NCBI GenBank assembly: GCA_020725465.1
Contig: DYEY01000040.1
Coordinates: 1-35,314 of the forward strand
Direction: 5' to 3'
Length of the DNA stretch: 35,314 nucleotides
From: Dethiobacter sp.
Lineage (GTDB): Bacteria; Bacillota; Dethiobacteria; Dethiobacterales; Dethiobacteraceae
The position numbers and the translations under genes are program-made. Shown one piece after another: positions 1 to 35,314 of this stretch. Positions within the stretch are counted from its first letter, which is position 1. Each line of letters begins with the position of its first letter. Below the pieces are notes generated by a model. It made no database searches. It saw nothing but the letters and a program-made list of their open reading frames with translations, and had not been told where the DNA came from.

Positions 1-67
1 CTAAAAATAAGTGTTGCATCATGATCAACATGACAAGTGTACTCAGGAATATTCTACGAAATTGCCT

Positions 68-1042
68 CTATCTCCTTTTTGAGGGAAAAAATTTACGAAG
101 CGCGTACAGTGCCGCCCCCACCGCGTTGTCGCCGGCGAAGCGGGGAGCAGCAAACACCGCCGCCTCCCCCAGCCTCTCCGCCAGGTATTCCCGGATAAAG
201 CCGTTGGCCATCACCCCGCCCACGAACAGCACCCGCGACGACACAGATGACACGGGGACGGTTCTTTTGTCACCTTTTCCGGCGTTATTTACCAGCCGCA
301 GGAGCGACTCCGCCACCGCCTGTTCCACGCCTCTGGCCACCGCCGCCGGGCTGTGGGTGCCTGCGGTCACAGCCCGCTGCACAAAGCTCTCCGGCCCGGA
401 AAATGAAAGGCTGGTCCCGGCCACCGACACCGGCACCGGAAGCACTTCATCCCCCGCTTCCCGGCCCAGCCGCTCCAGGTGCGGGCCGGCGGGAAAGGGC
501 AATCCCAGCGCCACCCCCACCCGGTCGATAAACTGCCCGGCTTGCAGGTCAGCGGACCCGCCCAGCTCCCGTACCGGGGGCACCGACTCCACAGAAACCG
601 CCAGCAGCTCAGTGGTGCCACCGGAAACATGGACAGCCAGAAAATCATCCCAGTCCACCCCCGCCGACCACAAGCCAGCCAGCAGGTGCCCTTCCTGGTG
701 GGAAAGGGCAAAAAACGGCGCGCCTGCCGCCGCCGCCATGGCTTTGGCCAGGGATTCTCCCACAGTAAAAACCGGCATATAGGAGCCCTCCACCGGCCGC
801 GGCCGGGTGGAAGCCGTCACCGCCGCTATTTTCCCGCCGCCGGCGGCGCGCACCGCCGCTTCTGCCAGTCCGGGCAGGTTGCGCAGGTGCGCAAAGACTC
901 CCTCCGACTGGCGCAGCCCCCGCTCTCCCGCAGGCACAGCCAGCATCTCCCTGCCGTCAAAAATCAGGCGTCCCTGGTCATCCAGCACGGCCAGGGACGT
1001 GGTATAACACGAGGTATCGATACCCAGGTAAATTTCAGTCAA
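68..1042 (-). CDS. Kae1-like domain protein (TsaD/Gcp paralogue)
   Basis: Protein of about 324 residues with an ASKHA/Kae1 fold, related to the tRNA threonylcarbamoyladenosine factor TsaD and often annotated as O-sialoglycoprotein endopeptidase. Visible are the N-terminal phosphate-binding GIDTSCYTTSLAV, the metal-binding HQEGH (residues 115-119; TsaD has HMEGH), VSGGTTELL, and VLFVGGVMAN near the C-terminus. TsaD has SGGHT where this protein has SGGTT, so it is probably a paralogue and not the housekeeping enzyme; its substrate is unknown. I chose the TTG start at 1040-1042, which overlaps the nusB stop by 8 bases, because the open frame upstream lies inside nusB. Residues 257-266 are encoded by a 29-bp repeat also found at 21692-21720 and look like an in-frame insertion just before the VLFVGG strand. 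Confidence 0.85.
   Translation of the reverse strand: MTEIYLGIDTSCYTTSLAVLDDQGRLIFDGREMLAVPAGERGLRQSEGVFAHLRNLPGLAEAAVRAAGGGKIAAVTASTRPRPVEGSYMPVFTVGESLAKAMAAAAGAPFFALSHQEGHLLAGLWSAGVDWDDFLAVHVSGGTTELLAVSVESVPPVRELGGSADLQAGQFIDRVGVALGLPFPAGPHLERLGREAGDEVLPVPVSVAGTSLSFSGPESFVQRAVTAGTHSPAAVARGVEQAVAESLLRLVNNAGKGDKRTVPVSSVSSRVLFVGGVMANGFIREYLAERLGEAAVFAAPRFAGDNAVGAALYALRKFFPSKRR
246..274 (-). repeat. 29-bp dispersed repeat, copy inside the Kae1-like gene
   Basis: On the minus strand this reads GGTGACAAAAGAACC followed by GTCCCCGTGTCATC. It matches 21692-21720 at 28 of 29 positions. The intact copy has 7-bp inverted ends (GGTGACA and TGTCACC); here one end base differs (A for G at 247). It is read as coding sequence and adds about ten residues (GDKRTVPVSS) without shifting the frame. 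Confidence 0.85.
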
Positions 1043-1454
1043 GGCTTTGGTCCCGTCCTTTTTCCCGGGCAATCTTATCAAGCACACCGTTCAGAAACTT
1101 TGACGCTTCCTCATCGTGGAAGGTTTTGCATATTTCCAGCGCCTCATTGATTGCCACCTTAGCCGGTATGTCTTCCCTGTAAAGAAGCTCGTAGGCAGCC
1201 AACCTGAGCACGCTGCGGTCCACCCCGGCCAGGCGCGCAAAGGTCCACTTCATCAGGTGGCGCGAAACAACCCTGTCTATTTCCCCGCGGTTGGCCAGCA
1301 CGCCCTCGGCCAGTTCGCGCGCGAAGCGGGCGCCATCGCCGCCAAGGCCCGCCTCCTCCAGCAATTCACTGAGGGTCGGTTCCAGGTCGTTTTTCCCGAT
1401 ATCATGCTGAAACAAGGCTTTAAAGGCAATTTCCCTTGCCAGGCGACGGCTCAT
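1035..1454 (-). CDS. nusB: Transcription antitermination factor NusB
   Basis: Protein of 139 residues, normal length for NusB, the all-helical RNA-binding factor that with NusE (S10) binds boxA and supports antitermination of rRNA operons. It begins SRRLAREIAFKALFQHD, a standard NusB N-terminus, and has the conserved VDRSVLRLAAYELLY and VAINEALEICKTF segments towards the C-terminus. The ATG at 1454 follows a GGGAGG ribosome site. It lies 12 bases after the DUF2273 gene and overlaps the Kae1-like gene by 8 bases, so it is part of the asp23-amaP-DUF2273-nusB transcript. Confidence 0.95.
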   Translation of the reverse strand: MSRRLAREIAFKALFQHDIGKNDLEPTLSELLEEAGLGGDGARFARELAEGVLANRGEIDRVVSRHLMKWTFARLAGVDRSVLRLAAYELLYREDIPAKVAINEALEICKTFHDEEASKFLNGVLDKIAREKGRDQSLD

Positions 1455-1466
1455 TTTTTCCTCCCA

Positions 1467-1697
1467 TCAGTCGCTGTCGGACCAGAACCGCTGGAATAAG
1501 TTCCTCAGGCTGTCATTGCGGTCGAGCAACCTTCCCGCGTATATACCAAGGACAACAAAAGTAAAAATTATCAGGCTGCGCCAAAAGCCGAAAATAACAA
1601 CGACCAAGCCAACCAACAGGCCGGCCAGGCCTCCCAGTATTTTGCCCCAGTGTTCGGCCAGAAACTGACGGTAAATCTGTTTGGCCAACACGCACAC
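1467..1697 (-). CDS. DUF2273 small membrane protein
   Basis: Protein of 76 residues with two hydrophobic helices (about 20-37 and 40-56) around the family motif WGKILGGLAGLLVGL and a charged C-terminus. DUF2273 proteins commonly sit between amaP/asp23 and nusB in Firmicutes and are thought to belong to the membrane-anchored alkaline-shock module; no biochemical role is established. The GTG at 1697 has GAGG seven bases upstream. A second GTG at 1691, with GAGG five bases upstream, is equally possible and would shorten it by two residues. Confidence 0.85.
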   Translation of the reverse strand: MCVLAKQIYRQFLAEHWGKILGGLAGLLVGLVVVIFGFWRSLIIFTFVVLGIYAGRLLDRNDSLRNLFQRFWSDSD

Positions 1698-1712
1698 CTC
1701 TTTTCCTCTGAA

Positions 1713-2246
1713 CTAGCGTCCGGCCTTAACCGCATCGGTAACGACGTTTTCAATCATGACCCTGATCTCTGCCACGTCGCTGCCGGTGGAGTTTTCCACA
1801 TATTCCTTCACCGCCGCCTGCAGTTCCGCCGTGACCTGCGGTATGTTTACATCGGGCAAAGTGGTCGCGCGCAGGTAGATTAACAGCCCTGCCTCACCAT
1901 GGACTATCCGTGTCTTGATGTCCCTTATCCCCCGTACCGCGCGCGCCGCTTTCAGCACCAGGTTTTCCACCGCCCTGAAGCAGACGCGGACCTCCCCCAG
2001 GGCCCCCTGCAGCAACAGGGTTTCCACCCTTTCGCCGCGGCGAAGGGAGAACACCAGCATTACTGCGGCCAGAAGCAGGATAAGCGCGGCCAGCAGGACA
2101 TACTGCAGGCTGCCGTAAACAGCATCCAGGCCTGTCCTCAGCTTTTCCAGCGGAACAGCCGCCGTGGCCACGGCGCCCAGCGCCACGGCGCCGGCGCCCA
2201 CAAGCAGCGCCGCCAGCAGCAGGTATAATCTTTCCCGTGCGTTCAA
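1713..2246 (-). CDS. amaP: Alkaline shock response membrane anchor protein AmaP
   Basis: Protein of 177 residues. Two transmembrane helices (about 7-31 and 47-67) are followed by a cytoplasmic Asp23-like domain (about 80-170) ending VAEIRVMIENVVTDAV. AmaP anchors Asp23 to the membrane in staphylococci, and the neighbouring Asp23 gene (2310-2708) fits that. The start is TTG at 2246, with AAAGGGG about ten bases upstream. A 9-bp hairpin lies between this gene and asp23 and may tune downstream expression. Confidence 0.88.
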   Translation of the reverse strand: MNARERLYLLLAALLVGAGAVALGAVATAAVPLEKLRTGLDAVYGSLQYVLLAALILLLAAVMLVFSLRRGERVETLLLQGALGEVRVCFRAVENLVLKAARAVRGIRDIKTRIVHGEAGLLIYLRATTLPDVNIPQVTAELQAAVKEYVENSTGSDVAEIRVMIENVVTDAVKAGR

Positions 2247-2282
2247 AATGCCAAAACCCCTTTCCCGGAAAAAATGATAATA

Positions 2283-2305
2283 AGCCCCTGTTTTGTACAG
2301 GGGCT
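2283..2305 (-). terminator. Hairpin between asp23 and amaP
   Basis: AGCCCCTGT and ACAGGGGCT form a perfect 9-bp stem with a 5-base loop. On the minus strand the stem is followed by TATTATCA and then six T residues, so the T-run is delayed. It may be a leaky terminator or an mRNA-end stabiliser inside the operon. Confidence 0.5.
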
Positions 2306-2309
2306 GTTT

Positions 2310-2708
2310 CTACCTGAGGCGGGTTTCTTCCTCTTCCTCCGCCTTGCCGCTCTGGAAACTGACCCCCTGGACATGGACGTTTATCCTGGCGGCCTCCAGG
2401 CCGGTCATGGATTCTACAGCTTTCTTCACATTCTCCTGTATCTTCCAGGCCACATCCGGTATGCGGACTCCGAACTTAACCACTATATACAGGTCAATGG
2501 CTGCCTGTTTCTCGCCCACTTCCACCTTAACGCCCTTGGACAGGTTCTTCTTCCCCAGCATGTCGGCAATGCCGCCGGCCAGGCCGCCGCTCATCCCCGC
2601 CACCCCGTCCACCTCGGTGGCCGCCAGCCCGGCGATTATGGAAACCACCTCGTCGGCAATCTTGATATTGCCCAGGTCAGCCTGAATATATTCGTCACGT
2701 GCACTCAT
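2310..2708 (-). CDS. Asp23/Gls24 family envelope stress protein
   Basis: Protein of 132 residues with the full Asp23 domain: IKIADEVVSIIAGLAATEVDGVAGM at the N-terminus (about 15-39), the middle strand VKVEVGEKQAAIDLYIVVKFG, and VNVHVQG-type end (INVHVQGVSF). In Firmicutes these proteins form a membrane-associated layer held by AmaP. The ATG follows GGGGAGGAGG. It is the first gene after a strong promoter (2747-2775) and heads the transcript through amaP, DUF2273 and nusB. The C-terminal tail is unusually acidic (EEEEE). Confidence 0.92.
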   Translation of the reverse strand: MSARDEYIQADLGNIKIADEVVSIIAGLAATEVDGVAGMSGGLAGGIADMLGKKNLSKGVKVEVGEKQAAIDLYIVVKFGVRIPDVAWKIQENVKKAVESMTGLEAARINVHVQGVSFQSGKAEEEEETRLR

Positions 2709-2746
2709 AATCTTTGCCTCCTCCCCGGCGCCTGCGCGCCAGCACT

Positions 2747-2775
2747 ATTATACCAGAATCTCCATGCAAATACAA
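2747..2775 (-). promoter_or_regulatory. SigA-type promoter of the asp23-amaP-nusB operon
   Basis: On the minus strand: TTGTAT (2770-2775), a 17-base spacer, then TATAAT (2747-2752), with TG one base before the -10 (extended -10). It lies between the end of spoIIIAH and the asp23 start and separates the vegetative operon from the sporulation operon. Confidence 0.8.
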
Positions 2776-2792
2776 TTGCGGCTTAAGTTCCA

Positions 2793-3329
2793 TCACCTAC
2801 CGCTATGCTCCACCACGGTTACATCCTCCATCTTTACGCCGGCAACACTGCTTACCATTTCCGCAATTTGCAAAAACTCGGTGTCAGACAGCTTTTCCGC
2901 ATCCACCACCACGTTGGCCAGGCCTTGGTGGAAAAAGAAAACAGCGTCTTTATACCCCTTGGCTCTCAGCATGTTTTCAACCATCAGCTCTTTTTCCATC
3001 ACAGCCACCAGGGCCATCATCTGCTTCTCCGCCTCCCGCTTGCCTTCGGCGCTGATATTGGGGTTGGCCAGCATCTGGTTTAAAATCTCCAGCTCACCTG
3101 ACCTCACCCGGTCGCGCTGCAGCCGGTACTCCACAAAGAAAGCCCGAAAATGATTGATGTCCCAGCTGTCGGGAGCCTGTTCGCCGGCGGCAATGCCAGG
3201 AACGACCCGGGGGGCGTCAGGAAGTATTTCCACCTTGCTGATTTCTTCGTTCACCTGGAAAATCCACCAGACACTCACCGCCAGTAGCACCAGTACCGCC
3301 AGGGTGAAGGCCTTTTTTGAAGAAAGCAT
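2793..3329 (-). CDS. spoIIIAH: Stage III sporulation protein AH
   Basis: Protein of 178 residues with an N-terminal membrane anchor (FTLAVLVLLAVSVWWIF) and an extracytoplasmic domain with the ring-building fold of YscJ/FliF proteins. In the family it is the mother-cell half of the SpoIIQ-SpoIIIAH channel across the intermembrane space of the engulfed forespore. Its conserved parts include the ADVVVD-type stretch (ANVVVDAEKLSDTEFLQIAE) and the Val-rich end VEDVTVVEH-like (MEDVTVVEHS). The ATG at 3329 has AAAGGAGAG at good spacing; an ATG at 3353 overlaps the spoIIIAG stop but has a weak ribosome site. It is the last gene of the operon. Confidence 0.92.
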   Translation of the reverse strand: MLSSKKAFTLAVLVLLAVSVWWIFQVNEEISKVEILPDAPRVVPGIAAGEQAPDSWDINHFRAFFVEYRLQRDRVRSGELEILNQMLANPNISAEGKREAEKQMMALVAVMEKELMVENMLRAKGYKDAVFFFHQGLANVVVDAEKLSDTEFLQIAEMVSSVAGVKMEDVTVVEHSGR

Positions 3330-3349
3330 CCCTGATCTCTCCTTTCCCG

Positions 3350-3955
3350 TCATTTCTTCGGCAGTATGGTGATACGGTGCGCTGCCAGGTTGAGTCCAGA
3401 CTGGACCGCCCGAAACAGCTGCTCATGTACAACAGGGTTCTCCGCGCCCTCGGCCACCACGATTACGCCGCGTATGCCCGGCTGCATCTCCCGTGTTACC
3501 AGCGGCGCCTCCCTGCCGCCGTCGGACCGCGTCACCACCGGCTGGGTCTTCTCGGTTGATTCCCGGATGTACCGGGTGCCCCCGCCGCTGTCTTGTTCCC
3601 GGGTTTCCCGGCCGGTGGTCTCCCGCGACTGGGCATACTCAATAACCGGGCCACTGTCCAGAGTTACCATCACCAGCACCTCACCCACACCCTGCACCTG
3701 GCAGAGCATCGCCGCCAGCTCGCGCTCCAGGCTTTCCTTGTACTCCTGCCGGGGGGGCCTGGCCAGGACCTCGTTTGACTGCGGCGGCGGCTCGGGTACG
3801 CTCTTTTGCTCCGGTTTTACGCTGATAAACATGAAAACGATGCCGATGACGATCAGGGCGATCAGCACAAACGTGGAGGGGCCCTTGCCTTTCCCGTTTG
3901 TCTGCGGCCGGACCACCAATACCCCTTTAAACCTGCGCCAGAATCCTTCGCCCAT
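3350..3955 (-). CDS. spoIIIAG: Stage III sporulation protein AG
   Basis: Protein of about 201 residues with one membrane helix (FVLIALIVIGIVFMFISV), a proline-rich linker and an extracytoplasmic ring-building domain. SpoIIIAG forms a large ring in the mother-cell envelope during engulfment. Family features seen are the ELAAMLCQVQGVGEVLVMVT strand region, the variable loop rich in Arg/Glu/Gly (about 115-145) and IRGVIVVAEGAENP near the C-terminus. The ATG at 3955 with GGAGG seven bases upstream is preferred over one at 3976. Confidence 0.94.
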   Translation of the reverse strand: MGEGFWRRFKGVLVVRPQTNGKGKGPSTFVLIALIVIGIVFMFISVKPEQKSVPEPPPQSNEVLARPPRQEYKESLERELAAMLCQVQGVGEVLVMVTLDSGPVIEYAQSRETTGRETREQDSGGGTRYIRESTEKTQPVVTRSDGGREAPLVTREMQPGIRGVIVVAEGAENPVVHEQLFRAVQSGLNLAAHRITILPKK

Positions 3956-4011
3956 AATTACACCTCCTGCGGACAAGCCCGGAATTTTGCATCACATCAC
4001 ACGGCAGCCAG

Positions 4012-4605
4012 CTAACTGGCAACCGCCACCAGGACAATTTCTTCAGGCAGGCCAAGAGCCGCCGCCACTTTCGCCGCCAGTCTCCTGTCATTTACCACCT
4101 CCCCTTCCGCCAAAGGCATCACCTTTCCCCCGATACGTACCGGTTCCACCGGCCTGATGTTTGGCGTCCCCGTCCCGCCTGCCCTGGCTGTCACTTCCAC
4201 CCTGAGCGGCCTGCCAAACTCCAGGTGTGACGGGTCTTCAACAAGCACCAGCTTCAGCCCGGTCAGGATATAACCTTCCCTGCCCAGCACCTCCCCAATC
4301 CTGTCGGCAATCAGGTTGCGGTAACGCGACAGCGACATCTCCCAGTTCAGCTGCGACAGCATCTCGCGCCTGGCGTCCATGTCCGCCTCCGCCACCCCGG
4401 CCGCCTTAAGCACCGCCGGCTCCATCTCCCCCGGCAGCCGCAGCAGCGCTCTGACCGGGGCGAGGAGCATCAGCATCAGCACCAGGCCCACCACCATGTT
4501 GATAAACGGCCGGAAGTGGCTCCTTGGTAAAAGCAGCTCCAGGATGGTGGCCACAATAATCAGGATCACCAGGTTGCGGACCACGCCCGTCAGCATTTCC
4601 AGCAT
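4012..4605 (-). CDS. spoIIIAF: Stage III sporulation protein AF
   Basis: Protein of about 197 residues with two N-terminal membrane helices (NLVILIIVATILELLLP and FINMVVGLVLMLMLLAPV) and a soluble C-terminal domain, the normal SpoIIIAF layout. It is a component of the SpoIIIA-SpoIIQ channel complex. I prefer the ATG at 4605, which has AGGTG six bases upstream, over a GTG at 4614 that directly abuts the spoIIIAE stop. The C-terminal half carries the family segment DRIGEVLGREGY. Confidence 0.9.
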   Translation of the reverse strand: MLEMLTGVVRNLVILIIVATILELLLPRSHFRPFINMVVGLVLMLMLLAPVRALLRLPGEMEPAVLKAAGVAEADMDARREMLSQLNWEMSLSRYRNLIADRIGEVLGREGYILTGLKLVLVEDPSHLEFGRPLRVEVTARAGGTGTPNIRPVEPVRIGGKVMPLAEGEVVNDRRLAAKVAAALGLPEEIVLVAVAS

Positions 4606-4614
4606 ACCGTGCAC

Positions 4615-5787
4615 CTACCTCAGCATAAAGGCGGTGTTCCCCGCCCCCGCGATGATGGTTACCGCCAGGTAAAAAATCAGGCTTACCACGGCCAGGGCGG
4701 CAAAAACCAGGGCCAGGCAGTTGCCCATGGTATTGAGCGAATCGCACAGCGTGGTATCGCCCAGTGGCTGGATGAGGGCCGCCGCCAGCCTGTAGATGAA
4801 AACCAGCGCCAGTATCTTCAAAAGAGGAAACACCACCAGGTAAAAGACGAAAATCACGCCCACCACGTGCAGGCTGTTTTTCAAAATCAGCGTGGCGCTG
4901 GCCACCGTTTCCACCGCATCGGTCAGCATACCGCCCACCACCGGCAGAAATGCCCCGGTCAGAAACTTGGCGGTACGGATGGTAACCGCGTCCCCCACCG
5001 AGGAAGCAACGCCATGCACGGCCATCAGTCCGGTAAAAATGGTGAGCGACAGCCCCATGGTCCAGACCGACACATTTTTCAGAAGATCCGACAGCTTCCC
5101 CACCGTCACCCGCGGTGAAATATGGTTGGCAATGGCCAGGATGGTGGTGAGGAAGATGAGCGGGAAAACAAAATCACGCACCAGAGCGGCAAAAAAGTTA
5201 ACGGCAAAAACGATGAGCGGGCGGAAAATGGCGACCGAGGCCAGGCTGCCAAGGGACGCCAGCAGCGTCAGCAAAAGCGGGATGATGGCCAGCATAAACT
5301 CCACCAGGCTGTCCACGGTACGCCGCCCCAACCCCACCGCCACACCGAAACTCTGCATGGCGATGGTCACCAGGGCCAGGTAAACAACGGTCTGCGTCAG
5401 TGAGGCAATGGACTCGTTGGCAAAAGCTATCTGCAGATTCTTTAACAGGGCCGCCACCACCGCCAGAAAAAGCAGCTTGCCAAGCAAATTAAGATTAAAA
5501 ACAATTTCGCGCCACAGAAACCGCCACAGGCCCCCCATTACTTCCGGCAGGGACAAGCCCCGCCCCTGCCCGGGCAAAAACCAGTTAAACACGTCTCTCC
5601 AGTGAAAATCAGGCAGGTATTCCCCCGCCTCCCGCTCCAGCTCACGCCAGAATTCTTCAATAGCGCCCAGGTCGATTTTTTCCGCCTGGTCTCTGGCCAT
5701 GTCCAGAGGAGTCTCCCCCACCGCCGGCTGGGCGGCCACCGCCAGCGCCAACATAATCAGACAAAACAGCAAAACCCTTTTTTTCAT
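4615..5787 (-). CDS. spoIIIAE: Stage III sporulation protein AE
   Basis: Polytopic membrane protein of about 390 residues with a cleavable-looking signal (KKRVLLFCLIMLALAVAAQPA) and about eight later hydrophobic helices. SpoIIIAE is the largest membrane component of the SpoIIIA complex, which is needed for late SigG activity in the forespore. The ATG at 5787 has AGGTGG five bases upstream; the GTG at 5796 directly follows the spoIIIAD stop and has no good ribosome site. Family landmarks include FSPRVTV-like NHISPRVTVGKLSDLLK and LTGAFLPVVGGMLTDA. Confidence 0.95.
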   Translation of the reverse strand: MKKRVLLFCLIMLALAVAAQPAVGETPLDMARDQAEKIDLGAIEEFWRELEREAGEYLPDFHWRDVFNWFLPGQGRGLSLPEVMGGLWRFLWREIVFNLNLLGKLLFLAVVAALLKNLQIAFANESIASLTQTVVYLALVTIAMQSFGVAVGLGRRTVDSLVEFMLAIIPLLLTLLASLGSLASVAIFRPLIVFAVNFFAALVRDFVFPLIFLTTILAIANHISPRVTVGKLSDLLKNVSVWTMGLSLTIFTGLMAVHGVASSVGDAVTIRTAKFLTGAFLPVVGGMLTDAVETVASATLILKNSLHVVGVIFVFYLVVFPLLKILALVFIYRLAAALIQPLGDTTLCDSLNTMGNCLALVFAALAVVSLIFYLAVTIIAGAGNTAFMLR

Positions 5788-5796
5788 CTTCGCCAC

Positions 5797-6183
5797 CTAC
5801 GGTATAAACCTGAGAATGGTATCCAGCACCGCTGAAATCAGGGGGAAAGCCATCACCAGAATAAAAAGCTTGCCGGCAAACTCCACCTTGCCCGCGGTGG
5901 CCCCCTCACCGGCATCCCGGCAGACCTGGGCACCAAAGTCGGCAATATAGGCAATGCCGATAATTTTCAGCAGCGTGTTCAGGTAGACCAGCGAAATACT
6001 GGCCTGCAGCGTCATATCGGTCAGGAGCTGCAACACCAGGGAAAGGTATCTGAACAACCGCAGAAAAATCACCACGCCCACCACAATGGAAAGCTGCATG
6101 GCCAGTACCGGGCGGTGTTCCTTCAGCACCACCACCAGCACGGTGGCCACCAGGGCGAAAGCGACAATCTGTACGATTTCCAC
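5797..6183 (-). CDS. spoIIIAD: Stage III sporulation protein AD
   Basis: Small integral membrane protein of 128 residues with about four helices, typical length for SpoIIIAD. It starts EIVQIVAFALVATVLVVVLK and contains the family segment KIIGIAYIADFGAQVCRDAG (about 74-93). It is a part of the SpoIIIA channel complex. The start is GTG at 6183 with GAGGGA upstream. It lies ten bases after spoIIIAC and directly abuts spoIIIAE. Confidence 0.94.
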   Translation of the reverse strand: MEIVQIVAFALVATVLVVVLKEHRPVLAMQLSIVVGVVIFLRLFRYLSLVLQLLTDMTLQASISLVYLNTLLKIIGIAYIADFGAQVCRDAGEGATAGKVEFAGKLFILVMAFPLISAVLDTILRFIP

Positions 6184-6193
6184 GTTTCATCCC

Positions 6194-6400
6194 TCAAAAC
6201 AGGTTGAATATAGTCTTGATGCTGGAGAACAGTTCGCTGATGAGCTGGATTACCATCAGGAGCACAATAACTACCCCGCCCAGGGTGAGCATCTGGGCCT
6301 GTTCTTCCTTGCCCGCCTGCTTTAGCACAATGTTCAGCACCGAAATAAAGATGCCGATTCCGGCGATGCGAAATATGATGTCGACATTGAACCCGCTCAA
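6194..6400 (-). CDS. spoIIIAC: Stage III sporulation protein AC
   Basis: Two-helix membrane protein of 68 residues, the standard SpoIIIAC length. It contains NVDIIFRIAGIGIFISVLN and a QLISELFSSIKTIF end. The TTG at 6400 is chosen because AGGAGG lies eight bases upstream; the TTG at 6406 is only two bases from that site. It overlaps nothing and is 12 bases from spoIIIAB. Confidence 0.93.
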   Translation of the reverse strand: MSGFNVDIIFRIAGIGIFISVLNIVLKQAGKEEQAQMLTLGGVVIVLLMVIQLISELFSSIKTIFNLF

Positions 6401-6412
6401 CGCCAAAACCTC

Positions 6413-6937
6413 CTATAACAGCAGGATGACAACCGTAATGCCCCCCAGCACACCCAGGTACCGCCACATTTTTTCCCTTCCCGCCAGGCCCTCGGCCGCC
6501 TCCGCCGCAAGCTTCGCAAGCTCTGCCTCCGCCATCTCCAGCTGCTTTACCTGGTCCACCCGGCCCAGACCCCCCAGCCCCGCCGCCGCCCGTAGTATCG
6601 CCAACCGGTCCGCCTCCTCCAGGGCCAGGTTTACCCGTGACTTCTCTGTGGCATAACTCCAGGCGCCCCCGGCGTTTTCCCCCTCCATCGCCAGCCTTCC
6701 CGCCGCTTCGCGGAAAAAATCCCGCACTTCCCGCCGCCCCAGGCGCGGTATCACCTCTTTCAGCGCCCGCGGCAGTGGCGTGGCGGTGTAGCCGATTTCA
6801 GCGGACAAAAGCCGCAGTGCCAGGCGGAACTCTTCCAGTTCAAGCACCCTCCGCCGCTGTCTGGCCGCCTGCCGGTTGCCGAGGCTGGCTGCCGCCAGCA
6901 GGATCAACAGGGCGCCTATCCATTTAACCGGTAACAT
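6413..6937 (-). CDS. spoIIIAB: Stage III sporulation protein AB
   Basis: Protein of 174 residues, normal for SpoIIIAB, resembling the GspF/PilC family of secretion platform proteins. It has an N-terminal membrane helix, the motif RQRRRVLELEEFRLALRLL, a conserved EIGYTATPLPRAL (about 51-63), and a C-terminal helix (YLGVLGGITVVILLL). It overlaps the end of spoIIIAA by 14 bases, so the two are translationally linked. In the mother cell it likely works with the SpoIIIAA ATPase. Confidence 0.94.
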   Translation of the reverse strand: MLPVKWIGALLILLAAASLGNRQAARQRRRVLELEEFRLALRLLSAEIGYTATPLPRALKEVIPRLGRREVRDFFREAAGRLAMEGENAGGAWSYATEKSRVNLALEEADRLAILRAAAGLGGLGRVDQVKQLEMAEAELAKLAAEAAEGLAGREKMWRYLGVLGGITVVILLL

Positions 6938-7871
6938 GGGCTTTTCCTCTCCTCTGCGCCAGACAGGCCGCCTCCCCGCCGGACATAACCGCCTCCACCG
7001 TCCCCGGCCCGGCCCGGCGGCTCAGCACCACCACCCGTTCAAACAGGCCCGCGGACAAGAGCCTGGCCAGGGCCGGCCGCCCGGCCGCCTCCTCCACGTT
7101 GCGACCATGTGCCGAGGTCAGCACCGCCGCCCCGCTGTTGATAACCTCCTCCACCGCCCATACATCCTCGGGCCGGCCCAGTTCATCGGTGACCACCACC
7201 TGCGGTGACATGGACCGCACCAGCATCATCATGCCCTCCGCCTTGGGACAGCCGTCCAAAACATCGGTGCGGGGTCCCACCTCCAGCTGGGGGACACCGC
7301 CGTAGCACCCGGCCAGCTCCGAACGCTCGTCTACTATGCCCACTTTCAGGCCGGCCCCGGACAGAAGCCGGGCCAGATCCCGCAGCACCGTGGTCTTGCC
7401 CGCCTGCGGCGGTGAAAGCACCAGCGTATGCTGCACTTTTTTCGTTTTCGGGTCAAACAGCCGGGGCAGCAGCTTCTCTCCCGCCCCTTTCACTTCCCGG
7501 GCCACCCGGATATTGATGCCGGAAATATCCCGCAGCAGCTTCACAACGCCACCCTCCACCACCGCCCGGCCCGCAAAACCGGCGCGGTGGCCTCCCGGCA
7601 GCGACAGGTATCCCCGCTTCAGTTCCTCGTCCCGGGCATAGAGGGAATGCTCCGTCATCAGCATCAGCACCTGGTGCAACCCCGCTGCGCTCACAGTCAC
7701 CTGCGAAAGCACAATCTCCCCGGAGCCCGACTGCACCAGCAGCGCCCGCCCCGCCCGCAGGCGTATCTCCTCCACCGGCTCCTCCGCCGGCAGCCGCCGC
7801 AGCGCCTCTTTCAGCTCAGAAGTCAGATATGGAAATATATCCCTCCGCCACTTGTCCCTTTCCAGTTTCAC
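6924..7871 (-). CDS. spoIIIAA: Stage III sporulation protein AA, ATPase
   Basis: Cytoplasmic ATPase of 315 residues, first gene of the spoIIIA operon, related to secretion ATPases. Visible are the N-terminal VEEIRLRAGRAL, the Walker A segment PPQAGKTTVLRDLARLLS (about 155-172), the KVGIVDERSEL segment, the conserved DVLDGCPKAEGMMMLVRSMSPQ region and the Walker B-like VVVTDELG. It powers or gates the channel formed with SpoIIIAB-AH. The start is a GTG at 7871 preceded by AGAGGTGA. No convincing SigE promoter could be fixed by eye upstream; a TCATAAA about 45 bases before the start is only a weak candidate. Confidence 0.95.
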   Translation of the reverse strand: MKLERDKWRRDIFPYLTSELKEALRRLPAEEPVEEIRLRAGRALLVQSGSGEIVLSQVTVSAAGLHQVLMLMTEHSLYARDEELKRGYLSLPGGHRAGFAGRAVVEGGVVKLLRDISGINIRVAREVKGAGEKLLPRLFDPKTKKVQHTLVLSPPQAGKTTVLRDLARLLSGAGLKVGIVDERSELAGCYGGVPQLEVGPRTDVLDGCPKAEGMMMLVRSMSPQVVVTDELGRPEDVWAVEEVINSGAAVLTSAHGRNVEEAAGRPALARLLSAGLFERVVVLSRRAGPGTVEAVMSGGEAACLAQRRGKAHVTG

Positions 7872-7928
7872 TCACCTCTACCTATAACTATTAGGACAGG
7901 CCAACTTTTATGATTAATCCTGCCAAAC

Positions 7929-7956
7929 AAAAAAACCCTGACACCCGGTGCCAGGG
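7929..7956 (-). terminator. Intrinsic terminator upstream of spoIIIAA
   Basis: On the minus strand CCCTGGCA pairs with TGTCAGGG (8 bp, one G-T) around a 5-base loop and is followed by seven T residues. It is the second terminator after the nuoG-like gene and insulates spoIIIAA from read-through. Confidence 0.7.
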
Positions 7957-7958
7957 GC

Positions 7959-8022
7959 AGGGGCCAGGGGGACGGGGGAAGTGACACCCGAGGGGCCAGG
8001 GGGACGGGGGAAGTGACACCCG
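7959..8022. repeat. Two perfect tandem copies of a 32-bp GC-rich repeat
   Basis: Positions 7959-7990 and 7991-8022 are identical (AGGGGCCAGGGGGACG followed by GGGGAAGTGACACCCG). The unit shares the core GGGGACGG and a TGACACC end with the 29-bp repeat at 246-274 and 21692-21720. It lies between two terminators in the 202-bp gap between the redox operon and spoIIIAA; no gene is seen there. Confidence 0.9.
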
Positions 8023-8023
8023 T

Positions 8024-8059
8024 AAAAAGGGATGGTGAGGTATTGTGCCTCACCATCCC
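8024..8059 (-). terminator. Intrinsic terminator of the redox operon
   Basis: GGGATGGTGAGG and CCTCACCATCCC form a perfect 12-bp stem with a 7-base loop, followed on the minus strand by five T residues. It starts 14 bases after the stop of the nuoG-like gene. Confidence 0.92.
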
Positions 8060-8073
8060 TGATTTTTATTTAT

Positions 8074-11000
8074 TCAGACGGCTTGTTCGGTTTCGCTCTC
8101 ACAGTGGCAGCAGGTGTGAGCCGGCCTGGGCCTGACGGCAGGGTCTTCGGGGAGGCCGGCGCTGGACAGGAAGTCGGCAAAATGGTACTCCAGGCTCTGG
8201 CAGATATCTTTCTGCACAAAGGCGGGAGCTCCGTTCACCGCAGCGGCAAAGTTCAGTTTGCCCAGCCTGCCGATACCGTAGAGCGGGGTGTCGAAGGTGA
8301 AGCTGCCCGCGGCCGGGTCCACCTTGTCGTAGCCGGGAACGGTGGCGGCGATTTCCGCGAACACGTCGGCAGCGGCGCTTTTTTGCCTGTAACCCATCAT
8401 TTCCATCAGGCCGGCGATAATCTCCAGGTTGGTAAGCCCGGCCAGCGGTTCCACCGCGGTGGCCACTTTCTGGACACGGCGCTCGCTGTTGGTGAAGGTA
8501 CCGTCAACTTCGGCGAAGGTGGCAGCAGGCAGTACGGCACAGGCGGTGTGCGCCAGACTGGTGAAGAATAGGTCCTGGACCACCAGCAGGTCAGCCCCGG
8601 ATAGGGTGTCCACCACTTCTTGGTCCGGATCTTCGCCAAAGACAAAGACCGCCTTAATCTTGCCACTCTTCACACCCTCCAGCACCTGGGCGGTGTTCAT
8701 TCCGGCTGCCGCCGGTATGGCTGCCTTCCAGCGGCGGGCCAGCTCTGTCCTGGTTGCTTCGTCGCTGACACTGACATGGCCGGGCAGGGACACCGGCGAA
8801 ATACCCATGTCGGCCAGACCCTGGCTGTTGCAGTGGCGGCGCAGGAACAGCAGGCCGCGGCGCGGCAGGCCCAGCTTGCCGGTCACTGCGGCAAAGCCTG
8901 CCAGCAATTTGGCAGATTCAGCGCTCAGGCTGCCGCTGCCCAGCACCAAAAGCGGCGCCTTGGCTTTGGCGTAAGCTTCCACCAGGGCGGCGGCATCAGC
9001 GGCGGCAATGCCGCTGCCAGCCAGCAGCGCCTCCACGTCGGCCTCTTTATAGGCATCCAGCCCCTCGCAGCTTCCGCTGGCAAAGCCGTTCCGGTAAGCC
9101 AGCGCGATTAGCGCCCCAAAAAACCGCGCGTTGGCGCCGGGGTCGACCCGCAGCACTCTGGCAGCGTATTTCCCGAGCTTGGGTTCCTTGCCGTCCACCA
9201 GCCAAAGCTGCGCCTTACCGGCGGCCTGCTTTAACTTCAGGGCGGCAATGGGATAATCAAAGTCCACACCCACTCCAAGGATAAAGTCAGCGCTGTCGAT
9301 TTCACTATACGAGTTGGTGGAACCGTCAAAGCCCAAAACTTCCCGCAGGGGGCTCTCCGGTTCGGACAGGCTGTTGATATTGTTGGTGCCAAGGACGGCA
9401 CGGGCAAACTTCTGTATCAGGTAAAGCTCCTCGTTGGTATAGCGGGGGCTGGCAAAGACTGCGATGCTTTCACCGCCGAAGCGGGCCCTGATGGCCTTGG
9501 CTTTCTTGGCCACGTAGATGAGCGCGTCTTCCCAGGTGGTCTCTTCCAGCTCGTCTTCACCGTAAACCATGGGTACGCTCAGGCGCAAATCCTCGTTGGT
9601 AAAGGGCAACCCAAAGCGGCCGCGCTTGCAGAGCAGGCCATTGTTGACTGGGCCGTCCACCGGGACCACGCGGGCAATGCGGTCGCCCACCGTCTCCACC
9701 TGCATGCTGCAGCCTACGCCGCACCAGCCGCAGGTGGTCCTGGTAGCCTGCAATTGCCAGGCAGCCGGCTTCTCAAAGGGCATGTTTTCAACCAACGCAC
9801 CGGTGGGACAGGCCGCCACGCACTGTCCACAGGATACACAGCTGGTCTCCTCCAGCGGCAGGTCCAGGGACGGGCTGACGTAGACGTCAAAACCACGGTT
9901 CACCAGGCCAAGGGCTTCGGCACCGATGATCTCGCTGCAGGTACGCACGCACAGGCCGCACAGGATGCACTTGCTCTGGTCACGTACGATAAACGGGTGC
10001 CTGACGATTTCAAATTCGTGCTTTTCCCCGATGATGCGCTCCGGCCTGGCCTTATAGGTGGTGGCGAAATCCCGCAGCTTGCACTCGAAGGCGTCAAAAC
10101 AGCCGCACTCCAGGCAGCGCATGGCGTCAGCCACCGCATCGGCCTCGGAGATGCCCTGCTCGATTTCCCGGAAGTTCTTCACCCTCACTTCGGGCTCCGT
10201 CACCGGCATCTTGGCCTTTTCTTCCTTCTCCAGGTGAGCAAAGTCCGACTCGGTCAGGCCTTCCTTCTTAATGTTGTACCAAGTCTTAAAGGGCGCCACC
10301 CGGCCGTACAGGTAGTTGTCGATGGTCTCGGCCGCCCGCCTGCCGGCCGCTATCGCCTCGATGGCGATGCCGGGGCCGGTCACCGCGTCACCGCCGGCAA
10401 AAACGCCGGGGACGTTGGTAAGGAAGGTGCCTTCCTGGGCCTCGATGGTGTTCCACCTGTTCACGGCCACCTGGCCTTTAATGTCGTCTGTGTCCACGTC
10501 CTGGCCAATGGCGGCGATAATGGTGTCTACTTCCATAACATAGGTGTCACCGGGGATGGGCTCGGGGCGGCGCCGGCCTGATGAGTCCGGTTCACCCAGG
10601 CGCATGCGCTGGCAGACCATTCTCTGCACCCTGCCGTCGCCCTCCACCTTCACCGGAGCCACCAGCAGGTGGAATTCCACCCCTTCTTCATGGGCTTCTT
10701 CAATCTCGATTTTCTGCGCCGGCATCTCGTCACGGCTGCGGCGGTAAACAACAGCCACATTCTTCGCCCCCAGACGGATGGCGGTGCGGGCCGCGTCCAT
10801 GGCGGTGTTGCCGCCGCCGATTACAGCCACCCGGTCGCCCAAATCCACCGGTTCGTTCAGCATTACGGCGCGCAGGAACTCGGCTCCCCCTATCACACCG
10901 GGCAGGTCCTCGCCGGGCACCCCCATGCGTTTGCTGATCTGGGCACCGATGGCAAGATAAACAGCGTCATAGCCGCTCTTGAACAGGTACTCGATGGTGA

Positions 11001-11820
11001 AATCCTCACCCAGCTGCACCCCCACCTGGGCTTCCACGCCAAGGGCCAGCACCTGGTCGATTTCCGCCTGCAGCACCGACTTGGGCAGGCGGTACTCGGG
11101 GATACCGTAACGCAGCATGCCGCCCATCTCCGGCAACGACTCGTAAATGGTCACGGCGTGGCCGGCGCGGCGCAGGAAGTAGGCGGCGGTCAGGCCGGCG
11201 GGGCCGGAGCCGATTACCGCCACGCGCTTCCCCGTATCGGGGGCCACCGGCGGCACGTAGGGGTCGTCGCTGGCCATATCCAGGTCTGCCACCAGCCGCT
11301 TCAGGTAGCGGATGGAGATGGCGCTGTCCACCAGCCGGCGGCGGCAATTCTCCTCGCAGGGCGCCGGGCAGACACGGCCAATGGAAGCGGGTATGGGCAT
11401 AAACTCTTTTACCAGGGCCAGGGACTCGCGGAACTGGCCATTGGCCGCCAACGCCACGTAACCCTGGGCATCGCAGTTGGCCGGGCAATTCATCACGCAC
11501 GGCCCGCGGCAGTCTCCCACGTGGTCGGACAGTATCAGTTCCAGCGCCAGCTTGCGTGCCGACCTGATTTTCTCGTTCTCGGTCTCCACCACCATGCCGT
11601 CAGCCACCTTGGTGGCGCAGGCACGGAGCAGCTTCGGCATGCCTTCCACCTGCACCAGGCACAGGCCGCAGGAAGCGTAGACTTCCAGCTCGCCGCTGAA
11701 GCAAAGGGTCGGGATGTGAATATTATTCTCCCTGGCCACGTCCAGGATAGTCTGGTCGACAGTGGCCAAAAGTTCCCGGCCGTTTATATTGACGCGTACT
11801 TTACTCATGCCTTTGTTCAC
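8074..11820 (-). CDS. NuoG-like iron-sulfur/flavin/molybdopterin-fold fusion subunit
   Basis: Protein of 1248 residues, the third subunit of a soluble NuoEFG-like complex. Domains in order: [2Fe-2S] ferredoxin (Cys40, 51, 54, 68); NuoG-type His/Cys cluster segment (from His100, Cys104 to Cys116); GltD/NfnB-type NAD(P)H-flavin module (CPAPCEENC about 151-159, FAD site VAVIGSGPAGL about 200-210, nucleotide site VAVIGGGNTAMDAA about 331-344, GGDAVTGPG about 476-484); a CLECGC segment (569-574); a two-cluster ferredoxin (CILCGLCVRTC and CVSCGQCVAACP, about 618-672); a CGWCGVGC cluster (697-704, Cys731); and a molybdopterin-oxidoreductase fold to about 1200. Around 812-830, where formate dehydrogenases have ARLCH or Sec, the sequence reads NNINSLSEPESPLREV, so the Mo ligand is absent. 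The tail holds HTCCHC. The start is GTG at 11820 or ATG at 11808. NADH-linked electron transfer is inferred; the electron acceptor is unknown. Confidence 0.88.
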   Translation of the reverse strand: MNKGMSKVRVNINGRELLATVDQTILDVARENNIHIPTLCFSGELEVYASCGLCLVQVEGMPKLLRACATKVADGMVVETENEKIRSARKLALELILSDHVGDCRGPCVMNCPANCDAQGYVALAANGQFRESLALVKEFMPIPASIGRVCPAPCEENCRRRLVDSAISIRYLKRLVADLDMASDDPYVPPVAPDTGKRVAVIGSGPAGLTAAYFLRRAGHAVTIYESLPEMGGMLRYGIPEYRLPKSVLQAEIDQVLALGVEAQVGVQLGEDFTIEYLFKSGYDAVYLAIGAQISKRMGVPGEDLPGVIGGAEFLRAVMLNEPVDLGDRVAVIGGGNTAMDAARTAIRLGAKNVAVVYRRSRDEMPAQKIEIEEAHEEGVEFHLLVAPVKVEGDGRVQRMVCQRMRLGEPDSSGRRRPEPIPGDTYVMEVDTIIAAIGQDVDTDDIKGQVAVNRWNTIEAQEGTFLTNVPGVFAGGDAVTGPGIAIEAIAAGRRAAETIDNYLYGRVAPFKTWYNIKKEGLTESDFAHLEKEEKAKMPVTEPEVRVKNFREIEQGISEADAVADAMRCLECGCFDAFECKLRDFATTYKARPERIIGEKHEFEIVRHPFIVRDQSKCILCGLCVRTCSEIIGAEALGLVNRGFDVYVSPSLDLPLEETSCVSCGQCVAACPTGALVENMPFEKPAAWQLQATRTTCGWCGVGCSMQVETVGDRIARVVPVDGPVNNGLLCKRGRFGLPFTNEDLRLSVPMVYGEDELEETTWEDALIYVAKKAKAIRARFGGESIAVFASPRYTNEELYLIQKFARAVLGTNNINSLSEPESPLREVLGFDGSTNSYSEIDSADFILGVGVDFDYPIAALKLKQAAGKAQLWLVDGKEPKLGKYAARVLRVDPGANARFFGALIALAYRNGFASGSCEGLDAYKEADVEALLAGSGIAAADAAALVEAYAKAKAPLLVLGSGSLSAESAKLLAGFAAVTGKLGLPRRGLLFLRRHCNSQGLADMGISPVSLPGHVSVSDEATRTELARRWKAAIPAAAGMNTAQVLEGVKSGKIKAVFVFGEDPDQEVVDTLSGADLLVVQDLFFTSLAHTACAVLPAATFAEVDGTFTNSERRVQKVATAVEPLAGLTNLEIIAGLMEMMGYRQKSAAADVFAEIAATVPGYDKVDPAAGSFTFDTPLYGIGRLGKLNFAAAVNGAPAFVQKDICQSLEYHFADFLSSAGLPEDPAVRPRPAHTCCHCESETEQAV

Positions 11821-11839
11821 TCCTTCACCTAAAACTTAT

Positions 11840-13603
11840 TTAGTCGACCAGCACCGCGTTGACCCGGCAGGCGTCCAGACAGTTGCCGCACTTGATGCAC
11901 TTCTCCTGGTCTATGACGTGGACCTGTTTCTTCTCACCGCTGATGGCTCCCACGGCACAGCGCTTGGCACAGCGCATACAACCGATACAGGTCTCCGGGT
12001 CAATGGTGTAGGTCAGCAGTTCGCGGCAAACCTTGGCCGGGCACTTGCGGTCCCTGATGTGGGCCACATACTCATCACGGAAATATTTAAGCGTAGTGAG
12101 GACAGGATTTGGCGCCGTGTTGCCAAGGCCGCAGAGCGCCCCCTCCCTCACGTTGAAAGCCAGCTCCTCCAACAGCTCCAGTTCTTCCATCTTGGCCTTG
12201 CCTTCGGTGATGCGGACCAGTATCTCCAGCATCCGCTTGGTACCCAGGCGGCAGTGAATACATTTGCCGCAGGACTCGTTCTGGGTGAAATTCATGAAGA
12301 AGCGGGCGATATCCACCATGCAGGAGGTTTCGTCCAGCACAATCATACCGCCGGAGCCCATGATGGCGCCGGTCCTGACAATAGACTCGTAGTCCACCGT
12401 GGTGTCCAGCAGGCTGGCCGGAATGCAGCCGCCCGACGGCCCCCCCATCTGCACCCCCTTAAACGCCTTGCCACCGGGGATGCCGCCGCCCACTTCGTAG
12501 ATAACATCGCGCAGCGGGATACCGATGGGCACCTCGATCAGGCCGCCCCGGTTGATTTTGCCCGCCAGGGCAAACACTTTGGTGCCCTTGCTCTTCTCAG
12601 TGCCGTACCTGGCGTAGCTGGCGGCGCCGTTGTAGATAATCCAGGGTATGTTGGCCAGCGTTTCCACGTTGTTGATGCAGGTGGGTTTTTTCCACAGGCC
12701 GGCCTCGGCAGGAAAAGGAGGCTTCAGCCGGGGCATTCCCCGCTCGCCCTCCAGCGACGCGATCAATGCCGTCTCCTCGCCGCAGACAAAGGCACCGGCC
12801 CCCTTTTTAATTTTTATGTTAAAGCTGAAGTTGGTGCCCAGGATATTCTGGCCCAGCAACCCCGCCTCCCTGGCGGCGACGATGGCCTTTTCCAGGCGGA
12901 CAATGGCCAGGGGGTACTCGGCCCGCACGTAAACGTGGCCTTCCGACGCGCCGATGGCGTAACCCGCCAGCATCATGCCCTCAATCACCGCGTGGGGGTC
13001 TCCCTCGATGATGCTGCGATCCATGAAAGCGCCCGGGTCTCCCTCGTCGGCGTTGCAGACGATATATTTCTGATCGCTTTTATACTGCCGGGTGAACTGC
13101 CACTTCAGACCGGTGGGGAAACCGGCGCCGCCCCGGCCGCGCAAGCCCGAATCCAGCACTTCCTGGATAACCTGCTCCGGAGTCATTTCTTTTAGCGCCT
13201 TCTCAATGGCCTTGTAGCCATCCATGGCGCGGTAATCGTCCAGAGATTCGGGGTCGATGACACCGCAGTTTCTCAGCGCCACCCTTACCTGCTTGGCAAA
13301 GACATTGGCCTTCTCGTCCTCCAGCAGCATGTCCGCCACCGGCACACCGCCGATTATATGCTCATTTATGATGCGCGGCGCCTTTTCCGGGGTCACACCC
13401 CCGTAGTAAAAGCTTTTGCCCTCCGCCGTAATTACCTCCACAATGGGCTCAATGTAGCACATGCCGATGCAGCCGGTCCGCTGCAGGGAAACATCCAGGC
13501 CGTCCTTTTCCAGTTCCTGTTGCAGCGCCTCGTAAGTCTTGTAACCGCCGGCGGCAATGCCGCACGTACTCAAACCGACCTTGATTACAGTCTTGGCTTG
13601 CAT
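11840..13603 (-). CDS. NuoF/HydB-like NADH-binding flavoprotein subunit
   Basis: Protein of 587 residues, a NuoF-type subunit with extra domains at both ends, as in HydB/HndC of NADH-linked and bifurcating hydrogenases. N-terminal thioredoxin-like [2Fe-2S] domain (Cys14, Cys45, Cys49); FMN/NADH domain with GLRGRGGAGFPTGLKW (about 150-165), CNADEGDPGAFMDR and GAGAFVCGEETALI; SLBB region; ESCGKCIHCR cluster-binding helix; and a C-terminal two-[4Fe-4S] ferredoxin (CIGCMRCAKRC, CIKCGNCLDAC). It oxidises or reduces NAD(P)H and passes electrons through iron-sulfur centres. The ATG follows GGGGAGG. It is 18 bases after the nuoE-like gene and 19 before the nuoG-like gene. Confidence 0.94.
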   Translation of the reverse strand: MQAKTVIKVGLSTCGIAAGGYKTYEALQQELEKDGLDVSLQRTGCIGMCYIEPIVEVITAEGKSFYYGGVTPEKAPRIINEHIIGGVPVADMLLEDEKANVFAKQVRVALRNCGVIDPESLDDYRAMDGYKAIEKALKEMTPEQVIQEVLDSGLRGRGGAGFPTGLKWQFTRQYKSDQKYIVCNADEGDPGAFMDRSIIEGDPHAVIEGMMLAGYAIGASEGHVYVRAEYPLAIVRLEKAIVAAREAGLLGQNILGTNFSFNIKIKKGAGAFVCGEETALIASLEGERGMPRLKPPFPAEAGLWKKPTCINNVETLANIPWIIYNGAASYARYGTEKSKGTKVFALAGKINRGGLIEVPIGIPLRDVIYEVGGGIPGGKAFKGVQMGGPSGGCIPASLLDTTVDYESIVRTGAIMGSGGMIVLDETSCMVDIARFFMNFTQNESCGKCIHCRLGTKRMLEILVRITEGKAKMEELELLEELAFNVREGALCGLGNTAPNPVLTTLKYFRDEYVAHIRDRKCPAKVCRELLTYTIDPETCIGCMRCAKRCAVGAISGEKKQVHVIDQEKCIKCGNCLDACRVNAVLVD

Positions 13604-13621
13604 TTTGGCACCTCCCCGCTC

Positions 13622-14137
13622 CTAATTTTCTTCGTCCTTACCGTTGCCCCGGTATTGTTTCAGAACCTTCCGCACCTTCTCAGGAGTCATGTTGGCATGC
13701 ACCTCTCCGTCCACAACAATAACCGGAGCCAGGCTGCAGCAACCCACACAGGCCACGTATTCCAGAGTAAAAAGCTTGTCCCCGGTGGTCTCGCCTCCCC
13801 TGATGCCCAGTTCATCGGTAATGGCGTTGCCAAGTCCCTTGGCACCGTTGACGTGACAAGCCGTCCCTTCACAGACCATAATGCTGTGCTTGCCCTTGGG
13901 CGTCATCCGGAACTGAGCGTAAAACGTCACGATCCCGTAAATTTTGGCCGGTGAAACGCCCAGCTTTTCCGCCGAATAAGAAATGCTTTCTTTGGGGATA
14001 TAACCCAGCGATTCCTGTATGTCCTGCAGAATAGGTATGATGGCACTGGGGTCCCCCTTATACCTGACGATAATCTCATCAAGCTTTTCGTAGGGGAGCG
14101 GCTGTTTGTCCAGATTCTTGCACGCGCATCCTGCCAT
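13622..14137 (-). CDS. NuoE/HydC-like [2Fe-2S] thioredoxin-fold subunit
   Basis: Protein of 171 residues from the ATG at 14137, normal length for the 24-kDa NuoE/HndA family. The N-terminal helical part (PLPYEKLDEIIVRYKG, ILQDIQESLGYIPKE) precedes a thioredoxin-like domain with the four cluster Cys: CEGTAC (89 and 94) and CVGCC (130 and 134). It begins MAGCACKNL. The frame is open to 14242, but the longer form would be 35 residues longer than usual and has no better ribosome site; AAGGAG lies 12 bases before the chosen ATG. It is the first gene of the three-gene redox operon. Confidence 0.93.
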   Translation of the reverse strand: MAGCACKNLDKQPLPYEKLDEIIVRYKGDPSAIIPILQDIQESLGYIPKESISYSAEKLGVSPAKIYGIVTFYAQFRMTPKGKHSIMVCEGTACHVNGAKGLGNAITDELGIRGGETTGDKLFTLEYVACVGCCSLAPVIVVDGEVHANMTPEKVRKVLKQYRGNGKDEEN

Positions 14138-14326
14138 ATGCTTATACAACTCCTTTTCACAAAAAGTCCACCTGGTTATATTCGCTAAGAAACCACACAT
14201 TCCTTTTAAAAAATCTAACCCCATTGTTCTTTTTAGAATCATTAGAAACCCTTGGGGAGATATCTGGTAAACTGTTCTTTAAAGGAACTTATTATAGATT
14301 CTGGTTCCTTCTTCAGTGGGCACCGG

Positions 14327-14371
14327 AAAGCACAGGAAAGCCCGTGGCAACCACGGGCTTTCCTGTGCTTT
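14327..14371. terminator. Perfect 21-bp hairpin, likely bidirectional terminator
   Basis: AAAGCACAGGAAAGCCCGTGG pairs completely with the downstream arm around a CAA loop. It lies just after the stop of the frameshifted peptidase gene (14404) and about 190 bases upstream of the nuoE-like start, so it separates the two minus-strand units. The T-run is short: TTTTGTT on the plus strand and only TTT on the minus strand. The rest of the 266-bp gap (14138-14403) has no gene. Confidence 0.75.
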
Positions 14372-14403
14372 TGTTAGAAATGGTATTTACAGAGCTCATC
14401 TGT

Positions 14404-15429
14404 CTAAGACGCCCTTTGACGTGCCTGAGCCTTAAGCGTGATAGTAGTGGGATATTCAAGCTCGCCTTCTGCGCCGGTAAATCTAATAATTACGTCATAA
14501 ACTCCTTCCTTTAAGCCAAGAGCCCTGGTGTTAATGTTTACGATGTATTCTCCGTTATTATCTCCTTTGCGCACAAACCTGGCACCGAACCCAGCCTCGG
14601 TAAAGACAATTTCTGCGCCGTCTTTTACCAGTGCTACCGTCACGTTACTCATGAACTCAGCCTCACCATCCCTGTTGAAGGTGACAAACTTAAACGGGAT
14701 AGTAGCGTTCGGCTGCCAGCTTAACACAGGGGGAACAAGTACTTTTGAAACGGGTTGCAGCTCGAAATTCAGCTCGTGTGCTTCCTGGTAAGAGCTAACT
14801 GTAAGTTCGACTTGCTGCGAATACCTGCCGGGAGAACTAACAGTAATGGTATAGGGCGGTGTTTCCAGTTCAGGCTGATTGCTGGGCAAAATATACCATT
14901 GGTAGGAGCCAGAAGCCGAAATAGACGTTCTGTGAGGTTCATTAATAAATTGTCCGTTGGAGAGGCGCGACCTGAGGTCCACTGCCATATCCAGATTTGC
15001 AGTCAGGGGTTCTCCGCTTAATTTATCGGTAATATTCCCGTATACCACGCTGGCATAGGTTGCCGCAGACTCAATATTAAGCAGAAACGCGGGTAAATTC
15101 CTCTCCCACTCCTGCTGGTAGCTATTGGATACAACAACTGCCTGCCGCAGTGTTCCCGTTACTTCCTGGCCACCGTCCAAGGCGTTTTTGATTAAAAGGC
15201 CATCTGCCCGTGTAATACCTAAAACCGGAACAGGCACTCCTGCACTTCCCAGTGTTCCGGAAATTGCCCCGGTAGTGTTATTATAGATAACTACGCCTAC
15301 CGCACCAGCAGCAACCGCATTATCTGCCTTTAGCCGGAAAGTACCGTCACCCCGTTCAATTAGGGCGATATTCCCAGCTACTTCGGCGGGAAAGTCATCA
15401 GGGGTAAGGCCTTTACCGCAATTAACCAA
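14404..15429 (-). CDS. C-terminal part of frameshifted M14 peptidase (PA domain, M14 end, regulatory domains)
   Basis: Open frame of up to 341 residues without a ribosome site, continuing the peptidase at 15431-16660 in another frame. It opens inside a protease-associated (PA) domain (PAEVAGNIALIERGDG, AGAVGVVIYNN, VPVLGITRADG), then QEWERNLPAFLLNIESA, which looks like the last helix of the M14 fold, then a carboxypeptidase-regulatory-like beta domain (about 125-225) and an Ig-like C-terminal domain. The nominal TTG start is not a real start. Removing one base from the C9 tract at 15441-15449 joins both frames into one protein of 751 residues. Confidence 0.8.
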   Translation of the reverse strand: MVNCGKGLTPDDFPAEVAGNIALIERGDGTFRLKADNAVAAGAVGVVIYNNTTGAISGTLGSAGVPVPVLGITRADGLLIKNALDGGQEVTGTLRQAVVVSNSYQQEWERNLPAFLLNIESAATYASVVYGNITDKLSGEPLTANLDMAVDLRSRLSNGQFINEPHRTSISASGSYQWYILPSNQPELETPPYTITVSSPGRYSQQVELTVSSYQEAHELNFELQPVSKVLVPPVLSWQPNATIPFKFVTFNRDGEAEFMSNVTVALVKDGAEIVFTEAGFGARFVRKGDNNGEYIVNINTRALGLKEGVYDVIIRFTGAEGELEYPTTITLKAQARQRAS

Positions 15430-15430
15430 G

Positions 15431-16660
15431 TTACCGCTCTCCCCCCCCCGGTAACACCGAAAAGGTTAGCAGGTTACCGGATATTGTTCCAAACTGCTCA
15501 GTTACCAACTGGTTTGCTGTAGTAATTGTACCCATATAGGGAGGAATGAAAGCAGTCCCATATTCAAACGTAAACGATATACCTCTGAATACTCCGTAAA
15601 CCCAGTCGTCCGAAGCACCCGAGGTTGCATATATTGTGGTGTTGGACGGACCAACCCGGTTCATCGGATAGCCATTGAATGCCTGATATTGATAACCCAA
15701 ATCTGCATGTACTGAATGGTCCGGGATTAAGTCCGGTTTGTAGCCCCAAGACCACAGCACATACCTACCATGAGTGTGTCCGCTCAGTGTAGTAATAATA
15801 TGGCGTCCCAAAAACAAATCCCTGATCGCCCAAAGTTCTGGTTCGCTGGTTGGCGAGGGACCTCTGTACGTATCGGACGTAGTTACCCCCGATGAACCGA
15901 CTCCGCCCCAGTTATATGAATGGTTTCTGTTTAAATCTACTCCCCACGAATTATCGCTATTGTGCCGTCTGTTTTTGCGCCACATTTGGTATACATTTTG
16001 GGAATGCACATATCCATCAGGGTTAACTACAGGAATAATCCAGACCCTGATTGTGTTAACGATGTTTGTAACCTTTTCTTCTATACCATAGTTGTCCAAC
16101 AAATACCAGGCCAAATCTAACGCCATTTCTGTAGTAGGCCATTCCCTGGCATGATATAGGGCCATATGAACGGACTCTGGCCTACCGTCGTTTACACCCG
16201 GTGCTGCACTAATTTCCAGGGCATAAATAGGTCTTCCTTGATGAGAGTGTCCTAAAATATGAAGTCTGGTCAAGTCCGGATAGATTTCCTCAAATGTCTG
16301 CAATTCCTCTTCGATCTCGTGCCACTGGCGGTAATCCTCTCTGCCCATGGACATGATGCCGAATTCGGTGGTTTCAGGACCATAATAAGTAAGGTCTTCA
16401 ATCAGTATGTCATACTTCAGCCCGGCATTGTCCAGGTATTCCCGGTCATAGTCGTTCAAAACAACCTCTATTTCCAGGTTAACTAAGTCAATACCCACAA
16501 TATCCAGTCCTGCCTCAAGGAGAGCTGCAATTTGGTCCGGGCTTTCCAGGTACACCACCACCAAAGGCACGGTAACCGTCTCATTCTCATTGCACGTTGC
16601 CTGGAAGCCAACAGACAAAATCAGAGACAAAACAATAAGAACAACCAGCCATTTTTTCAT
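15431..16660 (-). CDS. Secreted M14 zinc carboxypeptidase, N-terminal part (frame broken at G9 tract)
   Basis: Reading frame of 409 residues with a signal peptide (KKWLVVLIVLSLILSVGFQA) and a carboxypeptidase T-like M14 domain from about residue 105. Zinc ligands are His and Glu in YHAREW and His in SGHTHGR; substrate residues lie in MWRKNRRHNSDNSWGVDLNRN; the catalytic Glu is in FTFEYGT. The frame then ends PGGGER and stop, right after a run of nine G on the coding strand, in the middle of a PA domain. The ribosome site AAGGAG lies nine bases before the ATG. Base composition is less GC-rich than in neighbouring genes, which suggests acquisition. It could be a pseudogene, a phase-variable gene or a sequencing error. 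Confidence 0.85.
   Translation of the reverse strand: MKKWLVVLIVLSLILSVGFQATCNENETVTVPLVVVYLESPDQIAALLEAGLDIVGIDLVNLEIEVVLNDYDREYLDNAGLKYDILIEDLTYYGPETTEFGIMSMGREDYRQWHEIEEELQTFEEIYPDLTRLHILGHSHQGRPIYALEISAAPGVNDGRPESVHMALYHAREWPTTEMALDLAWYLLDNYGIEEKVTNIVNTIRVWIIPVVNPDGYVHSQNVYQMWRKNRRHNSDNSWGVDLNRNHSYNWGGVGSSGVTTSDTYRGPSPTSEPELWAIRDLFLGRHIITTLSGHTHGRYVLWSWGYKPDLIPDHSVHADLGYQYQAFNGYPMNRVGPSNTTIYATSGASDDWVYGVFRGISFTFEYGTAFIPPYMGTITTANQLVTEQFGTISGNLLTFSVLPGGGER
15441..15449 (-). repeat. G9 homopolymer (C9 on plus strand) at the frame break
   Basis: Nine consecutive C on the plus strand, G9 on the coding strand. With nine G the frame terminates ten bases later; with eight G it reads on as PGGESGNLVNCGKG into the PA domain. 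The total span 14404-16660 is 2257 bases, that is 752 codons plus one base. Confidence 0.9.
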
Positions 16661-16813
16661 GTTATTTTTCTCCTTCCTTCTTTTATTGGCATATTTAAAT
16701 TAACAGTAATGACTGTAGGAATATAAACACTATTTTTTTAATTTAACGAATAGTTGAATTATTCTTCATATTTACTGAAAATCCTTCTGTGCATTTTCGA
16801 TGATGTAATTATC

Positions 16814-16969
16814 ACTACAACGAATATTTATGCTGAACCGCGGGTGATGCTTCCATCATTTTCCCTGCGGGCCTCCGCTGCGCTGCGGTGACGCTAGAGT
16901 CCTCATGGCTACGCTACCGGAAAATTTTCGCTGCAGGCTTATTTACCCGATAGAAAACATTGTTGTAGT
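16814..16969. repeat. 156-bp imperfect palindrome, possible MITE-like element
   Basis: Nested inverted arms in order: ACTACAACGAAT (16814-16825) with ATTGTTGTAGT (16959-16969); CGGGT (16841-16845) with ACCCG (16945-16949); ATTTTCC (16858-16864) with GGAAAAT (16919-16925); and an inner small hairpin CCGC/GCGG. The core is GC-rich and the ends are AT-rich. It lies in the 447-bp gene-free stretch 16661-17107 between the peptidase gene and the peroxiredoxin promoter. No transposase is nearby. Confidence 0.6.
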
Positions 16970-17107
16970 TGTAGCAAAGGGCTTTAAGTTTTCTCTTGGC
17001 ATGGCTTTTTTACAACAACAAGGTTTTATTCTCTAACACCGCTTCTTGTTACCTGTCACCCCCAGTTATCCTTATAAGATAAAGGCTATAGCATCACCCT
17101 TGGTACC

Positions 17108-17136
17108 TTGTCAAATTCAGCCTTAAACGTTAGAAT
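17108..17136 (+). promoter_or_regulatory. SigA-type promoter of the peroxiredoxin gene
   Basis: TTGTCA (17108-17113), a 17-base spacer and TAGAAT (17131-17136). The predicted transcript starts near 17143 and reaches GGGGAGG at 17156-17162. The -35 box overlaps the TTG that would start a longer reading frame, which argues that translation starts at 17171. Confidence 0.75.
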
Positions 17137-17170
17137 AGCATTACCACTTAACACCGGGGAGGTATTTCCG

Positions 17171-17614
17171 TTGAAAGATTTCGTTCTTAAAGACCAAAAA
17201 GACCAGGAGGTCCGCCTCTCAGACTTTCAAGGCAAAAGGGTACTGCTGTCCTTCCATCCCCTGGCCTGGACAAGTATTTGCGCCGAGCAGATGAAGTCCC
17301 TGGAAGACAATCGGGAAAGGTTTGCCAGTCTGAACACGGTAGCCCTCGGCCTAAGCGTGGATTCGGTACCCTGTAAAAAAGCCTGGGCCGAGTCCCTGGG
17401 TATCAGCAACACCAGCCTGCTCTGCGACTTCTGGCCCCACGGCGGTGTGGCTGCGCTGTTTGGTATTTTCCGCGAGGCAAACGGCTTCTCGGAGCGGGCC
17501 AACATCTTGGTTGACGAAAAAGGACAGGAAGTTTTCAGAAAAATATACCCTATCAGGGAACTGCCGGATATTGAAGAAATTTTCAGCGTGATTAAAGGAA
17601 TGCAGGCCGTTTAA
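17171..17614 (+). CDS. AhpE/Bcp-like peroxiredoxin
   Basis: Thioredoxin-fold peroxidase of 147 residues from the TTG at 17171. The active-site segment PLAWTSIC carries the Pro, Thr and peroxidatic Cys of the PxxxTxxC motif; further Cys occur in VDSVPCKKAW and LLCDFWPHGG, the first in an AhpE-like position. It likely reduces hydrogen or organic peroxides, useful to an anaerobe meeting oxygen. GGGGAGG lies eight bases before the start. A longer frame from the TTG at 17108 adds 21 residues, including GEVFP, which weakly resembles other family N-termini, but its first codon coincides with the predicted -35 box. It is the only complete gene on the plus strand here and stands alone. Confidence 0.88.
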   Translation: MKDFVLKDQKDQEVRLSDFQGKRVLLSFHPLAWTSICAEQMKSLEDNRERFASLNTVALGLSVDSVPCKKAWAESLGISNTSLLCDFWPHGGVAALFGIFREANGFSERANILVDEKGQEVFRKIYPIRELPDIEEIFSVIKGMQAV

Positions 17615-17669
17615 GCCCTTGGCTCAGGGCGACTTTTTAACTGAAACCCCGCTCCCCCCGGCAAAAATT

Positions 17670-17701
17670 AAAGGCCTGTGCCATAACAGACACAGGCCTT
17701 T
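17670..17701. terminator. Bidirectional intrinsic terminator
   Basis: AAAGGCCTGTG and CACAGGCCTTT form a perfect 11-bp stem with a 10-base loop. A-run and T-run flanks serve both the plus-strand peroxiredoxin gene and the convergent minus-strand SLH/GLUG remnant. Confidence 0.88.
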
Positions 17702-17726
17702 TGCTTATCTGCCCTGCCATGAGTCC

Positions 17727-18449
17727 CTACTGCCACTGCAGGGTGGGGTAGGACGACAGGTCGCTGTAAAACTTCCAGAGGGAGCCGTCCCAGCCGGTGT
17801 AGGTACTTTGCCTCAGCATTTCCACGGTGGTCTTTGGCACGCCACGGCCGTCGTTATCGCTGCGGCCCGATGTCTGCCGGTCGTAGTAGGAGTGCCTGAC
17901 GCTGGAGTAGTTCTCTGCGTAGCCCACCAGGCCGCCGCGGTACTTATTGGAGGAAACCTTGCCGGCCGAATAGCAGTAAAGGACATCCCCCCCGTTAACG
18001 GCAACCAGGCCGCCGGAAATGCCAAAAGAAAGCTCGCCGGGGGCGTGAATGTCCACTATTACATGGGAGTAGCTGTTGCTGATAACCCCACCCCGCATGT
18101 TAACGCCCACCAGCCCTCCCGCCCAGCCCCTGTTCCAGTCGGTAATGACCATATCCAGCAGTGACGGGTACATGCCGTTTATGGCTTGCCGCTAAACGAC
18201 GAAATGGTCATTCCTGTTTTTACCTTCACCAGGTTCATGACCAGGTGGCAGAACTCCTGCCGGGTGGTGTTTTCCCTGTAACCAAGGACAAGCCCGGCCG
18301 GAACCAGCCCCAGTGCTTCCGCCGCTTCCACCTCGACCAGAGCCCAGGAACTGGGAAGGTCGGCGGAAGCGTTAACCACCCCGGCAAACAGGACAAGAAC
18401 CAGCGCCGCCACCGTCAGCAGCGAGCACCACTTATGTCTCTTTTTTCAA
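17727..18449 (-). pseudogene. Remnant of an SLH/GLUG surface protein, two frame breaks
   Basis: Two open pieces on the minus strand. The upstream piece (18412 down to 18179) continues a signal peptide (VAALVLVLFAGVVNASA) into an S-layer-homology-like half (WALVEVEAAEALGLVP and TTRQEFCHLVMNLV). The downstream piece (18173 to 17727, 148 residues) has GLUG-type repeats (GGLVGVN, GGLVAVNGG, GGLVGYAEN) and ends YPTLQWQ. The signal peptide's charged start (KKRHKW) is cut from the TTG at 18449 by an A6 run (18441-18446) that puts it out of frame, although GGGAGGG sits upstream. The second break is at CCATAAACGG near 18179: one added base gives GKPINGMYPS. The protein would be cell-surface bound. The usual second half of the SLH domain is missing, suggesting deletion as well. 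Confidence 0.7.
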
Positions 18450-18508
18450 ACAAAAATAACCCTCCCATCAGTGCAGCAGGCCGGCAAAATTTGCCTGTAT
18501 TTTATTTA

Positions 18509-18597
18509 ATTTTATCTCCGGCGCTCACAACCCTCAAGTAACAAAAGTAACCGGTTGGCTATATCTTCCAGTTACAAATAAAATGACTTTTGGTTAC
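18509..18597 (-). promoter_or_regulatory. Promoter with four GTTAC boxes upstream of the SLH/GLUG remnant
   Basis: On the minus strand TTGAGG (18532-18537), a 17-base spacer and TAAAAT (18509-18514). Immediately upstream are GTAAC at 18538-18542 and 18547-18551, and GTTAC at 18571-18575 and 18593-18597. The outer arms extend to GTAACAAAAGT and ACTTTTGGTTAC, an almost perfect inverted repeat. It looks like an activator site. The rest of 18450-18627 has no gene. Confidence 0.5.
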
Positions 18598-18627
18598 AAT
18601 GGGCAGCAACGGCCAAAAATGTGACCC

Positions 18628-20286
18628 TCAGCAGGGCCACCGGGCATGCAGGATAAACCCGTCCCCCTCCGAATCGCAGGAAAATACCCCGCCCAGCTTT
18701 TTCACCCTTTCTTCCATGCCGGTTATACCATGGCCCTTTTTCAACCCGGTGCATCCGGTGCCGTTGTCAGCGATGAAAAGCTCCACATGTTCCGCCTTTA
18801 GCCTGATGAAGATATCCACCCGGCCGGCCCGGCCGTGTTTCAGCGCGTTGGTCAGCGACTCCTGGCAGATGCGGAATACGGTATGGGCCTGGTCCGCCGG
18901 CAGCCTGTTCACCGCTTCCCGCCCGTGTATGTTCACCGTCATTCCGGTCTGTCCGTATGCTTCGGCCAGCTGCCCAAGCCGCGCCGCCGGGGAATCCGGC
19001 GGGGCTTGTCCGCCGCTTTGACCAAAGGCGCCCCGCAGCTCGGCGGTGCCCTGCCTGGCCGCAGCCAGCGCCTGCTCCAACCTGGCCCTCCCGCCGCTCT
19101 CCAGCAGGTTCAAAACCAGCACCAGGGTTTGCCCCAGTATATCATGGACCTCCCGGGCCATCCGGTTTCGCTCCGCCAGCACCGCCAGCCGCTGCTGCAT
19201 CATGGCATATTCTTCCAGACTGGTTTTGGCCTGTTGCAGCTGCCTGTTGCTTTCTTCCAGCTCACCGATCAGCTCAAAAAAAACTGTATTGTCAGCAAAC
19301 ACCAGGGCGCTGCCCCCGGGCTTCCGCTTTAGAGCCTTTAAGGCAATACTCAGGTGTTTTTTCTTTTCCCCCGGCAAGACAATATTTACCGGGCCGCTTC
19401 CCGCTTCAGGCAGTCTGGCGCAGCCCCCGGTTGCCGACGCCAGCGCCTCATTTACAGCGTCCAGTGTTTCATAGTCCCCGCCAAGCCCCGGGATTTCAGC
19501 CATCCTCCGGTTTTTGTCAGAAACCGCGCCGTACCGGTCGGCCACCAGCACACCCTCTCTCAGGTTGTGGAACGCCTCCGATATACCAAGGGGAATCACG
19601 TCAAGAAACTGCTGCCGGTATACGGCGTAGGCAAACAGGAGCAGTGACAGATTGTAGCTCACTGGGGTAATATCAAAACGCATTTTCACCAGCCGCCCGA
19701 TATAGAGGAAATTAACAAACAGGGGGATGATGATGCCAAGCATCACCAGGCGGGACTGCAGGCCAGCCCCCCTGTACTCCCGACGCAGGCGGGAGAAGCA
19801 GTACCCAAGGCCGGCAGTGATATAACCATAGGTGACCGCGCTGTAAGCGTAAAAAAGCGGGCCGAAAGTATCCCCCAGGAAATCATAGGTGGCGTAAAAC
19901 AGGTGGTGCCTTTCGTTGGTGGCTATGACGACGAAAAAGAAAAGGGGCAAAATATTCAGCAAAACGGCCTTCCGGAAGGGAACCGGCCTACCCCTGGCGT
20001 ACAGGTAGCTGAACATCAGCACCGCGCTGCCGAGAAAAGCAACGGTAAAATACTGCGCCACGATGAAAAACCACTTGAGTCCGGCGGTAGGCGCCACCGT
20101 CTTGAAGACCTTGGACACCAGCCAGTTTAAAAGAATCAGCTGCAAAGCCAGGTAATGGTAAAATAGCAGCGTCCTCCTGGAATTAAGGCAGATGAAAACC
20201 AGAAAAAACACGGCCAGCATAATGGAAAAAATATGCCATGCCTCCAGGATAAAAATGTCATACAGCCAGTCCAGATCAAAGACCAT
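18628..20286 (-). CDS. Membrane sensor histidine kinase (7TM, HisKA_3, HATPase_c)
   Basis: Protein of 552 residues. About seven N-terminal transmembrane helices (7 to about 220) are followed by a PAS-like region (about 225-330), a coiled coil with LEESNRQLQQAKTSLEEY, a HisKA_3 dimerisation domain with phospho-acceptor His381 in EVHDILGQTL, and a HATPase_c domain: N-box ICQESLTNALKHG, DNGTG and GHGITGMEERV. This is the NarL/LuxR-linked kinase class. No response regulator gene is in the window. The ATG has GGAG nine bases upstream. It follows the degenerate kinase-like gene by 100 bases on the same strand and ends the unit. Confidence 0.92.
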   Translation of the reverse strand: MVFDLDWLYDIFILEAWHIFSIMLAVFFLVFICLNSRRTLLFYHYLALQLILLNWLVSKVFKTVAPTAGLKWFFIVAQYFTVAFLGSAVLMFSYLYARGRPVPFRKAVLLNILPLFFFVVIATNERHHLFYATYDFLGDTFGPLFYAYSAVTYGYITAGLGYCFSRLRREYRGAGLQSRLVMLGIIIPLFVNFLYIGRLVKMRFDITPVSYNLSLLLFAYAVYRQQFLDVIPLGISEAFHNLREGVLVADRYGAVSDKNRRMAEIPGLGGDYETLDAVNEALASATGGCARLPEAGSGPVNIVLPGEKKKHLSIALKALKRKPGGSALVFADNTVFFELIGELEESNRQLQQAKTSLEEYAMMQQRLAVLAERNRMAREVHDILGQTLVLVLNLLESGGRARLEQALAAARQGTAELRGAFGQSGGQAPPDSPAARLGQLAEAYGQTGMTVNIHGREAVNRLPADQAHTVFRICQESLTNALKHGRAGRVDIFIRLKAEHVELFIADNGTGCTGLKKGHGITGMEERVKKLGGVFSCDSEGDGFILHARWPC

Positions 20287-20386
20287 CGTCCGCTTCTCCT
20301 ACAGCAGATTTTTTTGGCGCGCAAACCACCGGCCGGGCCCGGCCTTCAAACACCCTGCTGGTCATCCTTTTTTATTCCCAACCGGA

Positions 20387-21508
20387 CTAAAGCAACGACT
20401 CCCTTATTTTTCCAATACCTGTCCGGGCCAGAGACACGCACAGGGTGATTTTATCCTCAAGTTCAGGCCCATCCAAACCACAGGCCTCCTCCAGGTTCCT
20501 GATGATATCCCCCAGGTACCCGCCCACCGTTTCCTGCACCCTGAGCACAATCCTGTTCCGTTCCGTTTCCTCCGCCAGCTTCCCGGACGTCTCCGCATAC
20601 TCCCGCAACCTGGCCAAAGCGGTACCTAACTCTTCGTTCTTCCGGTTCAACCTGTCAATCAGTTCCCGGTACACGGTGATATCCCTGAAGGTATAAAGCA
20701 CCCCCGCTTTCTGCCCTCCCCACTGTAGCCCGCTCCGGTGCCAGGCGTAACACCTGCCCTCCCGGACTACCTCGCCGCACTCACCGCCACCGGTTAGCTC
20801 CTCCAGCCTCTCCACGCCGTCTCCGGTGGAAAGACCGAGCCCCCTGACCAATTCGGTGCCGTTGAAATAGACAACATGCCCGTCCCCGTCCCCCATAACC
20901 ACACTTTCGTTAAGGCTGTCCAGAACATCCATACGGGCAGCCAGAACCGGCCTAAAGCCCCTGAGCAGAACCCGCCAGGCTCCCGTCCGGTACAACAAAA
21001 CGACCGCCGCCACCCCAATCACACAGTTATAACCAACGATACAGAAAAAGGCACTGCCGTAACTGACGGTTAAAGTTTCATGCACAGTAAAAACCAGGCC
21101 GTGGCCGCCGCTGGCCAGCGCCATTACCGCTCCCGCCGCCGGCACCACCGACAACATTGCCGCCACCCGCCTCCAGTTCCCCCCGAACCCTTCGGCAACA
21201 TAAAAAAACAGGGCAGGCCCAAGCAGGCAAGCGCCTGCCGTATGTATCACGGCAAAAAAGAACATCTCCCCCGGGGGCGATACCAGCACCAGGAAATGCC
21301 CCGCCAGTGTAACCAGCGCCACCGCCTGCAGCAGCAGAAGCAGCCCCTTCCGCCGCCCGGCCAATCCCGAGCACCAGGTATAGGCCGCCAGCGCCGCCAT
21401 CGCCATCACAGCCACGGTCAGCGCCGCCACCATCACCAGCTTCTCCATACTGTAAACAGCCGCAAACTCAAACAATGCCCACGCCTCCGTAACAACAGGC
21501 TTCTCCAT
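20387..21508 (-). CDS. Degenerate kinase-like membrane PAS protein (His replaced by Gln, no ATPase)
   Basis: Protein of about 373 residues from the ATG at 21508. N-terminal membrane region with about seven helices, a PAS domain (about 170-270: LDSLNESVVMGDGDGHVVYFN, GVLYTFRDITVYRELIDRL), a coiled coil and a HisKA_3-like helix. ERNRIVLRVQETVGGYL aligns without gaps to ERNRMAREVHDILGQTL of the neighbouring kinase; the phospho-acceptor His is Gln325. The protein ends 48 residues later with no HATPase domain. It therefore cannot autophosphorylate and may form mixed dimers with the kinase at 18628-20286 or act as a decoy. The ribosome site is weak. The frame is open further upstream to 21610, but that part is not membrane-like and lacks a ribosome site. 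Confidence 0.82.
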   Translation of the reverse strand: MEKPVVTEAWALFEFAAVYSMEKLVMVAALTVAVMAMAALAAYTWCSGLAGRRKGLLLLLQAVALVTLAGHFLVLVSPPGEMFFFAVIHTAGACLLGPALFFYVAEGFGGNWRRVAAMLSVVPAAGAVMALASGGHGLVFTVHETLTVSYGSAFFCIVGYNCVIGVAAVVLLYRTGAWRVLLRGFRPVLAARMDVLDSLNESVVMGDGDGHVVYFNGTELVRGLGLSTGDGVERLEELTGGGECGEVVREGRCYAWHRSGLQWGGQKAGVLYTFRDITVYRELIDRLNRKNEELGTALARLREYAETSGKLAEETERNRIVLRVQETVGGYLGDIIRNLEEACGLDGPELEDKITLCVSLARTGIGKIRESLL

Positions 21509-21640
21509 GTTATTTCCATGGCAAAAGCCAATTGTCCTTCCTGCCAGCAAAAAAGCGGGCCCTGAGGGCTGAACCGGTTGATCATCTGAAAGCAAAAAAC
21601 CCGCCGCCACAGTTTAGCCAGATTTTACCGCAGTACAGCC

Positions 21641-21672
21641 AAAAGCCTGCGCATGGCTTTACGCAGGCTTTT
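21641..21672. terminator. Bidirectional intrinsic terminator
   Basis: AAAAGCCTGCG and CGCAGGCTTTT form a perfect 11-bp stem around a 10-base loop. It lies after the acidic zinc-ribbon gene on the minus strand. The remainder of 21509-21728 holds only the 29-bp repeat and no gene. Confidence 0.88.
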
Positions 21673-21691
21673 CCGGTTTTCTCTTTTTGCA

Positions 21692-21720
21692 GGTGACAAA
21701 AGAACCGTCCCCGTGTCACC
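21692..21720 (+). repeat. 29-bp dispersed repeat, intergenic copy
   Basis: GGTGACAAAAGAACC followed by GTCCCCGTGTCACC, with perfect 7-bp inverted ends GGTGACA and TGTCACC. It is eight bases from the stop of the acidic zinc-ribbon gene. A copy with one mismatch, in inverted orientation, lies within the Kae1-like gene at 246-274. Confidence 0.88.
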
Positions 21721-21728
21721 CACGTCAG

Positions 21729-22172
21729 CTAGTCGTCGTCTTCGTCTTCGTCCTCTGAGTCTTCTTCGTCCATGTCTTCGTAGTCTTCGTCGTCGTTGAT
21801 AAATACCACCCGCTCGCAGTTGGGGCAGAGTATCTCCAGGACGTCCTCATCTTCCAGCATGTCTTCGTCAATATAGACGATTTCATGGCAGTCAGGGCAC
21901 TCCACGGAGAACATCTCCTCGTCGTCCCCGTCGTCATCCCCGTCGTCATCCTCGTAGAAATCGTCTTCCAGCTCGTTTAAGTCCTCGTCGATAGCCTCGG
22001 TAAAGTCAGCCAGGTCCTCGTAGTCTTCGGCCAGCTCCGTCACCGCCTCCGCCAGCGCCTCGATTGCTTCGATTATGTGGGTAAAAAGCTTCCCTTCCCG
22101 AGAATTCTCGTCAATCCCAAGCCCGTCCGCCAGTCCTTTCAGGTAAGCCACGCGTGATTTAAGGTCGTCCAC
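21729..22172 (-). CDS. CD1247-type N-terminal domain protein with zinc ribbon and acidic tail
   Basis: Protein of 147 residues. The N-terminus VDDLKSRVAYLKGLADGLGI matches a conserved domain of unknown function in clostridia (named after CD1247). A helical acidic middle (EALAEAVTELAEDYEDLADF) follows, then runs of Asp/Glu, a zinc-ribbon-like pair CPDCHEIVYI and CPNCERVVFI, and an Asp/Glu tail. The GTG at 22172 has GGAGGG six bases upstream; the frame extends to 22232 but lacks a ribosome site there and would overlap efp. It lies 34 bases after efp, so it may be co-transcribed with pepQ and efp. Function unknown. Confidence 0.85.
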   Translation of the reverse strand: MDDLKSRVAYLKGLADGLGIDENSREGKLFTHIIEAIEALAEAVTELAEDYEDLADFTEAIDEDLNELEDDFYEDDDGDDDGDDEEMFSVECPDCHEIVYIDEDMLEDEDVLEILCPNCERVVFINDDEDYEDMDEEDSEDEDEDDD

Positions 22173-22206
22173 TTTCGTCCCTCCTTCGTTTAAGTTACAA
22201 CCGCAC

Positions 22207-22764
22207 TCACACCCGTTCAATGTACTCACCACTCCTGGTATCTATCCGCAGGACATCGCCCACGTTTATAAAAAACGGCACCTGCACCACCAGGCCGGTT
22301 TCCATGGTAGCCGGCTTGGAACCTCCCGAAGCCGTGTCTCCTTTGATGCCCGGTTCCGTTTGGGCCACCGTCAGCTCCACCGAGTAAGGCAGCTCAATGC
22401 CGAATATTTTCTCTTCAAACAAGAGAACCCCGATAGTCATGTTTTCCTTCAGGTACTTTACATCGTTCCCCAGCTGCCCGCGGCTGATGGTCAGCTGCTC
22501 GTAAGTCTCGTTGTCCATGAAGAAATAATCGTCGCCGGCACTGTAGAGGTACTGCATTTCACGCTTGTCCATCACCGCCCTCTCCACTTTCTCGCCGGCC
22601 CGGAAAGTCTTTTCCGTAACAGCGCCGGTCTTGACGTTTTTCAGCTTGGAGCGGACAAATGCCGCCCCCTTGCCCGGCTTGACATGCTGGAAATCGACGA
22701 TGGTGTAAACTTCACCTTCCAGAAGGATGGTCAGTCCGGTCCGAAAATCGCTGGTAGAAATCAT
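22207..22764 (-). CDS. efp: Translation elongation factor P
   Basis: Protein of 185 residues, standard length, relieving ribosome stalling at polyproline stretches. It has the three-barrel EF-P layout: KOW-like N-terminal domain with [17 protein letters not shown], where Lys32 is at the modified-loop tip; central OB domain ([19 protein letters not shown]); and C-terminal OB domain ending [20 protein letters not shown]. The pilus and secretion proteins here contain proline-rich stretches that would need it. It follows the M24 peptidase gene by 14 bases, the common pepQ-efp pairing. Confidence 0.97.
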
Positions 22765-22778
22765 TCATCCAACCTCCG

Positions 22779-23828
22779 TTATAAACAGATAAGTTCCTTG
22801 GTGCTTGCGGTAAGGTTGCGGCAACCGTCCTTCCCGATCACCACCACATCCTCAATCCTTACTCCGAACTTGCCGGGCAGGTAGACGCCGGGCTCCACCG
22901 TGACCACATTGCCTTCCTGCAGGGTTTCCTCCGACGCCGGCGAAAGCCGCGGCAGCTCGTGAACCTCCCTGCCCAGGCCGTGCCCCAGGCCGTGCCCGAA
23001 ATTCCGGTCGTACCCCTTCTCCGTCAGGTAATCCCGCGCCAGCGCATCCGCCTCCTTGCCGGTCATACCCGCCCTGATTCCGGCCAGCGCCCGCTCCTGG
23101 GCAGCCAGCACCTCCCGGTAAACCGCCCGTTCCTCCTCCCCCGCGCTTCCCACAAATACCGTCCGCGTCAGGTCTGAGCAGTAGCCGTCCAGCACGCACC
23201 CCAGGTCCAGCACCACCGCCTCGCCCGCCTCAATCTCCTTCTCCCCCGCCACGCCGTGGGGCAGCGCCGACCGCGGCCCGGAAGCCACGATTATCTCAAA
23301 AGCCACACTGCCGGCCCCCCTTTTCCGCATAAAAAACTCCAGCTCCAGCGCTATTTCCTTCTCCCGCGCACCGGGCCTGACCAGTTCCAGTGCGTAAGCA
23401 AACGCCTCGTCGGCCAGCCGCACCGCCGCCGCAATCTTCTCCACCTCTTCACCGCTCTTGATGCTGCGCAGCTTCAAAAGCGGCGACTGCTCCGCCGTGA
23501 CCTCCACTCCGGGCAGGGCTTCTTTCAGCTTACCGAAAGCCTCGCAGGTCAGGTGTTCCGCCTCCACGGCGAGCCTGTCCCCCGCCAGCAGTTCGCCCAC
23601 TTTCTTCCAGAGCGCCAGGCCGGCATCAACCACCTCAAAGCCGGTCACCTGCTGCGCCGCCTGTTCCAGGTAACGGAAATCGGTAAGGAAAAACGCCCTG
23701 TCGCCCTTCACCAGCGCATAGCCGAAAGTCCCGGTAAACCCGGTCAGGTAAGCCACATTGCGCGGGTTGGTCACCAGGAGCGACTTTCCGTTCAGTTTCT
23801 CCCTCAGGGCCAAAAGCCTGCCGTTCAT
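22779..23828 (-). CDS. M24B family Xaa-Pro peptidase (aminopeptidase P family)
   Basis: Protein of 349 residues. N-terminal creatinase-like domain (LLVTNPRNVAYLTGFTGTFG, FFLTDFRYLEQAAQQV) and C-terminal pita-bread catalytic domain with the metal ligands in VVLDLGCVLDGYCSDLTRT (two Asp), HGLGHGLG (His), VTVEPGVY (Glu) and VRIEDVVVI (Glu). It cleaves Xaa-Pro bonds in cytosolic peptides. Orthologues such as YqhT of Bacillus subtilis sit just upstream of efp, as here. GAGGTG lies just before the ATG. The 87-bp gap upstream has no gene; it separates this pair from the pilus operon. Confidence 0.94.
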   Translation of the reverse strand: MNGRLLALREKLNGKSLLVTNPRNVAYLTGFTGTFGYALVKGDRAFFLTDFRYLEQAAQQVTGFEVVDAGLALWKKVGELLAGDRLAVEAEHLTCEAFGKLKEALPGVEVTAEQSPLLKLRSIKSGEEVEKIAAAVRLADEAFAYALELVRPGAREKEIALELEFFMRKRGAGSVAFEIIVASGPRSALPHGVAGEKEIEAGEAVVLDLGCVLDGYCSDLTRTVFVGSAGEEERAVYREVLAAQERALAGIRAGMTGKEADALARDYLTEKGYDRNFGHGLGHGLGREVHELPRLSPASEETLQEGNVVTVEPGVYLPGKFGVRIEDVVVIGKDGCRNLTASTKELICL

Positions 23829-23915
23829 TGCACACCTCTTTTTCTAAAGCCTATTATTTCGCTCCCGCGGCAAAAAAATCCTGCCCTGCCTGAAAAGTAC
23901 TTATTTTATTTTCAT

Positions 23916-24383
23916 CTACGGCGGCACCGTGTCGATCCTGACCCGGCCGGTCACCGGCCGGACGATTACGTAAAGCCGGTTCCCCTTTTTGTCACGCAGG
24001 GCCACGTGCCCTCCAATATTGGGCGCGCCGGTGGGGCGGAAATAAAGGGTGGGCCGGTTTTCCATGGCCAGCGGGAAATTGACGTGCGAAAGCTCCACCC
24101 CCTCCGGCAGCCGCACCCAGCTTGTCCCCTCCGGGTAAATCCGCTTGTAGCGGTGGTTGAACTGGTAAAATACCAGGTAGCAGTTGACGCCATCCACAAT
24201 GGCCCGGTACCTCGTCTCCCTGATGCACGCTGCCAGCTGGTTGGCCGCCACCTTGAGCGACCAGTACGAGGAATGAAGCGCCAGCGGCACCACCACCGCC
24301 AGGAGCAGGCTCAGCACCAGCAACACCACCGCCAGTTCCACCAGGGTAACCCCGGCCTTCCCGCGCCTGCCCACCGCGCTCAC
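23916..24383 (-). CDS. Minor pseudopilin, GspH/FimT type
   Basis: Protein of 155 residues. The class III signal is GRRGKAG, cut before VTLVELAVVLLVLSL, with Glu at position five after cleavage, and a beta-rich C-terminal domain with the GspH-like pattern (LAACIRETRYRAIVDG, then strands). It is likely a minor pilin priming pilus assembly. The GTG start overlaps the PilX-like stop by four bases. It is the last gene of the pilus operon. Confidence 0.85.
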   Translation of the reverse strand: MSAVGRRGKAGVTLVELAVVLLVLSLLLAVVVPLALHSSYWSLKVAANQLAACIRETRYRAIVDGVNCYLVFYQFNHRYKRIYPEGTSWVRLPEGVELSHVNFPLAMENRPTLYFRPTGAPNIGGHVALRDKKGNRLYVIVRPVTGRVRIDTVPP

Positions 24384-25456
24384 CTTCTTGGCGTCGGGTC
24401 GATATACTCCAGGGTAAAGCCGGCCAGCCCGCTGAACGACCCGGGCGCCAGTTCCCCCCGGTACAGCTTCAGCGCCGCTTCGCTGCCGGTGACCCGCACC
24501 AGTTCAAGGTCAATATCCCCCGCCGCCGCCAGCGCGCCGCAAAGCAAAAGCGGCGCCTCCCGCTTTGCCCGGCCGTCAACGATGCTGCCGCCGCTGCAGA
24601 AAAAAGCGCTTCCCCCCGCCTGCTCCGCCGCTGTCCCAAAAACAATATCCCTCTCCGCCAGCACCACAAAATCACCGGCCAACGCCTGTGGCCGCCAGTC
24701 CACGCTTCCCCGCACCACCAGCACCCCGCTGAACAAAAATTCCCCGCTCACCGTAAGGTCGCCCGGCACATAGACCAGTGACTTCCCGGCCGCGCCCAGC
24801 TCTTCCCAGTAATACTTATCCATAATCACCGGTATATGCCACCTGGGGTCGAAAAAAAAAGCCCTGTCCGCATACCAGGTAAAATCCAAATCCAGGCTCC
24901 CGCCGCGGTTCTCAGGGCATACCCGCCCTCCGCCGGCCAGCCGGTAGCCGGCGCCCCACTCCGCCCTTACTTCTTTGGCATAAAGGGAGCCGTGCACCAC
25001 GTTCTCCCCCGCCACAAAAACAATTCTCTTTGCCCCCACGTGGCCCCGCACCTCCGCCCGGCCAAGCCGCACCTCGCCCCCCGCCAGCAGTGCCCGCCCG
25101 CCAAACAGGTCAATGCCGGCCCGCACCAAAAGCAGCCTGGTCTTTCCTTCCGCCCTGCCCACCGACCGGATCAGCTTGCCCTCACCGGCGCTTTCCACCT
25201 CCACCCGGAAAAAGGGGGGCTCCCCCGCCCGCTCCAGCACCGCCGTGTACCCGGCAAACAAATCCCCGTCCCGCGGCAGCCTGGCCACCGCCTCCTCGAC
25301 CCCCGCCTCGGCGTGGTAATACAGGCGGTCATAAAGGGCCACGTTGCGGCTGATCCGGTACTCGGTCAGCCCCAGCTCCAAAAGCCCAACCCCCAGGATG
25401 TTAAAAATGACGGCAAACAACAGCACCATGACCACCGCAGAACCGTTATTTTTCAC
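24380..25456 (-). CDS. PilX-like pilus assembly protein
   Basis: Protein of 358 residues with an N-terminal hydrophobic helix (SAVVMVLLFAVIFNILGVGL) and the PilX family Glu-rich helix after it (LTEYRISRNVALYDRLYYHAEAGVEEAVARL), then a long beta-rich region. No clear class III cleavage Gly-Phe-Thr is seen, but NGSAVVMVLL has the PilX-type start. It probably sits in the pilus tip or initiation complex. The GTG start overlaps the PilW-like stop by four bases. Confidence 0.78.
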   Translation of the reverse strand: MKNNGSAVVMVLLFAVIFNILGVGLLELGLTEYRISRNVALYDRLYYHAEAGVEEAVARLPRDGDLFAGYTAVLERAGEPPFFRVEVESAGEGKLIRSVGRAEGKTRLLLVRAGIDLFGGRALLAGGEVRLGRAEVRGHVGAKRIVFVAGENVVHGSLYAKEVRAEWGAGYRLAGGGRVCPENRGGSLDLDFTWYADRAFFFDPRWHIPVIMDKYYWEELGAAGKSLVYVPGDLTVSGEFLFSGVLVVRGSVDWRPQALAGDFVVLAERDIVFGTAAEQAGGSAFFCSGGSIVDGRAKREAPLLLCGALAAAGDIDLELVRVTGSEAALKLYRGELAPGSFSGLAGFTLEYIDPTPRR

Positions 25457-25935
25457 TCATCTCCACCCTGCCTGACATTTCTCGGCCAGACCAGGCAGCG
25501 GTATTCCACCCCGCCGCCCCGTCCCGCCGCCCGCACCGCCAAAAGCACCGGCTCCCCCGCCCCCAGCGCCCCCTCCGGCCCCAGCACAAACGACTCGATA
25601 TTATTGGCGATGGAGGCCGCCGTACCTCCGGGCAGGTAAAGCAAAAGCTGCTGGCCCGCCAGGTAAAACATATAAATTTCCTCCCGGCCGTCTTTGAGCT
25701 TGCTGTACCTTACCCGCTGGTTGGCGCAGTCCACCCAGACCGCCCGGGCGTACTGCAGCTCAGCCACCAGCTCTTCAGCGGCGATGCGGGCGTGCTGGCC
25801 CGTCTCGGCCCGGCCCGCCATACTATCAAACCCGGCCAGGCAAAAGCCGTGAAACGTCACAGCGGCACACAGCGCCAGAAGCAGCAGGGACAATGCCACC
25901 AGCAGCTCCGCCAGGGTAACGCCTCTCTCGTCCAT
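25453..25935 (-). CDS. Minor pilin, PilW/PulJ-like
   Basis: Protein of 160 residues. The very short leader MDERG is followed by VTLAELLVALSLLLLALCAA with Glu at position five of the mature form, the type IV prepilin signal. The remainder is a small beta domain. It lies three bases after the PilV-like gene and overlaps the PilX-like gene. It is likely a minor pilin; assignment to PilW is by order and size only. Confidence 0.82.
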   Translation of the reverse strand: MDERGVTLAELLVALSLLLLALCAAVTFHGFCLAGFDSMAGRAETGQHARIAAEELVAELQYARAVWVDCANQRVRYSKLKDGREEIYMFYLAGQQLLLYLPGGTAASIANNIESFVLGPEGALGAGEPVLLAVRAAGRGGGVEYRCLVWPRNVRQGGDE

Positions 25936-25938
25936 GGC

Positions 25939-26331
25939 TCACCTGGCAGCCAGGTAAGAGGACAGCTTGTACTCGCCCTCTTCCCAGCTGACCCGCACCG
26001 TAACCAGCCACAGCCTGAGGCCTTCCGCCCCCTCCGGCACCTTCACCCTCACTTCCCGGCTGAAGGCGGGATACCCCGCCACCTCCGCCTCGTCTCCGTC
26101 CGCCGCGTGCCAGTAACCGCCGCTTTTAACCTCCTCCATCTTCTCCCTGGCCAAAGCGGCCGCCGTGGTATGTCTTTCCGCCACCGCCATGCTCCGGTTT
26201 GCCACGGTGTACATGCCGAAAAAACCGGCCGAAGCCAGCCCCAGGATCATGATGGCCACCACCGATTCGAGCAAAAAAAAGCCCCGGTTGCCTTTTGGGT
26301 CCAGGACAAAAAACGGTAATTTTTTCACCAC
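25939..26331 (-). CDS. Minor pilin, PilV-like
   Basis: Protein of 130 residues with a 17-residue leader ending NRG, then FFLLESVVAIMILGLASAGF, where Glu is at position five after the cleavage site. The helix continues into ALAREKMEEVKSGGYW, usual for PilV/PulI-like minor pilins. The start is GTG at 26331 with GGGAGG upstream; part of this site can pair in a hairpin (26339-26352). It is the first minor-pilin gene after a 178-bp gap with its own promoter candidate. Confidence 0.82.
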   Translation of the reverse strand: MVKKLPFFVLDPKGNRGFFLLESVVAIMILGLASAGFFGMYTVANRSMAVAERHTTAAALAREKMEEVKSGGYWHAADGDEAEVAGYPAFSREVRVKVPEGAEGLRLWLVTVRVSWEEGEYKLSSYLAAR

Positions 26332-26461
26332 ACAACCCTCCCGGCACCGGGAATCAGGATCCCTGGCGTTACAAGGCGCCGGCGCCGCATGGCCGGCGGT
26401 ATCACCTTTGCCACCCTTCCTTATTATTCCACATTAAAGCCCCTTGTCCTGCTTATTCCAA
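26332..26461 (-). promoter_or_regulatory. Promoter candidate and structured leader of the minor-pilin genes
   Basis: On the minus strand TTGGAA (26456-26461), 17 bases, TTTAAT (26433-26438). The predicted leader of about 95 bases is GC-rich with self-complementary GGCGCCGGCGCC and ends in TCCCGG-TG-CCGGGA (26339-26352), whose second arm contains part of the ribosome site GGGAGGG. I saw no known riboswitch core. The stretch 26332-26509 has no gene. Confidence 0.45.
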
Positions 26462-26509
26462 CATAAAATTGTGCGCCATATTCCGACTGTTTTCGTTTTC
26501 GCCCGCGTT

Positions 26510-27253
26510 CTACCAGCGAATATACCAGTGCAGAATCCTCTCTCCCCACAGCCCCACCACCACCGCGGCCATGACCAGGAACGGCCCGAAAGGGACAGGG
26601 TCTTTGCGCTTCTTTATGCCGGCGGCCAGCAAAAAGATGCCGGTCAGTCCCCCGGCCACAAAAGCCACGAACAACAGCAGCAAAGTCTGCTGCCAGCCGT
26701 ACCAGAACCCCAGCGCCGCCATCAGCTTCACGTCGCCGCCGCCCATGCCGCCCCGGCTCACCACCGCCAGCAACAGCAACAGGCCTCCCCCCGCCAGCAT
26801 CCCCAGCAGCGCGTTACCCCAGGGCAGCACCGGGCGAAACACCTGCACCGCCAGGGCCAACACCAAAAGCACAATCACCAGCCGGTTGGGTATCACCTGG
26901 TGGTCCAAGTCGATAAAGAACACCACCAGGAGCACGCTGTAAAAGAAAGCCTGCGGGAAAAAGTCAAAGCCCGGGAAACGCCAAAGCAGCACCACAAACA
27001 TAAAGGCAGTAAGCAGCTCCACCAGCGCGTAGCGCCAGTGGATGGCAACGCCGCAGCCCCGGCAGCGTCCCCGCTGCCGGAGGTAGCTTACCACCGGTAT
27101 CAGCTCCCTCGCCCCCAGGCGCCGGCCGCAGCCGGGACAACGGGAAGGAGGGAAGATTACAGACTCCCCCCTGGCAATCCGGTAAATACATACATTGAGA
27201 AAGGACCCCACCGCCAAGCCCAGGACAAACGCCGTCACCGCCAGCGGGATCAA
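26510..27253 (-). CDS. pilD: Prepilin peptidase / N-methyltransferase (A24 family)
   Basis: Polytopic membrane protein of about 247 residues that cleaves the leader of prepilins and methylates the new N-terminus. Visible: VGSFLNVCIYRIARGES, the cytoplasmic zinc loop with CPGCGRR and CRGCGVAI, the first catalytic Asp in FFIDLDHQVIPN and the second in GGGDVKLMA. The TTG at 27253 overlaps the pilT stop by four bases and has GGAGAGG about eight bases upstream; the frame extends to 27331 only inside pilT. The pilins here carry the substrate motif. Confidence 0.93.
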   Translation of the reverse strand: MIPLAVTAFVLGLAVGSFLNVCIYRIARGESVIFPPSRCPGCGRRLGARELIPVVSYLRQRGRCRGCGVAIHWRYALVELLTAFMFVVLLWRFPGFDFFPQAFFYSVLLVVFFIDLDHQVIPNRLVIVLLVLALAVQVFRPVLPWGNALLGMLAGGGLLLLLAVVSRGGMGGGDVKLMAALGFWYGWQQTLLLLFVAFVAGGLTGIFLLAAGIKKRKDPVPFGPFLVMAAVVVGLWGERILHWYIRW

Positions 27254-28326
27254 GTGAGCAGCCTCTCCAGTTCTCTTTTGTCCACGCAGCGGGCCACGGC
27301 GGTGTCCCGGGTGATCAGGCCGCGCATGCAAAGCTCCGCCAGGGCGTAGTCCATGGTCTGCATGCCCACCGCTCTGCCGGTCTGCATGGCGGTGTAAAGC
27401 TGGTGCTCCTTGCCTTCGCGGATGATGTTGCTCACCGCCGGCGTGTTAATCAGCACCTCCACCGCCGCCACCCGCCCCTGCCCGTCGGCCCGGGGTAGGA
27501 TCTGCTGGGCCACCACCCCTTTTAGGGTGTCGGCCAGCTGCAGCCGGATCTGGTTGCGCATGGCGTCGCTGAACACGTCTACGATGCGGTGCACCGCCAG
27601 CGGCGCCGTCTGGGTGTGCAGGGTTGAAAACACCAAATGCCCCGTCTCCGCTGCGGTCAGGGCGATGGCCACGCTCTCCTGGTCCCGCATTTCGCCGATC
27701 AGTATCACGTCCGGGTCGTGCCGCAGCAGGTGGCGCAGCGCATCGGCAAAGGAATGGGTGTCGCTCCCCACTTCCCGCTGCCGGACGATGGACTTTTTAT
27801 GGCTGTGCAGGAACTCGATGGGGTGCTCCAAGGTGACGATATTCACCCGCCGCTCCTGGTTGATCAGGTCGATAATGGACGCCAGGGTGGTGGACTTGCC
27901 GCTGCCCGTGGGCCCGGTCACCAGCACCAACCCCCGCGGCAGCCGAGACAACTCCTTCACCACCGGCGGCAGCCCCAGGTCCTCGATCCGCGGTATGTTC
28001 CAGGGCACCATGCGGAAAGCCACGTCGATGGAACCCCGCTGCTTCATGATGCTGCCCCGGAACCGGCTTAGCCCCTGCACCGAATAAGAAAAGTCCAGCT
28101 CCCAGTTTTTCCGGAAGGAATCCTTCTGGTGGTCGTCCAGGATGGGGTAAATCATCTCCTCGATGTCACCCGGCTTCAGCGGCGGAAAGTCCAGCTGGAC
28201 CAGGTCGCCGTAAACCCGGGCCATGGGCGGCAGCCCGGCGGTCAGGTGCAGGTCGGAGGCCCTCATTTCCACGCATTTATACAGGATCTTGTCCAAATCC
28301 GGCACAAGCATAATGGGATTGGTCAT
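27250..28326 (-). CDS. pilT: Type IV pilus retraction ATPase PilT
   Basis: Hexameric ATPase of 358 residues, driving pilus retraction and twitching. N-terminal PAS-like ASDLHLTAGLPPMARV, Walker A GPTGSGKSTTLASII (about 130-144), Asp box DVILIGEMRDQES, His box AAETGHLVFSTLHT and the PilT signature near the C-terminus SNIIREGKEHQLYTAMQTG. Its start overlaps the pilB stop by four bases (ATGA), with GAGGGTGA upstream, so translation is coupled. Confidence 0.95.
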   Translation of the reverse strand: MTNPIMLVPDLDKILYKCVEMRASDLHLTAGLPPMARVYGDLVQLDFPPLKPGDIEEMIYPILDDHQKDSFRKNWELDFSYSVQGLSRFRGSIMKQRGSIDVAFRMVPWNIPRIEDLGLPPVVKELSRLPRGLVLVTGPTGSGKSTTLASIIDLINQERRVNIVTLEHPIEFLHSHKKSIVRQREVGSDTHSFADALRHLLRHDPDVILIGEMRDQESVAIALTAAETGHLVFSTLHTQTAPLAVHRIVDVFSDAMRNQIRLQLADTLKGVVAQQILPRADGQGRVAAVEVLINTPAVSNIIREGKEHQLYTAMQTGRAVGMQTMDYALAELCMRGLITRDTAVARCVDKRELERLLT

Positions 28327-30020
28327 AATATCACCCTCAGTATTTCTTCAATTGAGGTGAGGCCCTGCCTCACTTTTTTCAGGCCGTCCTGGCGCAAAGT
28401 AATCATCCCCTCCTCAATTGCTTTTTTCTTGATTTCGCTGGCTGATTTTCGCTCCAGCGTCAGCCGCTGGATACTCTCGCTCACCGGCAACAATTCGTAC
28501 ACCCCGATCCGCCCGCTGTACCCGGTGTGGCTGCAGCGCATGCAGCCTCCCTGCCTGGCCCGATATATCTTCACCTTCTTCTCTCCCGGCTCCAGCGGGA
28601 AATCTTCTATCTTGCGCGCATCCTCCGCGTCCAGGGTGTACGCCTCCCGGCACTGCACGCACAGCAGCCGCGCCAGCCGCTGCGCCAGGATGGCCAAAAT
28701 CGAGGAGGCGGTAAGGTACGGCTCTATCTCCATCTCCGTCAGCCTGGTTATGGCCCCGGCCGCGTCGTTGGTATGCAGCGTGGAAAAAACCAGGTGGCCG
28801 GTCAGGGCCGACTCGATGGCGATACGGGCTGTTTCCTTGTCCCGGATCTCACCCACCATGATGATATCCGGGTCGCTGCGTAGGATGGACCGCAGCCCCG
28901 AGGCAAAGGTCAGCCCCGCCTTGGGGTTGATCTGGATCTGGTTGATGCCCTCCATGCGGTACTCCACCGGGTCCTCCACCGTGATGACGTTTTTCTCCAC
29001 CCGGTCCACCGCCGCCAAGCTGGCGTACAGCGTGGTGCTCTTGCCGCTCCCCGTGGGCCCGGTCACCGGTATAAACCCATACGGCTTGGCCACCGCCTGC
29101 CGGTAAAGCGACAGCACCTCCGGCGAGATGCCCAGTTCCTCCAGGGTGATGGTCCGCGCCGTCCGCTCAAGCAAACGCAGCGTCATCCGCTCGCCAAAGC
29201 TGGCCGGAAGGCTGGCCACCCGCACGTCGATGACCTTCCCCTCGATCTTCAGCGTCATCCGTCCGTCCTGGGGCACCCTTCTCTCCGCAATATTCATATT
29301 GGCCATAATCTTCAGCCTTGACACCAGCGGCGCGTGGATCTGCCTGGGCGGCGACATAATGTCGTGCAGCACCCCGTCAATCCGGAACCTCACCCGCAGC
29401 GTCTTCTCGTAGACCTCGATATGCACGTCGCTGGCCTTGGAATTCACCGCCTGGGCGATAATAACGTTGGCCAGCTGCACCGCCGGCTTCTCCTCCGACA
29501 CCCGGACATCCCGGGCGGCCTCCTCCTCGCCTTCCTCCTCCTCCTCGGCGCTGTGCTCCACGCCCACGCTGCTTTTCGCGTAATTGTTAATGGCCGCCTC
29601 CAGCTCGCTGTCAGTCACCACCACCGGCTTAATATTAAACCCGGAAATAATGCGCAGGTCATCTAAAATAAGTAAATCGGTCGGCTGGCGCATGGCCACC
29701 ACCAGTTTATCGTTCTCAAAATCAATGGGAAAAGCCCCGTAGCGCCTGGCCGTTTCCGCCGAAATGGTGGCGGTGGCCACCGCGTTCACCGGGTATTCCT
29801 CCAGGGAAACAAAAGGCACCCCGGCCCGCTTGGCCAACACCCGGGCGATATCGGTCTCGCTGCAGAACTTCCGGTCCACCAGCACCTTCCCCAGTAATCC
29901 TTTATCGCCCTTTTTCATCTCCTGGCTCTTCAGCGCCGCATTCAGCTGTTCCTCGGTTATAATTCCTTCGTTGACCAACATTTTCCCCAGCAGGTCAGGC
30001 CGCGCAACCTGTCTCACCAT
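28323..30020 (-). CDS. pilB: Type IV pilus extension ATPase PilB
   Basis: GspE/PilB ATPase of about 565 residues that powers pilus assembly. The N-terminal MshEN-like domain has two repeats (LLGKMLVNEGIITEEQL and LLGKVLVDRKFCSETDI) in which the usual Arg of RLG is Leu. Then come SDVHIEVYEKTLRVRFRIDG, Walker A GPTGSGKSTTLYASL, DIIMVGEIRDKETARIA, the His box TGHLVFSTLHTND, and the four-Cys zinc motif CVQC and CMRC. The ATG at 30020 follows GGGGAG; a GTG at 30026 is possible. Confidence 0.95.
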   Translation of the reverse strand: MVRQVARPDLLGKMLVNEGIITEEQLNAALKSQEMKKGDKGLLGKVLVDRKFCSETDIARVLAKRAGVPFVSLEEYPVNAVATATISAETARRYGAFPIDFENDKLVVAMRQPTDLLILDDLRIISGFNIKPVVVTDSELEAAINNYAKSSVGVEHSAEEEEEGEEEAARDVRVSEEKPAVQLANVIIAQAVNSKASDVHIEVYEKTLRVRFRIDGVLHDIMSPPRQIHAPLVSRLKIMANMNIAERRVPQDGRMTLKIEGKVIDVRVASLPASFGERMTLRLLERTARTITLEELGISPEVLSLYRQAVAKPYGFIPVTGPTGSGKSTTLYASLAAVDRVEKNVITVEDPVEYRMEGINQIQINPKAGLTFASGLRSILRSDPDIIMVGEIRDKETARIAIESALTGHLVFSTLHTNDAAGAITRLTEMEIEPYLTASSILAILAQRLARLLCVQCREAYTLDAEDARKIEDFPLEPGEKKVKIYRARQGGCMRCSHTGYSGRIGVYELLPVSESIQRLTLERKSASEIKKKAIEEGMITLRQDGLKKVRQGLTSIEEILRVIL

Positions 30021-30038
30021 AAGCACTCCCCAACGTAC

Positions 30039-30710
30039 TTATTTTATTACCTTGAAGTTGAGCCCGACCAGCACTCCCCCCGAGTAGCGCTGCCCCAGGC
30101 TGACCCTGACCCTGGTACCGTCAAAATTATAGGTAACAGGACCTTTTTGCAGATCGGGCACCAAATCCTTCAGCACACCAAGATATCTGCCGTTTAATGT
30201 GACATCCAGCGCCCACTCCCGGCCCACCTGCTCAAGCCTCACTTCGCCGCCGGCAAAACTGACTGACCCGTCTTTGGGCAAGTTGGTTCTGAGAACCCGC
30301 TCATTATCCACGAAAACATCAATCCAGCACCGGTCCAGTGCGACCAGCTGTATATTCACCGGGCCCGTTCCCGGTTCGACCGGACCCGGCTGCGCCGCCG
30401 GAGGCTCCTCCGGCTTAACCTCCGGTGGAATAACCACATTGGGCACCGGCTGAAAAGGGTCTCTGCCTTCCTCCTTAATCTCAGCCAGCTTTTTCTGTTC
30501 GGCCGTAACCACCGCGGGAGCCAGGAAAGGATCCCGTTCCGGCTGACGCCTTTCCCTAGCCAAAAGAGGGCCCGCGGCAGGCGCCGGCTGAGCGGCGGCG
30601 GGCGCCGGCTGCTTTATCTCCGGGCTTTTCAGGGCACACCCGGACAACAGGATTACCAGCATCAGGCAGGGTATAACTGTCCTCTTTGTCCCGTTCGGCT
30701 TTTTATTCAT
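30039..30710 (-). CDS. PilP-like pilus lipoprotein with RodZ-C-like domain
   Basis: Lipoprotein of about 223 residues from the ATG at 30710 (GAGGT seven bases upstream); a start at 30728 overlapping pilO is possible. The signal ends ILLSGC, with lipidated Cys25. A Pro/Ala-rich linker contains two DPF motifs (RDPFLAP-like and RDPFQPVPNV), as in PilP. The C-terminal domain (about 115-200: VNIQLVALDRCWIDVFVDN, RTNLPKDGSVSFAGGE, LDVTLNGRYLGVL) resembles the DUF4115 domain at the RodZ C-terminus. By gene order it takes the place of PilP after pilM-N-O. It would face the cell exterior in this monoderm. Confidence 0.72.
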   Translation of the reverse strand: MNKKPNGTKRTVIPCLMLVILLSGCALKSPEIKQPAPAAAQPAPAAGPLLARERRQPERDPFLAPAVVTAEQKKLAEIKEEGRDPFQPVPNVVIPPEVKPEEPPAAQPGPVEPGTGPVNIQLVALDRCWIDVFVDNERVLRTNLPKDGSVSFAGGEVRLEQVGREWALDVTLNGRYLGVLKDLVPDLQKGPVTYNFDGTRVRVSLGQRYSGGVLVGLNFKVIK

Positions 30711-30720
30711 GGCATATACC

Positions 30721-31248
30721 TCATTCACCGGTATAGAAAGCGCTGGCCTTAATGTAAGCGGTCAGATCCGGCGCTGCCTGTTGGTTTACTTCTGCCTTGA
30801 TTTCCTCTATCCTCACAGCCCTCTCATAAAGCCTGATGTACTCAAGGAGATTCAGCATCCCGTGAAACCGGCCCTCAAAAGTCATATTAACCGGCAGCAC
30901 ATAAACCCCGTCCGTTTTGGCCCGCTCACCGAACCTGATCACAGTGAAACGCAGAGCCGACAAATCCGCCGCCGACTGCATATCCACCAGCAACCGCTCA
31001 TCGCCGGCGTCCTTCGGCAAAAGCTGCTCCAGCACGGCCAGCTGTTCCTTAAACTCCTCTTCCTTCTCCGCCAGCGCTTTCATAGCCTGCAGCCTCACCC
31101 TGGCCTGCCCGAGCTGCAGCTCCTCTGCCGCCAGTATATCAGCCGTTCTCTTCAGGACACCAAGCTGCAGGTACCCTACAGCCAAAAGCGCCCCCACCGC
31201 CAGGATTACCACAAACAATAAAGGCCTGCTTATCGCCGCTTTACCCAC
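30721..31248 (-). CDS. pilO: Type IV pilus alignment protein PilO
   Basis: Protein of 175 residues: one N-terminal membrane helix (LLFVVILAVGALLAVGYLQLG), a coiled coil (about 35-80) and a ferredoxin-like extracytoplasmic domain with LPVNMTFEGRFHGMLNLLEYI, the PilO signature region. It pairs with PilN in the inner-membrane alignment complex. The GTG is two bases after the pilN stop. Identity rests on layout, size and order as well as the motif. Confidence 0.85.
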   Translation of the reverse strand: MGKAAISRPLLFVVILAVGALLAVGYLQLGVLKRTADILAAEELQLGQARVRLQAMKALAEKEEEFKEQLAVLEQLLPKDAGDERLLVDMQSAADLSALRFTVIRFGERAKTDGVYVLPVNMTFEGRFHGMLNLLEYIRLYERAVRIEEIKAEVNQQAAPDLTAYIKASAFYTGE

Positions 31249-31250
31249 AG

Positions 31251-31841
31251 CTACTCACCCTTCTTTGCCAGCGGGTCATATTCTACTCCCGGCAACAACC
31301 CGGCCCGGACCTCGAACCGCACCAGCATTATATTGTCTTTTTTCTCCTCCGCCGAGAACATCACCCGCACATCAGCCACCCCGTTCACTTCCCGCAGGGC
31401 CGCCACCCAGCGCGCGGTGGACGGGTGGTCGTAGGTCAGCCCCCGCAGGGTCAGCTGCCCTGCTTCCCCCTCCTTGCCGGCAGTGAGCAGGAAATCGGTC
31501 AGCCACACGTTGGGCGGAATCACCGCCCCGACCTCCTCCAGCACCTCCACCCAGGGCAGCGGCCTGCCCATGACCTTCTTCAGTATACCGGCCTTACTGT
31601 TGACCTCCGCCTGCAATTTGGTATACACACTGTACCTGGCAATCTCCGCCTCCACGGCGGCCCGCTCCGCGGACACCACCGCCAGCCGGCTTTTGATCTC
31701 CATGGTCTGTATAAACAAAAAACCAAAACCCGCCGCCAGCACCAGCATAACCACACCGGACAACAGCAAAAACCGCCCCTGTGCCCGCTGCCTTTTTCTT
31801 TCCGCCAAAAGCGAAGCGGGCAGCAAATTTATCTTTACCAC
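31251..31841 (-). CDS. pilN: Type IV pilus alignment protein PilN
   Basis: Protein of 196 residues that starts VVKINLLPASLLAERKR, the conserved PilN N-terminus that binds PilM. One membrane helix (LLSGVVMLVLAAGFGFLFI), a coiled coil and an extracytoplasmic domain ending in a LVRFEVRAGL strand. I chose the GTG at 31841, two bases after the pilM stop, because GGAGG lies seven bases upstream and it restores the INLLP motif at position four; the longer open frame overlaps pilM and is Gly/Ala-rich. Confidence 0.92.
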   Translation of the reverse strand: MVKINLLPASLLAERKRQRAQGRFLLLSGVVMLVLAAGFGFLFIQTMEIKSRLAVVSAERAAVEAEIARYSVYTKLQAEVNSKAGILKKVMGRPLPWVEVLEEVGAVIPPNVWLTDFLLTAGKEGEAGQLTLRGLTYDHPSTARWVAALREVNGVADVRVMFSAEEKKDNIMLVRFEVRAGLLPGVEYDPLAKKGE

Positions 31842-31843
31842 GC

Positions 31844-32887
31844 TTAACCCTCCAATCCGCGCAGCGCAAGGCCGGTACAAACCGCAAAGTCCGGTTGCTT
31901 CACCAGCCGGTCCACCGGCCGCTTCCCGGCCGGCGCCACCCTGGCCAGGGGCCGTACCACCTGCACCGCCACCCCCAGCTCGTTCTGCAGCAATTCCGGC
32001 AGCAGCGGAATCCGCCCCCCCGGCCCGCACAGCACCAGCAAGGTCAGCTCAGGCCAGCTGTCCAGCTTGATAAAATAATTGATGGTGGACCTGATCTCTT
32101 CCACCGCCGCCAGCGCCCAGCTTCCGAAAGCCCCGCCAGACCCGTCCCCGCTCGCCGCCACCAGAGGCTCGCCCTCCTCCGCCTCCGGGGCAAACAGCGG
32201 CACCTCTTTCAGCGCCAGCCCCAGCTGCCCGGCATACTGCTTCAGCGACACCGGTATCCCCCTGGTAAACCGCGGCACCCCGTTCACCATCATCATCAGG
32301 CTGCTTAAACCGTTGGCTATATCCACCACCGCCACCGTACCCGCCCGGCTTTCCTCCCCCAGCACCCTGAGCAGCGCCAGGGGCGACGCGTCTATGACCA
32401 CCGGCTTCAGCCTGCTTGCCTGCAAAGCCGCCAAACTCTTTTCAATACCGGCCGTCCGGGCGCCCACCAGCAGCACCTCCAGCTCCGGCCCGTTCGCTCC
32501 CTTAATCTCCCCCACCACCGCAAAATCCAGCACCAGCTGCGACAGGGGAATGGGGAAATATTCCTGGGCCGACAGCCTGATAGCCTGGTCCAGCTTACTC
32601 TCCGGTACCTTGGGGAAATTAATCATCCTGGTGATGACACCCTGGTTAAAAGTCCCCAGCACCACCTCCCGGCTGCCAAACCTGGCCTCCGCCCACAGCC
32701 TCCCCAGCGCCTCGCTTACTTCACCCTCCTTCACCACCGAACCGTCGACCACCGCCTCCTCCGGTATCTCCACCATCCCGGCGGCCACCAACTTCGCCCT
32801 CCCGGCCTTTCCCTTTACTTCCACCGCCCTGATAACCCCGGTGTCAAACTCCAACCCCACCACACCGGACTGCCCGAACAAGCCCAC
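31844..32887 (-). CDS. pilM: Type IV pilus actin-like protein PilM
   Basis: Cytoplasmic actin-like ATPase of about 347 residues. It begins MGLFGQSGVVGLEFDTGVIRAVEV, the canonical PilM start. The GTG at 32887 (GGGGGTG just upstream) is preferred over the TTG at 32902. Later landmarks are FPKVPESKLDQAIRLSAQEY, VVVIDASPLALLR-like (PVVIDASPLALLRVL), VAVVDIANGLSSLMM and LLVLCGPGGRIPLL. It binds the cytoplasmic tail of PilN. Confidence 0.93.
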   Translation of the reverse strand: MGLFGQSGVVGLEFDTGVIRAVEVKGKAGRAKLVAAGMVEIPEEAVVDGSVVKEGEVSEALGRLWAEARFGSREVVLGTFNQGVITRMINFPKVPESKLDQAIRLSAQEYFPIPLSQLVLDFAVVGEIKGANGPELEVLLVGARTAGIEKSLAALQASRLKPVVIDASPLALLRVLGEESRAGTVAVVDIANGLSSLMMMVNGVPRFTRGIPVSLKQYAGQLGLALKEVPLFAPEAEEGEPLVAASGDGSGGAFGSWALAAVEEIRSTINYFIKLDSWPELTLLVLCGPGGRIPLLPELLQNELGVAVQVVRPLARVAPAGKRPVDRLVKQPDFAVCTGLALRGLEG

Positions 32888-32904
32888 GCTATCACCCCCC
32901 AAAT

Positions 32905-33600
32905 TTAACCCTCTTCCATATACCTCGCCATATTCTGCAAACCCTTATGTAATTCCCTTGATACCTTCCTTTGATTCACACCCAGCTCCTGTGCCGCCTC
33001 CACCTGGGTCATGCCCCTGAAAAACAACATATTGATAACCTTCTTTTGCATGGCCCCCAGCTTATTCATAGCCTGCTCCAGCAAAATCCTGTCCTCAATG
33101 GGCAGCCTGAAGCTCTCATACTTAAGCGTCCTGATCTCACCTTTCTCCAAAGGCACCAGGCCGGCCCGCATCACCGCCCTGACACTCTCCTCCTTGACAT
33201 TCAAGACCCTGGCAATCTCCGCTATCCCCGGCGGCTCGCCGCACTCCTTCAGCCGCTCCTCCACCAGTCTCTCCACCCGGCTTTGCAGCTCAGCCACACA
33301 GCCCGGCCGGTAATACCGGTTCTCTTTTCTTATGTAATGCCGGATCTCCCCCATGATACAATGGCTGGCATAGGTGACAAACCCGGCCCCCGCTCCCTCG
33401 TCAAATTTCTTTACGGCCTTCAGGAGCCCCTCAAACCCCGCCTGCACCATATCCTCATCCAGGCTCCCGGCCGAAAAAAGTCTCACGTAATAGCAGACCA
33501 GCCTCTTGCCGGCCCGCATTACCTCCCGCAGTTCCTCTTCCTTCCCGCTCTCCCGGTAAGCGGCCAGAGCCTCCTCCAGTCCGTTCCTCCCGCCGCCCAT
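32905..33600 (-). CDS. Sigma-70 family RNA polymerase sigma factor (SigB/F/G type)
   Basis: Protein of about 231 residues inside the pilus operon, between pilC and pilM. Region 2 is clear: DEDMVQAGFEGLLKAVKKFD, FVTYASHCIMGEIRHYIRKE. Region 3 has PPGIAEIARVLNVKEESV, and region 4 LGAMQKKVINMLFFRGMTQV with EAAQELGVNQRKVSRELHKG. Length and the GEIRHYIR segment place it with SigB/SigF/SigG, not with ECF factors. Region 4 carries the helix-turn-helix for -35 recognition. The ATG at 33600 has AGGTGA upstream; a GTG at 33609 directly abuts the pilC stop. No anti-sigma or anti-anti-sigma gene is adjacent. It may drive the pilin promoter at 35008-35037, which is inference. Confidence 0.9.
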   Translation of the reverse strand: MGGGRNGLEEALAAYRESGKEEELREVMRAGKRLVCYYVRLFSAGSLDEDMVQAGFEGLLKAVKKFDEGAGAGFVTYASHCIMGEIRHYIRKENRYYRPGCVAELQSRVERLVEERLKECGEPPGIAEIARVLNVKEESVRAVMRAGLVPLEKGEIRTLKYESFRLPIEDRILLEQAMNKLGAMQKKVINMLFFRGMTQVEAAQELGVNQRKVSRELHKGLQNMARYMEEG

Positions 33601-33609
33601 CCCAATCAC

Positions 33610-34815
33610 CTACCTTACCTGCGTAATAACCGTAAAGATAGGCAGATAAAGCGATATTACCATGGCGCCCACCATGCCTCCCACCACAATCATCATCAAA
33701 GGCTCGATAATGCTGGTAAGCCCCTTGGTCATAGTAGCCACCTCCGCCTCGTAAAACTCCGACACCCGGCTCAACATATCCGGCAGATCCCCGGTCTCCT
33801 CCCCCACCCCGATCATCAGCGTCACCATGGCCGGGAAAAGCCTACTCTGCCGCAGCGGCACCGCGATACTCTGGCCCTCCTGGATCCTAAGCCCCGCCAT
33901 CCTCACCGCCTCCGCCACCTGGCTGCTCCCCGAAGCCGGCCCCGCCGTCTCCATGGCCTGCAGCACCGGTATACCACCCCCCAGCAACGTGCTCAGCGTC
34001 CGCGCAAACCTGGCTATCACCGTCTTTTTAATCAGCTCCCCGAAAACCGGCAGCCGGAACCTGATCTTGTCCCAGCGCTCTCTTCCCGCCTGACTGCCCA
34101 GATAATACTTCGCCCCAAAGAAAGCCACACCCATCCCGGCAAAATAAAGATACCAATAAGCCCGCAGCGAATCGCTGAAATAGACAATAACCCTGGTGGG
34201 CAGCGGCAATGGCGTCCCCGGCGGGAACATCTTCACAAATACCGGCACGATAAAGAAAAACATGGCCAAAAGCACCACGAAAGCGAAAGCCAGCACCACC
34301 ATGGGATAAAACATGGCAGCCCTGACGCTGTCCTTAAGCATCTTCTCGCTGTCCAGCTGCTGTGCCAGCCGCACCAGTACCTCCTCCATGGCGCCTCCCA
34401 CCTCGCCGGCCTTCATCATGTCCACGTAAATCTTGCTGAAAATCTCCGGGTAGGCCGCCAGCGACTCGGAAAAACTCATCCCACCCTCCACGTTCCGCGC
34501 CACTTCCGCCACCGCCTTCCCCAAAGTCGGGTTGGCCGCCTGCTCGCTCAAAGCATGCAGACACCTGGTCAGCGGAATACCCGACTTCAGCATGGAAGCC
34601 AGCTGCCGGCTGAACAGGCTCAGCTCCCCGATCCCCACTTTCCGTTTAAACGTTAAAGCCCCCTTAAGCGCAGACTGCTTCATTTCCTTCAATTCTAAAG
34701 TGGTATACCCGATTCTCTTCAGCCTGGCCGCCGCCGCCAGCTCATTCTCCGCTTCCATCTTACCATTTGATACCACACCCGACTTGTCCAACACCTGGTA
34801 AGCATACAGGGGCAT
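33610..34815 (-). CDS. pilC: Type IV pilus inner-membrane platform protein PilC
   Basis: Protein of 401 residues, standard length. N-terminal MPLYAYQVLDKSGVVSNGKM, two GspF domains (about 68-190 and 270-392), each with the pattern FSRQLASMLKSGIPLTRCLH and FARTLSTLLGGGIPVLQAME, and three membrane helices ending MVGAMVISLYLPIFTV. It is the platform through which PilB and PilT move pilin subunits. It is first in the operon. The ATG is preceded by GGGGGAGG. Confidence 0.96.
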   Translation of the reverse strand: MPLYAYQVLDKSGVVSNGKMEAENELAAAARLKRIGYTTLELKEMKQSALKGALTFKRKVGIGELSLFSRQLASMLKSGIPLTRCLHALSEQAANPTLGKAVAEVARNVEGGMSFSESLAAYPEIFSKIYVDMMKAGEVGGAMEEVLVRLAQQLDSEKMLKDSVRAAMFYPMVVLAFAFVVLLAMFFFIVPVFVKMFPPGTPLPLPTRVIVYFSDSLRAYWYLYFAGMGVAFFGAKYYLGSQAGRERWDKIRFRLPVFGELIKKTVIARFARTLSTLLGGGIPVLQAMETAGPASGSSQVAEAVRMAGLRIQEGQSIAVPLRQSRLFPAMVTLMIGVGEETGDLPDMLSRVSEFYEAEVATMTKGLTSIIEPLMMIVVGGMVGAMVISLYLPIFTVITQVR

Positions 34816-34854
34816 TGACCTGCCTCCCCCATTATTAATAATTCCATTTAATTA

Positions 34855-34860
34855 ATTATA
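34855..34860 (-). promoter_or_regulatory. -10 element of the pilus operon promoter
   Basis: On the minus strand TATAAT, about 40 bases before the pilC start codon. A -35 is weak (TCCAGT at 17-base spacing). The divergent pilin promoter lies about 150 bases away in the same 370-bp intergenic stretch. Confidence 0.5.
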
Positions 34861-35007
34861 CACCAGACCTGTCCCCGACTGGAAGATATTTATACCTGCA
34901 TCTATAGTTTATCGACCAACACCCCTTAAACTTTAATCAGACCTGGAAATTTCTTTCTTCACTGTCAAATTTCTTTTAAATTAAAATTAATATTTTTTCC
35001 ACAAAGA

Positions 35008-35037
35008 TTGTCTAAAAAAAATTCTCCCCGGTATAAC
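35008..35037 (+). promoter_or_regulatory. Promoter of the pilin gene (SigA-like and SigB/F-like readings)
   Basis: SigA reading: TTGTCT (35008-35013), 18 bases, TATAAC (35032-35037). SigB/F reading: GTCTAA (35010-35015, one mismatch to GTTTAA), 13 bases, CGGTAT (35029-35034, one mismatch to GGGTAT). The transcript would have a leader of about 140 bases. The SigB/F reading is notable because the adjacent operon encodes a sigma factor of that class. Confidence 0.5.
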
Positions 35038-35068
35038 CTCAGTTACAAACAGGTAAAAACATTTCGAC

Positions 35069-35179
35069 GGAGGTGACAGCCCCGCCTCCCCAAAAAACTT
35101 CAACAGGGGGGTCAAGAAAAAAAACAAACAACCGATATATGTTGTAGGCCTAATGTCCTAAAAATATCTAATTAGGAGG
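35069..35179 (+). promoter_or_regulatory. Pilin mRNA leader with competing hairpins and a paired ribosome site
   Basis: GGAGG (35069-35073) can pair with CCTCC (35085-35089), while CCTCCCC (35085-35091) can instead pair with GGGGGG (35106-35111). Further on, CCTAAT (35149-35154) or TCCTAA (35156-35161) can pair with ATTAGGA (35171-35177), covering part of the ribosome site AGGAGG (35174-35179). No c-di-GMP riboswitch core was recognised. Confidence 0.45.
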
Positions 35180-35185
35180 GTAAAA

Positions 35186-35314
35186 ATGCAAAAAGCAATC
35201 CGTAGAGCAAAAGACAATCAGAAAGGCTTCACTCTGGTAGAGCTGATGGTGGTGGTGATTATTATCGGTATTTTAGTGGCGATTGCGATTCCTGTTTATG
35301 GTGCAGTCCAAAGA
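35186..35314 (+). CDS. Type IV pilin, N-terminal part (cut by window end)
   Basis: First 43 codons of a pilin gene. The leader QKAIRRAKDNQKG is cut before FTLVELMVVVIIIGILVAIA, with Glu at position five of the mature protein, the textbook class III signal for PilD. The helix continues IPVYGAVQR. AGGAGG lies six bases before the ATG. It is transcribed divergently from the assembly operon, after a leader of about 140 bases. It is probably the major pilin, given its own promoter and stronger leader signals; the C-terminal part is outside the window. Confidence 0.92.
   Translation, partial: MQKAIRRAKDNQKGFTLVELMVVVIIIGILVAIAIPVYGAVQR

Follow-up and report, generated by a model that had tools for sequence, protein, structure and literature searches.

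Organization of the type IV pilus operon

The window analyzed here is an entire contig of 35,314 bases (G000:C29) from a 2.9 Mb draft genome. It contains a run of type IV pilus (T4P) genes on the minus strand, together with a pilin gene of the GFTLVE type that is divergent from pilC (Table 1). Within this T4P cluster, between pilC and pilM and on the same strand, lies a gene of the sigma-70 family whose product is given the working name SigP. A complete sigma factor gene had been described at this position in an earlier, sequence-only reading of the DNA, and the Pfam matches and the identity of the neighboring genes bear this out. The open reading frame extends at most over 32905-33609 (GTG start, 234 amino acids), but the ATG at 33600 is the likelier start codon; it follows the pilC stop by 9 nt, has GGTAGGTG immediately 5' of it, and agrees with the coordinates of the earlier reading (32905-33600).

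Table 1. Genes and predicted elements of the T4P cluster, with the basis of each assignment.
Feature	Position	Strand	Basis
Pilin promoter predicted for SigP, TGTCTAAA (-35) ... GGTATAAC (-10)	35009..35037	plus	Exact match, aligned with 32 others
Pilin gene, N-terminus MQKAIRRAKDNQKGFTLVELMVVVIIIGILVAIAIPVYG, truncated by contig end	35186..35314	plus	Sequence; orthologous divergent pilins in relatives
pilC	33610..34815	minus	PF00482 (T2SSF)
T4P-linked group-3 sigma factor (SigP)	32905..33600	minus	Pfam r2/r4, AlphaFold model, clade membership
pilM	31844..32902	minus	PF11104 (PilM_2), TIGR01175
pilN, approximate start	31251..31848	minus	PF05137
pilO	30721..31248	minus	PF04350
PilP-like lipoprotein	30039..30728	minus	Position, lipoprotein signal, kept in relatives; no Pfam match
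pilB with MshEN c-di-GMP-binding domain	28323..30026	minus	PF00437, PF05157, NF053729
pilT	27250..28326	minus	TIGR01420 above cut-off
pilD prepilin peptidase	26510..27331	minus	PF06750, PF01478
Two small pilin-like genes	25939-26331, 25453-25935	minus	Position kept in relatives; no Pfam match
PilX-like minor pilin, final gene of the run	24380..25456	minus	PF14341

SigP possesses regions 2, 3 and 4 of the sigma-70 family and no region 1.1, as is typical of group-3 sigma factors. The Pfam matches to Sigma70_r2 (43 bits) and Sigma70_r4 (47 bits) are both above cut-off, and that to region 3 is weak. Sigma factors of solved structure, SigB of S. aureus among them, match the AlphaFold model of the protein (pLDDT 80). 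The genes of the T4P operon in the window include no anti-sigma or anti-anti-sigma gene, in agreement with the earlier observation that none is adjacent to the sigma gene. Farther along the contig, at 18628-21610, two genes with N-termini of the 7TM histidine kinase type, one of them with kinase domains, are found downstream of efp and pepQ.

Distribution and gene order

Relatives of SigP with 40-74% identity were found in 21 of 60 related genomes, a count that includes two genomes with partial matches (G022 and G030). In a wider sample of the host phylum, a profile search recovered the family in 26 of 398 genomes, which scored about 200 bits or more, against 152 bits at most for all other sigma factors in the sample; overall, T4P-linked sigma factors reached at least 194 bits and others no more than 161. 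Every member examined in this phylum is surrounded by a T4P cluster. The order pilC-sigma-pilM is the commonest, being found in about 26 genomes when the two samples are taken together, and six genomes have the order pilC-sigma-minor pilins; the remaining members adjoin pilT, pilB or minor pilins. Conservation of the pilC-sigma-pilM order among homologues had been proposed as a check in the earlier reading. The order recurs in about 25 other genomes, so the position of SigP is not a matter of chance, and the factor is a part of the pilus operon. One family member (L179; G259:C1:2075088-2075783) contains an in-frame TGA and may be a pseudogene.

The family also occurs in 24 of 296 sampled genomes of the Actinomycetota. 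Among 20 neighborhoods inspected there, most members adjoin pilB-pilT-pilC or pilins. Five of the 20 matching loci (L297, L303, L306, L308 and L309) have no T4P genes nearby, so the linkage to T4P is not universal in this phylum.

Relationship to known sigma factors

The sequence-only reading had labeled the protein a SigB/F/G-type sigma factor. This is only loosely right, since the corresponding model (TIGR02980) is the best curated match to SigP but its score of 118.9 bits is far under the cut-off of 234.35; the subfamily is thus the nearest one and not one to which SigP properly belongs. Scores against the other curated models are also low, with 97.7 for the sporulation SigF equivalog (cut-off 321), 84.5 for SigG (cut-off 457), 60.9 for FliA/WhiG (TIGR02479, cut-off 189.6) and 106.3 for cyanobacterial SigF (NF005644, cut-off 261). 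Elsewhere, the host genome encodes SigA, SigE, SigG, SigK, FliA and a SigF-like factor, and its own SigG and FliA score 502 and 237 on their respective models. In a tree of 97 sigma factors without cyanobacterial sequences, all 45 T4P-linked sigma factors fall on one side of a single branch (support 95/85, recovered in 94% of bootstrap trees).

The earlier reading had named, as a finding that would overturn it, a phylogeny showing an ordinary sporulation SigF, SigG or SigE moved here in one strain only. The possibility that SigP is a sporulation or stress sigma factor (SigF, SigG or SigB) transplanted into the operon in a single lineage can be dismissed: SigB/F/G is its best curated model, but SigP scores far under the cut-offs, the host has a separate SigG, SigE, SigK and SigF-like gene, and the tree places SigP in a clade of its own that is spread over many families. 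By its sequence and phylogeny, SigP is a member of a separate, previously unnamed sigma family of the T4P gene clusters of two phyla. No description of a sigma family of T4P operons was found in the accessible literature, in which neither the reviews of Gram-positive T4P nor the genome papers mention a SigP-like factor.

A conserved promoter upstream of the pilin gene

Across the host family, the region between pilC and pilA contains an element that hardly varies, on the same strand as the pilin gene. Alignment of 33 pilin promoter loci gives the consensus TGTCTAA-N14/15-GGTATAA, in which the spacer is 14 nt in most loci and 15 nt in about eight. The spacing of the -35 and -10 elements and the -10 element beginning with GG resemble those of SigB-type promoters. 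In the window, the element is located about 150 nt upstream of the pilin ATG. The long leader that separates the two contains a GC-rich hairpin (35066-35086) that matched no Rfam family.

The site in the window is the sole copy of TGTCTAAA-N13-GGTATAAC without mismatches in the host genome, and when one mismatch is allowed in the 16-base motif only three sites are found, upstream of pilA, a sortase gene and a gene for a HYR-domain protein; by our own estimate, about 0.07 such sites would be expected by chance. The second of these sites (C66; L273, 9717-9745 and 9027-9656) lies shortly before the sortase gene, beside two minor-pilin clusters, and the third (C2; L272, 1458-1486) is followed by a c-di-GMP-II riboswitch and then by the secreted HYR-domain protein. 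A match to a relaxed promoter pattern on contig C15 of the host genome falls inside an open reading frame and was dismissed as chance. Versions of the element with one mismatch precede pilins in G100, G162, G174 and G352, and one with two mismatches does so in G010.

Sites of this type were not found upstream of pilC in the relatives. Autoregulation of the operon is therefore not supported, and for the same reason the operon is probably read by another sigma factor.

Co-occurrence of the promoter and the sigma factor

Among the 60 relatives, the strict site is present in 18 of the 21 genomes with the sigma factor but in only 4 of the 39 without it (Fisher p=8e-9, kinship ignored), and a reversed control pattern gave one match in the whole set. 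The phylum sample shows the same association, with the site in 16 of 26 sigma-positive and 12 of 372 sigma-negative genomes (p=9e-15, kinship again ignored). The four sigma-negative relatives with a site are G024, G058, G011 and G053. G024, whose pilus genes are degraded, is the only sigma-negative genome of the phylum sample in which the site is clearly at a pilin; the sites of G058 and G011 are in front of genes for riboswitch-secreted proteins, and that of G053 appears to be a chance match. In draft genomes the sigma gene may have been missed. Among the sigma-positive genomes of the phylum sample, G143 has its site away from any pilin. At L191 and L206, a SigP-type promoter and a c-di-GMP-I riboswitch precede secreted proteins in two genomes in which SigP was not detected.

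Further evidence is provided by genomes in which the sigma factor and the pilin gene, or the sigma factor and the cluster, are separated. In G365 and G386, the site precedes a GFTLVE-type pilin that is on a different contig from the sigma gene. Conversely, three members of the host family (G008, G006 and G015) retain an orthologous cluster in which pilC abuts pilM without a sigma gene, and the strict site occurs nowhere in their genomes. These genomes serve as natural knock-outs. For G008 and G006 the sequence upstream of the pilin was available, and the element is absent from both; in G006 its place is taken by what we read as a SigA-like TTGTAT-N17-TATAAT. In the Actinomycetota, five loci (L041, L042, L290, L291 and L292) carry TGTCTA-N14-GGTA/GGCA between the sigma gene and a downstream pilin, and a c-di-GMP-I riboswitch follows the promoter.

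The co-occurrence of promoter and sigma factor is partly a matter of shared descent, and the site and the sigma gene could have been inherited jointly with the cluster. This, together with the four genomes that have the site without a detected sigma factor, would fit an ordinary pilin promoter that is read by another sigma factor, the sigma factor of the operon serving other, unseen genes. Such an arrangement is nevertheless quite improbable, given that the site is unlike the SigA type, that genomes keeping the cluster without the sigma gene also lack the site, and that the two stay together across two phyla. The main proposal of the earlier reading, activation of pilin by the factor, is well supported by the genome comparison, in which the pilin gene is the predicted target and the conserved promoter tracks the presence of the sigma factor.

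Proposed control of the pilin gene

Based on these comparisons, SigP is most probably a group-3 sigma factor dedicated to the pilus. It would be expressed together with the T4P machine and guide RNA polymerase to the major pilin gene by way of the TGTCTAA-N14/15-GGTATAA promoter, a reading to which we assign a probability of about 0.88. The pilC-sigma-pilMNOP-pilBTD operon, which lacks a SigP-type site, would be transcribed by a different factor, presumably SigA, and the gene order and spacing suggest that the sigma factor is made together with the pilus machine. SigP would then recognize the pilin promoter and no more than a handful of further surface genes, a step for which the comparative support is strong. 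Production of the abundant filament subunit would thus coincide with that of the machine.

A further level of control may come from c-di-GMP riboswitches, which Rfam predicts in many relatives and which may gate the operon, the sigma gene or the leader of the pilin gene. In family f3, the SigP-type promoter is followed by a c-di-GMP-I riboswitch and then by the pilin gene, and two f3 loci have one riboswitch at the pilin leader and another directly upstream of the sigma gene (L161, 563-648 and 1601-1689; L162, 1414-1500 and 2540-2625). At L168, L177, L180 and L183, a c-di-GMP-I riboswitch is upstream of pilC-sigma operons or of neighboring T4P genes. The Rfam search found no riboswitch in the window, and its operon lacks this gate.

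Family f3 also possesses a fusion protein, present in three genera, in which sigma regions 2-3 without region 4 are joined to a PilO domain. The fusion genes (L160, 1979-3103; L161, 1776-2858; L166, 16547-17593) adjoin pilB or pilT, and at L160 and L161 they lie between pilB and a full sigma gene. The PilO call rests on Pfam, where PF04350 scores 25.6, 21.7 and 21.5 bits against a cut-off of 22; an earlier iterated profile was possibly trained on the fusions themselves. The fusion is possibly a regulator or sensor. It physically joins a sigma-like part to a part of the machine, which is a hint, and only that, of a checkpoint of the FliA/FlgM type, in which an anti-sigma factor or pilus component would hold the sigma factor until the machine is assembled. 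Such a checkpoint, which the earlier reading had compared with FliA in flagella, seems unlikely, as the operon has no anti-sigma gene, the fusion is limited to one family, and c-di-GMP riboswitches explain regulation in other relatives. In a more elaborate and similarly doubtful version, SigP would be the output of an assembly-sensing circuit in which a pilus component (in f3, a PilO-like domain joined to a sigma core without region 4) holds or releases the sigma factor, pilin transcription awaiting a machine that is ready; c-di-GMP riboswitches would form a second gate at both the pilin gene and the sigma gene.

Comparison with known systems and implications

To our knowledge, little is understood of how Gram-positive T4P are switched on. 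The sigma factor FliA (sigma-28) serves the late, abundant subunit of the flagellar filament, and SigP as predicted is similar in being devoted to the filament subunit of a surface machine. It differs in that its operon has no FlgM-like partner and the host has a FliA of its own. SigP also differs from SigB, SigF and SigG, since it belongs to a separate clade and no anti-sigma factor of the RsbW/SpoIIAB type is adjacent to it.

The closest functional precedent is cyanobacterial SigF, which, like the predicted SigP, is a group-3 sigma factor with the major pilin gene as its main target. Transcription of pilA is lost in sigF mutants of Synechocystis (Slr1564) and Nostoc punctiforme, and in vitro only SigF transcribes from the pilA promoter of Synechocystis (PMC2758279, PMC6495340). 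In contrast to SigP, which is encoded within a T4P operon, sigF of N. punctiforme is outside one and possibly shares a transcript with two conserved genes of hypothetical function (PMC6495340). In Clostridium difficile, T4P are under the control of a c-di-GMP riboswitch, according to the title of a study cited elsewhere (Bordeleau et al., 2015, in PMC6916266). As far as that title goes, the SigP systems with riboswitches are alike in being Gram-positive T4P under such control; they differ in that several SigP lineages have a sigma-specific promoter before the riboswitch, and in that f3 has a riboswitch at the sigma gene as well.

In conclusion, sigma factors dedicated to an appendage are already known as a kind, and the SigP family is a new and widespread example. 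SigP would be to the pilus what FliA is to the flagellum and would parallel cyanobacterial SigF independently, and the SigP system ties control by a sigma factor to c-di-GMP riboswitches. The predicted promoter may serve as a genome-wide marker of genes co-expressed with the pilus, and it already points to a sortase and to a surface protein under c-di-GMP control. With a sigma factor encoded in the operon and an exact predicted promoter, the control of T4P becomes directly testable in two phyla.
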